A DNA stretch of 64,000 nt from Phycicoccus sp. Root101 (GTDB taxonomy: Bacteria > Actinomycetota > Actinomycetes > Actinomycetales > Dermatophilaceae), in the NCBI RefSeq assembly GCF_001426245.1, contig NZ_LMCM01000006.1:160865-224864 (forward strand), read 5' to 3'. Numbering within the stretch: position 1 is the stretch's first letter; every line of letters begins with the position of its first letter. A program made the translations under genes and the position numbers. Of this stretch, positions 1-64,000 are shown one piece after another. The notes under the pieces are model-generated. The model made no database searches and was not told the DNA's origin. It saw nothing but the letters and a program-made list of their open reading frames with translations.

Positions 1-187
1 GACCTGGGACTGCCCGCGCTGCGGGTTCCCCGCCGGCCAGGACGAGGCGAACCCCCCGGCCCCGCCGAAGGTGGAGCCGTACAAGACGCACCTGGCCTAC
101 GTGAAGGAACGTCGTTCGGACGCCGACGGCAAGGCCATCCTCGACGAGGCCCTGGCCACGCTGCGCGACCGCAAGCTCATCCAGTAG
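1..187 (+). CDS. rbpA: RNA polymerase-binding protein RbpA, C-terminal part (5' end outside window)
   Basis: The 61 visible residues read TWDCPRCGFPAGQDEA, then a proline-rich linker and KTHLAYVKERRS, ending in a charged helix (AILDEALATLRDRKLIQ). This is the layout of actinobacterial RbpA: the second half of a zinc-binding or zinc-like core with a CPRC pair, a basic linker, and the C-terminal sigma-interaction helix that carries the TH-x5-ERR pattern. RbpA binds RNA polymerase with the principal sigma factor and stabilises open complexes. The start lies outside the window. A strong hairpin follows the stop, so it ends its own transcript. Identification rests on the motif pattern of a short fragment. 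Confidence 0.85.
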   Translation, partial: TWDCPRCGFPAGQDEANPPAPPKVEPYKTHLAYVKERRSDADGKAILDEALATLRDRKLIQ

Positions 188-204
188 CACGACGCACCTG
201 CGCC

Positions 205-240
205 GAAGGGCGCCGCGGACCACGGTCCGCGGCGCCCTTC
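205..240 (+). terminator. Intrinsic terminator of rbpA
   Basis: A perfect 16-bp inverted repeat (GAAGGGCGCCGCGGAC, loop CACG, then its complement) begins 17 bases after the rbpA stop codon. No long T-run follows, which is usual in high-GC actinobacteria. It separates rbpA from the next cassette. Confidence 0.85.
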
Positions 241-430
241 GCGCAGGTCGGGGGCTGCGTCAGCTGCGGGCCGAAGGATCGGGCGCAGCAGGCCCGGGTC
301 CGCCGGAGCCTCGGCAAGCAGCAGATCCGGACTCCCCGCAGGTTTGAGCCGGCTGCGACCGGGGCACACACCACGTGGGCGGACGACCACCGCCGCCCCT
401 CACGCCTGCCCCACCCGAGGAGAGTGCTCC

Positions 431-1567
431 GTGGCTCCCCAGCCCCCCGGTCCCGCCCCACGCTGGGTCCCGCTCGGACCCCGTCCTGCGGGCACCCCGA
501 GCGGCCACGACGAGACGTCCCTGCTCGACAGGGCCCGACGCGCGGCGGGCGATGTCCCGGCGGCCCTGGCGCTCCTGCCCGATCTCGCGGACACCCCGTT
601 GCCCGGGCACGGGGACACGGCCCGGCTGTGGGAGGTCCTGGCGTCACTGGCCTGTGTCGACCTCACCGTCGCCCGTGTCGCCGAGCCCCACCTGGACGCC
701 CTGGCCATCCTCGACCAGGCAGCCGTCGTGGTCTCCGCTGCCGCCACGACGTGGGGGGTGTGGGCCGCGCACGCCCCCGGCGCCCGCCTCGAGGCGACCC
801 CGAACGGCGACGGCGGATGGCGGCTCGACGGAACCAAGCCGTGGTGCTCGCTGGCCCAGCACCTCGACCACGCGGTCGTCACGGCCCACACCTCGGAGAC
901 GACCCGCCGGGCGTTCGTCGTGGACCTGCACCACCCCGGCGCAACGCACGACGACCCGCGTGGCTGGGTCTCGCGGGGCCTGGTCGACCTCGTCTCCGTG
1001 GCCACGCACTACGACGGGGTGCCCGCCACCCCCGTCGGCGAGGACGACTGGTACCTCACGCGACCCGGCTTCGCCTGGGGCGGCATGGGGGTGGCCGCCT
1101 GCTGGTACGGCGCGGCCGTCGGCCTCGCGCGCACCCTCGCTGCGGCCGGGGGGCGACGTGAGCCCGACCAGGTGGCCCTCATGCACCTCGGAGCGGTCGA
1201 CGCGAGGCTGCACGCCGCCCGAGCCGTCCTGGCGGAGGCCGCCGCTGCGGTGGACGCCGGGCAGGCCGACGGTGCGGCGGGTGCGCTGCTGGCCTCCCGG
1301 GTCCGCGCGGTGGTGGCGTCGGCCGCGGAGGACGTGATGGTGCGGGTCGGGCACGCCCTCGGTCCCGGCCCGCTCACCTCCGACGAGGCGCACGCCGCTC
1401 GAGTCGCCGACCTGACCGTCTACCTGCGCCAGCACCACGCCGAGCGTGACGACGCGGCCCTGGGCCGGCAGGCATCACCCCACTGGGTGGGTATGGATCC
1501 GGATGGCGCGCCGGACCGGACGCCGGACCGGACGCCGGACCGGGCGCAGTCGGGTGGCTCGGCGTGA
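431..1567 (+). CDS. Acyl-CoA dehydrogenase-like protein
   Basis: A 378-residue protein with the fold pattern of acyl-CoA dehydrogenases: a helical N-terminal domain, a central beta domain (GWRLDGTKPWCSLAQHLDHAVV, comparable to the 'G..L.G.K.fcSga' region of the family) and a helical C-terminal domain rich in Ala and Arg. These are flavoproteins that oxidise a C-C (or C-N) bond next to a thioester or amine; the substrate here is unknown. I place the start at GTG 431 because AGGAGAG lies 7 bases upstream; the frame is open further 5' but without a ribosome site. The C-terminus carries a PDRT repeat. Its TGA overlaps the GTG of the PIG-L gene (GTGA), so the cassette is translationally coupled. 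Family is fairly certain; function is not. Confidence 0.75.
   Translation: MAPQPPGPAPRWVPLGPRPAGTPSGHDETSLLDRARRAAGDVPAALALLPDLADTPLPGHGDTARLWEVLASLACVDLTVARVAEPHLDALAILDQAAVVVSAAATTWGVWAAHAPGARLEATPNGDGGWRLDGTKPWCSLAQHLDHAVVTAHTSETTRRAFVVDLHHPGATHDDPRGWVSRGLVDLVSVATHYDGVPATPVGEDDWYLTRPGFAWGGMGVAACWYGAAVGLARTLAAAGGRREPDQVALMHLGAVDARLHAARAVLAEAAAAVDAGQADGAAGALLASRVRAVVASAAEDVMVRVGHALGPGPLTSDEAHAARVADLTVYLRQHHAERDDAALGRQASPHWVGMDPDGAPDRTPDRTPDRAQSGGSA
1510..1545 (+). repeat. Three tandem 12-bp units (GCCGGACCGGAC)
   Basis: Three adjacent copies, the last with one change, encode PDRT-PDRT-PDRA near the C-terminus of the acyl-CoA dehydrogenase-like protein. The length is a whole number of codons, so copy number can change without a frameshift. 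Confidence 0.85.
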
Positions 1568-3054
1568 CGGCCTCCCCGCAGGACACGCGACCGGCGGACG
1601 GGTTCGACCCGAACGCACCGGGCACCCCCGAGGAGCACTGGACCGCGGCCATGCAGGAGGCAGCGGCACCGGTCACGGCCGTCGAGCTGCTTCCCGCAGG
1701 GGTCGACGTGGTGGTGCTGTCGGCGCACCCGGACGACGAGTCCCTGGCAGCGGCAGGGCTCATGGCCGCCGCCTCCGCGCTGGGACGTCCGACCACGGTG
1801 GTGGTCGCCACGTCGGGGGAGGGGTCGCACCCCGCCTCACCCACCCACACCGCCGAACGGCTGGCCGGCATCCGTGAGCGTGAGGTCGCTGTGGCGGTGG
1901 CAGCCGTCGCCCCCGGCGCCACCCTGGTCCTGCTCCGCCTTCCCGACGGGGAGCTCGGGCAGCACCGGACGGGCCTCACGGAGGCGTTGACCGACCTGGT
2001 CGGTGCGGACACCGTGGTCGTGGCGCCCAGTCGCCATGATGGCCACCCCGACCACGAGGCTGCCGGGGAGGTCGCCGCCCGTGTGGCTGCCGCGGCAGGG
2101 GCGACCCTCGTCGAGTACCCGATCTGGCTGTGGCACTGGGGGACCCGGGACGACCTGGCGGGCAGGGACCTCGTCCGGCTGGCCCTCGACCCGGCGGCCC
2201 GGACCGGCCGCGAGGTCGCCCAGCGCGCCCACGTGTCCCAGGTCGCGCCGCTGTCGGACCAGCCCGGTGACGAGGTCCTTCTCCCGGCGCACGTCCTGGC
2301 CAGGTTCGCCCGCCCCCACGAGGTGTTCGTTCGGACGCTGCCTGACCGGGGAGTTGCCGCGCCGGTGAACGAGTCCTTGCCCATGCAGCGCACTCGCACG
2401 GAGCCCACGCGGACGCAGCCCACGCAGACACGCACGGCGCCCGGCGGCCCGGCCGGCGCGCAGGACGCCGTCTTCGACGCGATGTTCGACGAGTCCGACG
2501 ACCCGTGGGGGTTCGAGTCGAGATGGTACGAACGCCGCAAGCGTGCCGTCACCCTGGCTGTGCTCCCCAGGGCCGACCTGGGGCGGGTCCTCGAGGTGGG
2601 CTGCTCTACCGGGGTGCTCACGGCTGAGCTGGCAGCCCGTGCAGCCACCGTGCTCGCCACCGACCTCAGCGCCGAAGCGGTGCAGCGCGCCCGGCAACGC
2701 CTGGACGGTGACCCGACGGTGACTGTCGCCCAGCTGCGCGCCCCGCAGGAGTGGCCGCCGGGCACGTTCGACCTGGTCGTGCTCTCGGAGATCGGGTACT
2801 TCTGGGACGCCGACGAGCTGCACCGGGCGCTGGGCCTCGTCGTCGCGTCGCTGGCCGAGGACGGGCTCGTCCTGCTGTGCCACTGGCGTCACCCCGTGAG
2901 TGGCTGGCCGCTCGACGGCGACGACGTGCACGCGGCTGCCGTGGCGCTGCCGGGGCTGGAGGTCGTCGTCAGCCACGTGGAGGAGGACTTCCGGGTCGAC
3001 GTGCTGGCCGCCGGGTCCTGGCGGACGCCGGCGACGGCGGAGGGCCTGACGTGA
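1564..3054 (+). CDS. PIG-L family deacetylase fused to SAM-dependent methyltransferase
   Basis: 496 residues in two domains. Residues about 45-255 are a PIG-L/LmbE deacetylase with both zinc motifs, SAHPDDE (53-59) and HPDHEAAG (161-168); such enzymes remove acetyl from N-acetylglucosamine-type sugars in PIG, mycothiol and bacillithiol synthesis. A Thr/Arg/Gln-rich linker (about 275-295) leads to a class I methyltransferase of NodS-like type, with the SAM-binding motif VLEVGCSTG (342-350) and FDLVVLSEIGYFWD. The start GTG overlaps the stop of the preceding gene, and the stop TGA overlaps the start of the glycosyltransferase. The fusion supports consecutive deacetylation and methylation of one amino-sugar product. 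It is not MshB or MCA by context, because no mycothiol genes adjoin. Confidence 0.85.
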   Translation: MTASPQDTRPADGFDPNAPGTPEEHWTAAMQEAAAPVTAVELLPAGVDVVVLSAHPDDESLAAAGLMAAASALGRPTTVVVATSGEGSHPASPTHTAERLAGIREREVAVAVAAVAPGATLVLLRLPDGELGQHRTGLTEALTDLVGADTVVVAPSRHDGHPDHEAAGEVAARVAAAAGATLVEYPIWLWHWGTRDDLAGRDLVRLALDPAARTGREVAQRAHVSQVAPLSDQPGDEVLLPAHVLARFARPHEVFVRTLPDRGVAAPVNESLPMQRTRTEPTRTQPTQTRTAPGGPAGAQDAVFDAMFDESDDPWGFESRWYERRKRAVTLAVLPRADLGRVLEVGCSTGVLTAELAARAATVLATDLSAEAVQRARQRLDGDPTVTVAQLRAPQEWPPGTFDLVVLSEIGYFWDADELHRALGLVVASLAEDGLVLLCHWRHPVSGWPLDGDDVHAAAVALPGLEVVVSHVEEDFRVDVLAAGSWRTPATAEGLT

Positions 3055-3764
3055 CCGGGCTGACCTCGGTGGTCGTCGTGGTGCCGGCCCGCGACGAGGA
3101 GCTCGTGCTGCCCGACTGCCTGCGGTCGCTGGAGCGCGCTGTCGGCGCGCTCCGTGCCGCGCGCCCCCATGTTGCGGTGACCGTCCTCGTCGTGCTGGAC
3201 CGCTGCACCGACGGCTCGGCCGAGGTGGTGGCGCGGCACCCGTGGGTCCGGAGCCTCGACTCGTCGGCAGGGCGCGTCGGCACGGCCCGGGCTGGCGGTG
3301 CCGCGGACGCGCTGCGCGACGCCACCGACCCCCGCGAGGTCTGGCTGGCGAGCACGGACGCGGACAGCGTCGTGCCCCCGCACTGGCTCACGGCGCAGGT
3401 CGAGCTCGCCGAGGGCGGGGCCGACCTCGTCCTCGGCACCGTGGAGCCCGAGCTCGTCGACGACGGCCTGCTCGGCCGGTGGCGACAGCGCCATCGGCTC
3501 GGCGAGGGCCACCCGCACGTGCACGGAGCCAACCTCGGGGTACGGGCCTCGCGGTACCTCGAGGTCGGCGGCTTCCCTGCCGTCGCCCTGCACGAGGACG
3601 TCCTGCTCAGCGAGGCGGTCAAGGCGACCGGCGCAGCCTGGGTCGCGACGGACGCCACCCGGGTGCGGACGTCAGGACGCCTCGACGGCCGCGCCCGGGG
3701 AGGGTTCGGGACCTACCTGCGCGACCTGGCCGCCGAACCGGACCCAGCCGTCGTCGTGCCGTGA
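3051..3764 (+). CDS. Family 2 glycosyltransferase
   Basis: 237 residues with a GT-A fold: VPARDEE at the N-terminus, LDRCTDGS, the metal-binding STDADS (DxD) and a later HEDVLL acidic motif that fits the catalytic-base region of GT2 enzymes. There are no membrane segments, so it is a soluble cytoplasmic transferase. The GTG start sits in a GTGA overlap with the deacetylase-methyltransferase stop, so all three cassette genes are coupled. It plausibly attaches an N-acetylhexosamine that the PIG-L domain then deacetylates; that order is inference. The acceptor is unknown. Confidence 0.82.
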   Translation: MTGLTSVVVVVPARDEELVLPDCLRSLERAVGALRAARPHVAVTVLVVLDRCTDGSAEVVARHPWVRSLDSSAGRVGTARAGGAADALRDATDPREVWLASTDADSVVPPHWLTAQVELAEGGADLVLGTVEPELVDDGLLGRWRQRHRLGEGHPHVHGANLGVRASRYLEVGGFPAVALHEDVLLSEAVKATGAAWVATDATRVRTSGRLDGRARGGFGTYLRDLAAEPDPAVVVP

Positions 3765-3777
3765 GCCGGACGGCTCA
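3762..3777. terminator. Small palindrome joining two convergent stop codons
   Basis: TGAGCCG-GA-CGGCTCA contains the stop of the glycosyltransferase on one strand and the stop of pgl on the other. It can form a 6-bp stem with a 4-base loop. It is weak as a terminator, but no other candidate lies between the genes, which are 10 bases apart. Confidence 0.3.
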
Positions 3778-4527
3778 GGACAACTCGGAGGCCGCCTCGG
3801 CGTCGAGCAGCCACAGCGTCTCCTGACGCCCCTTGACCTGGGCCGCGGAGGACTGCGCCGGCGCAGCCCCGGCGACCGAGACCTTGACCGCATGCGCCTT
3901 GTCGGCACCCGCCACGATGAACCAGGTCCGGTCCGCCCGGGCCAGGGCCTCGAACGTCAGGGTGATCCGCGTCGGTGGCGGCTTGGGCGAGTCGTGCACG
4001 GGAGCAGCAGCCACCCCGCTCGTCAGCTGGTCGGGGTGACCGGGGAAGAGGGAGGCGACGTGCGCGTCGGGGCCGACCCCGAGCAGCAGCACGTCGAACG
4101 TCGGAGACGGGGCGCCGTCGCCCGCGGCGGCCGCCAGCTCGGCGGCATACCGCTGCGCGGCCGCAGCCACGTCGTCACCGTCGGGGCCGTCCGGGCCCGG
4201 CATGGCGTGGACCTTGGCCGGGTCGAGCGGGACGGCATCGAGCAGCGCCTCCCGGTTCTGCGTCTCGTTGCGGTCGGCGTCGCCGGCCGGCAGGAAGCGT
4301 TCGTCGCCCCACCACACGTGCAGGTTCGCCCAGTCCACGGCGTCGCGCGCCGCACTGGCCGCCACGGACGCGAGGATCGCCGAACCCATGGTCCCGCCGG
4401 TGAGGACGACGTGCGCCTCACCGCGGGCCGTCTGGGCGTCGACGAGGGCGGTGATGAGCCGCGCCGCCGACGCGTCGGACAGCAGCTGCTTGGTCGCGTG
4501 GACCAGGACGACCGGTTCGCCCGTCAC
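3775..4527 (-). CDS. pgl: 6-phosphogluconolactonase
   Basis: 250 residues of the DevB/Pgl type, with GGTMGSAIL near the N-terminus, WANLHVWWGDERFLP and LLLGVGPDAHVASLFPGHP. The enzyme hydrolyses 6-phosphogluconolactone made by G6PDH in the oxidative pentose phosphate pathway. The start is the GTG that overlaps the opcA stop (GTGA); the same frame is open far upstream through opcA, but that part is antisense-like and not Pgl. It is the last gene of tkt-tal-pgi-zwf-opcA-pgl. Confidence 0.93.
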   Translation of the reverse strand: MTGEPVVLVHATKQLLSDASAARLITALVDAQTARGEAHVVLTGGTMGSAILASVAASAARDAVDWANLHVWWGDERFLPAGDADRNETQNREALLDAVPLDPAKVHAMPGPDGPDGDDVAAAAQRYAAELAAAAGDGAPSPTFDVLLLGVGPDAHVASLFPGHPDQLTSGVAAAPVHDSPKPPPTRITLTFEALARADRTWFIVAGADKAHAVKVSVAGAAPAQSSAAQVKGRQETLWLLDAEAASELS

Positions 4528-5750
4528 GAGTCCGCCTTCCTGGGTGCGGCCTTCTTCGCCCCTGCCTTCTGCGCCCTTGCCTTCTGCGCCCCTGCCTTCT
4601 GCGCCGCCGACTTCGTGGCAGGAGCGGTCCGGGCGGCCTTGGCCTTGTCGAGCTTGCGCGCGGCAGCCTTCTTCACCGTGGCCGTGGTGCTCGGCTTCTG
4701 CTCGGGGTCGGGTGCCTGGACCATCGCCGAGCTGCCGGTCCTGTGGGCGCGCGACAGCTTGCGAGCCTCGGCCGCGGCCTCCTCGGTGGACGGGGCCTCG
4801 CCCTCGCGGATGGCCTCGCTGGCGGTGACACCCTTGCGGCCGACGCGGGGAAGGCCCTTGCGGATGGTCTCCTCGTAGATGTCGTCCGGGTCGAGGCGAC
4901 GCAGCTCGTCGGCGAGGCACTCGGCCGTGGCGCGACGGGCGAGGGTGATGCGCCGCACCGGCTGACCGGGCTGGCTCAACGTGGCCACCGTGCCGTCGGG
5001 GCGGACCAGGTCGACCGGGCCGCTCTTGCGGTCGAGACGGACGCTGATCATGCCCGTACCAGCGCGGCTGCGAGCGCGAGTCACCTTGCAGCGCAACGTC
5101 TGCGCGAGCCACCCGGCGAGCAGGTCGGTCGAGGGGGAGTCGCTGCCACCGGTCACGGTGGCCTCGGTGACCGGCTCGAACGGACGCTGGTCCAGCGCCG
5201 CCGCGAGCAGGCCGCGCCACAGGGTGACGCGCGTCCACGACAGGTCGGTGTCGCCACCGGCGTACGTCGCCGCGCGGTTGAGCAGGGCGTTGCGCGGGTT
5301 CTTGGCCTCCGCGGCATCGGTGACGCGGCGCTGGGCCATCGAGCCGATCGGGTCCTTGGACACGTTGGCCGGGGCCTCGCGCGGCCACCAGGCCACGACC
5401 GGGGAGTCGGGCAGCAGCAGGGGCGTCACCACGCTGCGGCCGTGGTCGGCCAGCGGACCGTAGAGGCGGGCCACGACGACCTCGCTGGCGCCGGCGTCAC
5501 CACCGACCCGGATCTGGGCGTCGATGCGTGAGGCGCTGCGCTTGTTGCCGATGACGACGGCGATGATGCGGCAGGGGTGCTGCCGGCTCGCGTCGTTGGC
5601 GGCCTCGATGGCCTCGTCCGCGTCCTGCTCGTCGACGACGATGATCAGGGTGAGCACGCGGCCGAGGGCCATGGCGCCGGTGTCCTGGCGCAGGGCCACC
5701 AGCTTCTTGCTGATCGCCACGGTCGAGGTGCTGGGCAGGTCGATGATCAC
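4524..5750 (-). CDS. opcA: Glucose-6-phosphate dehydrogenase assembly protein OpcA with a Lys/Ala-rich tail
   Basis: 408 residues. The first ~340 match OpcA: MIIDLPSTSTVAISKKL, LYGPLADHGRSVVTPLLLPDSPVVAWWP and DLLAGWLAQTL. OpcA is needed for G6PDH activity and redox control in actinobacteria and cyanobacteria. The last ~50 residues are unusual: KKAAARKLDKAKAAR followed by AQKAG/AQKAR repeats and KKAAPRKADS, a strongly basic histone H1-like tail encoded by 15-bp tandem repeats. GTG start; stop overlaps the start of pgl. It lies 76 bases downstream of zwf. Confidence 0.92.
   Translation of the reverse strand: MIIDLPSTSTVAISKKLVALRQDTGAMALGRVLTLIIVVDEQDADEAIEAANDASRQHPCRIIAVVIGNKRSASRIDAQIRVGGDAGASEVVVARLYGPLADHGRSVVTPLLLPDSPVVAWWPREAPANVSKDPIGSMAQRRVTDAAEAKNPRNALLNRAATYAGGDTDLSWTRVTLWRGLLAAALDQRPFEPVTEATVTGGSDSPSTDLLAGWLAQTLRCKVTRARSRAGTGMISVRLDRKSGPVDLVRPDGTVATLSQPGQPVRRITLARRATAECLADELRRLDPDDIYEETIRKGLPRVGRKGVTASEAIREGEAPSTEEAAAEARKLSRAHRTGSSAMVQAPDPEQKPSTTATVKKAAARKLDKAKAARTAPATKSAAQKAGAQKARAQKAGAKKAAPRKADS
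4561..4605 (-). repeat. Three tandem 15-bp repeats in the opcA tail
   Basis: On the plus strand the unit CCTGCCTTCTGCGCC occurs three times in a row, the middle copy with one C-to-T change. On the coding strand it encodes the pentapeptide AQKAG/AQKAR. Units are in frame, so expansion or contraction would only change tail length. Confidence 0.9.
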
Positions 5751-5792
5751 CGGGGTCCCCGATCAGTATTGGAGGAGCGCAGCGGGGCGGGT

Positions 5793-5809
5793 CCCACGCT
5801 CTGCGTGGG
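5793..5809 (-). other. Intercistronic hairpin between zwf and opcA
   Basis: CCCACGC-TCT-GCGTGGG, a 7-bp stem with a 3-base loop, lies in the only sizeable gap (76 bases) inside the otherwise overlapping operon. It could be an attenuator or an RNA-stability element setting the Zwf:OpcA ratio. No T-run follows. The role is inference. Confidence 0.4.
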
Positions 5810-5826
5810 CGAACTGAGTGGGGTGG

Positions 5827-7371
5827 TCAAGGCATTCTCCAGACGCGTCCGTCGCGGTGCATCATCTCGTCGGAGCTGTCAGGTCCCCAGCCGCCCGAGA
5901 GGTACGGCTCGACGGGACCCTTCTGCTTGGCCCAGAACGCCTCGACCGGGTCGAGGATCTTCCAGGACAGCTCGACCTCCTCGTGCCGCGGGAACAGCGG
6001 TGGGTCGCCGAGCAGCACGTCGAGGATGAGCCGCTCGTACGCTTCGGGGCTGGACTCGGTGAAGGCACGGCCGTACCCGAAGTCCATCGTCACGTCGCGC
6101 ACCTCCATCTGCGCACCGGGCACCTTGGCTCCGAACCGCATGGTGATGCCCTCGTCGGGCTGAACGCGGATGACGATGGCGTTCTGCCCGAGCTCCTCGG
6201 TGGCCGTGTCGTTGAACGGCAGGTGCGGGGCCTTCTTGAACACCACGGCGATCTCGGTGACCCGCTTGCCCAGGCGCTTGCCCGTGCGCAGGTAGAACGG
6301 CACGCCCGCCCAGCGGCGGGAGTCGATCTCGAGCTTGAGCGCGGCATACGTCTCCGTGCGGGAGCCGGAGGCGACGCCGTCCTCGTCGAGGTAGCCGCCG
6401 ACCTCCTCGCTGCCCTGCCACCCGGCGGCGTACTGCCCACGAGCGGTGGCCTTGGCCAGGTCCTTGGGGAGGCGGACCGCGGAGAGGACCTTCTCCTTCT
6501 CGGCGCGCAGGTGCTCCGCTGCGAAGGAGACGGGCTCCTCCATGGCGGTCAGTGCGAGGAGCTGCAGGAGGTGGTTCTGGATGACGTCGCGGGCGGCACC
6601 GATGCCGTCGTAGTAGCCGGCGCGGCCACCGATGCCGATGTCCTCGGCCATGGTGATCTGCACGTGGTCGACGTAGTTGGCGTTCCAGACCGGCTCGAAC
6701 ATCTGGTTGGCGAAGCGCAGGGCCAGGAGGTTCTGGACCGTCTCCTTGCCGAGGTAGTGGTCGATCCGGAAGACCGAGTCGGCCGGGAAGACGCCCTCGA
6801 CGATGTCGTTGAGCTCACGCGCACTCTTGAGGTCGTGGCCGAACGGCTTCTCGATGACGACGCGGCGCCACGAGTCGCCCTCGGGACGGCTCAGGCCGGA
6901 GCGCTCGAGCTGCTCGCACACGGTGGAGAACGATCCCGGCGGGATGGACAGGTAGAACGCCTGGTTGCCGCCGGTGCCGCGCTCCTCCTCCAACGACTTG
7001 ACCGTCTCGGCCAGCAGGTCGAAGGAGTTGGGGTCGTCGAACGTCCCGGGGACGAACCGGAACCCCTCGGCCAGGTTGCGCCACACGCTCTCGCGGAACG
7101 GCGTCCTGGCGTGGGCCTTGACCGCGTCGTACACGATCTTGCCGAAGTCCTGGTCGGCCCAGTCGCGTCGGGCGAAGCCGACGAGCGAGAAGCCCGGCGG
7201 CAGCAGGCCACGGTTGGCCAGGTCGTAGATGGCCGGCATCAGCTTCTTGCGGGCCAGGTCGCCGGTGACCCCGAACAGCACCAGACCACAGGGGCCGGCG
7301 ATTCGGGGGAGGCGCTTGTCACGCGGGTCACGCAGCGGGTTGCTGTCCTGCGTCACACGGGTGGGACTCAT
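5827..7371 (-). CDS. zwf: Glucose-6-phosphate 1-dehydrogenase
   Basis: 514 residues, the normal family length. The N-terminal dinucleotide fold has LVLFGVTGDLARKKLMPAIY; the catalytic signature RIDHYLGKE and EKPFGHDL are present. It oxidises glucose-6-phosphate to 6-phosphogluconolactone with NADP (or F420-independent) chemistry and feeds NADPH. Start ATG overlaps the pgi stop (ATGA). Ends with the conserved WGPDSSDEMMHRDGRVWR. Second-to-last enzymatic step in this operon, upstream of its assembly factor OpcA. Confidence 0.97.
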   Translation of the reverse strand: MSPTRVTQDSNPLRDPRDKRLPRIAGPCGLVLFGVTGDLARKKLMPAIYDLANRGLLPPGFSLVGFARRDWADQDFGKIVYDAVKAHARTPFRESVWRNLAEGFRFVPGTFDDPNSFDLLAETVKSLEEERGTGGNQAFYLSIPPGSFSTVCEQLERSGLSRPEGDSWRRVVIEKPFGHDLKSARELNDIVEGVFPADSVFRIDHYLGKETVQNLLALRFANQMFEPVWNANYVDHVQITMAEDIGIGGRAGYYDGIGAARDVIQNHLLQLLALTAMEEPVSFAAEHLRAEKEKVLSAVRLPKDLAKATARGQYAAGWQGSEEVGGYLDEDGVASGSRTETYAALKLEIDSRRWAGVPFYLRTGKRLGKRVTEIAVVFKKAPHLPFNDTATEELGQNAIVIRVQPDEGITMRFGAKVPGAQMEVRDVTMDFGYGRAFTESSPEAYERLILDVLLGDPPLFPRHEEVELSWKILDPVEAFWAKQKGPVEPYLSGGWGPDSSDEMMHRDGRVWRMP

Positions 7372-9038
7372 GCACTGCCCTTCGTGTCGTCGTCGGCAGC
7401 CGGGACGGCGAGGGCGGTGAGTGCCTCGCGGACCTGGGCCAGGCCGGCGTCGTGGTCGGTGAGGTGGAGCTGCAGGACCGGGCGACCGTGCTCGGCGAGG
7501 ACCTGGGCGTCACCCGCGGCCTGAGAGGCCACGAAGTCGCCGAAGCTGAACTCGCGCCCCGGGATCGGCAGGTCCGCGTGGGGGGCGGTCGTCACCTGCA
7601 GGTAGACGCCGGTGGCCGGGCCGCCCTTGTGGAACTGGCCGGTGGAGTGGAGGAAGCGGGGCCCCCAGCCGAACGTCACCGGACGGTGCGTGCGGCGTGC
7701 CAGCCCTGGCCGCACGGAGGCCAGGTCCGCGTCGGTGATCCGGTCGAGGTAGGCCATCACCGCGAGGTAGCCGCGGGCGGGGTCGAGCTGCCGCAAGAGG
7801 GCGTCGAGCGCCTGGGGCACGGTCGTGGCGTCGCCGAGCCAGTCGCCACCCAGGGCGCGGATCTCCACGGCACCGTCGGTGGCTGCGGGCTCGTCGCCCG
7901 AGCCCATGCCCTGGTCCAGCAGCGCGCGAGAGGCCTTCTTGGCGCTCTCGACGTCCGGCTGGTCGAACGGGTTGATGCCGAGCAGCCGGCCGGCGGCCGC
8001 GGTGGCGACCTCCCACAGCAGCAGCTGGGCGCCGAGGGGCCCGGTCACCTCGATCGAGGAACGGTCGGCGTGCACCTCCGCGTCGGTGTCGACCGCGTCG
8101 TCGTCACCGGTGAGGCGCACGACGGTGACGTCGGGATCCGGGTGGGCGACCTCGGGGTCGTCGAGGGAACCCACGACGACGGGCAGGATCCCGGTGCCCT
8201 GCTTGCCCGTGCTCTCGGCGATGAGCTGCTCGGCCCAGTCGGCCAGGCCGACGATGCCGGAGCCGTCGTCGACGAGGACCAGCTTGTCGCGCAGGGGGTT
8301 CGTGGCCGCCATGGCAGCACCCAGGCGCAGGGCCGGGTTGCCGTCGTCGTCGGCGCTCAGGACGTCCGCGACGGCCTCGGCGTCGTCGAGCACGCCCTCG
8401 ATGTCGGCCCCCGCCAGCCCCGACGGGACCAGCCCGAACGCGGTCAGAGCGGAGTAGCGTCCGCCCACGTTCGGGTCGGCGTTGATGACGCGGTAGCCGT
8501 CGGCGCGGGACTGCTCGTCGAGCGGGCTGCCCGGGTCGGTGACGACGACGATGCGGCTCGTGGGGTCGATGCCCTTCTCCTCGAACGCCGCCTGGAACGC
8601 GCGGCGCTGGGAGTCGGTCTCGACGGTGGACCCGGACTTGCTCGAGACCACGACCGCGGTGCGCTCGAGCTCGACGATCGCGTCGCGGACCATGTCGGGC
8701 TGCGAGGAGTCGAGGACGACCAGGTCGACCCCGGCCGTCCCGCAGATGACCTCGGGAGCGAGGGACGAACCGCCCATGCCGCACAGCACGATGCGGTCGA
8801 CACCCTCGCCACGGAGCTGGTCGCGCAGGGCCGCGATCTCACCGAGGAGCGGCCGCGACGTGCGGGCGAGGTTCACCCACGACAGGCGGATGGCCGACTC
8901 GGACTCGGCCTCCGGACCCCAGAGCGTCGCGTCCTGGGCGAAGAGCTTGCTGGCGAACTGCGCCTCGACCAGGGCCGGGACGGATGCGGCGATCGCGTCC
9001 GCGGCGGGGCCGGAGGCGACCACACCGAGCGAGGTCAC
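7368..9038 (-). CDS. pgi: Glucose-6-phosphate isomerase (actinobacterial operon type)
   Basis: 556 residues with SIS-type features of phosphoglucose isomerase: [39 protein letters not shown] and [13 protein letters not shown]. It interconverts glucose-6-phosphate and fructose-6-phosphate, returning pentose-pathway products to G6P. Start chosen at GTG 9038 because it overlaps the tal stop (GTGA); the longer reading adds a 36-residue Arg-rich stretch antisense-like in character. Placement between tal and zwf matches the second pgi copy seen in Streptomyces-type operons (family knowledge). Confidence 0.93.
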
Positions 9039-10201
9039 CGGTCGACCTGCTCCGAGTGGCCGGACTCGTTGTCGGGCGCGTCCGTGCCGACGTCGGCGCG
9101 AGCGAGGTCGATGTCCTTCTGGACCTCGTCGAGCAGCTCGCCCCACGCGACCTCGAACTTGTCGACGCCCTCGCGCTCGAGCTGGGCCGTCACGTCGGCG
9201 TACGAGACACCCAGGCCCTCGAGGGCGTCGAGCACCTCGGCGGCGTCGGCGTAGGCGCCGGTCACCGTGTCACCGGTGACCTCGCCGTGGTCGACGACCG
9301 CGTCGAGCGTCTTCTCGGGCATGGTGTTGACGGTGTTAGGGGCGACCAGCTCGGTGACGTAGAGCGTGTCGGAGTAGGCCGGGTCCTTGACGCCGGTGGA
9401 GGCCCACAGGGGACGCTGCGCGTGGGCGCCGTCGTCCTCGAGGTTCTTCCAGCGCGGGGTGGAGAAGACCTCCTCGTAGGCCTGGTAGGCGAGGCGCGCG
9501 TTGGCGACGGCCGCCTTGCCCTTGAGGGCCTTCGCCTCGTCCGTGCCGATCGCGTCGAGTCGCTTGTCGATCTCGGTGTCGACGCGCGAAACGAAGAACG
9601 ACGCGACGGAGTGGATCGTCGACAGGTCCTTGCCCTTCTCCCGTGCCTGCTCGAGGCCGGTGAGGAAGGCGTTCATGACACCGCGGTAGCGGTCGAGGGA
9701 GAAGATCAGCGTCACGTTGACGCTGATGCCCTCGGCCAGCACCTGCGAGATGGCCGGCAGGCCCTCGACGGTCGCGGGGATCTTGATGAGGACGTTGGGG
9801 CGGTCGACGGCCTCGACGAGGGTCTTGGCCTCGGCGACCGTCTTGGCGGTGTCCTTGGCCAGTCGCGGGTCGACCTCGATCGACACGCGGCCGTCGACAC
9901 CGTCGGTGGACTCGTAGAGCGGGAGGAACAGGTCGCACGCGTTGCGGACGTCCTCCGTGGTGAGGCCGAACACGGTCTCGTCCACGGTCTTGCCGTCGGC
10001 GGCGAACGCGCGCAGGTCGGCGTCGTAGCGGTCGCCCTTGGCGAGGGCGGCCTGGAAGATCGAGGGGTTCGTCGTGACGCCGACGACGCCCCGGTCGATG
10101 AGGTCCTTGAGGTTGCCGGTCTCGATCCGCTCGCGCGACAGGTCGTCGAGCCAGACGGAGACGCCCTGGTCGGCGAGGGCCTTGAGTGCGTTGTCAGTCA
10201 C
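9035..10201 (-). CDS. tal: Transaldolase
   Basis: 388 residues of the longer actinobacterial transaldolase type. [25 protein letters not shown], and [15 protein letters not shown] containing the Schiff-base lysine are visible. It transfers a dihydroxyacetone unit between sugar phosphates in the non-oxidative pentose phosphate pathway. ATG start 6 bases after the tkt stop; stop overlaps pgi. The C-terminal ~20 residues are acidic and variable ([12 protein letters not shown]). Confidence 0.96.
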
Positions 10202-10207
10202 AGTGGG

Positions 10208-12505
10208 TCACTTCCCTTTGGATGCAGCGCTCTTCGTTGCGGCGCTGCGCTTGGTCGTGGTGTCGGTCGCCTTGGTCGGCGAGACGCCGGCGCGGGGCCG
10301 GGTCTGGTTGACGGCGGGCGCGACGCTCTTGCGCGCGGTGGCCCTGGCGTCCTTGAGGGAGTCCTTGGCGGCCTTCACGACGGCCTCCGGGGTGATCCCG
10401 AACTCGCGGTACAGCGTCTTGTAGTCGGCCGAGGCACCGAAGTGCTCGAGGCTGATGCTGCGACCCGCGTCGCCGACCAGGTCGTGCCAGCCCATCGACA
10501 CGGCGGCCTCGACGCTGACGCGCGCCCGGACCTCCGGGGGGAGGACACGGTTCTGGTAGGCCTTGCCCGACTGCTCGAACCACTCGCGACACGGCATGGA
10601 CACCACACGAGTTGCAACGCCCTGGCGCTTCAGCGATTCCCGTGCCTCGAGGGCGATCGCGACCTCGGAGCCGGTGGCGATGAGGATGACGTCCGGGGCC
10701 GACTTGCCGTCCTTGCCGCCGTCGATGAGGACGTAGGCGCCCTTGGCCGCGTTGGCGGCCTTGGCGTAGACCTTGCGGTCGAGGACGGGCACGTTCTGCC
10801 GCGTGAGCGCCAGCGCCGCCGGGCGGGCGTTGCGCAGGACCTGGCCCCACACCGCCGCCGTCTCGTTGGCGTCCGCGGGGCGGACGACGTCGAGGCCCGG
10901 TATGGCGCGCAGCGAGGCGAGGTGCTCGACCGGCTGGTGGGTGGGCCCGTCCTCGCCGAGGCCGATGCCGTCGTGCGTCCAGACGTAGGTGACGGGGAGC
11001 TGCTGGATGGCAGCGAGCCGCACCGCGGGACGCATGTAGTCGGAGAAGACGAGGAAGGTGCCGCCGTAGGGGCGGGTCAGTCCCTCGAGCGCGATCCCGT
11101 TGAGGATCATGCCCATGCCGTTCTCGCGGATGCCGAAGTGCAGGGTGCGACCGTAGGGCCCGCCCTTCCACTCGCGGGTCTGGCGGTTGCGCGGGATGAA
11201 GGACGGCTCGCCCTCCATCGTCGTGTTGTTGGACTCGGCGAGGTCGGCGGAGCCACCCCACAGCTCGGGCATCACGCCGGCGAGGGCGCTGAGCACCTTG
11301 CCGGACGCGGCGCGGGTCGCCATGCCCTTGGCCTCGTCGGCCTCGAACACCGGCAGCGCCGCGTCGAGCCCGGCCGGGAGGTCACCGGCGACGAGGCGGT
11401 CGAGCAGTCCCGCACGGTCCGGGTTGGCCTTGCGCCACGCGGCATACGTCTTGTCCCACGCCTTGTGCGCCGCCTTGCCGCGCTTGCCCGCGAGGCGGGT
11501 GTGGGCGAGGACCGCACGGTCGACCTCGAAGGTCTTCGCGGGGTTGAAGCCGAGCAGCTCCTTGGTGGCCGCGATCTCGGCGTCGCCGAGGGCGGAGCCG
11601 TGCGACTTGCCGGTGTCCTGCTTGGTGGGCGACGGCCACGCGATGATCGTGTGGAGCTGGACCAGGGTCGGCCGGTTGGCCTTCTTGGACTTCTCGAGGG
11701 CCGCGAGCAGTGCGTCGACGTTCTCGACGTAGCTGGCGCCGTCACCGTCGCCGCGCCAGTCGACGTCGACGACGTCCCAGCCGTACGCGCGGTAGCGCGC
11801 CGCGACGTCCTCGGAGAACGAGATGTCGGTCTGGTCCTCGATCGAGATCTGGTTGGCGTCGTAGATGACGGTGAGGTTGCCGAGCTGCTGGTGACCCGCG
11901 AGCGAGCTGGCCTCGGCCGACACGCCCTCCATGAGGTCGCCGTCGGAGGCGATGACCCAGATGTGGTGGTCGAAGGGGCTCTCGCCGGCCTTGGCGTCGG
12001 GGTCGAGCAGGCCGCGCTGGCGACGCTGCGCCATGGCCATGCCGACGGCGGACGCGAGGCCCGAACCGAGGGGACCGGTGGTGATCTCGATGCCCGTGGT
12101 GTGGTGCACCTCGGGGTGCGCCGGCGTCTGGGATCCCCACGTGCGCAACGACTTCAGGTCGTTGAGCTCGAGGCCGTACCCGGACAGGAACAGCTGCACG
12201 TACTGCGTCAGGCTCGAGTGCCCGGCCGACAGGACGAAGCGGTCACGACCGAGCCAGGCGGCGTCGGTCGGGTCGTGCCTCATGACGTTCTGGTAGAGCA
12301 GGTAGGCCGCGGGGGCCAGGCTCATGGCGGTGCCGGGGTGGCCGTTGCCGACCTTCTGGACGGCATCCGCGGCGAGCAGTCGAGCGGTGTCGACCGCACG
12401 CACGTCGAGGTCGGTCCAGCCGGCCTTGCGGGCCACGGGACGGCGCAACGACGTGCTGCGCTTCCTCACGGCGGTGGCCTTGGTGGAACGGGTGGTGGTG
12501 GGCAC
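10208..12505 (-). CDS. tkt: Transketolase with basic N- and C-terminal extensions
   Basis: 765 residues, about 60-100 longer than common transketolases. The core is standard: [13 protein letters not shown], the thiamine-diphosphate motif [14 protein letters not shown]...NLTVIYDAN, and the pyrimidine domain [10 protein letters not shown]. Extra material is a basic N-terminus ([17 protein letters not shown]) and a C-terminal ~50 residues rich in Lys, Thr and Ala ([16 protein letters not shown]). First gene of the operon. GTG start with GAGGAG 9 bases upstream. Moves two-carbon units between sugar phosphates. Confidence 0.96.
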
Positions 12506-12555
12506 TGACGGTTCTCCTCACACTGAGTTGCACAGGCGGTCGAGGCTTCGGTCCG

Positions 12556-12561
12556 AGACTA
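12556..12561 (-). promoter_or_regulatory. Probable -10 element of the tkt operon
   Basis: TAGTCT on the minus strand lies 50 bases before the tkt GTG, leaving a leader of about 45 bases that contains the GAGGAG ribosome site. No good -35 is visible. It sits back to back with ctaB. Confidence 0.4.
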
Positions 12562-12620
12562 GTCCTGAGCGTGACCGTCGTCGCATCCAGTCCCGGCGTT
12601 CGGCTCGCTCCGGACGGGGA

Positions 12621-12626
12621 TAGACT
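12621..12626 (+). promoter_or_regulatory. Probable -10 element of ctaB
   Basis: TAGACT lies 10 bases before an in-frame GTG (12637) and 43 bases before the start used here. If transcription begins about 12633, the transcript would be leaderless or nearly so for the longer protein form. Confidence 0.4.
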
Positions 12627-12669
12627 TGCCCCGCCCGTGAGACCCCCAGCAGCACCCGCGAAGGACGCC

Positions 12670-13611
12670 GTGACCGCACTCGATCCGACTGCCCGGATCT
12701 CCGCGTCCCCGATGCCGCCTCGGCGCAAGGCCGCCGCATACCTGGCGTTGACCAAGCCCCGCATCATCGAGCTGCTGCTCGTGACGACGGTGCCGGTGAT
12801 GTTCCTCGCCGAGGGCGGGGTTCCGTCGCTGTGGCTCATCATCGCCACCCTCGTCGGTGGTGCGCTCAGCGCCGGCGCGGCCAACACCTTCAACTGCGTG
12901 TACGACCGCGACATCGACGCCGAGATGCACCGCACGAGCAACCGGCCGATGGTCACCGGCGAGATCTCGCCGCGTGAGGGACTGGTCTTCGGAGCGGTCC
13001 TCACCCTGGCGTCCACCGTCTGGTTCGCGCTCGTCGTCAACTGGCTCTCCGCCGCGCTGTCGCTCGGTGCGATCGTCATGTACGCCGTGGGCTACACGAT
13101 GCTGCTCAAGCGCCGCACCGCCCAGAACATCGTCTGGGGCGGCGCAGCCGGGTGCATGCCCGTCCTCATCGGGTGGTCGGCCGTCGCGAACTCGGTGTCG
13201 TGGTCCGCGGTCGTGCTCTTCCTCGTCATCTTCTTCTGGACGCCGCCGCACTACTGGCCGCTGTCGATGAAGTTCAAGGACGACTACGCCGCCGCCCACG
13301 TGCCGATGCTCCCGGTCGTCGAGAAGTTCGTCGTCGTCGCGCGCCAGATCGTCGCCTACTCGTGGGCCATGGTCGCCGCGTCGCTGCTGCTGGTGTGGGT
13401 CAACCCGATGGGCTGGCTGTACCTCGTCACGGCCGTGGTCACCGGCGCCCTGTTCCTCGCCGAGGCGCACCGCCTGCACCGGGCCGCCAGGGCCGGCGAG
13501 GGTCCGACCGTGCTCAAGCCGATGCGGCTGTTCCACTTCTCGATCACCTACGTCGGGATCCTCTTCCTCGGCGTGGCGCTCGACCCCCTGTTCTACCTCC
13601 CGCTGCGCTGA
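12670..13611 (+). CDS. ctaB: Protoheme IX farnesyltransferase (heme O synthase)
   Basis: 313 residues of the UbiA prenyltransferase superfamily with about nine membrane segments. [17 protein letters not shown], the aspartate-rich [15 protein letters not shown] (prenyl-diphosphate binding) and [23 protein letters not shown] identify CtaB/COX10. It farnesylates heme b to heme o for cytochrome oxidase; ctaA, 3 kb away, makes heme a. Start placed at GTG 12670 behind AAGGA; GTG 12637 and 12571 are also in frame and a promoter-like TAGACT precedes 12637, so the N-terminus is uncertain by 11-33 residues. Divergent from tkt, as in mycobacteria. Confidence 0.96.
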
Positions 13612-13644
13612 CGGCGGACGACCGGCCGTCGTCGCCCCGGCCTC

Positions 13645-13681
13645 GGCCCCGGTCGAGCCGGCTGCTGGCTCGACCGGGGCC
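13645..13681. terminator. Bidirectional terminator between ctaB and the secreted-protein gene
   Basis: A perfect 15-bp stem, GGCCCCGGTCGAGCC with its complement, around a 7-base loop. It lies between two convergent genes and can serve both. Confidence 0.85.
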
Positions 13682-13722
13682 ACCCTGCCCTCCGGGTCCG
13701 TGCCCGGGACCCCGGGAGGCTC

Positions 13723-14199
13723 TCAGCCGCCCGTGACGGCGATGTAGACGGCGGGGTTCCCGTTGGGGTTGAGCAGCACTGCCGGGGCGAGGCACCGCTC
13801 GGGGAGCATGACCTTGGCCCGGATGCGGGCATCACCCTGGGCGTCGAAGGCGACCGGCTTCGTCGTGGCGACGACCATGCCGCCACAGGCGACGCTGGCA
13901 CTCAGCTGGGGCACGGGGTTGCCGCGGCCCGGGATGACCAGGCCCTCGACCTCCACGCGCACCGAACCGTCCCGGGAGACCCGGGCCTGGCCCTCGTCGA
14001 TGACCCAGGGGGCGCCGCCCGGCTTGGCGCCGAACAACGTCGGGTCCGCGACCATGCTGCCGACGACGCCCGCCCGCAGGATGGTCGTGTCGTGGTCATC
14101 GTGGCCGGAGGAACCGCTGGCGAGGGCGGCGGTGGAACCGAAGGCGACAGCGGCGAGGACGGCACCGGTGGCGGCGGCAAGGCGGGTGGGTGACTTCAT
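13723..14199 (-). CDS. Secreted protein of unknown function
   Basis: 158 residues with a clear signal peptide (MKSPTRLAAATGAVLAAVAFGSTAALA, cleavage likely after ALA-S). The mature part has a His/Asp-rich start (GHDDHD) and a beta-rich core: VIDEGQARVSRDGSVRVEVEGLVIPG, two cysteines (SVACGG and PERCLAP) that could form a disulfide, and ending AVYIAVTGG. The pattern resembles small secreted proteins common in actinobacteria, for which I know no function. Start ATG has GAGGTC 5 bases upstream. Faces ctaB across a terminator. Confidence 0.75.
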   Translation of the reverse strand: MKSPTRLAAATGAVLAAVAFGSTAALASGSSGHDDHDTTILRAGVVGSMVADPTLFGAKPGGAPWVIDEGQARVSRDGSVRVEVEGLVIPGRGNPVPQLSASVACGGMVVATTKPVAFDAQGDARIRAKVMLPERCLAPAVLLNPNGNPAVYIAVTGG

Positions 14200-14241
14200 G
14201 ACTGACCTCTTTGTCGGCGGTGAGGTCCCCGGTGGACCTCC

Positions 14242-15543
14242 TCAACGGGAGACGAGGTGGCTGCCGTCGTCGTTCACCTCAGGCAGGTCGCGCAGTCCGC
14301 GCAGCGGTCCCCAGAACATCGACAGGCACGCCACGGCGTGCACCGCGGCCATCAGCGCGATCGTCGGCCGCAGCCCGAGCTGGGTCCCGAGGAGACCGGC
14401 CGCCAGTCCGGCCAGCGGCATGGTGCCGAAGTTGACCACCTGGGCCGTCGTCACCTGCCGGGCGAGCATCTCCTCGGGGACGTACCGGTTGCGCCACGCG
14501 CCGCGGATGACGTTGCCCGCCACGACCCCGGTGCCGACGAGCAGCTGCCCGACGACAAGGTATGCCGTGCCGGCACCGTGCGTCGCCAGCGGCACGAGGA
14601 GGGCGGTCGGGCCTGCCACGACCTGCAGCCACACCACCGCCCGCGCGCTGCCGAAGCGGCTGGAGAGCCGGGTGGCGAGGGCGGCGCCGAGGAACCCTCC
14701 GACGCTGCCGGTCGCCATCACCACCCCCACGGCGGCCGGCGACAGGTCGAGGTCACGGACGAGGAAGAGGACCAGCAGCGCGGCATACCCGGTGAGCCCG
14801 AAGTTGGAGACGCCGCCCATGACGGTGAAGAACCGCAGGAACCGGTCTGTGCGGATGTAGTCGACGCCCTCGCGGATGCTCGTCCGCAGGGACGACCGCG
14901 CAGGGGTCCCGGCACCGTCCTCGCCGTCGGGTCCGGCAGCCGTGGTGAGCCGCAGGGAGGCCAGGCAGACCGCCGAGACGAGGAAGCTCACGGCGTCGAC
15001 GAGCAGTCCCGTGGCCGCCGACCCGAGCTGGGCCAGCAGGCCGCCGACACCGGGGCCGGCCACCTGCATCGCCGACTCGGTGCCGAAGAGCTGGGCGAAG
15101 GCCTGCTCCTGCTGTTGGGCGGGAGCCACCTGGCGGACCAGGGCGGGGTACGCGGCACGGAAGAAGACCGTGCAGGTGCCGTTGCCGAGGGCGGCGAGCA
15201 CGAGGTGGGTCAGGGTGAGGTGGCCCAGGGCCCAGGCGAGGGGGACGCTGGCCAGGACCGCAGCGGCCACGAGGTCGCTGCCGACCATGACGCGGCGGGC
15301 GGGCAGGCGGTCCACCCAGGCCCCTGCGGGGAGGCCGACGACCAGCCACGGCACCCAGGCCGCAGCCGTGAGCACGCCCATCCAGCCCGGCCCGGCGTCG
15401 AAGGCGACCACGGCAAGGAGGGGGAGCAGGACGGACGTGGTGGCGTTGCCGAGGACGCTGACGCCCTCGCCGAACCAGAGCAGGCTGAAGTCCCGGTTGC
15501 GGCGCAGGGGGAGCGCGGCGACCGGTGCGGTGCGGTCCGTCAT
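14242..15543 (-). CDS. MFS transporter (EntS/MFS_3-like exporter)
   Basis: 433 residues with 10-12 predicted membrane helices. LPLRRNRDFSLLWFGEGVSVLGNATTSVLLPLLA is the usual first helix of drug or siderophore exporters, and WVDRLPARRVMVGSD is the loop 2-3 motif (G-x-DR-x4-R-x-hallmark). Start ATG 15543 overlaps the stop of the ArsR-type gene (ATGA), so repressor and exporter are one transcript. The substrate is unknown; autoregulated repressor-exporter pairs usually export the repressor's ligand. Confidence 0.9.
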   Translation of the reverse strand: MTDRTAPVAALPLRRNRDFSLLWFGEGVSVLGNATTSVLLPLLAVVAFDAGPGWMGVLTAAAWVPWLVVGLPAGAWVDRLPARRVMVGSDLVAAAVLASVPLAWALGHLTLTHLVLAALGNGTCTVFFRAAYPALVRQVAPAQQQEQAFAQLFGTESAMQVAGPGVGGLLAQLGSAATGLLVDAVSFLVSAVCLASLRLTTAAGPDGEDGAGTPARSSLRTSIREGVDYIRTDRFLRFFTVMGGVSNFGLTGYAALLVLFLVRDLDLSPAAVGVVMATGSVGGFLGAALATRLSSRFGSARAVVWLQVVAGPTALLVPLATHGAGTAYLVVGQLLVGTGVVAGNVIRGAWRNRYVPEEMLARQVTTAQVVNFGTMPLAGLAAGLLGTQLGLRPTIALMAAVHAVACLSMFWGPLRGLRDLPEVNDDGSHLVSR

Positions 15544-16124
15544 GGCTGGGCCGGGAACCCTCGGGCGAAGACGAGCACGGGCTCGCGGGCGACGCCGTCG
15601 TCGGGCACCTCGCGCCGTCCCCAGCGCATGAGGACCTCGATGAGCTCCTCGGAGACCTGGCGCAGCTCGTCGGGGGACAGGCGCATCCAGTTCTGGGTGG
15701 CGAACGCAGCCCGGTCCCACTCGGGCACGTCGGCGGCCTGGGCGTTCCACTGCTGAACGCGCTCGAACTGTCGCTGCAGGTGCATCGCCTCGGCGGCGTA
15801 CGCAGCAGTGACTGCGGCCGTGTCGTCGGCGAACTCGGCGCGCGACCAGCGGGTGCCGGGGTCGACCAGGCGCCACCAGCGCTCCCGCCGGTCCTTGGCG
15901 AGCTCGGGGGCCTCCTCGACCAGGCCCGCCTCGGAGAGGACCTTGAGGTGGTGGCTCGCGCTCCCGACGGCCTGGCCGGTGCGCTGGGCCAGGCCCGAGG
16001 CGGTGGACGGACCGTCGACCTTGAGGGCGTCCATCATCCGTGAGCGGAACGGGTTGGCCATGGCCGACAGGGCCTTGGCATCGGTCACGTGGCGGATGCC
16101 GTCATGCTCTCGTGGAGTGTTCAC
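15540..16124 (-). CDS. ArsR-family transcriptional regulator
   Basis: 194 residues. The winged helix occupies about residues 15-80: MANPFRSRMMDALKVDGPSTASGLAQRTG and SASHHLKVLSEAGLVEE with the recognition helix. The C-terminal ~110 residues resemble the effector part of ArsR proteins paired with MFS pumps, with several Trp residues. No CxC metal site, so probably not a metal sensor. GTG start; the transcript seems leaderless, since a -10 (TAGCCT) ends 6 bases before it. The -35 lies inside an iterated palindromic site, suggesting autorepression. Confidence 0.88.
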   Translation of the reverse strand: MNTPREHDGIRHVTDAKALSAMANPFRSRMMDALKVDGPSTASGLAQRTGQAVGSASHHLKVLSEAGLVEEAPELAKDRRERWWRLVDPGTRWSRAEFADDTAAVTAAYAAEAMHLQRQFERVQQWNAQAADVPEWDRAAFATQNWMRLSPDELRQVSEELIEVLMRWGRREVPDDGVAREPVLVFARGFPAQP

Positions 16125-16130
16125 GCCCTC

Positions 16131-16159
16131 AGGCTAGATGCACAAGAGACATTGCACAA
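16131..16159 (-). promoter_or_regulatory. Promoter of the arsR-MFS operon
   Basis: Minus strand: -35 TTGTGC (complement of 16154-16159), a 17-base spacer and -10 TAGCCT (complement of 16131-16136), then 6 bases to the GTG start. The -35 and spacer are built from the TGCACAAG repeat units. Confidence 0.7.
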
Positions 16160-16188
16160 GGCCCATTGCACAAGAGAGCTTGTGCAAT
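16139..16188. promoter_or_regulatory. Iterated operator: three 14-bp tandem units plus a 10-bp palindrome
   Basis: TGCACAAG recurs at 16139, 16153 and 16167, exactly 14 bases apart. The third copy joins an inverted copy: ATTGCACAAG-AGAG-CTTGTGCAAT is a perfect palindrome with a 4-base centre. The array covers the arsR -35 and spacer, so bound repressor would block RNA polymerase. The 14-bp period differs from one helical turn, so successive dimers would lie on different faces. Confidence 0.8.
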
Positions 16189-16194
16189 GGGTCG

Positions 16195-16410
16195 TCAGCC
16201 GGTGCAGCCCACGGGGATCTCGCCCAGGGTGGTCAGGCTGGCGTTCTGGGGAGTGGCCTCGAACGTGGTGCAGGAGCTGTCGTCGTACCCGCGGCCGGTC
16301 CACCACATCAGCAGCGTGGCGGCGATGATCAGCGCGGCCACGATGCGCCCGAGACGTCGGTTGCTCGCTGCCCTCGAGCCCAGCGCGCGGGGTCCTGCGG
16401 TGGCATCCAT
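16195..16410 (-). CDS. Small single-pass membrane protein
   Basis: 71 residues: a basic N-terminus (SRAASNRRLGR), one membrane helix (IVAALIIAATLLMWWTG) and a short outside segment with two cysteines (SSCTTFEA and PVGCTG) that could be disulfide-bonded. ATG start 33 bases after the ctaA stop, without a convincing ribosome site. It may be co-transcribed with ctaA; the arsR operator begins right after its stop. I do not recognise a family. Confidence 0.55.
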   Translation of the reverse strand: MDATAGPRALGSRAASNRRLGRIVAALIIAATLLMWWTGRGYDDSSCTTFEATPQNASLTTLGEIPVGCTG

Positions 16411-16442
16411 GCCTGAGTGTCCACCCGCAGCAGGACGTTTGC

Positions 16443-17375
16443 CTAGGTTCGGGGAACTGCGCGTTGACGCACCATGGCGCGCGTCAGGGTCACGACGAGC
16501 AGGCTGGCGAGCAGCATGTGCACGACGACCACGGCCCACGGCAGGCCGGTGAAGTACTGCGTGTAGCCGACGACGCCCTGCAGCACGGTGACCGCGAGGA
16601 CGGCCGCCCACGCCCGGCCGGGGGCCGACGTGGTCCCCGTCAGCCGCGCGGCGACCCAGGTCGCCACGACCAGGCCGACGAACAGCATCACCGCGTCGGC
16701 GTGCAGCCACGAGACGGTGCGGGGGTCGAAGCCGAGTCGGGCCGGCTCGTCGGCGTCGCCCGAGTGGGGGCCGGAGCCGGTGACGACGGTGCCGAGCGCC
16801 AGGACGACCGCGGCGACGGCGCAGGTCGCCCGGCCGAGCCGCTCGACGAGGGGGTGCACGGACAGGGTGCGTGGGCCGGCCGGTCCCTGCGCCCGGTAGT
16901 AGAGGAGGGCTGCGGCGGTCACCAGCCCCATCGAGACGAGGAAGTGCGCCGCGACGGTGACCGGGCTCAGGCCCGTCAGGACGGTGATGCCGCCCAGGAC
17001 CGCCTGCACGACGACCCCGCCCAGGACGACGACGGCGGGGACGAGCAGGTCGCGGCGCCGGTCGGCCCAGACGACGACCGCGACGATCGCCAGGAGGGCC
17101 GCGATCCCGACGACGCTGGTCAGGGTGCGGTTGCCGAACTCGATGTAGCGGTGGAAGCCCTCCGCCTGGTGCCGGACCGGGGTGTACGAACCGGGGACGC
17201 ACTGTGGCCAGGTGGGGCACCCCAGCCCGCTCCCGGTCAGCCGCACGAGCCCGCCGGTGACGACGATCAGCACCTCGACGACGAGGTTGAGGAGCAGGAC
17301 CCGGGGGAGCCAGACCGCCCCGGTGGTGGCCGCACGAGCGGTCTGGGCGGGGGTCGAGACGGGTGGTGCGGTCAC
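16443..17375 (-). CDS. ctaA: Heme A synthase (COX15/CtaA family)
   Basis: 310 residues with about eight membrane helices. GGLVRLTGSGLGCPTWPQCVPGS carries the paired-cysteine loop, and heme-ligand-type histidines appear in GFHRYIEFGNRTLTS, VAAHFLVSMG, SWLHADAVMLF and VVVHMLLASL. Converts heme o to heme a by oxidising the C8 methyl. Start GTG 17375 lies 6 bases after a TACCCT hexamer, so the message is probably leaderless; an upstream in-frame extension is Ser/Arg-rich and unlikely. Located near ctaB as in mycobacteria. Confidence 0.92.
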   Translation of the reverse strand: MTAPPVSTPAQTARAATTGAVWLPRVLLLNLVVEVLIVVTGGLVRLTGSGLGCPTWPQCVPGSYTPVRHQAEGFHRYIEFGNRTLTSVVGIAALLAIVAVVVWADRRRDLLVPAVVVLGGVVVQAVLGGITVLTGLSPVTVAAHFLVSMGLVTAAALLYYRAQGPAGPRTLSVHPLVERLGRATCAVAAVVLALGTVVTGSGPHSGDADEPARLGFDPRTVSWLHADAVMLFVGLVVATWVAARLTGTTSAPGRAWAAVLAVTVLQGVVGYTQYFTGLPWAVVVVHMLLASLLVVTLTRAMVRQRAVPRT

Positions 17376-17428
17376 GCAACGAGGGTACGTCTCAGGTGGA
17401 ACCCTGATGACGCTGGGGGAGACACCCG

Positions 17429-18298
17429 ATGGTCGCCGGCGTCCCGGGCTGGCTGACTGGGGCCATGACGAGGAACGCCTGGAGGCTGAGTGCCGCGTGG
17501 ATGCTGCTCTTCGCAGGGATCCACACCTACTGGGGCCTCGGAGGCACGGCGCTGCTGCCACCGGGGATCTCGGTCCGTCAGCACCCGGCCCTGCTGGTCA
17601 TCGACCTCGTCGCAATCCCGCTCTGCCTCGCGGGGGCCGTGACCACGTGGCTGCTGCGACCCGGTCAGCGGCACGGCAAGCTGCGGCAGCGGGCGTGGCT
17701 GCTGTGGCCCGCCCAGGTGGGGACGGCCGTCATGCTCGGCCACGTCCTGTCCAATGTCGCCCTCGTTCTTCCCGGGGTCGTCGCAGGGAACGGCCTCGGC
17801 GACGCCCGGGCGCGCTACGTCCTGGTCCACGAGACCTTCTGGCTGCTCGGGGGCCTGCTGCTCGCGGCGACGGTCGCCGCGTTCCGTCGTGAGCTCGAGG
17901 CTCAGTCGCTCCAGCGGAACAGGCGCCGGGCGAGCAGGGTCGCCACCGCACCCCAGACGACCAGGACGACCCAGTGGGCAGGGCTCGCCGTGCCGTCGAC
18001 GAGCGCCGCCCTGAGGCTGTCGCCCAGCGCCGCCGAGGGCAGCAGCTCGACGACGGGGGCGAACCGGTCGGGCAGCTCGCTGCCGGCCACCACGACACCA
18101 CCGAGGCCCAGGAGGACGAGCCAGACGAGGTTGGCCAGCGCCAGCACCCCCTCGGCGCGCAGCGTGCCACCGAGCAGGAGGGCGAGGGCCACGAAGGCCC
18201 ACGTGCCGAGGAGCGTGGACAGCACCGCCGCCGGTATGCCGCTCCAGCTCGGCTCCCAGCCGAGCGCCAGCCCCACACCGGCGATGACGACGAACTGA
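17429..18298 (+). CDS. DUF3995-like membrane protein reading into an antisense gene
   Basis: The first ~155 residues look real: GGGGGAGA precedes the ATG by 6 bases, and the protein has four hydrophobic helices with IHTYWGLGGTALLP, the 'H-x-YW-x-x-GG' pattern of DUF3995. After FRRELEAQ (about position 17900) the reading continues for 130 residues of Ser/Thr/Arg-rich sequence that is exactly antisense to the ABC permease and looks like a composition shadow. Either the natural stop was lost or a frameshift lies near 17900, where another frame has TGA at once. An ATG at 17465 is an alternative start. Confidence 0.6.
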   Translation: MVAGVPGWLTGAMTRNAWRLSAAWMLLFAGIHTYWGLGGTALLPPGISVRQHPALLVIDLVAIPLCLAGAVTTWLLRPGQRHGKLRQRAWLLWPAQVGTAVMLGHVLSNVALVLPGVVAGNGLGDARARYVLVHETFWLLGGLLLAATVAAFRRELEAQSLQRNRRRASRVATAPQTTRTTQWAGLAVPSTSAALRLSPSAAEGSSSTTGANRSGSSLPATTTPPRPRRTSQTRLASASTPSARSVPPSRRARATKAHVPRSVDSTAAGMPLQLGSQPSASPTPAMTTN

Positions 18299-18684
18299 AT
18301 CGCGATCACCGCCAGCACCGCGACCGCCTTGGCCGCCAGCAGGCCGGTGCGACCCAACGGGGAGACCCCGAGCAGGCGCAGCACGCCGTACCTGCGGTCG
18401 AAGCCGACCGAGATCGCCTGGCCGGTGAAGGCCGACGAGACGACGCAGAGGGCGAGGACACCCGGCACGACCAGGTCGACGCGGCGGCCGGCACCCACCG
18501 AGATACCGGTGGTGTGGACCAGGGCGACGAGGACGGCGACGGGAAGGACGAGCGCCACGAGCAGCTGCTCGCCGTTGCGCAGCAGCGTGGCCGCCTCGAA
18601 CCGCGCCTGCGCGAGCACGCGGTCCCGGGCCGGGGCGGCAGCGGCCGTCGTCCCCGTGGTGGGCGCCGAGGGGGTCGTGCTCAT
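17902..18684 (-). CDS. ABC transporter permease
   Basis: 260 residues, six membrane helices, ABC-2 type (VALVLPVAVLVALVHTTG, GFDRRYGVLRLLGVSPLGR, LANLVWLVLLGLGGVVVAGSELP). The short cytoplasmic 'RRYGVLRLLGVSPLGR' loop is typical of multidrug or teichoic-type ABC-2 permeases. Start ATG overlaps the ATPase stop (ATGA). Its 3' half overlaps the DUF3995 reading frame on the other strand. The pair sits between ctaA and sufR, as in mycobacteria, where its substrate is likewise unassigned. Confidence 0.9.
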   Translation of the reverse strand: MSTTPSAPTTGTTAAAAPARDRVLAQARFEAATLLRNGEQLLVALVLPVAVLVALVHTTGISVGAGRRVDLVVPGVLALCVVSSAFTGQAISVGFDRRYGVLRLLGVSPLGRTGLLAAKAVAVLAVIAIQFVVIAGVGLALGWEPSWSGIPAAVLSTLLGTWAFVALALLLGGTLRAEGVLALANLVWLVLLGLGGVVVAGSELPDRFAPVVELLPSAALGDSLRAALVDGTASPAHWVVLVVWGAVATLLARRLFRWSD

Positions 18685-19391
18685 GCGGCCGGCCGTCGGG
18701 TGAGGGCGAAGTAGCGGTCCTCGAGGCGCTCGCCGGCCGTGACCTCCGCGAGCGAACCCTGCGCGACGACGCGTCCGGACGCCACGACGACGATGTGGTC
18801 GGCCAGCCGCTCCGCCTCCTCGAAGGAGTGCGTCGTCAGGATGACCGCCGCTCCTGCGTCGGCGACCTCCCGCACCAGCTCCCAGACGTCCAGGCGGGCG
18901 TGCGGGTCCAGCCCTGCGCTCGGCTCGTCCAGGAAGGCCACCTCGGGACGTCCGACCAGCGCCGCGGCGAGGGCCACCCGCTGCTTCTGGCCACCGGAGA
19001 GGCGGCGGACCGAGGTGGTCGCGAAGTCGCCGATCCCGAGCCGGGCGACGAGGTCGTCGAGGGGTGCCGGCGCGGCATACAGGGAACGCAGGTGACGCAG
19101 CAGCGGCACGGGACGGGCGGCGTTCGGCAGGCCGCCGTCCTGGAGCATCACGCCGACCCTCGCGCGGTGGTCTGCGCCGGCGTGCCACGGATCGGTGCCG
19201 AGCACGCGCACCTCACCGGCGTCGCCCCGACGCAGGCCCTCACAGCACTCCACCATCGTGGTCTTGCCGGCCCCGTTGGGGCCGAGGACGGCGGTGACCC
19301 GGCCGGCGGGGGCCGACCACGAGGCGCCGTCCAGGGCGACGACGTCGCCGTAGCGCTTGACGAGGCCGGTCACGGCGACTGCTGGTGGCAC
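18681..19391 (-). CDS. ABC transporter ATP-binding protein
   Basis: 236 residues: Walker A GPNGAGKTT, Q-loop MLQDGG, signature LSGGQKQR, Walker B VAFLDEPSAGLDP and switch histidine TTHSFEEAE. It powers the adjacent ABC-2 permease. Start GTG 19391 lies 6 bases after a TAGACT hexamer (complement of 19398-19403), so the transcript is probably leaderless and this gene opens the ATPase-permease unit. Confidence 0.93.
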   Translation of the reverse strand: MPPAVAVTGLVKRYGDVVALDGASWSAPAGRVTAVLGPNGAGKTTMVECCEGLRRGDAGEVRVLGTDPWHAGADHRARVGVMLQDGGLPNAARPVPLLRHLRSLYAAPAPLDDLVARLGIGDFATTSVRRLSGGQKQRVALAAALVGRPEVAFLDEPSAGLDPHARLDVWELVREVADAGAAVILTTHSFEEAERLADHIVVVASGRVVAQGSLAEVTAGERLEDRYFALTRRPAA

Positions 19392-19397
19392 GGCCCG

Positions 19398-19403
19398 AGT
19401 CTA
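19398..19403 (-). promoter_or_regulatory. -10 element of the ABC ATPase gene (leaderless geometry)
   Basis: TAGACT on the minus strand followed by six bases and the GTG start codon. Confidence 0.55.
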
Positions 19404-19480
19404 GGTCCGACCGCGGGTCCCGCCTGCCACGGGTCGCCGGTCGGGGACTGAGGTCCCCGGGGCTCCGAGGACGGGGCGGA

Positions 19481-19517
19481 TGCCCCATGCCGGGGGGTAC
19501 CTCACGCGCGGAGCGTG
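19481..19517 (+). promoter_or_regulatory. Upstream box, copy 1
   Basis: 37 bases that align without a gap to 19837-19873: TGCCCCATG, a G-rich stretch, ACCTCAC, then a GCG-AGCGTG end. It lies 51 bases before the start codon of the first small protein. The shared sequence, spacing and position suggest a promoter or activator site. Confidence 0.55.
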
Positions 19518-19568
19518 ACTGCTGTCGCGCCCGCTCCGGGTGCGGCGCACCTCCCGAAGGAGCACCTC

Positions 19569-19799
19569 ATGAGCCTGACCGCACACCCCTACGTCGTCCT
19601 CGCCGAGCAGCAGTGGAAGCAGGAGAGCCTCGGCAGGGCGAACCGCGCTCCACGGCGCACCCCATCGGGGCCGGGCCGGGTGCGGACCGCAGCACGCCTC
19701 GTCCTGGCAGCGCTGGCGACGCAACGGCACGACGGCCCCCGACCCGACGGCCACCGGCCCGGCACCGGCGGTGGTCGGCACACCGCCCGCCCCGTCTGA
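19569..19799 (+). CDS. Small protein, paralogue 1
   Basis: 76 residues starting MSLTAHPYVVLAEQQWKQ, with GAAGGAG 7 bases before the ATG. The N-terminal ~20 residues match the next small protein in about half of positions (M-S-x-T-A-x-P...V-x-A-E...E-S-L); the rest is Arg/Pro-rich and probably disordered. The two genes have matching upstream boxes. No known family recognised. Coding status rests on the paralogy, the ribosome site and the repeated upstream box. Confidence 0.6.
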   Translation: MSLTAHPYVVLAEQQWKQESLGRANRAPRRTPSGPGRVRTAARLVLAALATQRHDGPRPDGHRPGTGGGRHTARPV

Positions 19800-19836
19800 G
19801 GTAGCCGGGGGCGTCGGCCGCGGCAGATAAGGCATC

Positions 19837-19873
19837 TGCCCCATGTGGGACCCCACCTCACCCGCGCAGCGTG
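19837..19873 (+). promoter_or_regulatory. Upstream box, copy 2
   Basis: Second copy of the 37-base element, gapless against 19481-19517 (shared TGCCCCATG, GGG, ACCTCAC, CGCG and AGCGTG blocks). It ends 49 bases before the second small protein's ATG. Confidence 0.55.
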
Positions 19874-19922
19874 GGACCCGTCGAAGCACCACTCACCAGA
19901 ACCACCGCGAAGGAGAAGACCC

Positions 19923-20099
19923 ATGAGCATCACCGCAGACCCGCTGTTCGTCGCCGCCGAGGTGGCCTACCGCCGCGAGAGCCTGGTGGCCGGCCTGCCC
20001 GCCGCCGGACGGAGCCGCCGCCACCACCGCCTCGTGGCCGGCGCCCTGGCGCACCGGCCGCGCCTGCACCACCGGCACGGCGTCGCCCGGCACGCCTGA
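19923..20099 (+). CDS. Small protein, paralogue 2
   Basis: 58 residues starting MSITADPLFVAAEVAYRRES and ending in a His/Arg-rich tail (RRHHRLVAGALAHRPRLHHR). GAAGGAG lies 7 bases before the ATG. Paralogous N-terminus with the preceding small gene. It ends about 115 bases before the LuxR regulator on the same strand. Function unknown; the amphipathic N-terminus and basic tail would suit a small protein-binding or nucleic-acid-binding peptide, which is only a guess. Confidence 0.6.
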   Translation: MSITADPLFVAAEVAYRRESLVAGLPAAGRSRRHHRLVAGALAHRPRLHHRHGVARHA

Positions 20100-20201
20100 G
20101 ATGACGGTCGGCACCACCCGGACCGCCACCACCACCTTGGCCAGCACCACCGGGGCCACCGCCGTCCCAAGGACCCACGCCGTCGTGTCACGCCCCTCTG
20201 A

Positions 20202-20207
20202 CATGAT
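20202..20207 (+). promoter_or_regulatory. Possible -10 element of the LuxR gene
   Basis: CATGAT ends 7 bases before GTG 20215, the leaderless geometry seen at other genes here. The match to TANNNT is incomplete. Confidence 0.35.
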
Positions 20208-20214
20208 CGACGGC

Positions 20215-23133
20215 GTGGGTCTGGACGCTGCCGGCAGCAGCTTGTTCGTGGGGCGGGCGGACGAGGCTGCTCGGCTCGTCGCGCTGACCGGGGTGGACGG
20301 CGCGGGGGAGTCCCACGGCAGCGTGGTGCTGTCCGGTGACGCCGGGATCGGCAAGACCAGGTTGTTGGCAGAGGTCGCGCGCACCGCCCGTGACCACGGC
20401 TGGACCGTGCTCGTCGGCCACTGCCTCAGCGACGCCGGCCAGTCGCTGCCGTACCTGCCCTTCCTCGAGGTGCTCGGGCGGCTCGAGGCGCTGGCGCCCG
20501 AGGCCGTCGCCCGCGCCGCCCAGGCCAACCCGGGGCTCTCGCGGCTCCTGCCGGGGCGCTCCGACGCCGGGGCCGGGTCCGCCGACCGGGGAGACCTCGT
20601 GGCAGCCGTCCACGCGGCGCTCGACGAGCTCGGCGCGACGACCCCCCTGCTGGTCGTGGTCGAGGACGTCCACTGGGCCGACCAGTCCTCCCGCGACCTG
20701 CTGACCCTGCTGTTCACCCGCGGGTTCACCCACCCGGTCAGTGTCGTCGCGTCCTACCGCAGCGACGACCTGCACCGCCGGCACCCGCTGCGTCCGACGC
20801 TCGCCCACTGGTCCCGGCTCGCCGGGGTCGAGCGGCTCGACCTCCCACCCCTGCCGGACTCCGCCGTCCGCGAGCTCGTCCACGGGCTGCAGACCCGCCC
20901 GCTGGACGACGCCGACGTGCGCGCGGTCGTGGCCCGCGCCGAGGGCAACGCCTTCTTCGCGGAGGAGCTGGTGGCCGCCTCGGCCATCGGGGGCGCGGGC
21001 CTGGCCGAGGACCTGTCCCGGCTGCTGCTCGTCCGGTTCGACCAGCTCGGGACTGCCGGGCAGCACGTGGTGCGGATGGCGTCCGCCTCCGGCCGCCACG
21101 TCTCCCATCAGCTCCTCGCCGTCGTCGCGGCCCTCCCCGAGGCCGAGCTGGACAGCGGCCTGCGCGATGCCGTGGAGCACCACGTCCTCGTCCCGCTGGA
21201 CACCGGCGGCTACGCCTTCCGGCACGCCCTGCTCGGCGAGACCGTCTACGACGACCTGTTGCCCGGGGAGCGGGTGCGCGCCCACGAGCGGTATGCCGCG
21301 GCCCTCACCGCCGACCGCTCATCGGGTTCGTGGGCCGAGCTGGCGCGGCACGCGTCGGCCGCGGGGCAACGCGATGTCGCCCGCGAGGCGAGCGTCCGGG
21401 CAGGCGACTCGGCGCTGCGGATGGCCGGACCGGAGGAGGCGTGGCGGCACTTCAGCCACGCGCTGTCCCTGATGCCGGAGGACGCCGCCGACGACGAGGT
21501 GGACGCCGTCACCCTGAGAGCGGCGGTGGCCGCGGTCGCGGTGGGCCGGGTGCACAAGGCCCTCGAGCTCCTGCAGGAGCGGCTCGACCGGCGCCCTGCC
21601 TCCGCCGCACCGGTCGGCCGGGCCGAGCTGCTCGCCGCCCTCGCGACCGCCGCCCGCATCACCGAGAGCACCCTCGACACCCTCGCGACGACCACCGAGG
21701 GACTGTCGCTGCTGGACTCGGCCGACGGTGACCACCCGCGGGTCCGGGCGCAGCTGCTCGCGGCCCGGGTCCAGGCGCTCGCCGACCGCGGCCGCGACGA
21801 GGAGGCCCTGGTGGCCATCGACGAGGCCGTCGCCGCCGCGCGGGCCGCGGGGCTCGACGAGCTGGCCGAGGAGGTGCGCGTCGTCGCCGCGCGGATCACC
21901 GAGAAGGCCGGCGACCCGGAAGGGTCCCGTCGTGCCCTCGAGGCGCTCGTCGAGTCTCCCGGGAGCCTCGGCGAGGCCGCCGAGGCGCGGGCCTTCCACC
22001 ACCTCGGCTGGCTGCACCACCGCGCGGGCCGGCTGGACGAGGCGGTCGACGTCTACCGCCGCGGGGTCGAGCGGGCGCGGGCCGCAGGACGGCCCTGGGC
22101 GCCCTACGCCTTCGACGGTCGGCTGCTCGCCGGGATCGCCGCCTACGAGCGCGGCCGCTGGGACGAGTCCCTGGCCATCCTCGCGGTCGGGGGCGAGGTC
22201 GCCCCGGAACCTGCCGGGTCCTCGTTGCGGGCCGCCCGCATGTACGTCGCCGCGGGGCGGGGTCAGGTCGAGGCGCTGCGCGAGCTGGAACCGACCCGAC
22301 CGTGGTGGGAGCGCGAGGGCCTGGTCGCCCTCATCGCGGGCTCTGCCGCCGTCGACCTGTACGGGCACTCCGGCGACCTCGACCGGGCCGTCGCCGTCCA
22401 CGACGAGGTCGTGGAGGTGCTCTCGCGGGTGTGGGACCCCTTCTTCCAGGGCCGGCTCCGGCTGGGCACGCTGCTGCTCGGCCAGCTCGCCGGGCACGTG
22501 CAGCGGCTCCCCAGCGTCGACCGGCCCGACCTGCTGTCACGGGGTGCGGGACTGGCCGCGACGAGCGAGGAGGTCTGGGCCCGTGCGGTCACCAGGCCGG
22601 GCAACGACGGTCCGGAGTCGAGGGCCTGGCTGGCCCGGTCACGGGCCGAGGCGCTGCGGCTGCGCTGGCTCGGGGGAGAGGACGTCGACGCCGACGAGCT
22701 CGTGGCGGCCTGGCAGGCGGCGGTCTCGGCGTTCGAGACGTACGGCCACCCGTACGAGACGGCCCGGTCGCGGGCCCGCCTCGGCGTGGTGCTGCGCTCC
22801 ACCGGGCACGGTGACGGCTCGGCCGAGCTGGCGGCGGCGCTGGAGGTCGCGGTGCACCTCGAGGCCGCCCCGCTGCGTGCCGAGATCCGCACGACCGGCG
22901 GGGCCCGACCCGCGACCCGGCCCGCCTCCCGTCACGGTGAGGCCCTGACCGCGCGTGAGCAGGAGATCCTCGCCCTCGTCGCGCTGGGCCGCAGCAACAA
23001 CCAGATCGGCAGCCAGCTCTTCATCAGCGGCAAGACCGCCAGCGTCCACGTCTCGAACATCCTCGCGAAGCTCGGGGTCGCCGGGCGAGGTGAGGCCGTG
23101 GCGGTCGCCCGGGAGCGTGGCCTGCTCCCCTGA
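20215..23133 (+). CDS. Large ATP-binding LuxR-family regulator (LAL type)
   Basis: 972 residues from GTG 20215. An AAA/STAND ATPase lies at the N-terminus: FVGRADEAARL, Walker A GDAGIGKTR (about 42-50), Walker B LLVVVEDVHWAD (about 146-157). The middle is helical and TPR-like. The C-terminal HTH (about 911-965) has LTAREQEILALVALGRSNNQIG and KTASVHVSNILAKLGV. LAL proteins are usually activators that need ATP and an inducer. The start is uncertain: ATG 20203 and ATG 20101 are also in frame; 20215 is favoured by the -10-like CATGAT. Two small genes with shared upstream boxes lie just 5' and are candidate targets. It occupies the place between the ABC pair and sufR. Confidence 0.87.
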   Translation: MGLDAAGSSLFVGRADEAARLVALTGVDGAGESHGSVVLSGDAGIGKTRLLAEVARTARDHGWTVLVGHCLSDAGQSLPYLPFLEVLGRLEALAPEAVARAAQANPGLSRLLPGRSDAGAGSADRGDLVAAVHAALDELGATTPLLVVVEDVHWADQSSRDLLTLLFTRGFTHPVSVVASYRSDDLHRRHPLRPTLAHWSRLAGVERLDLPPLPDSAVRELVHGLQTRPLDDADVRAVVARAEGNAFFAEELVAASAIGGAGLAEDLSRLLLVRFDQLGTAGQHVVRMASASGRHVSHQLLAVVAALPEAELDSGLRDAVEHHVLVPLDTGGYAFRHALLGETVYDDLLPGERVRAHERYAAALTADRSSGSWAELARHASAAGQRDVAREASVRAGDSALRMAGPEEAWRHFSHALSLMPEDAADDEVDAVTLRAAVAAVAVGRVHKALELLQERLDRRPASAAPVGRAELLAALATAARITESTLDTLATTTEGLSLLDSADGDHPRVRAQLLAARVQALADRGRDEEALVAIDEAVAAARAAGLDELAEEVRVVAARITEKAGDPEGSRRALEALVESPGSLGEAAEARAFHHLGWLHHRAGRLDEAVDVYRRGVERARAAGRPWAPYAFDGRLLAGIAAYERGRWDESLAILAVGGEVAPEPAGSSLRAARMYVAAGRGQVEALRELEPTRPWWEREGLVALIAGSAAVDLYGHSGDLDRAVAVHDEVVEVLSRVWDPFFQGRLRLGTLLLGQLAGHVQRLPSVDRPDLLSRGAGLAATSEEVWARAVTRPGNDGPESRAWLARSRAEALRLRWLGGEDVDADELVAAWQAAVSAFETYGHPYETARSRARLGVVLRSTGHGDGSAELAAALEVAVHLEAAPLRAEIRTTGGARPATRPASRHGEALTAREQEILALVALGRSNNQIGSQLFISGKTASVHVSNILAKLGVAGRGEAVAVARERGLLP

Positions 23134-23136
23134 CCG

Positions 23137-23155
23137 CGAGGTTAGGTTCACCTTG
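23137..23155. promoter_or_regulatory. IdeR/DtxR-like iron box upstream of sufR
   Basis: The 19-mer containing AGGTTAGGTTCACCTT matches 13 of 19 positions of the DtxR/IdeR consensus TTAGGTTAGSCTAACCTAA, including an intact AGGTTAG half-site and ACCT in the other half. It lies 39 bases before the sufR start, just after the LuxR stop. Iron control of Fe-S assembly would be sensible; the site is read by eye only. Confidence 0.5.
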
Positions 23156-23175
23156 CTATCGGAGTCGCGGATCAA

Positions 23176-23186
23176 TTACGTAACAT
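23176..23186 (+). promoter_or_regulatory. sufR promoter region: TTACGTAA palindrome and -10
   Basis: TTACGTAA (23176-23183) is an 8-bp palindrome that runs into TAACAT (23181-23186), a -10 candidate ending 7 bases before the GTG of sufR. This again gives leaderless geometry; the palindrome could be part of the SufR autoregulatory site. Confidence 0.4.
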
Positions 23187-23193
23187 CAGCGTT

Positions 23194-23981
23194 GTGAATA
23201 TCGCCGAAGCGCCCCAGGTGCTCGAGTCGCGCACGCGCGACCGGGTGCTGCAGGCGATCAGCGAGCGCGGACCCGTGACCGCGGCGACGCTGGCCGAGGA
23301 GTTCGGCCTGACCGCCCCGGCCGTCCGCCGCCACCTCGAGAACCTCGTCGACGCCGGCCTGATCGTCGAGCGCGAGCAGGGCCCGTCGGCCGGCCACCGC
23401 GGTCGGGGTCGCCCGGCCCGGGCGTACGTCGTCAGCGACATCGGGCACCACGCCCTGGAGTCCGACTACGACGACCTCGCCATGGAGGCCCTGCGCTTCC
23501 TGTCCGACGAGGCCGGCGACGGTGCCGTGCGCCGGTTCGCCGAGCAGCGCGTGCACGAGCTCGAGCAGCGGTACGCCGTGGAGCTGGCCGCCGCCGGCAC
23601 CTCGCGGGCCGCCCGGGTCGACGCCTTGGTGGGCGCCCTGACCCGTGACGGCTTCGCCGCCTCGGCCCGTCCGGTGGGCGAGCCGGGGAGCTCCAGCCCC
23701 TTCACCGGCATCCAGCTGTGCCAGGGCCACTGCCCGGTCCAGGACGCCGCCCGGGAATTTCCGCAGTTCTGTGACGCTGAAACAGATGCGTTCTCGCGCC
23801 TGCTCGGTGTCCACGTGCAGCGGTTGGCGACGTTGGCGCACGGCGACCACGTCTGCACCACGTTCATCCCCACGAGCACCGTCCAGCACGCCATACCGGC
23901 GAGCCGGGCGAGCAACGCCCCCACGAACTCCACCAGCAGCGCTGACCCCACCGCTGTGACACGAACCGAAAGGTCGACGCG

Positions 23982-23985
<4 letters not shown>
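23194..23985 (+). CDS. sufR: Fe-S cluster-sensing repressor SufR
   Basis: 263 residues. N-terminal winged helix ([43 protein letters not shown]) and a C-terminal cluster-binding region with four conserved cysteines: CQGHC (176, 180), PQFCDAE (193) and DHVCTTFIP (about 220). It represses the suf operon when it carries a cluster. The last ~40 residues are Ser/Thr/Ala-rich. GTG start; the stop overlaps sufB (ATGA). This is the usual actinobacterial order, with sufR first. Confidence 0.95.
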
Positions 23986-25399
<1,414 letters not shown>

Positions 25400-25403
<4 letters not shown>

Positions 25404-26611
25404 GCCTGCTGGCCCAGAAGAACCCCGAGGCGACCGCCGGAGCCCACACGGACTCCGCCGCCGCCTTCGTCCCCGACCAGTCGCGCGCCGAGCGCAAGAC
25501 CTCGTATGCCGTCGCGGACTTCCCCGTTCCCGGCGGCCGTGAGGAGGAGTGGCGGTTCACCCCCGTCGACCGCCTCGGCGGCCTGTTCTCCGAGGAGGGC
25601 AGCACCGAGGGTGCCGTCACCGTCGAGACCGACGCCCCCGAGGGTGTCGAGCTGCTCGAGCTGGCGATGGACGACGAGCGCGTGGGCACGGCCTACCGTC
25701 CCGCCGACCGAGCCGCCGTCACGGCCTACGCCGGCACCGAGCGAGCCCTGCTCGTCGGCATCCCGGCCGAGGCCGAGCTCGACGCCCCGGTCTTCGTCCG
25801 CGTGAACGGTGTCGCCGGGCGCGACAACGCCCACCTCGTCGTGGACGCCGGTCGGCACAGCAAGGCCACCGTCATCCTCGAGCACCGTGGCACCGGTGAG
25901 CACACCGCCGGCGTGGAGATCCGGGTCGGCGACGGCGCCGACCTGACCTTCGTCACCGTCCAGGAGTGGGACGACGACGCGTTGCACGTCGCCCAGAACG
26001 ACGCCCTGATCGGTCGCGACGGCAAGCTGCGCCACATCGTCGTCACGCTCGGGGGCGAGCTCGTGCGCATCTCCACCAACGCGCGCTACTCCGGCCCGGG
26101 CGGCTCCTTCGAGGGCCTCGGCGTCTACTTCGCCGACGCCGGGCAGCACCAGGAGCACCGGCTCTTCGTCGACCACGAGGCGCCGCACTGCCACTCGAAC
26201 GTCGAGTACAAGGGTGCGCTGCAGGGCGAGACCGCCCACACGGTGTGGGTCGGTGACGTCCTCATCCGCGCGAGCGCCGAGGGCACCGACACCTACGAGC
26301 TCAACCGCAACCTCATCCTCGACGACGGGGCGCGGGCCGACTCGATCCCCAACCTCGAGATCGAGACCGGCGAGATCGTCGGAGCCGGGCACGCCTCGGC
26401 GACCGGTCGCTTCGACGACGAGCAGCTCTTCTACCTGCAGGCCCGCGGCATCCCGGAGGACATCGCCCGACGCCTCGTCGTGCGTGGCTTCTTCGCCAGC
26501 GTCGTGGCCCGCATCGGCGTGCCCGAGGTGTCCGAGCGGCTCATGGCTGCCATCGACACCGAGCTCGGCGGCACCGCGGCGCAGGAGACCGCCACCGAGG
26601 CTGCCCTGTGA
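25400..26611 (+). CDS. sufD: Fe-S cluster assembly protein SufD
   Basis: 403 residues of the SufB/SufD beta-helix family: [45 protein letters not shown]-type repeats, and the C-terminal [33 protein letters not shown]. Starts at TTG in a TTGA overlap with sufB, with AAGGAG 8 bases upstream. Partner of SufB in the SufBC2D scaffold. Confidence 0.95.
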
Positions 26612-26991
26612 GCGCAGCAGCAGAGCTCGTCCCCGACGAGGAGTTCGTGCGGGTCTGCCGACTCGACGAGCTCCCCGAGGTGGGCGCGGCCGCGGCCGAC
26701 ATCGGCGGCACGATCGTGGCGCTGGTCCGCACCAAGGACGGCAGCGTCCACGCGGTGGACGACACCTGCAGCCACGCCAACGTCTCGTTGTCCGAGGGTG
26801 AGCTGGACGGCTGCACGCTCGAGTGCTGGCTGCACGGCTCGCGGTTCGACATCCGCACCGGAGAGCCGTCGGGTCCGCCCGCGATCGTCCCCATCAACGT
26901 GTACGCCGTGAAGATCGACGGCGACGACGTCTACGTCGCCACCACCCCCCAGAACACCTCCTCCACCACTCCCACACACCTGGAGCGCTGA
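26608..26991 (+). CDS. Rieske-type [2Fe-2S] ferredoxin of the suf operon
   Basis: 127 residues with both Rieske motifs: C54-S-H56 and C73-W-L-H76. Such small ferredoxin-like subunits are commonly encoded between sufD and sufC in actinobacteria; they may supply electrons to cluster assembly, though this is not proven. GTG start overlaps the sufD stop (GTGA). C-terminus is a Thr/Ser tail. Confidence 0.92.
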   Translation: MSAAAELVPDEEFVRVCRLDELPEVGAAAADIGGTIVALVRTKDGSVHAVDDTCSHANVSLSEGELDGCTLECWLHGSRFDIRTGEPSGPPAIVPINVYAVKIDGDDVYVATTPQNTSSTTPTHLER

Positions 26992-26993
26992 GC

Positions 26994-29105
<2,112 letters not shown>

Positions 29106-29106
<1 letters not shown>

Positions 29107-29570
29107 TGGACCTCTATCAAGAGCTCATCCTCGAGCACTCCAAGCGCCCCCAGCACGCCGGGCTGCGCGAGCCCTTCGAGGCCGAGGTGCACCACGTCAA
29201 CCCCACCTGCGGTGACGAGGTCACCCTGCGCGTGCACGTCGAGGGCGAGGGCGCTGACGCCGTCGTCCGCGACATCTCCTACGACGCCCTCGGTTGCTCG
29301 ATCTCGACCGCGTCGGCCAGCGTCCTCGCCGAGGAGGTCATCGGCCGCACCGTCGCCGAGGCCATGGTCACGCACGAGGCGATGCGCGCGATGCTCACGT
29401 CCAAGGGCGAGGACCCCGGCGACGAGGACGTCATCGGCGACGGCGTCGCGTTCGCCGGCGTCGCGAAGTACCCCGCGCGCGTCAAGTGTGCTCTGCTGGG
29501 ATGGATGGCGTTCACGGACGCGTTGCACCAGGCAGGCATCGACACGAACTCCACCACGACAGCACCCTGA
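29106..29570 (+). CDS. sufU: Sulfur-transfer protein SufU
   Basis: 154 residues. SufU-type zinc/sulfur site: NPTCGDEVTL, ALGCSISTASASVL and ARVKCALLGW, three cysteines plus an Asp. It accepts persulfide from SufS by zinc-ligand exchange. The start overlaps the sufS stop by one base. Confidence 0.95.
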
Positions 29571-29598
29571 AGACCAGTTCATGAAAGAGGCTGACACG

Positions 29599-29928
29599 AT
29601 GAGCGACACGACCACCGCCACCCCCAACGTCGCGGACGTCGAGGAGGCCATGCGCGACGTCGTCGACCCCGAGCTGGGCATCAACGTCGTCGACCTCGGC
29701 CTCGTCTACGGCATCACCGTCGACGCCCAGCGCCACGCCGTCCTCGACATGACGCTCACCTCCGCGGCCTGCCCGCTGACCGACGTCATCGAGGACCAGA
29801 CCCAGCAGGCCCTCGAGGGCCTCGTCGCGTCCTACCGCGTCAACTGGGTCTGGATGCCGCCGTGGGGCCCCGACAAGATCACCGACGACGGCCGCGAGCA
29901 GCTGCGCGCCCTCGGCTTCAACCTCTGA
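29599..29928 (+). CDS. sufT: SufT-like Fe-S maturation protein (DUF59/MIP18 family)
   Basis: 109 residues with the DUF59 core: VEEAMRDVVDPELGINVVDLGLVYGI, LTSAACPLTDVIEDQ with a single conserved cysteine, and VWMPPWGPDKITDDGREQL. It takes part in maturation of specific Fe-S proteins. ATG 29599 has GAAAGAGG 8 bases upstream; ATG 29581 is the alternative. Last gene of the suf operon proper. Confidence 0.93.
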   Translation: MSDTTTATPNVADVEEAMRDVVDPELGINVVDLGLVYGITVDAQRHAVLDMTLTSAACPLTDVIEDQTQQALEGLVASYRVNWVWMPPWGPDKITDDGREQLRALGFNL

Positions 29929-29962
29929 CGCATCCCGTCACCTCGACGACGCCGCCACACCC

Positions 29963-30499
29963 GTGAGCCGCGTCGTCGAGGTGTCTGCGGAGCGGCTCGA
30001 CGGGTGGCTCGAGAGGTTCGCGGCCAACAACCCCGAACCCGGCGCGCGCCAACGGATCTCCGCGCGTGAGGAGTTTCCGCACGACCCCGTCGGGGTCCTG
30101 CTCATCCGCCGTGGCGGGTATGCCGTGGGGCTGGCCCACGGGGCGGCCTTCAGCGAGTCCAAGGTCGGGACCCGGCACGTGCAGTCGCGGACGGCGGCGG
30201 GCGGCTGGTCGCAGCAGCGGTTCGCGCGACGGCGGGGCAACCAGGCCGACGAGCTGGTGCGCGCGGTCTGCGACCACACGCTGCGGATCCTGCCGCGGGG
30301 GAGCGCCAGCGGCCTCGTCGTCGGTGGGGACAAGGCGCTGGTGCGGGCGGTGCTCGACGACCCCCGCCTCGCGCACCTCGACGCCCTCCCGAGGCGTGAG
30401 CTCTACGACCTGCCCGACCCGCGCCGGGCCGTCCTCGAGGACGCGCTGAAGCGTGGCCGCGCGGTGCGCATCACCATCGAGGACGTCCGACCCGGCTAG
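29963..30499 (+). CDS. acVLRF1-type release factor / peptidyl-tRNA hydrolase
   Basis: 178 residues. The eRF1 domain 2-like core includes GYAVGLAHGAAFSESKVGTRHVQSRTAAGGWSQQRFARRRGNQADEL; the GGWSQ...RRR.NQ segment corresponds to the catalytic GxxQ loop of Vms1-like factors, which free nascent chains from stalled 60S/50S subunits. This protein is an actinobacterial short version. GTG start 34 bases after sufT, so it may be co-transcribed with the suf operon. Stop shares CTAG with the convergent glyoxalase gene. Confidence 0.85.
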   Translation: MSRVVEVSAERLDGWLERFAANNPEPGARQRISAREEFPHDPVGVLLIRRGGYAVGLAHGAAFSESKVGTRHVQSRTAAGGWSQQRFARRRGNQADELVRAVCDHTLRILPRGSASGLVVGGDKALVRAVLDDPRLAHLDALPRRELYDLPDPRRAVLEDALKRGRAVRITIEDVRPG

Positions 30500-30846
30500 T
30501 CGTGGTGCTGGGCGATGTTGACGACGGTCCCGCCGGGTGCCCGGACGAAGAACCTGCGCACGCCCCACTCCTCGGTGACGATGGGGTGGACCACCTCGAC
30601 GCCCCGGTCCTGCACCTGGCGCCAGGCCTCGTCGACGTCGTCGACCTTGACCGTCAGGGCCGAGTTCTCCGGGGCGGTGGCGTCGGACGTGACGAGCTGG
30701 ACGTGGGCCCCCGTCGTGGGGTCGGTGAGGCGGGTGACCCAGCCGAGGTCCATCTCCGTGGTCAGGCCGAACAGGCCGGACCAGAAGGTCCTGGCCTCGT
30801 CGATGTCGGGGACCGTCAGGTTGGTGGTCACGCTCATGATGCGCAT
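30496..30846 (-). CDS. Glyoxalase/VOC-fold protein
   Basis: 116 residues with the two betaalphabetabetabeta halves of the VOC fold: NLTVPDIDEARTFWSGLFGLTTEMD and LTVKVDDVDEAWRQVQDRGVEVVHP...GVRRFFVRAPGGTVVNI. Substrate not predictable. ATG start has AAGGAG 5 bases upstream. The stop codon overlaps that of the release factor on the other strand. Confidence 0.85.
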   Translation of the reverse strand: MRIMSVTTNLTVPDIDEARTFWSGLFGLTTEMDLGWVTRLTDPTTGAHVQLVTSDATAPENSALTVKVDDVDEAWRQVQDRGVEVVHPIVTEEWGVRRFFVRAPGGTVVNIAQHHD

Positions 30847-30902
30847 GCGGGCTCCTTCGTCGGTGTCTCGATCCTGCGACGGGGCTGCCGTGAGGTCCAG
30901 GG

Positions 30903-31823
30903 CTACTCGACGGTCGCGGGGGAGAAGGTGTCGCAGCTGTTGAGGTCACCGCTCTGGTAGCCCGTGGTGAACCACTTCTGCCGCGCCGCCGCCGAGCCGT
31001 GGGTCCACGACTCCGGGCTGACACGGCCCTGCGTCTTCTGCTGGATCCGGTCGTCCCCGACGGACGAGGCTGCCGACAGGGCGTCCTTGATGTCGGACTC
31101 GGTGAGCGGCTTCATCAGGGTGTTGCCCTTGGCGTCCTTGGTCTGCGTGGCGTTGTTGGCCCAGACACCACCGAGGCAGTCGGCCTGGAGCTCCACGCGC
31201 ACGCTGCCGCTGTTGGCGCCCTGCGGGTTCTGCTGGGCCTTGTCGAGCAGGCCGAGGATGTCCTGGATGTGGTGCCCGTACTCGTGCGCCACGACGTACT
31301 CCTGGGCCAGCGGGCCGCCGCTGGACCCGAACTGGTCGGTGAGGATCTTGAAGAAGCTCGCGTCGATGTAGACCTGCTTGTCGAGCGGGCAGTAGAACGG
31401 GCCGACCTGGTTGGAGGCCGTGCCGCAGGCCGACTGGGTCGAGCCGGTGTAGATGATCGTCTTGGCCGGCGTGTACTCGCGGCGGAAGCGGGGGAGCTCG
31501 CTGGTCCAGAACGCCTGGACCGAGTTGACGGTGGCGATGATCCGACAGGTGTCGTCGCGGTTGGCGTCGGCACCGGTCTTGCACTGGGCGAACGCGTTGG
31601 GGTCGGTGCTGCCCCCGGGCTCCACCTGGCCGGAGCCACCCGTGCCCGGGTCGGTGCCGGTGCCCCCGGGGAGGTCGTTGGGGTTGATGCCGAAGACCAG
31701 GGCGATGATCAGCAGGATGATGCCGCCGACGCCACCGCCGACCACCATGCCGCCGGGACGTCCGCCGCCACCGCCCGACCCGACCTGTGAGGTGTCGAGC
31801 TGCGCGTTGTCGTTGAAGCTCAT
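30903..31823 (-). CDS. Membrane-anchored neutral zinc metallopeptidase (YpfJ/KPN_02809 family)
   Basis: 306 residues: Gly-rich N-terminus, one membrane helix (VGGIILLIIALVFGI), a Gly/Thr/Pro linker and an extracytoplasmic domain with HEYGHH (the zinc motif) and the distal glutamate in VRVELQADCLGGVWANN. Four cysteines fit two disulfides. ATG start 31823 has GGAGGG upstream. Substrate unknown; the family is widespread. Confidence 0.9.
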   Translation of the reverse strand: MSFNDNAQLDTSQVGSGGGGGRPGGMVVGGGVGGIILLIIALVFGINPNDLPGGTGTDPGTGGSGQVEPGGSTDPNAFAQCKTGADANRDDTCRIIATVNSVQAFWTSELPRFRREYTPAKTIIYTGSTQSACGTASNQVGPFYCPLDKQVYIDASFFKILTDQFGSSGGPLAQEYVVAHEYGHHIQDILGLLDKAQQNPQGANSGSVRVELQADCLGGVWANNATQTKDAKGNTLMKPLTESDIKDALSAASSVGDDRIQQKTQGRVSPESWTHGSAAARQKWFTTGYQSGDLNSCDTFSPATVE

Positions 31824-32029
31824 CTGCCCTCCGGGGCCTCGGGCGTGCACTCGGGGGTCGAGCGACGTCGCTAGACTAGTGATCTCAGCCGCTGTGCGGC
31901 GCCGGCGCAACCCGTGCACGGCGAGCCCACGGCGACGCGAGCGTGACCGGACCTGCATCGACGCAGCGGATCGGCACGAACCGCCGCTGAGCTGCCTGTT
32001 CTTCCTCGAAACGTGTCTGGAGTACGTCT
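31824..32029 (+). promoter_or_regulatory. 206-bp divergent intergenic region; long leader of the ABC-F gene
   Basis: CTAGACTAG (31871-31879) gives TAGACT on the plus strand and TAGTCT on the minus strand, so a shared promoter centre is likely. A start near 31884 would leave about 145 bases of leader before the ABC-F GTG. The leader holds a possible 10-codon reading frame (GTG 31914 to TGA 31944-31946) without a clear ribosome site. ABC-F genes are often attenuated; this one is only a candidate. Confidence 0.4.
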
Positions 32030-33631
<1,602 letters not shown>

Positions 33632-33668
33632 CCCGCACTGGCGCGCCCGCGCCATACCGCCTCGATCT

Positions 33669-33692
33669 CCCATCGCGCTGGGGGGCGATGGG
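33669..33692 (+). terminator. Terminator of the ABC-F gene
   Basis: CCCATCGC with its complement GCGATGGG, an 8-bp stem with an 8-base G-rich loop, 37 bases after the stop. Confidence 0.55.
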
Positions 33693-33705
33693 GTCGGATA
33701 ATGGA

Positions 33706-33726
33706 CGGTTATGCAATCCATAACCG
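33706..33726. promoter_or_regulatory. Palindromic operator upstream of the sulfite reductase operon
   Basis: CGGTTATG-CAATC-CATAACCG, perfect 8-bp arms with a 5-base centre, is AT-rich in a very GC-rich region. It overlaps the -35 region of the leaderless promoter whose -10 (CAGAAT, 33733-33738) ends 6 bases before the nirA/sir GTG. A GATAAT hexamer at 33697-33702 offers a second promoter. Probably the site of a sulfur regulator; identity unknown. Confidence 0.65.
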
Positions 33727-33744
33727 AGTTGGCAGAATGGGCGG

Positions 33745-35421
33745 GTGACGCAGACCCCCACGCGCCCCCAGCGCCAGTCCGGCAAGGCCACCGGTGCCTG
33801 GGCCGACGGTGACCGCACGCCGCTGAACCCCAACGAGGAGTTCAAGCAGGCCGACGACGGGCTGAACGTCCGGGCCCGCATCGAGGAGGTCTACAGCCGC
33901 GACGGCTTCGCCTCGATTCCCGGCGAGGACCTCCGCGGCCGGATGCGCTGGTGGGGGCTGTACACCCAGCGCAAGCCCGGGATCGACGGTGGCAAGACCG
34001 CGACCCTGGACCCCTCGGAGCTCGACGCCGAGTACTTCATGCTCCGCGTCCGCAGCGACGGGGGAGCGCTGACCGGCGAGCAGCTGCGCACCATCGCCGG
34101 CATCAGCACGGAGTTCGCGCGCGACACCGCGGACGTCACCGACCGCCAGAACATCCAGCTGCACTGGATCCGCATCGAGGACGTCCCCGCGATCTGGGAG
34201 CGCCTCGAGGCCGTCGGGCTGACGACGGCTGAGGCGTGCGGCGACACCCCGCGGGTCATCCTCGGCTCGCCCGTCGCCGGGATCGCGGCGGACGAGGTGC
34301 TCGACGGAACGCCGGCGGTCCGCGAGATCCTCGAGCGCTACATCGGCAGCCCGGAGTTCTCCAACCTGCCGCGCAAGTTCAAGACGGCCATCTCGGGCTC
34401 GCCCAGCCTCGACGTGGCCCACGAGGTCAACGACATCTCGTTCGTCGGCGTCGTGCACCCCGAGCACGGTCCCGGGTTCGACCTGTGGGTGGGTGGCGGC
34501 CTCTCCACCAACCCGATGTTCGCCCAGCGGCTGGGTGCCTGGGTTCCCCTCGAGGAGGTCGCGGACGTCTGGAAGGGCGTCGTGTCGATCTTCCGCGACC
34601 ACGGCTACCGCCGGCTGCGCAACCGCGCCCGGCTGAAGTTCCTCATGGCCGACTGGGGTCCGGAGAAGTTCCGCGAGGTCCTCGAGACCGAGTACCTGCA
34701 CCGCACGCTCGTCGACGGCCCGGCACCGCAGGCGCCGTCGGCGCACCGCCGCGACCACGTCGGAGTGCACGCCCAGAACGACGGCCTGTACTGGGTCGGG
34801 GTCGCACCCGTCGCCGGTCGCGTCAGCGGCGCGACCCTGGCCCAGGTCGCCGACGTCGCCGAGCGCTGGGGCTCCGGGCGGGTCCGCCTCACGGCGCACC
34901 AGAAGCTGCTGGTCCTCGACGTCCCGAAGGCCAAGACCCGGTACGTCAAGGCGGCCCTGGCCAAGGTCGGGCTGCCCGCCGAGCCGAGCGAGTGGCGTCG
35001 CGGCGTCATGGCGTGCACCGGCATCGAGTTCTGCAAGCTGGCCCTGGTCGAGACCAAGGCCCGGGCCGGCACGGTGATCGCCGAGATGGAACGTCGGCTG
35101 CCGGAGTTCGACGTGCCGTTCTCCATCCACATCAACGGCTGCCCGAACTCCTGCGCCCGTACCCAGGTCGCCGACATCGGCCTCAAGGGCATGGTGCAGA
35201 CCGACGACGACGGCAACCTCGTCGAGATCTTCCAGGTGCACCTCGGGGGCGGCCTCGGCACCGAGCCGCAGCTCGCCCGCAAGACCCGTGCGCTCAAGGT
35301 CCGCGCCGAGGACCTGCCCGACTACGTCGAGCGGCTGGCCGGCCGGTTCCTCGAGCAGCGCGACGGCACCGAGTCGTTCGCGCACTGGGCGCACCGGGCC
35401 GAGGAGGACGACCTGCGATGA
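33745..35421 (+). CDS. sir: Ferredoxin-dependent sulfite reductase (siroheme type)
   Basis: 558 residues of the NirA/Sir family. Two ferrodoxin-like repeats with DVTDRQNIQLHWIRIEDVP and VRLTAHQKLLVLDVP, and the siroheme/[4Fe-4S] cysteines in ACTGIEFCKLA and NGCPNSCAR. Operon context (APS reductase, CysDN, siroheme genes) indicates sulfite rather than nitrite. Reduces sulfite to sulfide with six electrons from ferredoxin. GTG start, leaderless geometry; ATGA overlap with the next gene. Could be annotated nirA or cysI by homology. Confidence 0.95.
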   Translation: MTQTPTRPQRQSGKATGAWADGDRTPLNPNEEFKQADDGLNVRARIEEVYSRDGFASIPGEDLRGRMRWWGLYTQRKPGIDGGKTATLDPSELDAEYFMLRVRSDGGALTGEQLRTIAGISTEFARDTADVTDRQNIQLHWIRIEDVPAIWERLEAVGLTTAEACGDTPRVILGSPVAGIAADEVLDGTPAVREILERYIGSPEFSNLPRKFKTAISGSPSLDVAHEVNDISFVGVVHPEHGPGFDLWVGGGLSTNPMFAQRLGAWVPLEEVADVWKGVVSIFRDHGYRRLRNRARLKFLMADWGPEKFREVLETEYLHRTLVDGPAPQAPSAHRRDHVGVHAQNDGLYWVGVAPVAGRVSGATLAQVADVAERWGSGRVRLTAHQKLLVLDVPKAKTRYVKAALAKVGLPAEPSEWRRGVMACTGIEFCKLALVETKARAGTVIAEMERRLPEFDVPFSIHINGCPNSCARTQVADIGLKGMVQTDDDGNLVEIFQVHLGGGLGTEPQLARKTRALKVRAEDLPDYVERLAGRFLEQRDGTESFAHWAHRAEEDDLR

Positions 35422-35648
35422 GTGAGAACCGGTCTGCAGTCATCTACCACTGCCCCTTCTGCGCCGAGGAGGACCTGCGCCCCGTCGAGGAGCCGCGGGG
35501 CGCCTGGCGGTGCAACGCCTGCGCCCGCGTCTTCACGGTGCAGCTGGCCTCGATCGACACGACCCGCATCCCCGGGCGCCTCCGGGAGGAAGCGGAGCTG
35601 CAGCAGCAGCCGGCTGGGCTCCACCAGCAGCAAGGGAGTTCGTCATGA
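35418..35648 (+). CDS. Small zinc-ribbon protein in the CysX position
   Basis: 76 residues. HCPFC and RCNAC make a four-cysteine ribbon, followed by a Gln/Ser-rich C-terminus (ELQQQPAGLHQQQGSSS). Start overlaps the sulfite reductase stop, and stop overlaps cysH (ATGA both sides). In Corynebacterium a small gene, cysX, has the same place between cysI and cysH and no settled function. Cys spacing fits zinc, or less likely a rubredoxin-type iron site. Electron transfer or assembly for Sir or CysH is inference. Confidence 0.8.
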   Translation: MSENRSAVIYHCPFCAEEDLRPVEEPRGAWRCNACARVFTVQLASIDTTRIPGRLREEAELQQQPAGLHQQQGSSS

Positions 35649-36397
35649 CCGCAGCGACAACGACCCATCCGGCTGACGCCCTGCGCGCCCTCGCCGTCGA
35701 GGGTGAGCAGCGCTTCGGCGCGCTCGAGGGGGACGGTGCGCACGCGTCATACGAGGCTCGGGTGGAGCTGGCCCGCGAGGCGCTGCGCTGGGCTGCCGAG
35801 ACGTTCGGCGACAAGCTCACCGTCGCCTCGTCGATGGGCGACGAGGTGCTGGTGCACCTCGTCGGGACGACCATCCCCGGCGCGGACGTGTTCTTCCTCG
35901 ACACCGGCTACCACTTCGCCGAGACCCTCGGCACGCGCGACGCCTACGAGGCCATGCTGCCGGTGAACATCCGGACGATCCTGCCGCTGCTCACCGTCCC
36001 CCAGCAGGACGCCGAGTACGGCGCCAAGCTGCACGACCGCGACCCCAACGCGTGCTGCGCGATGCGCAAGGTCGAGCCGCTCAACCGGGCGCTGTCGACG
36101 CACGAGGCGTGGGTGACCGGCATGCGTCGGGTGGACGCGCCGACCCGCACCGACATCGGCATCGTCGGCTGGGACGACAAGCGCGGCATGGTCAAGCTCA
36201 ACCCCATCGCGGGCTGGACCGACGAGGACGTGGACCGGTACGTGGAGGAGCACGGGGTGTTCCTCAACCCCTTGCGCCAGGAGGGGTACGCGTCGATCGG
36301 CTGCGCGCCGTGCACGCGACCCGTCGCCGAGGGCGAGGACGCCAGGGCCGGTCGCTGGGCCGGCAAGGACAAGACGGAATGCGGGCTGCACACGTGA
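35645..36397 (+). CDS. cysH: Assimilatory APS reductase (Fe-S type CysH)
   Basis: 250 residues. LTVASSMGDEVLVHL and the C-terminal catalytic KTECGLHT. The two cysteine pairs, NACCAMRK (about 138-139) and GCAPCTRP (about 220-223), are the [4Fe-4S] ligands that mark APS-using enzymes. No CysC kinase is present here, which agrees. Reduces APS to sulfite. Start overlaps the zinc-ribbon gene, stop overlaps cysD (GTGA). Confidence 0.95.
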   Translation: MTAATTTHPADALRALAVEGEQRFGALEGDGAHASYEARVELAREALRWAAETFGDKLTVASSMGDEVLVHLVGTTIPGADVFFLDTGYHFAETLGTRDAYEAMLPVNIRTILPLLTVPQQDAEYGAKLHDRDPNACCAMRKVEPLNRALSTHEAWVTGMRRVDAPTRTDIGIVGWDDKRGMVKLNPIAGWTDEDVDRYVEEHGVFLNPLRQEGYASIGCAPCTRPVAEGEDARAGRWAGKDKTECGLHT

Positions 36398-37323
36398 CCA
36401 CCACTCCTGCCCGGGCGCTGCCCGACCAGTACACCCTGGACCACCTGGACCACCTGGAGTCCGAGGCCATCCACATCTTCCGCGAGGTGGCGGGGGAGTT
36501 CGAGCGGCCGGTCATCCTCTTCTCCGGCGGCAAGGACTCGGTCGTCATGGTCCACCTGGCGCTCAAGGCCTTCGCGCCGTCACCGCTGCCGTTCGCGCTG
36601 CTGCACGTGGACACGGGGCACAACTTCCCCGAGGTGCTGACGTACCGCGACGAGACCGTCGAGCGGCTGGGCGTGCGCCTGGTCGTCGCGCACGTGCAGG
36701 ACTACATCGACGACGGTCGGCTGCGGGAGCGCCCGGACGGCACCCGGAACCCGCTGCAGACCGTCCCCCTGCTCGACGCCATCGAGTCCAACAAGTTCGA
36801 CGCCGTCTTCGGCGGTGGTCGCCGCGACGAGGAGAAGGCCCGGGCCAAGGAGCGGGTGTTCAGCCTGCGCGACTCGTTCGGTGCGTGGGACCCCCGGCGC
36901 CAGCGGCCCGAGCTCTGGGACCTCTACAACGGCAAGCACGCCCCCGGCGAGCACGTCCGGGTCTTCCCGCTGTCCAACTGGACCGAGCTCGACGTCTGGC
37001 GCTACATCGAGCGCGAGGGCATCGCCCTGCCCGACCTCTACTACGCCCACGAACGCGAGGTGTTCGCGCGCGACGGCATGTGGCTGTCGGCGGGGGACTG
37101 GGGCGGTCCGAGGCCGGCGGAGCAGGTCCAGGTGCGGCAGGTCCGGTACCGCACGGTCGGCGACATGAGCTGCACCGGGGCGGTCGACTCCGCCGCCACC
37201 GACGTGGCCGGTGTGATCCTCGAGCTGGCCGCGTCCCGGCTGACGGAGCGGGGCGCCACGCGTGCCGACGACCGGATGTCCGAGGCAGCCATGGAGGACC
37301 GCAAGAAGCAGGGGTACTTCTGA
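36394..37323 (+). CDS. cysD: Sulfate adenylyltransferase subunit 2
   Basis: 309 residues: LDHLESEAIHIFREVAGEFERPVILFSGGKDSVVMVHLALKAF (the SGGKDS PP-loop), FGGGRRDEEKARAKERVFS and YRTVGDMSCTGAVDS. The N-type ATP pyrophosphatase that makes APS from sulfate and ATP, with CysN. GTG start overlaps cysH; stop overlaps cysN by one base. Confidence 0.97.
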   Translation: MTTTPARALPDQYTLDHLDHLESEAIHIFREVAGEFERPVILFSGGKDSVVMVHLALKAFAPSPLPFALLHVDTGHNFPEVLTYRDETVERLGVRLVVAHVQDYIDDGRLRERPDGTRNPLQTVPLLDAIESNKFDAVFGGGRRDEEKARAKERVFSLRDSFGAWDPRRQRPELWDLYNGKHAPGEHVRVFPLSNWTELDVWRYIEREGIALPDLYYAHEREVFARDGMWLSAGDWGGPRPAEQVQVRQVRYRTVGDMSCTGAVDSAATDVAGVILELAASRLTERGATRADDRMSEAAMEDRKKQGYF

Positions 37324-38693
37324 TGTCGACGACCCACGCCACCACTCCCGACAGCGAGGCCACCGTGACCACTGCTGCCCCGGCGCCGGCCGCGCCCACA
37401 CGCCGCCACGACCTGCTCCGGCTCGCGACGGCCGGGTCGGTCGACGACGGCAAGTCCACCCTGGTCGGTCGACTCCTCTACGACACCAAGTCGGTGCTCG
37501 CCGACCAGCTCGATGCCGTCGAGCGGGTCAGCAAGGAGCGCGGCCTCGACGCCGCCGACCTGGCGCTGCTCACCGACGGCCTGCGGGCCGAGCGCGAGCA
37601 GGGCATCACCATCGACGTCGCCTACCGCTACTTCTCGACGGCCACCCGCTCCTACGTCCTCGCGGACACCCCCGGGCACGTGCAGTACACCCGCAACATG
37701 GTCACGGGTGCCTCGACGGCCGAGCTGGCACTGATCCTCATCGACGCCCGCCACGGCGTCGTCGAGCAGACCCGGCGCCACCTCGCCGTCACCGGGCTGC
37801 TCGGGGTCCGCCACGTCGCCGTGGCGGTCAACAAGATGGACCTCGTCGACTGGGACCGGGTGCGGTTCGATGAGATCGTCGCCGAGTTCAGCCGCCACGC
37901 AACGCGATTCGGCATCGAGGACGTCGTGGCGGTGCCGGTTTCGGCGCTGTTCGGCGACAACATCGTGGACCGCTCCGACCGCGCTTCCTGGTATGCCGGG
38001 CCCACGCTGCTCGAGCACCTCGAGTCGGTGCCCGTCGGGACCGACCCGTCGGCCCAGCCGCTCCGGGTCCCGGTCCAGTACGTCATCCGCCCGCAGAAGG
38101 ACGGCCACCGCGACTACCGCGGCTACGCCGGACGGCTGTCCTCCGGCGTCGTGCGCCCCGGTGACGAGGTCGTCGTCCTTCCCGGGGGCGCCCGAACCAG
38201 GGTGGCCGGGATCGACCGCGCCCGCGCCGACGGGACCGTGGAGGAGCTGGACGTCGCCTTCGCGCCACAGTCGGTCACCCTGCGCCTCACCGACGACATC
38301 GACGTCTCCCGGGGCGACCTCATCGCCGCGGCCGACGATCCGAGCCTCACCACGCGCTCCCTTGCCGGCACGGTCGCGGTCCTCGACGACCGACCCGTCC
38401 GGCAGCGGGACCGGGTGCTGCTGCGCGTCGGGACCCGCACCGTCCGGGCCATCGTCGAGGACGTCGTCGACCAGCTCGACATCGAGACCATGGAGCAGCG
38501 CACGGCGCCGGACGGGTTGGCGCTCAACGCGATCGGCCGCGTGAGGATCCGGCTGGCCGACGACGTCGCGATCGACGACTACCGACAGCTGCGTCGCACG
38601 GGCGCCTTCCTGCTCATCGACGAGAACGACGGTTCGACGCTTGCAGCCGGCATGGCGGACGCGCCGGACCGCAGCATCGGCGAGGGCATCTGA
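37323..38693 (+). CDS. cysN: Sulfate adenylyltransferase subunit 1 (GTPase)
   Basis: 456 residues, elongation-factor-like: G1 AGSVDDGKST, G3 DTPGHVQYTRNM, G4 NKMD and GITIDVAYRYFST. It couples GTP hydrolysis to APS formation by CysD. Stand-alone, without a fused CysC kinase domain; length fits. N-terminal ~25 residues are Thr/Ala/Pro-rich. Start overlaps cysD (TGATG), stop overlaps cysG. Confidence 0.96.
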   Translation: MSTTHATTPDSEATVTTAAPAPAAPTRRHDLLRLATAGSVDDGKSTLVGRLLYDTKSVLADQLDAVERVSKERGLDAADLALLTDGLRAEREQGITIDVAYRYFSTATRSYVLADTPGHVQYTRNMVTGASTAELALILIDARHGVVEQTRRHLAVTGLLGVRHVAVAVNKMDLVDWDRVRFDEIVAEFSRHATRFGIEDVVAVPVSALFGDNIVDRSDRASWYAGPTLLEHLESVPVGTDPSAQPLRVPVQYVIRPQKDGHRDYRGYAGRLSSGVVRPGDEVVVLPGGARTRVAGIDRARADGTVEELDVAFAPQSVTLRLTDDIDVSRGDLIAAADDPSLTTRSLAGTVAVLDDRPVRQRDRVLLRVGTRTVRAIVEDVVDQLDIETMEQRTAPDGLALNAIGRVRIRLADDVAIDDYRQLRRTGAFLLIDENDGSTLAAGMADAPDRSIGEGI

Positions 38694-39997
38694 TGACCGC
38701 CCCCGCCTACCCGCTCACCCTCGACCTGACCGGCCGGCGGGTCGTGGTCGTGGGCGGCGGTCCCGTGGCGGCTCGTCGAGCGCGCGGGCTGGTCGAGGCG
38801 GGCGGAGCGGTCGAGGTCATCGCCCCCTTCGTCTGCGAGGACCTCCGTGACCTCTTGGAGCGTGTCGAGATCACGTGGCACGAGAGGGAGTTCGTCACCG
38901 GAGACCTCGTCCTGCCCGAACCCGCGTGGCTCGTCCACACCGCGACGGGCGACCGGTCGGTCGACACCCAGGTGTCGCGTGAGGCAGAGGCCGCCCGGGT
39001 CTGGTGCGTGCGGGCGGACGACGCGTCGACGTCGAGCGCCTGGACCCCCGCCGTCGCCCGTGGCACCCACGGCACCGCGAGCGAGGGCCTCACGGTGGCC
39101 GTCACCGCGGGCGCAGACCCCCGACGCGCGGTGGCCGTGCGGGACGCCGTCCTCGCGGCCCTCGACAGCGGCAGCCTCCCCGTCCGGCGCGTGCGTCCCG
39201 CCACCGGAGGCGGCGATGTCCTGCCGGGCGGCGACGCTGTCCAGGCGGGCCGCGTGGCCCTCGTCGGCGGTGGCCCCGGCGCCGAGGACCTCATCACCGT
39301 CCGCGGGCGGGCCCTGCTCGCAGCCGCCGACGTCGTGGTCACCGACCGGCTCGGTCCGCGCGGCCTGCTGGCGGCCCTCGGCCAGGACGTGGAGGTCGTC
39401 GACGTCGGCAAGACGCCCGGCAACCACCCGGTCACCCAGGGGCGCATCAACGAGCTGCTGGTGCACCACGCGTCCCTGGGGAAGCGGGTGGTCCGCCTCA
39501 AGGGAGGCGACCCGTTCGTCCTCGGTCGGGGTGGCGAGGAGGCACTGCACTGCATCGAGCACGGCATCCCGGTCGAGGTCGTCCCGGGCGTCACCTCTGC
39601 CGTGTCCGTGCCTGCGGCTGCAGGGATCCCGGTGACGCACCGGGGGATCACGGCGTCGTTCGTCGTCGCCTCCGCCCACGACGGCGCCGACCAGGTCCTC
39701 CGGGCCGCGTCCGACGCGGCGCCGGACGCCACCCTCGTCCTCCTCATGGGGGTGACCCGGCTCGCCTCGACCGCCCGAGCGCTGCTCGACGCGGGACGAC
39801 GCCCCGACACGCCGGTGGCGCTCATCGAGCGGGGCTGGATGCCGGACCAGCGGACCACCGTGACGACGCTCGAGCACGCCGCCGCCGACGCGGAGCGGGC
39901 CGGGGTGAAGGCGCCCGCCGTGGTCGTCGTCGGGGACGTCGTGTCGGTGCGCCAACAGGTCGGCGACCTCGCCGGGGGAGTACCGTCCCGAGGATGA
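38693..39997 (+). CDS. cysG: Siroheme synthase CysG (dehydrogenase plus uroporphyrinogen methyltransferase)
   Basis: 434 residues. N-terminal NAD-binding domain RRVVVVGGGPVAARRARGLVEAGG (precorrin-2 dehydrogenase) and C-terminal SUMT domain GRVALVGGGPGAEDLITVRGRALLAAADVVVTDRL, VVRLKGGDPFVLGRGGEE, VPGVTSAVSVPAAAGIPVTHRG. Makes sirohydrochlorin for the sulfite reductase of the same operon. Ferrochelation may come from the next gene. Both ends overlap neighbours. Confidence 0.93.
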   Translation: MTAPAYPLTLDLTGRRVVVVGGGPVAARRARGLVEAGGAVEVIAPFVCEDLRDLLERVEITWHEREFVTGDLVLPEPAWLVHTATGDRSVDTQVSREAEAARVWCVRADDASTSSAWTPAVARGTHGTASEGLTVAVTAGADPRRAVAVRDAVLAALDSGSLPVRRVRPATGGGDVLPGGDAVQAGRVALVGGGPGAEDLITVRGRALLAAADVVVTDRLGPRGLLAALGQDVEVVDVGKTPGNHPVTQGRINELLVHHASLGKRVVRLKGGDPFVLGRGGEEALHCIEHGIPVEVVPGVTSAVSVPAAAGIPVTHRGITASFVVASAHDGADQVLRAASDAAPDATLVLLMGVTRLASTARALLDAGRRPDTPVALIERGWMPDQRTTVTTLEHAAADAERAGVKAPAVVVVGDVVSVRQQVGDLAGGVPSRG

Positions 39998-40698
39998 GCG
40001 CCGCGCCCGACATCGTCCTGCTCGCGCACGGGTCGCCCGACCCGCGCCACGCCAAGGGCGTCGAGACCCTGGCCGACCACGTGCGCACGCTCGCGCCGGA
40101 CCGGCCGGTCCACACGGCATACCTGGACCACCACGCACCCAGCCCGAGCCAGACCGCCGCGGGGATCGGGAAGCACGCGGTGGTCGTCCCCGTGCTGCTC
40201 ACGCCGGCCTACCACGCGAAGGTCGACGTGCCGGCTGCCGTCAACCAGATGATCGCCGACTCGGGCTCGGAGGTCGGCGTCGCCGCAGCCCTCGGCCCCC
40301 ACCACCTGCTCCTCGACGCCGCGGAGGAGCTCCTCGCGGCGGAGGGCATCGAGCCGGACCCGTCCACCGCCGTCGTCCTGTATGCCGCCGGGTCCAGCGA
40401 CAGTGAAGCCGTCGCCACCGTGGGCCAGACGATCGCGGACCACCCGCGCGAAGGATGGGGTCGCTGGGGCGTGGCCGCCCTCGACGGCGGGGCGACGATG
40501 GAGCAGGTGCTGCGGACCATGCCCGACGAGGTCGAGCGCACCGTTGCCGTCTCGTTCATGGTCGCCGAGGGCATCCTCCGGGACCGGATGGCCCAGCACT
40601 GCGGCCGCGCCGGGGTCTCGATGGTCCCGGGCGCGCTCGCCCAGACGGGGGCCATGGCCCAGCTGGTCCTCGAGCGGGCCGATAACCTGCCCGCGTGA
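39994..40698 (+). CDS. Sirohydrochlorin ferrochelatase (CbiX/SirB family)
   Basis: 234 residues, two-domain CbiX fold: VLLAHGSPDPRHAKGVETL with the metal-binding histidine, VVVPVLLTPAYHAKVDVP with the second, and a C-terminal half ending LAQTGAMAQLVLERAD. Inserts iron into sirohydrochlorin to complete siroheme. Start ATG overlaps cysG (ATGA); its stop overlaps the enoyl-CoA hydratase start. Confidence 0.92.
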   Translation: MSAAPDIVLLAHGSPDPRHAKGVETLADHVRTLAPDRPVHTAYLDHHAPSPSQTAAGIGKHAVVVPVLLTPAYHAKVDVPAAVNQMIADSGSEVGVAAALGPHHLLLDAAEELLAAEGIEPDPSTAVVLYAAGSSDSEAVATVGQTIADHPREGWGRWGVAALDGGATMEQVLRTMPDEVERTVAVSFMVAEGILRDRMAQHCGRAGVSMVPGALAQTGAMAQLVLERADNLPA

Positions 40699-41588
40699 CC
40701 GACCCCTCGACCGAGCCCACCACCGAGCCCTCCACCGAGCCCACCACCGAGCCCTCCACCGACGCCCGGTCCGCCACCGGCGGCGGGAGCTCGACGCGGC
40801 CGCACCCCCACCTGCTCGTCACGCGGGAGGGGCCGGTGCTCACCGTCACCCTCGACAACGAGGCACGCCGCAACGCCCAGCTCCCGTCGCTGTGGCTGGC
40901 CCTGGCCGAGGTGGCCGCCTCGCTGGACCAGGCTGTCCGGGTCGTCGTGCTGGCAGCGCGCGGGCCGTCGTTCTCGGCCGGACTCGACCTGTCCGTGGTG
41001 GCCGGCGACCCGGCGAAGGCTCCTCATGGTGAGCCGGACCTGTTCGAGATCGCCGCCCGCGGAGTGGAGGAGGCGGCCGACGTCATCGCGGGCTTCCAGC
41101 GGGGGTTCACCGCGTGGGCCGAGGCCGACGCCGTCGTCGTGGCGGCGGTCCAGGGCCACGCGATCGGCGCGGGGTTCCAGCTGGCGCTGGCCGCGGACCT
41201 GCGGGTCGTGGCCGACGACGTGCAGCTCGCCATGCGCGAGACGTCCCTGGGACTCGTTCCCGACCTGGGCGGCACACAGCCGCTGGTCTCCCTGGTCGGA
41301 CCGGCGCGCGCCCTGGAGATCTGCGCCACCGGACGGTTCGTCGGGGCCCAGGAGGCCGTGGCGACAGGGCTGGCCAACGTCGCGGTGCCACGGGACGAGC
41401 TCGAGGCGACGACGGCCGACCTGGTGGCTGCCCTGCTCGCGGCTCCTGACGCGTCGCTGCGGGCGCTGAAGCCCCTGCTGCGGTCCGCGGGTCCAGCCGG
41501 CCGCGAGGACCAGCTGCGGTCCGAGCGGGAGACCCAGGCCGTGCTCCTGCGCGGACTCGGAGAGGCACGGGCGGCCGGACGTCGCTGA
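40695..41588 (+). CDS. Enoyl-CoA hydratase/isomerase family protein
   Basis: 297 residues. Crotonase core from about residue 40: VLTVTLDNEARRNAQLPSLW, ARGPSFSAGLDLSVVAG, VQGHAIGAGFQLALAADLRVVADD (oxyanion loop) and MRETSLGLVPDLGGTQPLVSLVG. The first ~25 residues are a TEPT/TEPS repeat, encoded by alternating 12-bp units. GTG start overlaps the SirB stop, so it is coupled to the siroheme/sulfate operon, an odd place for a CoA enzyme. No sulfur link is evident. Confidence 0.9.
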   Translation: MTDPSTEPTTEPSTEPTTEPSTDARSATGGGSSTRPHPHLLVTREGPVLTVTLDNEARRNAQLPSLWLALAEVAASLDQAVRVVVLAARGPSFSAGLDLSVVAGDPAKAPHGEPDLFEIAARGVEEAADVIAGFQRGFTAWAEADAVVVAAVQGHAIGAGFQLALAADLRVVADDVQLAMRETSLGLVPDLGGTQPLVSLVGPARALEICATGRFVGAQEAVATGLANVAVPRDELEATTADLVAALLAAPDASLRALKPLLRSAGPAGREDQLRSERETQAVLLRGLGEARAAGRR

Positions 41589-41705
41589 CCCGGCACGGAC
41601 ACCGCCGGCCGAGTCCGATGAGGCCACTGTCGGTGCTCGCCGTCATGCTGGGGAATGCCGCTGTGGGCGCAGGACGTTCCACGGCGTGACTGCAAGGAGA
41701 ACATC

Positions 41706-43583
41706 GTGAGCATGTCCGGCTGGAGCGCCATGCGCTCCCTCACCCGGGACGGCTCGGTCAAGGACCGCAAGCTGGCCCCCGGGACCGCACGACGGGTGCT
41801 TGGCTACGCCACGCCCTTCAAGCGGCAGATCCTGCTGTTCCTCGTGCTCGTCGTCATCAGTGCAGCGCTCGTCGTCGCGACGCCGTTGCTGCTCAAGGAC
41901 CTCATCGACAACGGCATCACACCGCGCAACCGGAGCGTCGTCATCGAGCTCGCACTCGTCGTCGCGGCGCTGTCCGTGGCCGACGCCGTCCTCACGCTGG
42001 TGCAGCGCTGGTACTCCAGCCGGATCGGCGAGGGCCTGATCTACGAGCTGCGCACCGAGGTGTTCGCCCACGTGCTGCGGCAGCCGATCGCCTTCTTCAC
42101 CCGCGCCCAGACCGGCGCCCTCGTGACGCGGCTCAACAGCGACGTCATCGGCGCCCAGCAGGCCTTCACGTCGGTGCTGTCCAGCGTCGTGAGCAACGTC
42201 GTCTCGCTCACCCTGATCATCGCGGCGATGGCGTCGCTGTCGTGGCAGCTGACCCTGGCGTCGCTCGCCCTCGTGCCGTTCTTCCTCATCCCCGCAAGGG
42301 TCATGGGGCGCCGGCTCTCCGGCCTCACCCACGCGCAGATGAACCTCAACGCCGACCTCGGGTCGCGCATGACGGAGCGCTTCAACGTGGCGGGCGCGCT
42401 GTTGGTCAAGCTGTTCGGCGATCCCCGCCGCGAGGACCGGGAGTACTCCGGCCAAGCAGCCGACGTGCGCGACATGGGCGTCAAGATCGCCCTCAACCGC
42501 AGCGTGTTCTTCGTCGCCCTGACCCTCGTCGCGTCGCTGGCGACCGCGATGGTCTACGGCTTCGGCGGCATCATGGCCGTCAACGGCTCGCTGACCGTCG
42601 GCACGCTGCTGGCGCTCACGGCCCTGCTCGGCCGCCTGTACGGACCGCTGACCTCGCTGTCCAACGTGCGGGTCGACGTGATGACCGCGCTCGTCTCGTT
42701 CGAGCGGGTCTTCGAGGTGCTCGACCTCAAGCCCCTCGTCACCGAGCGCGCCGACGCCAGGCCGATCCCGGCCGGGCCGGTGCGTGTGGAGGTCGACGAC
42801 GTCGCGTTCCGCTACCCGTCGGCCGACGAGGTGTCCCTCGCCTCGCTGGAGAGCGTCGCCGCGGGCGACCGCAAGGGGTCGGGCCTGGTGCTGCGCGACG
42901 TCGCCTTCGAGGTCGAGCCCGGACAGCTCGTGGCCCTGGTCGGCCCCTCCGGCGCCGGGAAGTCCACCATCACCTCCCTCCTCGCTCGCCTGTACGACCC
43001 GAGCGCCGGCGCCGTCCGGATCAACGGGCTCGACCTGCGTCAGGCCACCACCGCCTCCTTGTCGGCCACGGTGGGCATGGTGACGCAGGAGGCCCACCTC
43101 TTCCACGACACCATCCGGGCCAACCTCGCGTATGCCGCCCCGGACGCCACCGACGAGCAGGTCGTCGCGGCGTTGAAGGCGGCCCAGGTCTGGTCCCTCG
43201 TCAGTGCCCTGCCCGAGGGCCTCGACACCGTGGTCGGCGACCGCGGGCACCGGCTCTCCGGTGGGGAGAAGCAGCGCCTGGCGCTCGCCCGGCTGCTGCT
43301 CAAGAGCCCCGGCCTCATCGTCCTCGACGAGGCCACGGCGCACCTCGACAGCGAGTCCGAGGCAGCCGTCCAGCGTGCCCTCGACACCGCGCTGCGGGGC
43401 CGCACCGCCGTGGTCATCGCCCACCGCCTCTCGACCGTGCGCGGAGCCGACCAGATCCTCGTGGTGGACGGGGGCCGCATCGTCGAACGCGGCACCCACC
43501 GTGAGCTGATGACGCGTGGTGGTGTCTACAGCGACCTGTACACGACGCAGTTCGCCGACCAGGAGAGCGACGTCCCCGCCTGA
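41706..43583 (+). CDS. ABC exporter (half-transporter, membrane plus ATPase)
   Basis: 625 residues. Six membrane helices (about 30-320), then an ATPase with Walker A GPSGAGKST, signature LSGGEKQR, Walker B LIVLDEATAHLD and the switch AHRLSTVRGAD. GTG 41706 chosen because AAGGAGA lies 5 bases upstream. MsbA/LmrA-like homodimer architecture; substrate unknown. Followed by a strong terminator. Confidence 0.94.
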   Translation: MSMSGWSAMRSLTRDGSVKDRKLAPGTARRVLGYATPFKRQILLFLVLVVISAALVVATPLLLKDLIDNGITPRNRSVVIELALVVAALSVADAVLTLVQRWYSSRIGEGLIYELRTEVFAHVLRQPIAFFTRAQTGALVTRLNSDVIGAQQAFTSVLSSVVSNVVSLTLIIAAMASLSWQLTLASLALVPFFLIPARVMGRRLSGLTHAQMNLNADLGSRMTERFNVAGALLVKLFGDPRREDREYSGQAADVRDMGVKIALNRSVFFVALTLVASLATAMVYGFGGIMAVNGSLTVGTLLALTALLGRLYGPLTSLSNVRVDVMTALVSFERVFEVLDLKPLVTERADARPIPAGPVRVEVDDVAFRYPSADEVSLASLESVAAGDRKGSGLVLRDVAFEVEPGQLVALVGPSGAGKSTITSLLARLYDPSAGAVRINGLDLRQATTASLSATVGMVTQEAHLFHDTIRANLAYAAPDATDEQVVAALKAAQVWSLVSALPEGLDTVVGDRGHRLSGGEKQRLALARLLLKSPGLIVLDEATAHLDSESEAAVQRALDTALRGRTAVVIAHRLSTVRGADQILVVDGGRIVERGTHRELMTRGGVYSDLYTTQFADQESDVPA

Positions 43584-43636
43584 GCCGACCGGCGTGGCCG
43601 GCGACCGGGAGCCCCGGGCGCATCCGCGCCCGCTGC

Positions 43637-43661
43637 AGGAGGACGGCTCAGCCGTCCTCCT
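43637..43661. terminator. Bidirectional terminator whose loop is the SURF1 stop codon
   Basis: AGGAGGACGGC-TCA-GCCGTCCTCCT: a perfect 11-bp stem, loop TCA. The TCA is the reverse complement of the SURF1 stop. It serves the convergent ABC exporter as well. A 3-base loop is tight; the outer pairs could open. Confidence 0.7.
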
Positions 43662-44469
43662 CGTCCCAGATCCGTGTCCTCTTCTGGCGGGGCCTCGGAG
43701 GGGCGGACCCTGACGCGTGCGCGTCGACCAGGGCCTGCTCGTCGAGCCCGTCGCGGTACTCGCGCCGGATGCCGAACCACACCAGCACGAACCCGCCGAC
43801 CATGGCCATCCACCACTGGAAGGCGTACGCCTGGTGCGGTCCCAGCCCGGTGTCCGGCGCCTCGAGCGCGGTCGGTCGCGGGGGAGCGCTGCCGTCGGCA
43901 CGTCGCTCGACCTCGAGGACGACGTAGGCGCCGAGGAGGGGTTCGGCGACCTGCCGCCCGGCCTCGGCCAGGTTGATGCTGGCCACCTGGCCGGCAGGAG
44001 GGGTCCGGCCCAACGACGGCTCCGACTGGCGCAGCCACCCGGTCAGGGTGACCTCGTCGGCGGGGGCAGCGGGGAACGTCGGGAGCGACTCGGCCGTCTT
44101 GGCGTTCTGCACCCAGCCGCGGTCGACGAGCACGGTCTTGCCGCTGTCCGTCGTGAACGGCACGAGCACCTCGTACCCGTAGGTGCCCTCGTACGGCCGG
44201 TTGCGGACCAGCAGCGTCTGGTCCGCGGCATACCGACCGGTGGCGGTGACCCGGGTCCAGTCCTCGGACAACGGCATCGGTGCGGCGCCCAGGACGTCCG
44301 TGAGCTGTCGGGGCTGGGCCTTGTAGTGCGAGTTGATGCGATCGGCCTTGGCGGCCTTGCCCTCGTACCGGTGCCACTGCCACTGCCCGAGGAAGAACGC
44401 GGCGACGGCAAAGACGAGGGCCGCGGTGAGGGCCCCCAGCCAACGCCGCGAAATGAGCACCCTGAGCAC
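43648..44469 (-). CDS. SURF1-family cytochrome oxidase biogenesis protein
   Basis: 273 residues: N-terminal membrane helix with FFLGQWQWHRYEGKA, WTRVTATGRYAADQTLLVRNRPYEGTYGYEVLVPF, VLVDRGWVQN and C-terminal helix HQAYAFQWWMAMVGGFVLVWFGIRREYR. This is the SURF1/Shy1 layout. It helps place heme a into cytochrome c oxidase, consistent with ctaA/ctaB in the window. Divergent from moaA with 32 bases between starts. Confidence 0.92.
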   Translation of the reverse strand: MLRVLISRRWLGALTAALVFAVAAFFLGQWQWHRYEGKAAKADRINSHYKAQPRQLTDVLGAAPMPLSEDWTRVTATGRYAADQTLLVRNRPYEGTYGYEVLVPFTTDSGKTVLVDRGWVQNAKTAESLPTFPAAPADEVTLTGWLRQSEPSLGRTPPAGQVASINLAEAGRQVAEPLLGAYVVLEVERRADGSAPPRPTALEAPDTGLGPHQAYAFQWWMAMVGGFVLVWFGIRREYRDGLDEQALVDAHASGSAPPRPRQKRTRIWDEEDG

Positions 44470-44488
44470 TTCATCACGGTACCCGGCT

Positions 44489-44494
44489 TAGGCT
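44489..44494 (+). promoter_or_regulatory. -10 element of moaA (leaderless geometry)
   Basis: TAGGCT ends 7 bases before the moaA ATG. Confidence 0.5.
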
Positions 44495-44501
44495 GGGGGG
44501 T

Positions 44502-45548
44502 ATGACCGGCCTCCCCTTCCCGACCGTGCGCGGTGCCACGCCTGCGCCCGAGGGCCTGGTGGGCCTTCCCGACCGCTACGGACGGGTGGCCCGGGACCTG
44601 CGGGTCTCGGTCACCGACCGGTGCAACCTGCGCTGCCGCTACTGCATGCCGGCCGAGGGCCTGCCGTGGCTGGCCAAGCCCGAGATGCTCTCCGACGACG
44701 AGCTCGTGCGGGTCGTCGGGGTGTTCGTGGGACTGGGGATCCGCCAGGTCCGCCTCACCGGCGGTGAGCCGATGCTGCGCCGGTCGCTGGTCGACGTGGT
44801 GCGACGCATCGCCGCCCTCCAGCCGCGACCCCGGATCGCCATGACCACCAACGGGATCGGCCTGGACCGGCTGGCCCAGCCGTTGGCCGACGCCGGGCTC
44901 GACCGGGTCAACGTCAGCCTCGACACGATCGACCCCAAGGAGTTCGCCGACCTCACCCGTCGCGACCGCCTGCACGACGTCGAAGCAGGCCTCAAGGCCG
45001 CGGCCACCGCCGGCCTGGTGCCGGTCAAGGTCAACGCCGTCGCCATGCGCGGCATCAACGACGACTCGGTCGCCGACCTGCTCCAGTGGTGCCTCGACCG
45101 CGGCTACGAGCTGCGCTTCATCGAGCAGATGCCGCTCGACGCCCAGCACGGCTGGGACGCCTCGACGATGGTCTCCTCGCAGGAGCTGCACGAGCACCTC
45201 CGGGAGCGGTTCACCCTGACGCCGCTGCCGCAGGCCGACCGGGGCAGCGCGCCGGCGGAGCGGTTCCTCGTCAACGGCGGTCCGCAGACGGTGGGCATCA
45301 TCGCCAGCGTCACCGACCCGTTCTGCGCCGCCTGCGACCGCACCCGGCTCACCGCCGACGGCCAGGTCCGCAACTGCCTGTTCTCCCAGGCCGAGACCGA
45401 CCTGCGCGGGCCCCTGCGCGACGGCGCCACCGACGAGGACCTGGCCCGGCTCATCCAGGGCGAGATGTGGCGCAAGGAGCCGGGGCACGGGATCGGGTCG
45501 GAGGGCTTCGTCCAGCCCGACCGCCCGATGTCCGCCATCGGCGGCTGA
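44502..45548 (+). CDS. moaA: GTP 3',8-cyclase MoaA
   Basis: 348 residues, radical SAM. First cluster motif DRCNLRCRYCMP, GGEP, and second cluster cysteines FCAACDRTRLTADGQVRNCLF. C-terminal GG, needed for activity, is present (MSAIGG). First step of molybdenum cofactor synthesis. ATG start follows TAGGCT by 7 bases, so the message is likely leaderless. No other moa gene is in the window. Confidence 0.97.
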   Translation: MTGLPFPTVRGATPAPEGLVGLPDRYGRVARDLRVSVTDRCNLRCRYCMPAEGLPWLAKPEMLSDDELVRVVGVFVGLGIRQVRLTGGEPMLRRSLVDVVRRIAALQPRPRIAMTTNGIGLDRLAQPLADAGLDRVNVSLDTIDPKEFADLTRRDRLHDVEAGLKAAATAGLVPVKVNAVAMRGINDDSVADLLQWCLDRGYELRFIEQMPLDAQHGWDASTMVSSQELHEHLRERFTLTPLPQADRGSAPAERFLVNGGPQTVGIIASVTDPFCAACDRTRLTADGQVRNCLFSQAETDLRGPLRDGATDEDLARLIQGEMWRKEPGHGIGSEGFVQPDRPMSAIGG

Positions 45549-45605
45549 CGGGCCACCAGCGAGAGGTGGGGCGCGGGGCCGGCCGGCCCTGTCGCCATAC
45601 CGACC

Positions 45606-45656
45606 GGTCGTTCGGCCCGCGGTCGCTCGGCCGGCGGTCGCTCAGCCCGCGGTCGC
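45606..45656. repeat. 15-bp tandem repeat covering the stop codon of a small gene
   Basis: Three units of GGTCGNTCGGCCNGC with small changes (45606, 45621, 45636) and a partial fourth. The stop codon TGA of the minus-strand small protein (complement of 45642-45644) lies in the third unit, together with its last codons. Copies may alter the C-terminus. Confidence 0.75.
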
Positions 45657-45851
45657 GGGGATCGCGTCCGCGGGGACCGTCTCGGCGAGGAAGCCGCGGA
45701 CGGACAGGAACTCCCCGAGCGACGTCCGGTGGTCCTCGCAGGCCAGCCAGACCTTGCGGCGATCGACCGTGTGCAGCTTCGGGTTGTTCCAGAGGTGCGC
45801 CCAGGTCGCGGTCGCACGGCAGCCCTTGGCGCTGCACACCATGCCGTCCAT
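45642..45851 (-). CDS. Small Cys-rich protein
   Basis: 69 residues: MVCSAKGCRATATWAHLWNNP, then RRKVWLACEDHRTSLGEFLSVRGFL. C-x4-C and C-x2-H fit a small zinc site. A conserved actinobacterial small protein, in some genomes mislabelled acetone carboxylase; I know no function. Start overlaps the DUF3099 stop by one base (TGATG), so the two are coupled. Its C-terminus runs into the tandem repeat. Confidence 0.75.
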   Translation of the reverse strand: MDGMVCSAKGCRATATWAHLWNNPKLHTVDRRKVWLACEDHRTSLGEFLSVRGFLAETVPADAIPATAG

Positions 45852-46174
45852 CAGCGGCCGATCTGGGTGGGACCGTCGCCGCGTGGCGTGACCGGTGCCG
45901 AACCCCGCCCCGCACCCCGGGGAGCCACGGCGTTGACCATGACCACGGCGACGTACGGCAGCAGGACGGCAAGAACCGCGAGAGTGCCCCACAGCCACCA
46001 CGGCGCCCCGGAGGTCGCCGTGAGGACGGCGCCGATGAAGCAGACCGTGCGGACCCCCATGGTGAAGAGGTAGCGCCGGATCCGGCCCGCCTGCTCGTCG
46101 GCGATGTTGGCCGGGGCCGACGTCACCGACTGGACGACGGGTTCGTCGGGGCGGTGGCGTCGGGAACGGGGCAC
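45851..46174 (-). CDS. DUF3099 membrane protein
   Basis: 107 residues: VVQSVTSAPANIADEQAGRIRRYLFTMGVRTVCFIGAVL, two membrane helices (second WWLWGTLAVLAVLLPYVAVVMVN), then a Gly/Pro-rich tail. Matches the DUF3099 pattern. GTG start 6 bases after TATCGT (complement of 46181-46186), leaderless geometry. Divergent from fabG. Function unknown. Confidence 0.87.
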   Translation of the reverse strand: MPRSRRHRPDEPVVQSVTSAPANIADEQAGRIRRYLFTMGVRTVCFIGAVLTATSGAPWWLWGTLAVLAVLLPYVAVVMVNAVAPRGAGRGSAPVTPRGDGPTQIGR

Positions 46175-46187
46175 GTGTCCACGATAA

Positions 46188-46982
<795 letters not shown>

Positions 46983-47060
46983 CCCCGGTGGCGAGCAGGG
47001 ACCGCCGGTCCCGACCGTCACCGCACCACCCCTGACCCCACCAGATCGGAGTACCCGCCC

Positions 47061-47819
47061 ATGCTGCTCGAGGGTAAGAAGCTGCTCATCACCGGTGTCC
47101 TCATGGACTCCTCGATCGCCTTCCACGTGGCGAAGATCGCCCAGGAGCAGGGTGCGGAGGTCGTGCTGACGTCGTTCGGCCGCACCTTCAAGATCACCCA
47201 GACGATCGCCAAGCGCCTGCCGACCACGCCCCCCGTGGTCGAGCTCGACGTCACCGACCAAGAGCACCTCGACACCCTCGCCGAGCGGCTGGGCGAGCAT
47301 GTCGACCACCTCGACGGGGTCCTGCACTCGATCGGGTTCGCGCCGCAGGGGGCGTTCAACTTCCTGGAGGGCACCTTCGAGGACGTGTCGACGGCCATCC
47401 ACGCCTCGGCCTACTCGTTGAAGTCGCTCGGCGTGGCCACGCTGCCGCTCATGAAGGACGGCGGCAGCATCGTCGGCCTCACCTTCGACGCGAAGTTCGC
47501 CTGGCCGGTCTACGACTGGATGGGCGTCGCCAAGGCGGCCTTCGAGTCGACCAACCGCTACCTGGCCCGCGACCTCGGCCCCAAGGGCGTCCGCTGCAAC
47601 CTCGTGGCCGCCGGTCCGATCCGGACCACCGCCGCCAAGTCCATCCCGGGGTTCGCGACGTTCGAGGAGACGTGGAACACCCGCGCCCCGCTCGGGTGGG
47701 ACGTCAACGACGCCGTGCCGGCGGCCCAGGCCTGCGCCGCGCTCCTGTCGGACTGGTTCCCGGCGACGACGGGCGAGATCGTCCACGTCGACGGCGGCGT
47801 CCACGCGATGGGTCAGTGA
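47061..47819 (+). CDS. inhA: Enoyl-ACP reductase (InhA/FabI type)
   Basis: 252 residues, SDR fold of the enoyl reductases: LLEGKKLLITGVLMDSSIAFHVAKIAQEQGAEVVLTS, LHSIGFAP, and the Tyr-x6-Lys pair in VYDWMGVAKAAFES with CNLVAAGPIRTTAAKSIPGF. Target family of isoniazid and triclosan. Last reductive step of fatty-acid elongation. The fabG-inhA order is the mycobacterial one. Confidence 0.95.
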   Translation: MLLEGKKLLITGVLMDSSIAFHVAKIAQEQGAEVVLTSFGRTFKITQTIAKRLPTTPPVVELDVTDQEHLDTLAERLGEHVDHLDGVLHSIGFAPQGAFNFLEGTFEDVSTAIHASAYSLKSLGVATLPLMKDGGSIVGLTFDAKFAWPVYDWMGVAKAAFESTNRYLARDLGPKGVRCNLVAAGPIRTTAAKSIPGFATFEETWNTRAPLGWDVNDAVPAAQACAALLSDWFPATTGEIVHVDGGVHAMGQ

Positions 47820-47850
47820 CGCCCGTTCTGCCGTGGTGGTGAGCCGCTAC

Positions 47851-47856
47851 TAGGCT
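47851..47856 (+). promoter_or_regulatory. -10 element of the Mur-ligase/TPR gene (leaderless geometry)
   Basis: TAGGCT ends 6 bases before ATG 47863. Confidence 0.5.
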
Positions 47857-47862
47857 CGCCGC

Positions 47863-50049
47863 ATGACGTCCGCACCTGCCGTCGCAGCGACCGAGGTCCG
47901 GGTCCTCGAGGGCCCGAACCTCTACTTCGCCAAGCCGGCCATCAAGGTCAGCCTCGAGCTGCCCGGGTACCTGTCCGCCGACGAGGCCGACCTCAAGAAG
48001 CTGGCCCGCTCGGTCGGGCTGAAGAGCTCGCGACCCGGCGCTCCGGGCACCGAGCAGCGCCAGCGGTTCGTCATGCGGCTCGTCGAGCGCGCCACCCGTC
48101 GCCTCGCCGCCGCCAGCGGCACCACCCGGCTTGGGGTGCGGACCCGTCCCGGCAGCGACCCCGCCCAGGTCGTGGTGGCCTTCGTATGGCGCCGCCGTGG
48201 TCGGGCGCGCGCGCTCGGTGAGGGCGTGGCCCCCCTCCTGCAGTCCTGGCTCGACGGGGACGACCAGGTCGAGGCGCTCGGCGCCCAGGTGGCCGCGGCC
48301 GAGCCGGGGGAGCGCCCGTCGCTCATCACCCCCACCATCCCGGTCGCGTCGATCACCGGCACCAACGGCAAGACGACGACCACCCGCCTGCTCGGCCACA
48401 TCGGCATGACGGCAGGCCTGCGCACCGCCTGGTCGTCGACCGACGGCATCGTCGTGCAGGGCGAGGTCATCGAGGGCGGCGACTACTCGGGGCCGGCCGG
48501 CGCACGCGCGGTCCTGACGGCGCCCGGCGTCCAGCTGGGCATCCTCGAGACCGCCCGCGGAGGCATGCTGCTCAAGGGCATGGGCGTCTCGGCCAACGAC
48601 GTCTCGGTCGTCACGAACGTGTCCGCCGACCACCTCGGGCTCCAGGGCATCGACACGGTCGACCAGCTCGCCGAGGTCAAGGCGATCGTCACCAAGGCCA
48701 CCAAGCCCCGGGGCTGGGCCGTGCTCAACGGTGAGGACCCGCGGGTGTGGGCGATGCGCTCGGGCACCAAGGCGCGCCCCTGGGTGTTCACGCTCCGCTC
48801 GGACGCCCCGGCCGTCCGGGAGGCGCTCGACGCGGGCGGCCGGGCCATCACCGTCCTCGACGGCGACATCGCCGTGCTGGAGAACGGGCAGGACCCCGAC
48901 CGCCTCGTGAGCATCCTCGACGTTCCGGCGACCCTGTCGGGGCTGTCGGTCCACAACATCGCGAACGCCCTCGCCGGTGCCGCCGCTGCCCTCGGTCTGG
49001 GCCTGCCTCGTGCGGCCGTCGTCGAGGGCCTGAAGAGCTTCGCCCCCGACGACCAGCTCAACCCGGGGCGGATGAACACCTACACGCTGCGCCGCGAGGA
49101 CGGCAGCGCCATCACCGTCATCGTCGACCTCGCCCACAACGAGGCAGGTCTCGACGCGTTGATGGACGTCGCCCACGGCCTGAAGGTCCCCGGCGGCCAG
49201 GTCCACCTGGGCCTCGGCCTCGCAGGGGACCGCACGGACGACCTGCTGGAGTCCATCGGTGAGGTCGCGGGCCTGCGGGCCGACCGGATCGTCGCGGCGC
49301 ACAAGGAGCACTACCTGCGCGGGCGGACCATGGAGGAGCTCGAAGGCCACCTGCGCACCGGGTTGGCGCGAGCCGGCGTCGCCGACATCGACTCCTACCC
49401 GACCGAGCTCGGTGGTCTGCAGGCCCTCGTTCCCGGCGCCTCGGACGGCGACGTCGTCGCGCTCATGTGCCACGCAGAGCGGTCCCAGGTGGCCTCGTGG
49501 CTGGCCGAGCAGGGGGCCGTGGCCGACGGGCCTGACGACATCCGCCGCAAGGTCGTGGCCGCCCGCGGGGAGCACGAGTTCGAGACGCAGATCGCCGAGC
49601 TGTGGGAGCTGGACGACGACCAGGCCCGGATCGAGGCGGCCACCTCGTTGCGCACCTCACGCCCCGGCGACGCCCGCCTGGTCTACGAGCTCGCCGCGAC
49701 CCTGGACGCCGCCGGGCGCGAGAAGGACGCGATCGACCTGTACCGCGACGCCCTCGCCAGCGGGCTGCGCGAGCCGCACCGGCACCGTGCCCGGATCCAG
49801 CTCGCCTCCAGCCTGCGCGTCACCGGCCAGCCGGACCTCGCGCACTCGCTGCTCACCGAGCTCTCGCACGAACGGCCCGGCAGCGTGGCCGTCGAGGCGT
49901 TCCGCGCCCTCGCGGCCTACGACAGCGGTCGCGGTGCCGAGGCGGTGGCCGACCTCATCGACACCCTGCTGCACCACGCCGGTGACGAGGACAGCCTGAG
50001 CTACCAGCGGGCCCTGCACGGGTATGCCGCGCAGCTGCGGGATGCCTGA
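47863..50049 (+). CDS. CphA-like Mur ligase without ATP-grasp, fused to TPR
   Basis: 728 residues. The N-terminus (VLEGPNLYFAKPAIKVSLEL...) resembles the N-terminal domain of cyanophycin synthetase, but the ATP-grasp domain is missing and the Mur-ligase P-loop GTNGKTTTT comes at 166-174. Further Mur motifs are LETARGGMLLKGMG, NVSADHLGLQGIDT, HNIANALAGAAAALGLGL and DLAHNEAGLDALMDV. From about residue 575 the sequence is helical and TPR-like (PGDARLVYELAATLDAAGREKDAIDLYRDAL). Ligates an amino acid-like unit to a peptide or polymer, presumably; substrate unknown. It converges on a full CphA-like synthetase across a shared terminator. Leaderless ATG. Confidence 0.85.
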   Translation: MTSAPAVAATEVRVLEGPNLYFAKPAIKVSLELPGYLSADEADLKKLARSVGLKSSRPGAPGTEQRQRFVMRLVERATRRLAAASGTTRLGVRTRPGSDPAQVVVAFVWRRRGRARALGEGVAPLLQSWLDGDDQVEALGAQVAAAEPGERPSLITPTIPVASITGTNGKTTTTRLLGHIGMTAGLRTAWSSTDGIVVQGEVIEGGDYSGPAGARAVLTAPGVQLGILETARGGMLLKGMGVSANDVSVVTNVSADHLGLQGIDTVDQLAEVKAIVTKATKPRGWAVLNGEDPRVWAMRSGTKARPWVFTLRSDAPAVREALDAGGRAITVLDGDIAVLENGQDPDRLVSILDVPATLSGLSVHNIANALAGAAAALGLGLPRAAVVEGLKSFAPDDQLNPGRMNTYTLRREDGSAITVIVDLAHNEAGLDALMDVAHGLKVPGGQVHLGLGLAGDRTDDLLESIGEVAGLRADRIVAAHKEHYLRGRTMEELEGHLRTGLARAGVADIDSYPTELGGLQALVPGASDGDVVALMCHAERSQVASWLAEQGAVADGPDDIRRKVVAARGEHEFETQIAELWELDDDQARIEAATSLRTSRPGDARLVYELAATLDAAGREKDAIDLYRDALASGLREPHRHRARIQLASSLRVTGQPDLAHSLLTELSHERPGSVAVEAFRALAAYDSGRGAEAVADLIDTLLHHAGDEDSLSYQRALHGYAAQLRDA

Positions 50050-50092
50050 CCGCACCACACGCCGCCACGACGACCGGCGCCCCACGACGGAT

Positions 50093-50122
50093 GGCCCGAT
50101 CCCGCAGCAGTGGGGTCGGGCC
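50093..50122. terminator. Bidirectional terminator between the two CphA-like genes
   Basis: GGCCCGATCCC and GGGGTCGGGCC form an 11-bp stem with one G-T pair around an 8-base loop; flanking CGACG/CGTCG can extend it. Between convergent genes. Confidence 0.75.
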
Positions 50123-50136
50123 GTTCGTCGTGCTGC

Positions 50137-52992
50137 TCAGCTGGTGGCGGGCTCGACCTCGGGAGCCTCGGCCGCTGCGGCCTCGTCGCCGGAGGCCTGA
50201 GCCTCGACCTGCATCTCCACGGGGTCGAGGTCGGGGTCGCCGATCCCCTCCTTGTTGTGGGCGCCGGCCTGGGCGTGCTGGGTCATCTGCTCGAGCTCGT
50301 TCAGCACCTCGGCGTGCTGGTCCACGCAGAGCACCACGACGTCACCGGGGTTGGCGCGGGCCATGCAGTGCCGGACGGCGTCGACCTCGTTGAGGACGGT
50401 CTCGACCTGGCGGCAGCGGATGCCCTCCTTGCCGATCTCACCCTTGGCGCCCTCGGCGATGAGGGCAGCCGTCTCGCCGGCGGGACGACCCCGCTTGCGC
50501 TCGTCCTCACGGACCACGACCACGTCGAAGTGGCGGGCGGCGATGGCTCCGAGCTCGCGCATGTCGTCGTCGCGGCGGTCGCCGGCCGTGGAGATCATGC
50601 CGATCCGCGAGACCTTGCCGAGGTCGGACTGGCCGGCCTTCTGCGCGGCATACCCCTCGACGAACTCACCCAGCACCCGCATGCCGGGGGCGTTGTGGCA
50701 GTAGTCGACGAACACGTCGACGTTGTGCACGTTGACGAGGTTCATGCGGCCGGGGGAGAGGTAGTAGCTCGTCGTGAAGGTGCGCAGGCCCTGGCGGATC
50801 TCGTGCAGACCGGCCCCGGCGGCGAACGCGGCACCCGCGGCCGCCATGGCGTTGGCGACGTTGAACTTCGCGGTGCCGCCGAAGGTCGCGGGCAGCAGGT
50901 GGGTCCACGCGAGCTGCATCGAGCGACGCCCGTGCTTGATGACGATCATGTCGCCACGGTCGGTGTGGTCGAGGACGACCGCCCTGCCACCACGGCGGCA
51001 GTAGTCCTCGATGAACTCGCGCACCTTGCTGCCGGGTGGCTGCATGGAGAACCACACGATCCCGCCGGAGCACCGACGACGCATCTTGCGGACGAGGTCG
51101 TCGTCGGCGTTGAGGACGGCGAAACCGTTGCGGGGCACCGCTTCCACGATGACGGCCTTGACGTCGGCGAGCTGCTCGAGGGTGTCGATGCCCTTCATGC
51201 CGAGGTGGTCGGGGGCGACGTTGGTGACGACGGCGACGTCGTTGCGGTCGTAGCCGAGGCCCTCGCGCAGGATGCCGCCGCGGGCGACCTCCATGACGGC
51301 GAAGTCGACGCGGGGGTTCTGCAGGACCATCCGGGCCGAGCGGGGGCCGGACGCGTCGGCCTTGTAGACCAGCCGCTCGTCGATGATGATGCCGTCGGTC
51401 GAGGTCATGCCGACCTTGCGCCCGATGCCCTTGAAGATGTGGGCGATCATGCGCGACGTCGTGGTCTTGCCGTTGGTGCCGGTGACCGCCACGATCGGCA
51501 CGCGCGAGGGCGAGCCGGGCGGGAACAGCAGGTCCACGACCGGCTTGGCGATGAACTGGGGCTCGCCGACCGTGGGGTGCGTGTGCATCCGGAACCCGGG
51601 AGCGGCGTTCACCTCGCAGATGGCGCCGCCGGTCTCGCGGACCGGGGAGGCGATGTCGGGGCAGATGAAGTCGATGCCCGCGACGTCGAGCCCGATCATG
51701 CGGGCCGCCTCCTCGGCGATCTCGACGTTGTCCGGGTGCGCGTCGAACGTCCGGTCGACCGAGATGCCGCCCGTCGACATGTTGCCGGTGAGGGCGAGCT
51801 TGACCATCTGGCCCTCCGGCGGCACGCCGTCGAGCTCGTAGCCCTGGTCGCGGACGAGCGCGATGGCGGCGTCGTCGACCTTGATGCGGGTCAGGACCTT
51901 CTCGTGGCCGACACCTCGGCGGGGATCGGCGTTGGTCGTCTCGACCAGCTCGGCGACCGTGTGGGTGCCGTCGCCGATGACGTGGGCGGGGACGCGCTCC
52001 GCGATGGCCTGCATCTTGCCGCCCACGATGAGGCAGCGGTAGTCACGGCCGACGACGAGCGACTCGACGATGACGTAGCCGCGCCGGGACTCTCCCTCGG
52101 CCGTGACGAAGGCCGACCGCACCTCGTCGTCGGACTGCAGGTCGAGGCACACACCGCGACCGTGGTTGCCGTCCAGGGGCTTGACGACGACGGGGAACCC
52201 GATGCGCCGGGCCGCGGCCACCGCACCGTCCGCCGTGCGCACGGTCTCCTGCTTGGGCACGGGGAGTCCGGCGGAGGCCAGCAGGCGGGTGGTCATGTCC
52301 TTGTCGCTGGCGATGTCCACGGCCAGGGCGCCGGTCTTGGACGTCATCGTCGCCCGGATGCGCTGGGCGTGCACGCCCTGCCCGAGCTGGACGAAGGACG
52401 CGCTGTTGAGCCTGATGTACGGGATGTCGCGGGCGATGGCCTCCTCGAGGATCGCCCCGGTCGACGGCCCGAACGCCGAGCGCTGCGCCCGGCGCAGGAA
52501 CAGGTCGAGCTCCTCGGTGAAGTCGAACTCCTCCTCGGCCTGGACGAGGTGGTTGACGAGGCGCACCGCGAGGGTGCCGGCCGCGAGGCCGACCGTCTCG
52601 TCGGCGTAGTCGTAGATGACGTTGTAGCGACCGGGCTGCCCCTTGACGGCGCGCGTCTTCCCACGCCGCAGGTCGTGGCCGGCCTCCTGCTGCAGCTGGA
52701 GGGCGACGTGCTCGGCGACGTGGCCGACCCAGGTGCCCTCACGGAGCCGCTCGATGAAGCCGCCCTTCACCCCGCGCGAGCAGGTGTGGTTCTCCAGGCC
52801 GGGCAGCAGCTCCACGAGGTGGTCGGTGAACCCCTCGATGGTGTCGGTCGGGTAGCCCTCGAGCACCCCGAGGTCCACGATGAGGTGGATGGCCGGGCTG
52901 TAGGACCAGATGTTGCCGCCGCGGTAGACGCGGGACTCGACGATCGAGAGCTCGGGAGCTGCGGGCCCGGTGGGCGTGGGGCGATCGGCCAT
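50137..52992 (-). CDS. cphA: Cyanophycin synthetase-like protein (CphA)
   Basis: 951 residues with all three CphA domains: N-terminal (ESRVYRGGNIWSYSPAIHLIVDLG, GTWVGHVAEHVALQLQQEAG), ATP-grasp around 215-475 (KPLDGNHGRGVCLDL, VGRDYRCLIVGGK, DFICPDIASP) and Mur ligase (GTNGKTTT at about 504-511, EVARGGILREGLGYDRNDVAVVTNV). Makes a multi-L-arginyl-poly-L-aspartate-type storage polymer, or a similar poly-amino-acid, in the cytoplasm. Acidic C-terminal tail. ATG 52992 has AGGAG 6 bases upstream. Downstream of the cyanophycinase gene on the same strand. Confidence 0.92.
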   Translation of the reverse strand: MADRPTPTGPAAPELSIVESRVYRGGNIWSYSPAIHLIVDLGVLEGYPTDTIEGFTDHLVELLPGLENHTCSRGVKGGFIERLREGTWVGHVAEHVALQLQQEAGHDLRRGKTRAVKGQPGRYNVIYDYADETVGLAAGTLAVRLVNHLVQAEEEFDFTEELDLFLRRAQRSAFGPSTGAILEEAIARDIPYIRLNSASFVQLGQGVHAQRIRATMTSKTGALAVDIASDKDMTTRLLASAGLPVPKQETVRTADGAVAAARRIGFPVVVKPLDGNHGRGVCLDLQSDDEVRSAFVTAEGESRRGYVIVESLVVGRDYRCLIVGGKMQAIAERVPAHVIGDGTHTVAELVETTNADPRRGVGHEKVLTRIKVDDAAIALVRDQGYELDGVPPEGQMVKLALTGNMSTGGISVDRTFDAHPDNVEIAEEAARMIGLDVAGIDFICPDIASPVRETGGAICEVNAAPGFRMHTHPTVGEPQFIAKPVVDLLFPPGSPSRVPIVAVTGTNGKTTTSRMIAHIFKGIGRKVGMTSTDGIIIDERLVYKADASGPRSARMVLQNPRVDFAVMEVARGGILREGLGYDRNDVAVVTNVAPDHLGMKGIDTLEQLADVKAVIVEAVPRNGFAVLNADDDLVRKMRRRCSGGIVWFSMQPPGSKVREFIEDYCRRGGRAVVLDHTDRGDMIVIKHGRRSMQLAWTHLLPATFGGTAKFNVANAMAAAGAAFAAGAGLHEIRQGLRTFTTSYYLSPGRMNLVNVHNVDVFVDYCHNAPGMRVLGEFVEGYAAQKAGQSDLGKVSRIGMISTAGDRRDDDMRELGAIAARHFDVVVVREDERKRGRPAGETAALIAEGAKGEIGKEGIRCRQVETVLNEVDAVRHCMARANPGDVVVLCVDQHAEVLNELEQMTQHAQAGAHNKEGIGDPDLDPVEMQVEAQASGDEAAAAEAPEVEPATS

Positions 52993-53041
52993 GGGATCTC
53001 CTAGCGGTTCGGGCTGGGGGTGGGATCGGTGGGGCGACCGG

Positions 53042-53902
53042 TCAGGCCTTCGCCGTGGCCAGGGCCACGGCGGCATCCGCGTGCTTCTCGACGAAGTCGA
53101 CGAGCTTCACCTCGGAGAGGTCGAACGTAGCGCCTGCGGGCAGCGAGTGCACGACCGCACCGGAGACCATGAGCGGTGCTCCACGCCGGGCGTCCGGTGC
53201 GTCGGACACCGCCTCGCGGCAGTCGAGGACGAACACGGCGCCGGCACCGTGGACGGTGAAACCGGACCGGTCGCGCACCTCGATGGCGGTGTCCTCGTCG
53301 ATCCCGATGCCGATCAGGCTGGGGGAGGCGGCCACCATGGACATCAGGCGCCCGTAGCGGGACCGCTGCGCGAAGTGCTGGTCGATGATGACGCCCTGGA
53401 GCAGGCCGAGGCCGGCGCTGAGCTGGCTGTGCCGCTGACGTGGGGTGATGCCCTCGTCGCCCATCGAGATCATGAACTGGCTCATGATCGAGGCGCCTGC
53501 CGACGTGCCCCCGACGACGGCGCCGCGGTCGTGCGCACGGTGCAGGGCGTCGCCGAGCGGGGTGCCCGGGAAACGCTGGCTCAGCTTGAGCTGGCTGCCG
53601 CCGCTCATGAAGACGCCGGTGGCCTGGTCGACGAGGGCGACCAGCTCGTCGTCGTGCGCCTCCTGGCGGGACTGGGGGTTCACGACGGACGGAGCAGGTG
53701 CACCGAGACGCGTGAACACCTCGGTGTAGGCCTCGGTCACCTCGTCCTGGAACGAGGACGCGGTGGGGATCAGGACGATCTTCGCCTTGCGTCCGCCGGC
53801 GAGGCGCACGAAGCGTCGCAGGACGGTGGCCTTGCCGACACGGTCCTCGGCACCACCGATGATCAGGAGGGTCGGTGTCGCTCGACGTTTTGACGGAGGC
53901 AT
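53042..53902 (-). CDS. cphB: Cyanophycinase (peptidase S51)
   Basis: 286 residues. LLIIGGAEDRVGKATVLRRFVRLAGG, VFMSGGSQLKLSQRFPGTPL and the nucleophile elbow VGGTSAGASIMSQFM (Ser in GTSAGAS). Releases beta-Asp-Arg dipeptides from cyanophycin. ATG start 6 bases after TAGGCT (complement of 53909-53914), so leaderless. Immediately upstream of cphA in the same direction, so synthesis and breakdown are co-encoded. Confidence 0.94.
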   Translation of the reverse strand: MPPSKRRATPTLLIIGGAEDRVGKATVLRRFVRLAGGRKAKIVLIPTASSFQDEVTEAYTEVFTRLGAPAPSVVNPQSRQEAHDDELVALVDQATGVFMSGGSQLKLSQRFPGTPLGDALHRAHDRGAVVGGTSAGASIMSQFMISMGDEGITPRQRHSQLSAGLGLLQGVIIDQHFAQRSRYGRLMSMVAASPSLIGIGIDEDTAIEVRDRSGFTVHGAGAVFVLDCREAVSDAPDARRGAPLMVSGAVVHSLPAGATFDLSEVKLVDFVEKHADAAVALATAKA

Positions 53903-53908
53903 CCCACC

Positions 53909-53914
53909 AGCCTA
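53909..53914 (-). promoter_or_regulatory. -10 element of cphB (leaderless geometry)
   Basis: TAGGCT on the minus strand ends 6 bases before the ATG of cphB; likely promoter of the cphB-cphA unit. Confidence 0.5.
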
Positions 53915-53918
53915 GGAG

Positions 53919-55142
53919 TCAGGGGTGGGGGATCGGCGGAGCGGGGGTCGGCGTGCCGTCCGCCTCGTCCGCCTCCTCGATCTCCTCGCGGGTGATGCCG
54001 AGCAGGTAGAGCACGGCATCGAGGTACGGGACGTTGACGGCAGTGTCGGCCTGGTCGCGGACCACCGGCTTGGCGTTGAAGGCCACCCCGAGCCCGGCGG
54101 CCTCGAGCATGTCGAGGTCGTTGGCGCCGTCGCCGATCGCGACGGTGCGCGACAACGGCAGACCCTCGGCCTCGGCGAACCGGCGCAGGGCCGCCGCCTT
54201 GGCCGCCCTGTCGACGATCTCACCCACCACCTTGCCGGTGAGGACGCCGTCGCGGACCTCCAGCCGGTTCGCGTGGGCGTGGTCGATGCCGAGCTCCTTG
54301 GCCAGCTCCTCGACGATCTCGATGAACCCGCCCGAGACCACGGCGACCGTGAAGCCCAGCCGCTTCAGGGTGCGGACCAGCGTCCGGGCACCCGGGGTGA
54401 ACTGGACCGCTGCACGGACGTCGTCGAGGACCGACACGGGCAGGCCCGCGAGGACCGCCACCCGCTCGCGCAGGCTCTCGCCGAAGTCGAGCTCGCCGCG
54501 CATGGCGGCCGCGGTGACCGCAGCCACCTCGGCCTCTCGTCCGGCGTGCGAGGCGAGCAGCTCGATGACCTCGTCCTGGATGAGCGTGGAGTCGACGTCC
54601 ATGACGACGAGCCGGCGACCGCGGCGGGCCAGCCCGCCGGCCGCGACGGCGATGTCCAGCCCGTGCACGCTCGACTCGAGCGCGAGCTCGCGTCGGAGCC
54701 GGTCCACGTCCGCACCGGACACGTCGAACTCGACGGTCGTGACCGGATACCGGGAGAGCCTGCGTATGCGGTCGATGTTGGCGCCGTGCGAGGCGATCCG
54801 GGCGGTGATGGCTGCGACGCCGCCGGCCTTCAGGGGCGCGCCGAGGACCACGACCGCCGCACGCCCGGTGCGCCGACGACGACTGTCGCCGGTCCCCTTC
54901 TTGATCTTGACCTTGAGGTCGAGCTCGTCGCCGACGTCGTAGATCACGGTGCGGAGGCGGTCGTCCGCCTCGCCGGACTCCAGGAGCATCGCGAGGGTGA
55001 GGTGACCGCGGACGACCACCTGCTCGAGGTCGAGGACCTCGGCGCCGACCGCGGCGATCGCGTCGAAGAACGTGCTCGTGACACCCGGCCGGTCCTCGCC
55101 CGAGATGGTCACGAGGAGGGTCAGCGGCATCACGTCGGGCAC
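53919..55142 (-). CDS. serB: Phosphoserine phosphatase SerB with ACT domains
   Basis: 407 residues. Two ACT-like segments (LLVTISGEDRPGVTSTFFDAI and VVLGAPLKAGGVAAITARIASHGANIDRIRRLSRY) precede the HAD phosphatase: VVMDVDSTLIQDEVIELLASHAGRE, VSGGFIEIVEELAKELGID, VAIGDGANDLDMLEAAGLGVAFNAKP. Last step of serine synthesis. Start set at GTG 55142, which is 6 bases after TATCGT; ATG 55130 is the alternative. C-terminal tail is Glu/Pro-rich. Confidence 0.95.
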   Translation of the reverse strand: MPDVMPLTLLVTISGEDRPGVTSTFFDAIAAVGAEVLDLEQVVVRGHLTLAMLLESGEADDRLRTVIYDVGDELDLKVKIKKGTGDSRRRRTGRAAVVVLGAPLKAGGVAAITARIASHGANIDRIRRLSRYPVTTVEFDVSGADVDRLRRELALESSVHGLDIAVAAGGLARRGRRLVVMDVDSTLIQDEVIELLASHAGREAEVAAVTAAAMRGELDFGESLRERVAVLAGLPVSVLDDVRAAVQFTPGARTLVRTLKRLGFTVAVVSGGFIEIVEELAKELGIDHAHANRLEVRDGVLTGKVVGEIVDRAAKAAALRRFAEAEGLPLSRTVAIGDGANDLDMLEAAGLGVAFNAKPVVRDQADTAVNVPYLDAVLYLLGITREEIEEADEADGTPTPAPPIPHP

Positions 55143-55164
55143 GCTCGGACGATACCGACCTGTC

Positions 55165-55983
55165 TCAGCCCTCGACGTGCGAGTCTCGCCATGCGACCAG
55201 GTCCCGCAGGGGCCCGAGGTCGTAGGACGGGCCGCCCACACCGACAGTGAACAACCGGGTGCCGATGTCGTGGAGGGCCTGGGCGCCGGCCGCGTAGTCG
55301 GCGACGTCCTCGGGGAGGCGCCCGGGCTTGGGGGACACCCCGGCCGAACGCTCGATCTCTCCGGGGTCGCGGCCGACCGTGGCGCACCACTCGTCGAGCA
55401 CGGCGTGCTTGTGCGCGACCGTCTCCGGCGTCCCGAACCCGTGCCAGATCGACGCGTGCTGCGCGACGATCTTGAGGGTCTTCTTCTCCCCACCGCCACC
55501 GATGAGCACCGGGATGTCGCGCGTCGGGGCGGGGTTCAGCTTCGCCCAGCGGTCGCGGATGAGGGGCAGGTCCCGGGCGAGGTTGTTCAGCCGGCCCCCG
55601 GCCGTCCCGAAGTCGTAGCCGTACTCGTCGTAGTCCTTCTCGAACCACCCGGAGCCGATGCCGAGGATGAGCCGGCCGTCGCTGATGTGGTCGACGGTCC
55701 GCGCCATGTCGGCGAGCAGCTGCGGGTTGCGGTAGCTGTTGCAGGTGACGAGGGCGCCGATCTCGACCCGCTCGGTCGCCTCGGCCCAGGCCCCGAGCAT
55801 CGTCCAGCACTCGAAGTGCGCGCCCTCGGGGTCGCCGTACAACGGGTAGAAGTGGTCCCAGTTGAAGATGACGTCGACGCCGATCTCCTCCGCCTCGGCG
55901 GCAGCCCGCCGGATCGAGGCGTAGTCGGCGTGCTGGGGCTGGAGCTGGACACCGATGCGGATGGGGCGACCCTCGCCCGTCAC
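55165..55983 (-). CDS. F420-dependent-type LLM oxidoreductase
   Basis: 272 residues of the luciferase-like monooxygenase fold: [95 protein letters not shown] and [26 protein letters not shown]420 rather than FMN use is the family norm in actinobacteria, not shown here. GTG start overlaps the glgC stop (GTGA), so it is coupled to a glycogen gene. Substrate unknown. Confidence 0.88.
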
Positions 55984-57233
55984 TTCGTGACCTCCTGGAA
56001 CTTGGCGACGACGACCAGGCCGGACTCGGTCACCATGAACCCGCGCTCCCGGTCGTGGTCGTGGTCCACCCCGATGCTCGTGTCCTCGGGCACCGTGACC
56101 CCCTTGTCGATGATCGCCTTCTTGATCACGCAGTTGCGGCCGACCTCGACGCCGTCGAGCAGCACGCTGTCGTCGATCGTCGTCCCGCTGTGGATGTGGC
56201 AGCGCGGCGACAGCACCGAGTTGGTCACGGTGGCCCCGGAGATGACGACACCCGGGGAGACGGCCGAGTTGTGCGCCTCGCCGAACTTGCCCATCGCGCC
56301 GTGGACGAGCTTCGCCGGCGGGAACGGGCCGTAGTCGGTGTAGATCGGCCAGTCGTAGTTGTAGAGGTTGAAGACGGGGTGGATGGACACGAGGTCCATG
56401 TGCGCGTCCCAGTAGGAGTCCATCGTCCCGACGTCGCGCCAATACGCCTGGTCGCGCGGCGTCGCGCCCGGGATGACGTTGTCCTTGAAGTCGTAGACGT
56501 AGCCGCGGCCCTCGTCGACGAACGCCGGGACGATGTCGCCGCCCATGTCGTGCCGGCTGCCCTCGCGGTCGTTGTCGCGGGTCACGGCGTCGATGAGGAC
56601 GTCGGCGTCGAAGACGTAGTTGCCCATCGAGGCCAGCACCTCGTCGGGCGAGTCGGGCAGGCCCTTGGCGTCCTTGGGCTTCTCGAGGAACGCCCCGATC
56701 TTCTTGTGGTCGTCCGCGTCGACCTCGATGACGCCGAACTGGTCGGCCAGCGAGATCGGCTGACGGATGGCCGCGACGGTCACGCCCGCACCGGTCTCGA
56801 TGTGCTGCTTGACCATCTGGGAGAAGTCCATGCGGTAGACGTGGTCGGCCCCGACCACGACGACGATGTCCGGCTTCTCGTCGTGGACGAGGTTGAGGCT
56901 CTGGAAGATCGCGTTCGCCGAGCCGAGGTACCAGTTCTTGTCGATGCGCTGCTGCGCCGGCACCGGGGCGATGTAGTTGCCCAGCATCGTCGACATGCGC
57001 CAGGTCTTGGTGACGTGACGGTCGAGGCTGTGCGACTTGTACTGCGTCAGCACGACGACCTTGAGGTAGCCGCTGTTGACGATGTTGCTCAGGGCGAAGT
57101 CGATGAGGCGGTAGATCCCCCCGAACGGCACCGCAGGTTTGGCACGGTCGGCGGTCAGCGGCATCAGCCGCTTTCCCTCACCGCCAGCCAGGACGATGGC
57201 AAGGACCTTGGGCACTCCGCGGCGGTACGGCAT
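55980..57233 (-). CDS. glgC: Glucose-1-phosphate adenylyltransferase
   Basis: 417 residues: [69 protein letters not shown] and [10 protein letters not shown], and the C-terminal left-handed beta-helix ([23 protein letters not shown]). It makes ADP-glucose for glycogen or maltose-1-phosphate synthesis. ATG 57233 follows TAGGGT (complement of 57241-57246) by 7 bases, which favours this start over longer ones. Divergent from glgM. Confidence 0.96.
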
Positions 57234-57240
57234 ACCGCTG

Positions 57241-57302
57241 ACCCTAGGGAATGCCCGCCCCTGTGGCGACCCCTGTCCGTGAACCCGTCCCGCTACTACG
57301 CT
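57241..57302. promoter_or_regulatory. Divergent leaderless promoters of glgC and glgM
   Basis: The 76-base gap holds TAGGGT (complement of 57241-57246), 7 bases from the glgC ATG, and TACGCT (57297-57302), 7 bases from the glgM GTG. Both genes therefore seem leaderless and share one regulatory gap. Confidence 0.5.
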
Positions 57303-57309
57303 CGCCACC

Positions 57310-58530
57310 GTGAGAGTCGACATCCTGTCCAAGGAGTACCCGCCCAACATCTACGGCGGAGCGGGGGTCCACGTCGCCGAGCTCGTCCGGGCCCTGCGCG
57401 ACCGCGGTGACATCGACACGAGGGTGCGGGCGTTCGGTGCGCCCGTGGTCGAGGAGGGCACGACCGGGTATGGCGACCTGCCGGACCTCGCTGCCGCGAA
57501 CCCGGCGGTCCGGACGATGGGCGTCGACCTCGCGATGGCCGGCGACTGCGTCGGTGCCGACCTCGTGCACTCCCACACCTGGTACGCCAACTTCGCCGGC
57601 CACGTCGCCTCGCTGCTCGGGGGGATGCCGCACGTCGTGACCGCCCACAGCCTCGAGCCCATGAGGCCGTGGAAGGCCGAGCAGCTCGGCGGTGGCTACC
57701 GCCTCTCGTCCTTCATGGAGCGCACCGCCTACGAAGGCGCCGACGCGGTCATCGCCGTGAGCGAGGGCATGCGGCAGGACGTCCTGCGCAGCTACCCCGG
57801 CATCGACCCCGATCGGGTCAAGGTGGTGCACAACGGGATCGACTCCGAGCTGTGGTCGCAGCACGAGGACCTCGACGTCGTGCGGCGCCACGGCGTCGAC
57901 CCGGACAAGCGCTCGGTCGTCTTCGTCGGGCGCATCACCCGGCAGAAGGGGCTCCCCTATCTCCTGCGTGCAGCCGCGCAGCTGCCCCCCGACGTGCAGC
58001 TCGTGCTGTGTGCCGGTGCGCCGGACACGCCGGAGATCCTGGCCGAGGTCGAAGGCCTCATGGACGAGCTCAAGGCCACCCGCGAAGGCGTCGTGTGGAT
58101 CGCAGAGATGCTGCCGCGCGCCGAGGTGATCGCCCTCCTGTCGGCGGCAACGGTGTTCGCGTGCCCCTCGATCTACGAACCGCTCGGCATCGTCAACCTC
58201 GAGGCGATGGCGTGCGAGCTCGCCGTCGTCGCGACGGCGACCGGGGGGATCCCGGAGGTGGTGGTCCACGGTGAGACGGGCTGGCTGGTGCCGATCGAAC
58301 AGCACCAGGACGGCAGCGGCATCCCGCTCGACCCGCAGAAGTTCGTCGACGACCTCGCCGCCGCCCTCACCGAGGCCGTGAGCGACCTTTCTCGCGCCGA
58401 GCAGATGGGCCTGGCCGGCCGCAAGCGTGCGGTGGAGTCCTTCTCGTGGGCCAGCATCGGCGAGCAGACGCTGCGCGTCTACGAGGACGTCCTGCGCCGC
58501 CGGATGCTGACAAACGGGCCCGACAACTGA
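57310..58530 (+). CDS. glgM: Glycogen synthase family protein (GlgA/GlgM)
   Basis: 406 residues, GT-B fold of family GT4/GT5 type: [68 protein letters not shown] and [20 protein letters not shown]. Gene pairing and length fit actinobacterial GlgA, the one shown in mycobacteria to form maltose-1-phosphate from ADP-glucose (GlgM). Which product is made here cannot be told. GTG start. Confidence 0.88.
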
Positions 58531-58605
58531 GCGCGGTGTCCAGCCCCACGCTCCCGACATGAAGCCCTTTCTCCCGGGCGCCGGGTCACGATGGCCCTGA
58601 GGGGT

Positions 58606-61600
58606 TCAGGATGTCTCCGCGGGCTCATCTCCTGCCGCGGCGGTCAGGGATGTCACGGCGCGGCCGTACTCCCGCCGGATGTCGCTGAGAAGTGCCATCG
58701 AGACGGGCTGGCCAGCCATGGCGGTCGCCTCGGCTTCAGCCGCCAGCTCGGCGAGTCGGCGCGCCGCCAGGTTCCCGCTGCTTCCTCTCAGCGAGTGGCT
58801 GATCGAAGTCACCTCGTCGCCGTGGCCGGCCCGCGCCGCGGCCTCGAGCGCGTCGATGCGGGCGGCGGCCGTCTCGGCGAACGTCGCGACCAGGCTGTCG
58901 AAGAACTGCGGCCCGAGCTGGACGAGCTCCGCCAGGAGGTCAGGGTCGAGCACCTCCTCATCGGCAGCGAACTTCCCGACGGCGGGTTCGTCGGGGACCG
59001 CATTGGTCGCGTCATGACCCACCCAACGGCCCAGAGTCGCCGCCAACACGTCCGTGTGCAGCGGCTTGGAGAGGAAGTCGTCCATGCCTGCGGCCAGGCA
59101 CCGCTCCCGGTCGGTATCCAGCGCCGAGGCGGTCAGCGCGATGATGGGAACACCGGCTGCCGAACGGGCTGCCCGGATCTGCTGCGTGGCGGCGAACCCG
59201 TCCATGACGGGCATCTGGCAGTCCATCAAGACCACGTCGTAGCGGCCGCCGATGACCATTTCGACCGCCTGCCGACCGTTTTCCACGACGTCCACCGTGA
59301 AGCCCAGCGAGGTCAGCATGCCGATCGCGACCTTCTGGTTGACGAGGTTGTCCTCCGCGACGAGCACATGGCCGCGTCCGGCCGCGGATGCCCGCAGCGC
59401 GGTCTCGGGGGTGTCCCGCTCACATGTGGTCAAGAGATCGAGCAGGCATTCGTACAGGGCCATCTCGCGGACCGGCTTGACGAGGTAGGCGTCGACCCCG
59501 GCCGACTTCGCCCAGGCGCGCTCGGCCCCCTCCGAGCTCGAGGTCAGCATGACCATCGGGGTGGTGGCAAGGTCGGCGTCTGCGTGCACCTCGGCGGCAA
59601 CCTCGAGCCCATCCTTGCCGGGCATGTGCATGTCGAGCAGCACCAAGCTGTAGGGCTGTCCGTCCCGGACTGCCTCGCGCAGCTCCACCAGGGTCCCTCG
59701 AGGGTCGGCCAAGGATGTCGGTCGCAGCGACCACGAGGTGAGCAGCTGCTCCAGCACCTTGCGGTTGGTGGCGTTGTCGTCGACCACGAGAACGCGGGCG
59801 CCGGCGAGGTCGGCAGGCGCCGGCTTCGTCGCCGGAAGCGAGGTCGCGGCAGGTAGTGGCAGCTCGAAGAAGAAGGTCGACCCGTGCCCCAGCTCACTCT
59901 GGACGTGCAGGGAGCCCCCCATCAGCTCCACGAGCTGCCGGCTGATCGTCAGGCCCAGACCGGTCCCCCCAAAGCGGCGGGTCGTGGAGGCGTCGGCCTG
60001 CTGGAAGGCCTCGAACAGCCGCCCCTGCTGGTCCGGGCTGATGCCGATCCCCGTGTCCTGAACCGCGATGCGCACATGCGTGGGGTCGACTTCTCCGGGT
60101 GCCACCGAGACAACCACCTCCCCGCGGTCGGTGTACTTGACGGCGTTGCCGACGAGGTTGGTCAGCACCTGGCGCAGCCGGTGCGGGTCGCCGTGCGCCG
60201 CGGCGGGGACGCCTGGGTCGACGAGCACGACGAGCTCGGTTCCCCGGCCATGGGCTGCGGGTGCCATGAGGGCCGACACCTCTTCCACGAGGCGCCTCAG
60301 CTCGAAGTCCACCGCCTCGAGCTCGAGCAGGCCCGCCTCGATCTTCGAGAAGTTCAAGATGTCGTCGATGACCGTGAGCAGTGCCTCGGCTGAGCTCGCG
60401 ATGGTGTCGGCGTAGTCGCGCTGCACGGGGTCCAGCGAGGTGGACCGCAGCAGGGACGTCATGCCCAGCACGCCGTTCATGGGGGTTCGGATCTCGTGGC
60501 TCATGTTCGCCACGAACTCCGATTTCAGCCGTGAGGCCTGGAGCGCGGCGTCCCGTGCTTCGGCCACCTCATTCTGCTGTCGCGTTCGCTCGCTGACGTC
60601 CCTGACAAAGGCGTTCCATGAGGGTGCTCCGGGGGTGGTGCTCTGCCACAGGGTGACCTCGGCCGGAAAGCGGTGGCCATCCGCGTGCATGGCCTCGACC
60701 TCGACTCGCCGACCCCGTTGGGGCTCCGGCTCGTCGACGACCACACCGACGACACTGGTGTGGCTGCGCAGCGCCGGTCGCGCCTCGGGCGGGATGACCA
60801 GGTCGGCCAGATCAGCACCGAGGACGGTCTCGCGGTTGTGGCCGAAGACGGTGGTGGCTGCGCTGTTCCAGGCGGTGACCCGGCCATCAGCGTCCACCGA
60901 GACGAAGGCGTCACCCGCCGCCTCGAGGACGCCGCGCAGGTGCTCCTCCCGTTCGCCGAGGACCGCCTCGGCCTCGCGTCGCCGGTTGTGAGCGCGCACG
61001 GCCAGCAGCATTCCGCCCAGCAGAACCTGTCCGAGCAGCACGGCGGCTGAGATCAACCGAGCGCTCTGGCGCCGCTGGCCCGCCAAGGCGACGTCATCGG
61101 AGATTTCCGCGACCACCGCCCAGCGCGAACCGCCGACCGGCCGGTAGGAGGAGAGGGAGGCTCCGTCCTCACCCTGCCCCTCGACAGTTCCGGAGCGGCC
61201 GGTCAGTGCGGCTGCAACCCGCCGGTCATCGGCGACCGGGAGGCCTGCGGCCTCGCTGCCAGTTCCCGCCAGCAGGTGTCCCGCCTGATCAGTGATGGTC
61301 AGACGCACACCTTGCACGTCGGCCAACTGCTCGGAGAACGCCTTGATGGCGCCCATTCGGTACCCCAACGCCACGACGCCGAGAACCCGGCCGTCCGCCG
61401 CGCGGACCGCGCGGCTGGCGCTGATCACCCGCTCGTGCGGTGGGGCTGCTCTGGTGTACGCCTCCGACACGTACGCCCTGTCCTGGTCAAGGGCGCCGCG
61501 GAAGTAGCCTCGGTGGGCGAAGCTGTGCCCCACCACCGACGTCGCGGCGGGGCGGATGGCGAGCAGGTCGCCCGCCGGGTCGAGCACCCAAGCAGCGCTG

Positions 61601-62886
61601 AGGTCTGGATACGCCACGTGCAGCGACTGCATCTGGAGGTTCAGCGCGGTGACATCCGGGCCACCGGGCGCCCGCAGCGCCCCCACCACGGCGGGACGGT
61701 CGGCATAGGAGGAGACCAGCGTCTCAAGGCTGCGCAGCTTCTCCCCGATGTACTGGGCGCTGACCGAGGCGGTCACCTCCATCCGGTCGCGCACCTCGGC
61801 GCGCATCGTGGCCTCGGACTGATACACCGCAACGTACGCCAGGCCCGCCAGAGGCAGCAGTGCCAGCACCATGAAGCCAGCCACGAACCGGACGGCCGAC
61901 CACCGCACCGCGGCCCGGGCCGCCGCGGATGACGAGCCCTCGACGACGAGCCCGCGGACGAGCGCGAGGACCGTGATCACCACCGAGCCGATGGCGATGA
62001 TGAGCACGTGATGAGCGACTCCCTTGGCGGCGTACACCACCAGCAGCACGGGCAGCGGCACCACGACCACGGCGACGGCGACCGGGCCGAATGCCCGCTG
62101 CCAGCGCCCCGATCCTCGGCGGACCTGGCGGTCCGGCAACAGCGCCGCAGCACCCACTGCGACGTAGCCCGCCAGCCAGAGGATGAACAGCGGGCCATCA
62201 GACCGGAACGAGCCGCGCAGCACCTGCACCGCGTACACGATGTCGCCGACCGCCTGCGCCACCACCCAGAGAGCGAGAAGCCAGGTGCGTGGGCCGCGGA
62301 GATCGGCGAACAGGACTCGGGCGGCAACCGCGACGAGCAGCACGTCGACGACCAGGTACGTCAGCAATGCGGAGCGCACCTCGCCGGACACTCCAGCGGT
62401 CGGCGCGGAGGGCTGCACCAGCACCCACACCAGCACCCCGAAGCCGACGCCGAGCATCCCAGCGTCCAGGACCGCGACGCGGTCGCGCCGCCGCCACCCC
62501 ACCAAGGTCACCAGCCCCGCCGCCGAGACCAGGTACGACAGCACGAAGAGGGCGTCTGCACCGGCCTTGGAGGGATCAACGCCACCGATCCACCACGGGT
62601 CCAAGCGCATCCAAGCCCAGGCAGCAGCGGACAGCACGCTCCCCACGGCGAGTGCCCACCAGGCCGGTGCGCGCGCCAACCGGTGCAGGCGGGCCACCGT
62701 GGTCACGGTGGCGCCAGCGATCACCGGGACGCCTACCAACCCCACCGTCCGTACCGTCTCGGAAGGTCCGCCGAAGAAGAGAGCGCAGCAGATCAGCTGG
62801 AGGACGACGTACCCAACGAGCCAGCGGTCAGGAGCCCTGACGCCGCGCATGGACAAGCGGGCAACTCGAGGGACGTGGAGAATCAT
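58606..62886 (-). CDS. Tripartite hybrid sensor histidine kinase (two REC, one Hpt)
   Basis: 1,426 residues. N-terminus: about 8-9 membrane helices (first ~340 residues), then an extracytoplasmic dCache-like sensor (about 360-590), a helix, PAS (about 650-760), HisKA with [23 protein letters not shown] (His near 792), HATPase ([47 protein letters not shown]), REC1 ([20 protein letters not shown]), REC2 ([23 protein letters not shown]) and Hpt ([14 protein letters not shown]). This is a BarA-like phosphorelay in one protein. No separate response regulator lies beside it. Start uncertain: ATG 62886 or ATG 62850; no clear ribosome site. Confidence 0.92.
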
Positions 62887-63340
62887 CGCTCGCCGGTGCG
62901 GCAGCCTGCAGGGAGGACATGGGCGCTACCGTCCCCGTCCCGACGCCCAGGAGCCCACGAGGGTGGGCGCCATGGCTCGCGTCGCGGAGGGGTGTGTGGC
63001 CGACCAGAGGAGCGGATGTCGGATGACCGGTGGCTGCCGTGATGCCGGTTCAAGGTGTCTGATGCAATCCGGGCCAAGCCGATCGGGCCCTCACACCGGT
63101 CCGGTAGCCGGACGGTGGTCCTCGGCCGGGCTCGTCTGAGTGGTGGACCCGGTCGCTCGCAGAACATGGAGCGAGTCTGGCGCAGGCACGCAGACCCCTG
63201 ACAGCCGCGAAGCGCGGCCCCCTAGCCGATTCGCGCCGGTTGAGGCGGGGTGGCCGTCACTCGGGCGCAGGCAGGCGCCTCGGCCGAACTGAGCAGTCCT
63301 GGTGACCCACCCCTGTAACGCGTTGCCGACCGGATCGGGC
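62887..63340. other. 454-bp region without a supported gene
   Basis: Upstream of the histidine kinase and downstream of the last gene. Only short, composition-driven reading frames. Hairpins: an imperfect ~9-bp palindrome near 63095-63116 and GCCGCG-AAG-CGCGGC at 63204-63218. I recognise no RNA family. It probably holds the kinase promoter. Confidence 0.5.
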
Positions 63341-64000
63341 TCAGGCCGGTCGCCAGCCGGCCAGCACGGCGCACGCGGCGTTCGTGGCGTCGGCCAGCGC
63401 GTGGTCGGCCGCCCGCTGCAACCTGAGCAGCAGCGAGTGCCGGGACGCTGCCGTGGCGGCGTTCAACGCCCCGTCACCGGTCTCGATGGCGACGTCGACG
63501 ACGTGGCCCACCGTCCCGGCGAGGGCGATCACCTGAGCCGCTCGTCCCGGGAGCCCGCCGGGCAGGCCCCACCGCCCACCGAGCGCGGCATCGGCCATCT
63601 CCCGCGCTGCCGACCGGGCGAACGGCTGTCCGCCCAGGGCGTCGAGGTGCTCCGTGGCCACCCGCAGCTCCTCGCGCAGGTGCCGCTCGAGCTGCGACGC
63701 CTCGAGCGCCTCGATGCGGTGGCGGGGGACCGGTTCGGAGTCGTATGCGGTCCAGTCCACCCGGGTGCCCACGTCCAGCCCACCCCGGGCGTCGTCCCCG
63801 AACGACGAGATCGACGGCACCAGCATCCCGCCGAGGGCTGGGACGAACACCGCCTCCCCTCCGGCTGCGGCGGCGCCCAGGGCGTCGGCCGACGCGCGGG
63901 GGAGTCCGGCGAGGTCGCCCGGAGCGGGCAGGGAGACGAGGAGCGCCTGCTCGCCGAGGTCGCGCCATACGGACAGGCGGTCGAGGTCGCCGTCGACGTG
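63341..64000 (-). CDS. Unrecognised protein, C-terminal 219 residues (5' end outside window)
   Basis: The frame is open to the window edge, beginning HVDGDLDRLSVWRDLGEQALLV. Features: Ala/Gly-rich segments, VFVPALGGMLVPSISSFG, an acidic-basic helical stretch (HRIEALEASQLERHLREELRVATEHLDALG) and a C-terminal helix bundle (HSLLLRLQRAADHALADATNAACAVLAGW). No signal peptide, membrane helix or catalytic motif visible. I do not recognise the family. A 7-bp hairpin (63327-63333 with 63346-63352) overlaps the stop and may be its terminator. Confidence 0.7.
   Translation of the reverse strand, partial: HVDGDLDRLSVWRDLGEQALLVSLPAPGDLAGLPRASADALGAAAAGGEAVFVPALGGMLVPSISSFGDDARGGLDVGTRVDWTAYDSEPVPRHRIEALEASQLERHLREELRVATEHLDALGGQPFARSAAREMADAALGGRWGLPGGLPGRAAQVIALAGTVGHVVDVAIETGDGALNAATAASRHSLLLRLQRAADHALADATNAACAVLAGWRPA

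Follow-up and report, generated by a model that had tools for sequence, protein, structure and literature searches.

A short paralogue of cyanophycin synthetase CphA that lacks the ATP-grasp domain, found together with CphA and possibly an accessory ligase for its product

Beside the cyanophycin synthetase gene cphA in the window (the whole 64,000-nucleotide stretch of Phycicoccus sp. Root101 DNA analysed) lies a gene for a shorter protein, which joins a CphA-type N-terminal (N) domain to a Mur-ligase (M) domain and lacks the ATP-grasp (G) domain (Table 1). This short protein is tentatively read as an accessory ligase that uses ATP to join an amino acid to carboxylates of the CphA product and that probably lacks the arginine specificity of CphA; its Mur-ligase part would be an ancient paralogue of the CphA M domain, carried on an N domain of CphA type. 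The reading as a whole is given a probability of about 0.4. Lacking the G domain, the short protein would neither add aspartate nor lengthen the backbone. Its N domain would hold a polymer or oligomer made by CphA, and the amino acid attached to the carboxylates would not be the arginine that CphA normally uses, leaving an edited or capped cyanophycin. This is the simplest reading because the M domain is intact, the N domain is of a polymer-binding type, and CphA is present wherever its presence could be checked. We infer the activity, the action on the CphA product, and the use and nature of a non-arginine amino acid.

The available literature describes cyanophycin as the product of one enzyme. 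A second ligase that is conserved, apparently active and linked to CphA suggests that the polymer may be modified in the organisms concerned, which include relatives of polyphosphate-accumulating wastewater bacteria and extend beyond them. Where ‘two cphA copies’ are counted, two different enzymes can be lumped together, and the short protein could give a new tool for altered cyanophycin.

Table 1. Features of the short protein and its surroundings, in window coordinates
Feature	Coordinates	Strand	Description
Short CphA paralogue, 728 aa	47863..50049	+	N domain, Mur-ligase domain and TPR tail
N domain, residues 1-157	47863..48333	+	CphA N-domain fold, Cx19HxxEH zinc site lost
Mur-ligase (M) domain, residues 158-552	48334..49518	+	P-loop GTNGKTTTT at 166-174
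M-domain residues			E229, H257, K273, R403, D422, H425; lid motif YLRGR 484-488
TPR_5 tail, residues 607-725	49681..50037	+	Preceded by a linker
Complete cyanophycin synthetase CphA, 951 aa	50137..52992	-	N-G-M; TIGR02068 1154 bits, cut-off 850
Cyanophycinase CphB, 286 aa	53042..53902	-	TIGR02069 240 bits, cut-off 126.6
Predicted hairpin	50083..50132	.	23-pair stem, 4-nt loop, between convergent stop codons; z -5.2, folded stretch against shuffles

The open reading frame and its P-loop were found where the original prediction had placed them, and its statement that the ATP-grasp domain is missing was borne out. At E ≤ 1, Pfam assigns Mur_ligase_M (residues 164-376) and Mur_ligase_C (403-535), which together give membership of the Mur ligase superfamily, and TPR_5 (607-725, E 1.3e-23), with no match to an ATP-grasp family or to PF18921. 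The short protein reaches 341 bits against TIGR02068, below the cut-off and through the M domain only. In BLASTP it matches the neighbouring CphA over residues 159-549 (498-902 of CphA, 36%), with a second, weak match at the N-terminus (residues 3-33, E 0.012). When the full-length protein is modelled (pLDDT 83.8, pTM 0.61), its best Foldseek matches are CphA1 chains. The adjoining complete CphA and cyanophycinase, which had also been predicted, both score above the curated NCBIfam cut-offs; cphA lies tail to tail with the short gene, followed by cphB on the cphA strand. A degraded or frameshifted CphA was ruled out by the intact reading frame, purifying selection and a conserved family: in comparison with four relatives (78-85% identical), dN/dS is 0.09-0.17 for the M domain, 0.19-0.38 for the N domain and 0.32-0.36 for the linker and TPR tail, and the corresponding values for CphA with two relatives are 0.09-0.10.

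The catalytic set of the M domain is invariant. In an alignment of 72 short proteins (excluding L020, L021, L075 and L088, which are truncated or unsure in frame, and including L085 and L106, whose starts look wrong) with 59 CphA sequences, K170, E229, H257, K273, R403, D422 and H425 are identical in every sequence of both sets; among the short proteins, position 171 is T in 53 and S in 19, and position 193 is T in 47 and S in 25. K170, E229, R403 and H425 align with K499, E558, R731 and H748 (numbers verified on the Synechocystis chain), which according to the available text of PMC9427784 contact ATP or Mg in TeCphA1. Because of this invariance and alignment, the M domain of the short protein is probably active. 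By contrast, the lid differs between the two groups: GDRRDxD and RED..RGR in CphA, GDR[T/P/S]D and [YF]LRGR in the short proteins. The latter motif is present in 71 of the 72 (Y in 65 and F in 7; one has T for the last R) and YLRGR in none of the 59 CphA; the strict motifs GPN and YLRGR occur together in 57 of the 72, with variants in the remainder. In the numbering of the window's CphA, R807 (56/59 CphA), D810 (58/59) and D891 (59/59) are found in no short protein, 16 of which have E in place of D891, and D830 (58/59) in only seven. E829 (58/59) is still E in 40. These lid positions lie near the amino-acid pocket by alignment with E. coli MurE, whose amino-acid contacts we take as a guide to the arginine-binding residues of CphA. 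Because residues of the CphA lid are consistently lost, an amino acid other than arginine is proposed. The net charge of the M core is also reversed, at -2.6 against +7.6 in CphA.

The same alignment bears on the possibility that the short protein is an auxiliary arginine ligase, which would carry out the side-chain reaction of the CphA M domain and thereby speed a rate-limiting step or fill side chains that CphA had missed. The shared fold and catalytic set would suit such a role, as would two arginines common to both groups, that of GDR and the first of RGR, which align near MurE residues that bind the incoming amino acid, and the E kept at position 829 in those 40 proteins. However, the absence of R807, D810 and D891 throughout and of D830 in all but seven short proteins argues against it, and CphA's own M domain is intact in 59 of 59 sequences, so that an arginine helper is considered unlikely.

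The N domain has the fold, but not the sequence signature, of its CphA counterpart. Pfam finds no family in residues 1-157 alone, even at E ≤ 10. A model of these residues from a 17-sequence alignment (mean pLDDT 92.2, pTM 0.88) retrieves CphA1 or CphA2 chains at places 1-15 in Foldseek (E 1.8e-5 to 2.9e-2; TMq 0.63 for the best), with another protein sixteenth (E 0.14). The CphA-like N-terminus is thus upheld by the structural check that had been named for it beforehand. Aligned profile to profile, the short and CphA N domains run collinear over 130 columns, but by probability the match is weak (34%, E 4e-4). The mean net charge of the N domain is +6.0 in the short proteins (sd 7.5, n = 72, of which 10 are not positively charged) compared with -4.5 in CphA (sd 2.7, n = 58), with windows cut by different rules in the two sets and one CphA (L081_F) dropped.

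The TPR tail that had been predicted is real (TPR_5) but not a feature of the family at large: among the open reading frames of 84 loci, BLASTP at E ≤ 1e-3 finds matches to it only in Dermatophilaceae, and the tail was on this ground rejected as the key to function. Two Listeria records also contain free-standing TPR proteins that match residues 584-725 (about 36%), and the tail may therefore have been gained by fusion. A regulatory or scaffold subunit, binding CphA or the granule through the N domain or the Dermatophilaceae TPR tail and tuning CphA, with catalysis secondary, would be in keeping with a protein that occurs only with CphA, whose charge pattern is opposite to that of CphA and which bears a TPR tail in one family. 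A scaffold has no need of a strictly conserved catalytic set, however, and this role appears improbable.

The CphA N domain is characterized by a motif, Cx19HxxEH, that the available text of PMC9262961 describes as a zinc site which cuts cyanophycin into primers and reports in 83% of CphA1 at 70% non-redundancy; at that frequency it is not strictly defining for CphA1. In the present set it is found in 58 of 59 CphA, the window's included, and in 0 of 72 short proteins; the profile alignment pairs RLVER of the short protein with HVAEH of CphA. The original interpretation stands in part. That the short protein adds a residue to something a partner provides, a polymer or a protein, agrees with its intact ligase site and its lack of a G domain and is the part favoured here, but priming of the CphA product is weakened by the loss of the motif. 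A starter enzyme would ligate arginine or another residue to free aspartate, providing the first beta-Asp-X unit for CphA. An M domain without a G domain could conceivably form such a dipeptide, and the available text of PMC9262961 proposes that the true activity of CphA1 without primer is very low. Against this, a dedicated starter seems unneeded when nearly every CphA carries the primer-generating motif, and the N domain of the short protein lacks it throughout; the role is judged quite improbable.

Relatives of the short protein are found in Actinomycetota, in Chloroflexota and on some alphaproteobacterial plasmids; the survey covered the first two phyla through genomes and Alphaproteobacteria through plasmid records only. 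Among 396 evenly drawn Actinomycetota genomes, 24 have the short gene, in some cases fragmented, and all 24 also have CphA, whole or in part; none has CphA alone, and one (G389) has a distant Mur protein only. For G149, G234 and G297, the presence of the two genes was completed by a second search. Of 27 genomes of the class of G061, largely overlapping this sample, 17 match. Per-genome match counts divide 186 Dermatophilaceae into 103 with matches at E ≤ 1e-20, 102 of them with two or more, and 83 without. The remaining one of the 103, G812 (58% complete), has a piece of the short gene only, with no CphA match. In another Dermatophilaceae genome (G839, C255:962-5442), CphA is 49% identical to that of the window and was possibly acquired from elsewhere; a second Mur protein follows on the same strand.

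In a 400-genome sample taken as Chloroflexota, 56 genomes match, sorted by hand from the hit pattern. The short gene is present in 39, each of which also has at least a piece of CphA. Eight have CphA and no short gene (G459, G620, G644, G658, G665, G728, G757 and, partial, G625), so that CphA does not need the short protein. G526 and G699 have CphA, with a doubtful second copy; in G626 the CphA-like pieces contain stops; and six have distant Mur proteins only. In this and the Actinomycetota sample two candidates were scored per genome, and second copies may be missed. The sample, drawn as the phylum of L022, was assigned to Chloroflexota because of 16S comparisons (71-75% identity to E. coli in the 14 genomes with usable 16S) and because G508 has five rRNA operons, as in the Herpetosiphon aurantiacus chromosome according to the available text of PMC3368417. 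L022 itself, titled Steroidobacteraceae, was accordingly rejected as an occurrence in Pseudomonadota, and probably its title is wrong or the bin mixed. Plasmid records with close relatives are from Shinella, two Ruegeria and an unverified ‘Roseateles’. The three alphaproteobacterial plasmid relatives that were opened (578-601 aa) have the order cphB-cphA-short on one strand, and plasmid annotation names these relatives ‘Mur ligase family protein’. The expectation that the short protein always occurs with CphA thus held, in that CphA could be ruled out in none of the genomes found with the short gene, G812 being 58% complete.

Among 75 loci with the short gene, it is convergent with cphA in 59 and runs in the same direction in two; the sequence read at the other 14 contains no CphA. 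In seven Chloroflexota loci (L084, L085, L087, L089, L090, L093 and L094) the two stop codons overlap (CTAG, TTAG or CTAA). Least probable of the roles weighed is an amino-acid ligase serving a different metabolite and adjoining the cyanophycin genes by chance: the short gene does lie away from cphA in six Herpetosiphon-like Chloroflexota (L112-L117) and in Nostocoides jenkinsii (at 3.65 and 0.65 Mb), but both genes are kept even in these genomes, CphA could be ruled out in no genome found with the short gene, and the N domain is of CphA type.

The accessory-ligase reading can be extended to the neighbouring genes. In 29 of 84 loci, from both Actinomycetota and Chloroflexota (e.g. L090:3661-4842, minus strand), a gene for an M20 peptidase adjoins the short gene or lies close to it on the other strand; the Dermatophilaceae loci among these 84 have none. 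Compared with solved structures, one such neighbour is closest to carboxypeptidase G2 (E 1e-42), with poly(aspartic acid) hydrolase at E 6e-11. The view that CphZ is an M20 enzyme was rejected, since that dipeptide hydrolase family is M14-like in the available text of PMC10206079. In this extended form, the short protein would be a second ligase module adding a non-arginine, perhaps acidic, residue that the M20 enzyme removes in many lineages, mirroring CphA and CphB; it is a speculative version that we hold to be unlikely. The N domain of the short protein is mostly positive, and its lid is without the acidic residues of CphA. If it were true, the natural ‘cyanophycin’ of these bacteria would be a mixed or capped polymer. 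The peptidase is not a required partner, because the one tested has no match at E ≤ 1e-20 in ten Dermatophilaceae genomes, the window's included; in N. jenkinsii the M20 match is only 31%. Near the cluster in one Chloroflexota group (L095, L099 and relatives), a gamma-glutamyltranspeptidase and an AzlC-family protein are each encoded in eight loci.

In an 80-row tree of M domains, made by a quick method and without two pieces of a split Deinococcus gene, 34 CphA rows and three G-less or degenerate proteins are grouped together (SH-aLRT 99). This group contains no short protein, and most short proteins lie outside it; three alphaproteobacterial rows and the short rows L112, L115 and L120 are nearest to it (support 85). 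The branching orders of short proteins and CphA are similar by eye. Because the outgroup, MurD-like by eye, is very long (6.19), neither the root nor a single grouping of all short proteins is secure. The three G-less or degenerate proteins, from Legionella adelaidensis (L145) and Deinococcus (L144, L147), were rejected as members of the short family on account of their position inside the CphA group; the missing or degenerate ATP-grasp domains of these plasmid proteins look like independent losses.

Among known systems, the short protein shares with CphA1 the N and M folds, the seven catalytic positions and the adjoining genes, but lacks the G domain and the N-domain zinc motif and has an altered M lid and reversed net charges. 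CphA2, the cyanobacterial beta-Asp-Arg polymerase, is likewise a shortened CphA with an N domain and is among the Foldseek matches. However, CphA2 keeps the G domain and has lost the P-loop and lid of the M domain, as given in the available text of PMC9427784, and the short protein, which keeps M and lacks G, falls outside that definition. MurE and other Mur ligases have the same M-domain fold and ATP site, but the short protein has a CphA-type N domain and no DNPR motif. The closest earlier record concerns Tetrasphaera TET1 and TET2, for which the available text of PMC10687191 (2023) reports two cphA copies ‘in series’. The shorter copy is apparently the same gene: the locus titled TET1 (L014), which from its name we infer to be the TET1 MAG of that study, has the short gene tail to tail with cphA. 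There it is counted as a second cphA, its domains undescribed in the available text. Its expression below that of the longer copy in these MAGs weighs against the accessory-ligase reading. A literature search of titles and abstract beginnings, with subscription papers mostly outside its coverage, found no prior description of an N-M paralogue of CphA.

The stop codons of the short gene and cphA are 87 nt apart, and the predicted hairpin between them is a possible bidirectional terminator. It was not reported by an inverted-repeat search of the intergenic stretch, and a scan for promoter and terminator consensus found no terminator there. The hairpin is not uniform, since the longest uninterrupted stem ranges from 6 to 23 pairs in 17 related junctions. 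Upstream of the short gene, on the same strand and ending 43 nt before it, fabG and a FabI-type enoyl-ACP reductase gene occupy 46203-47819 of the window; a FabI homologue is encoded in 20 Dermatophilaceae loci, the window's included.
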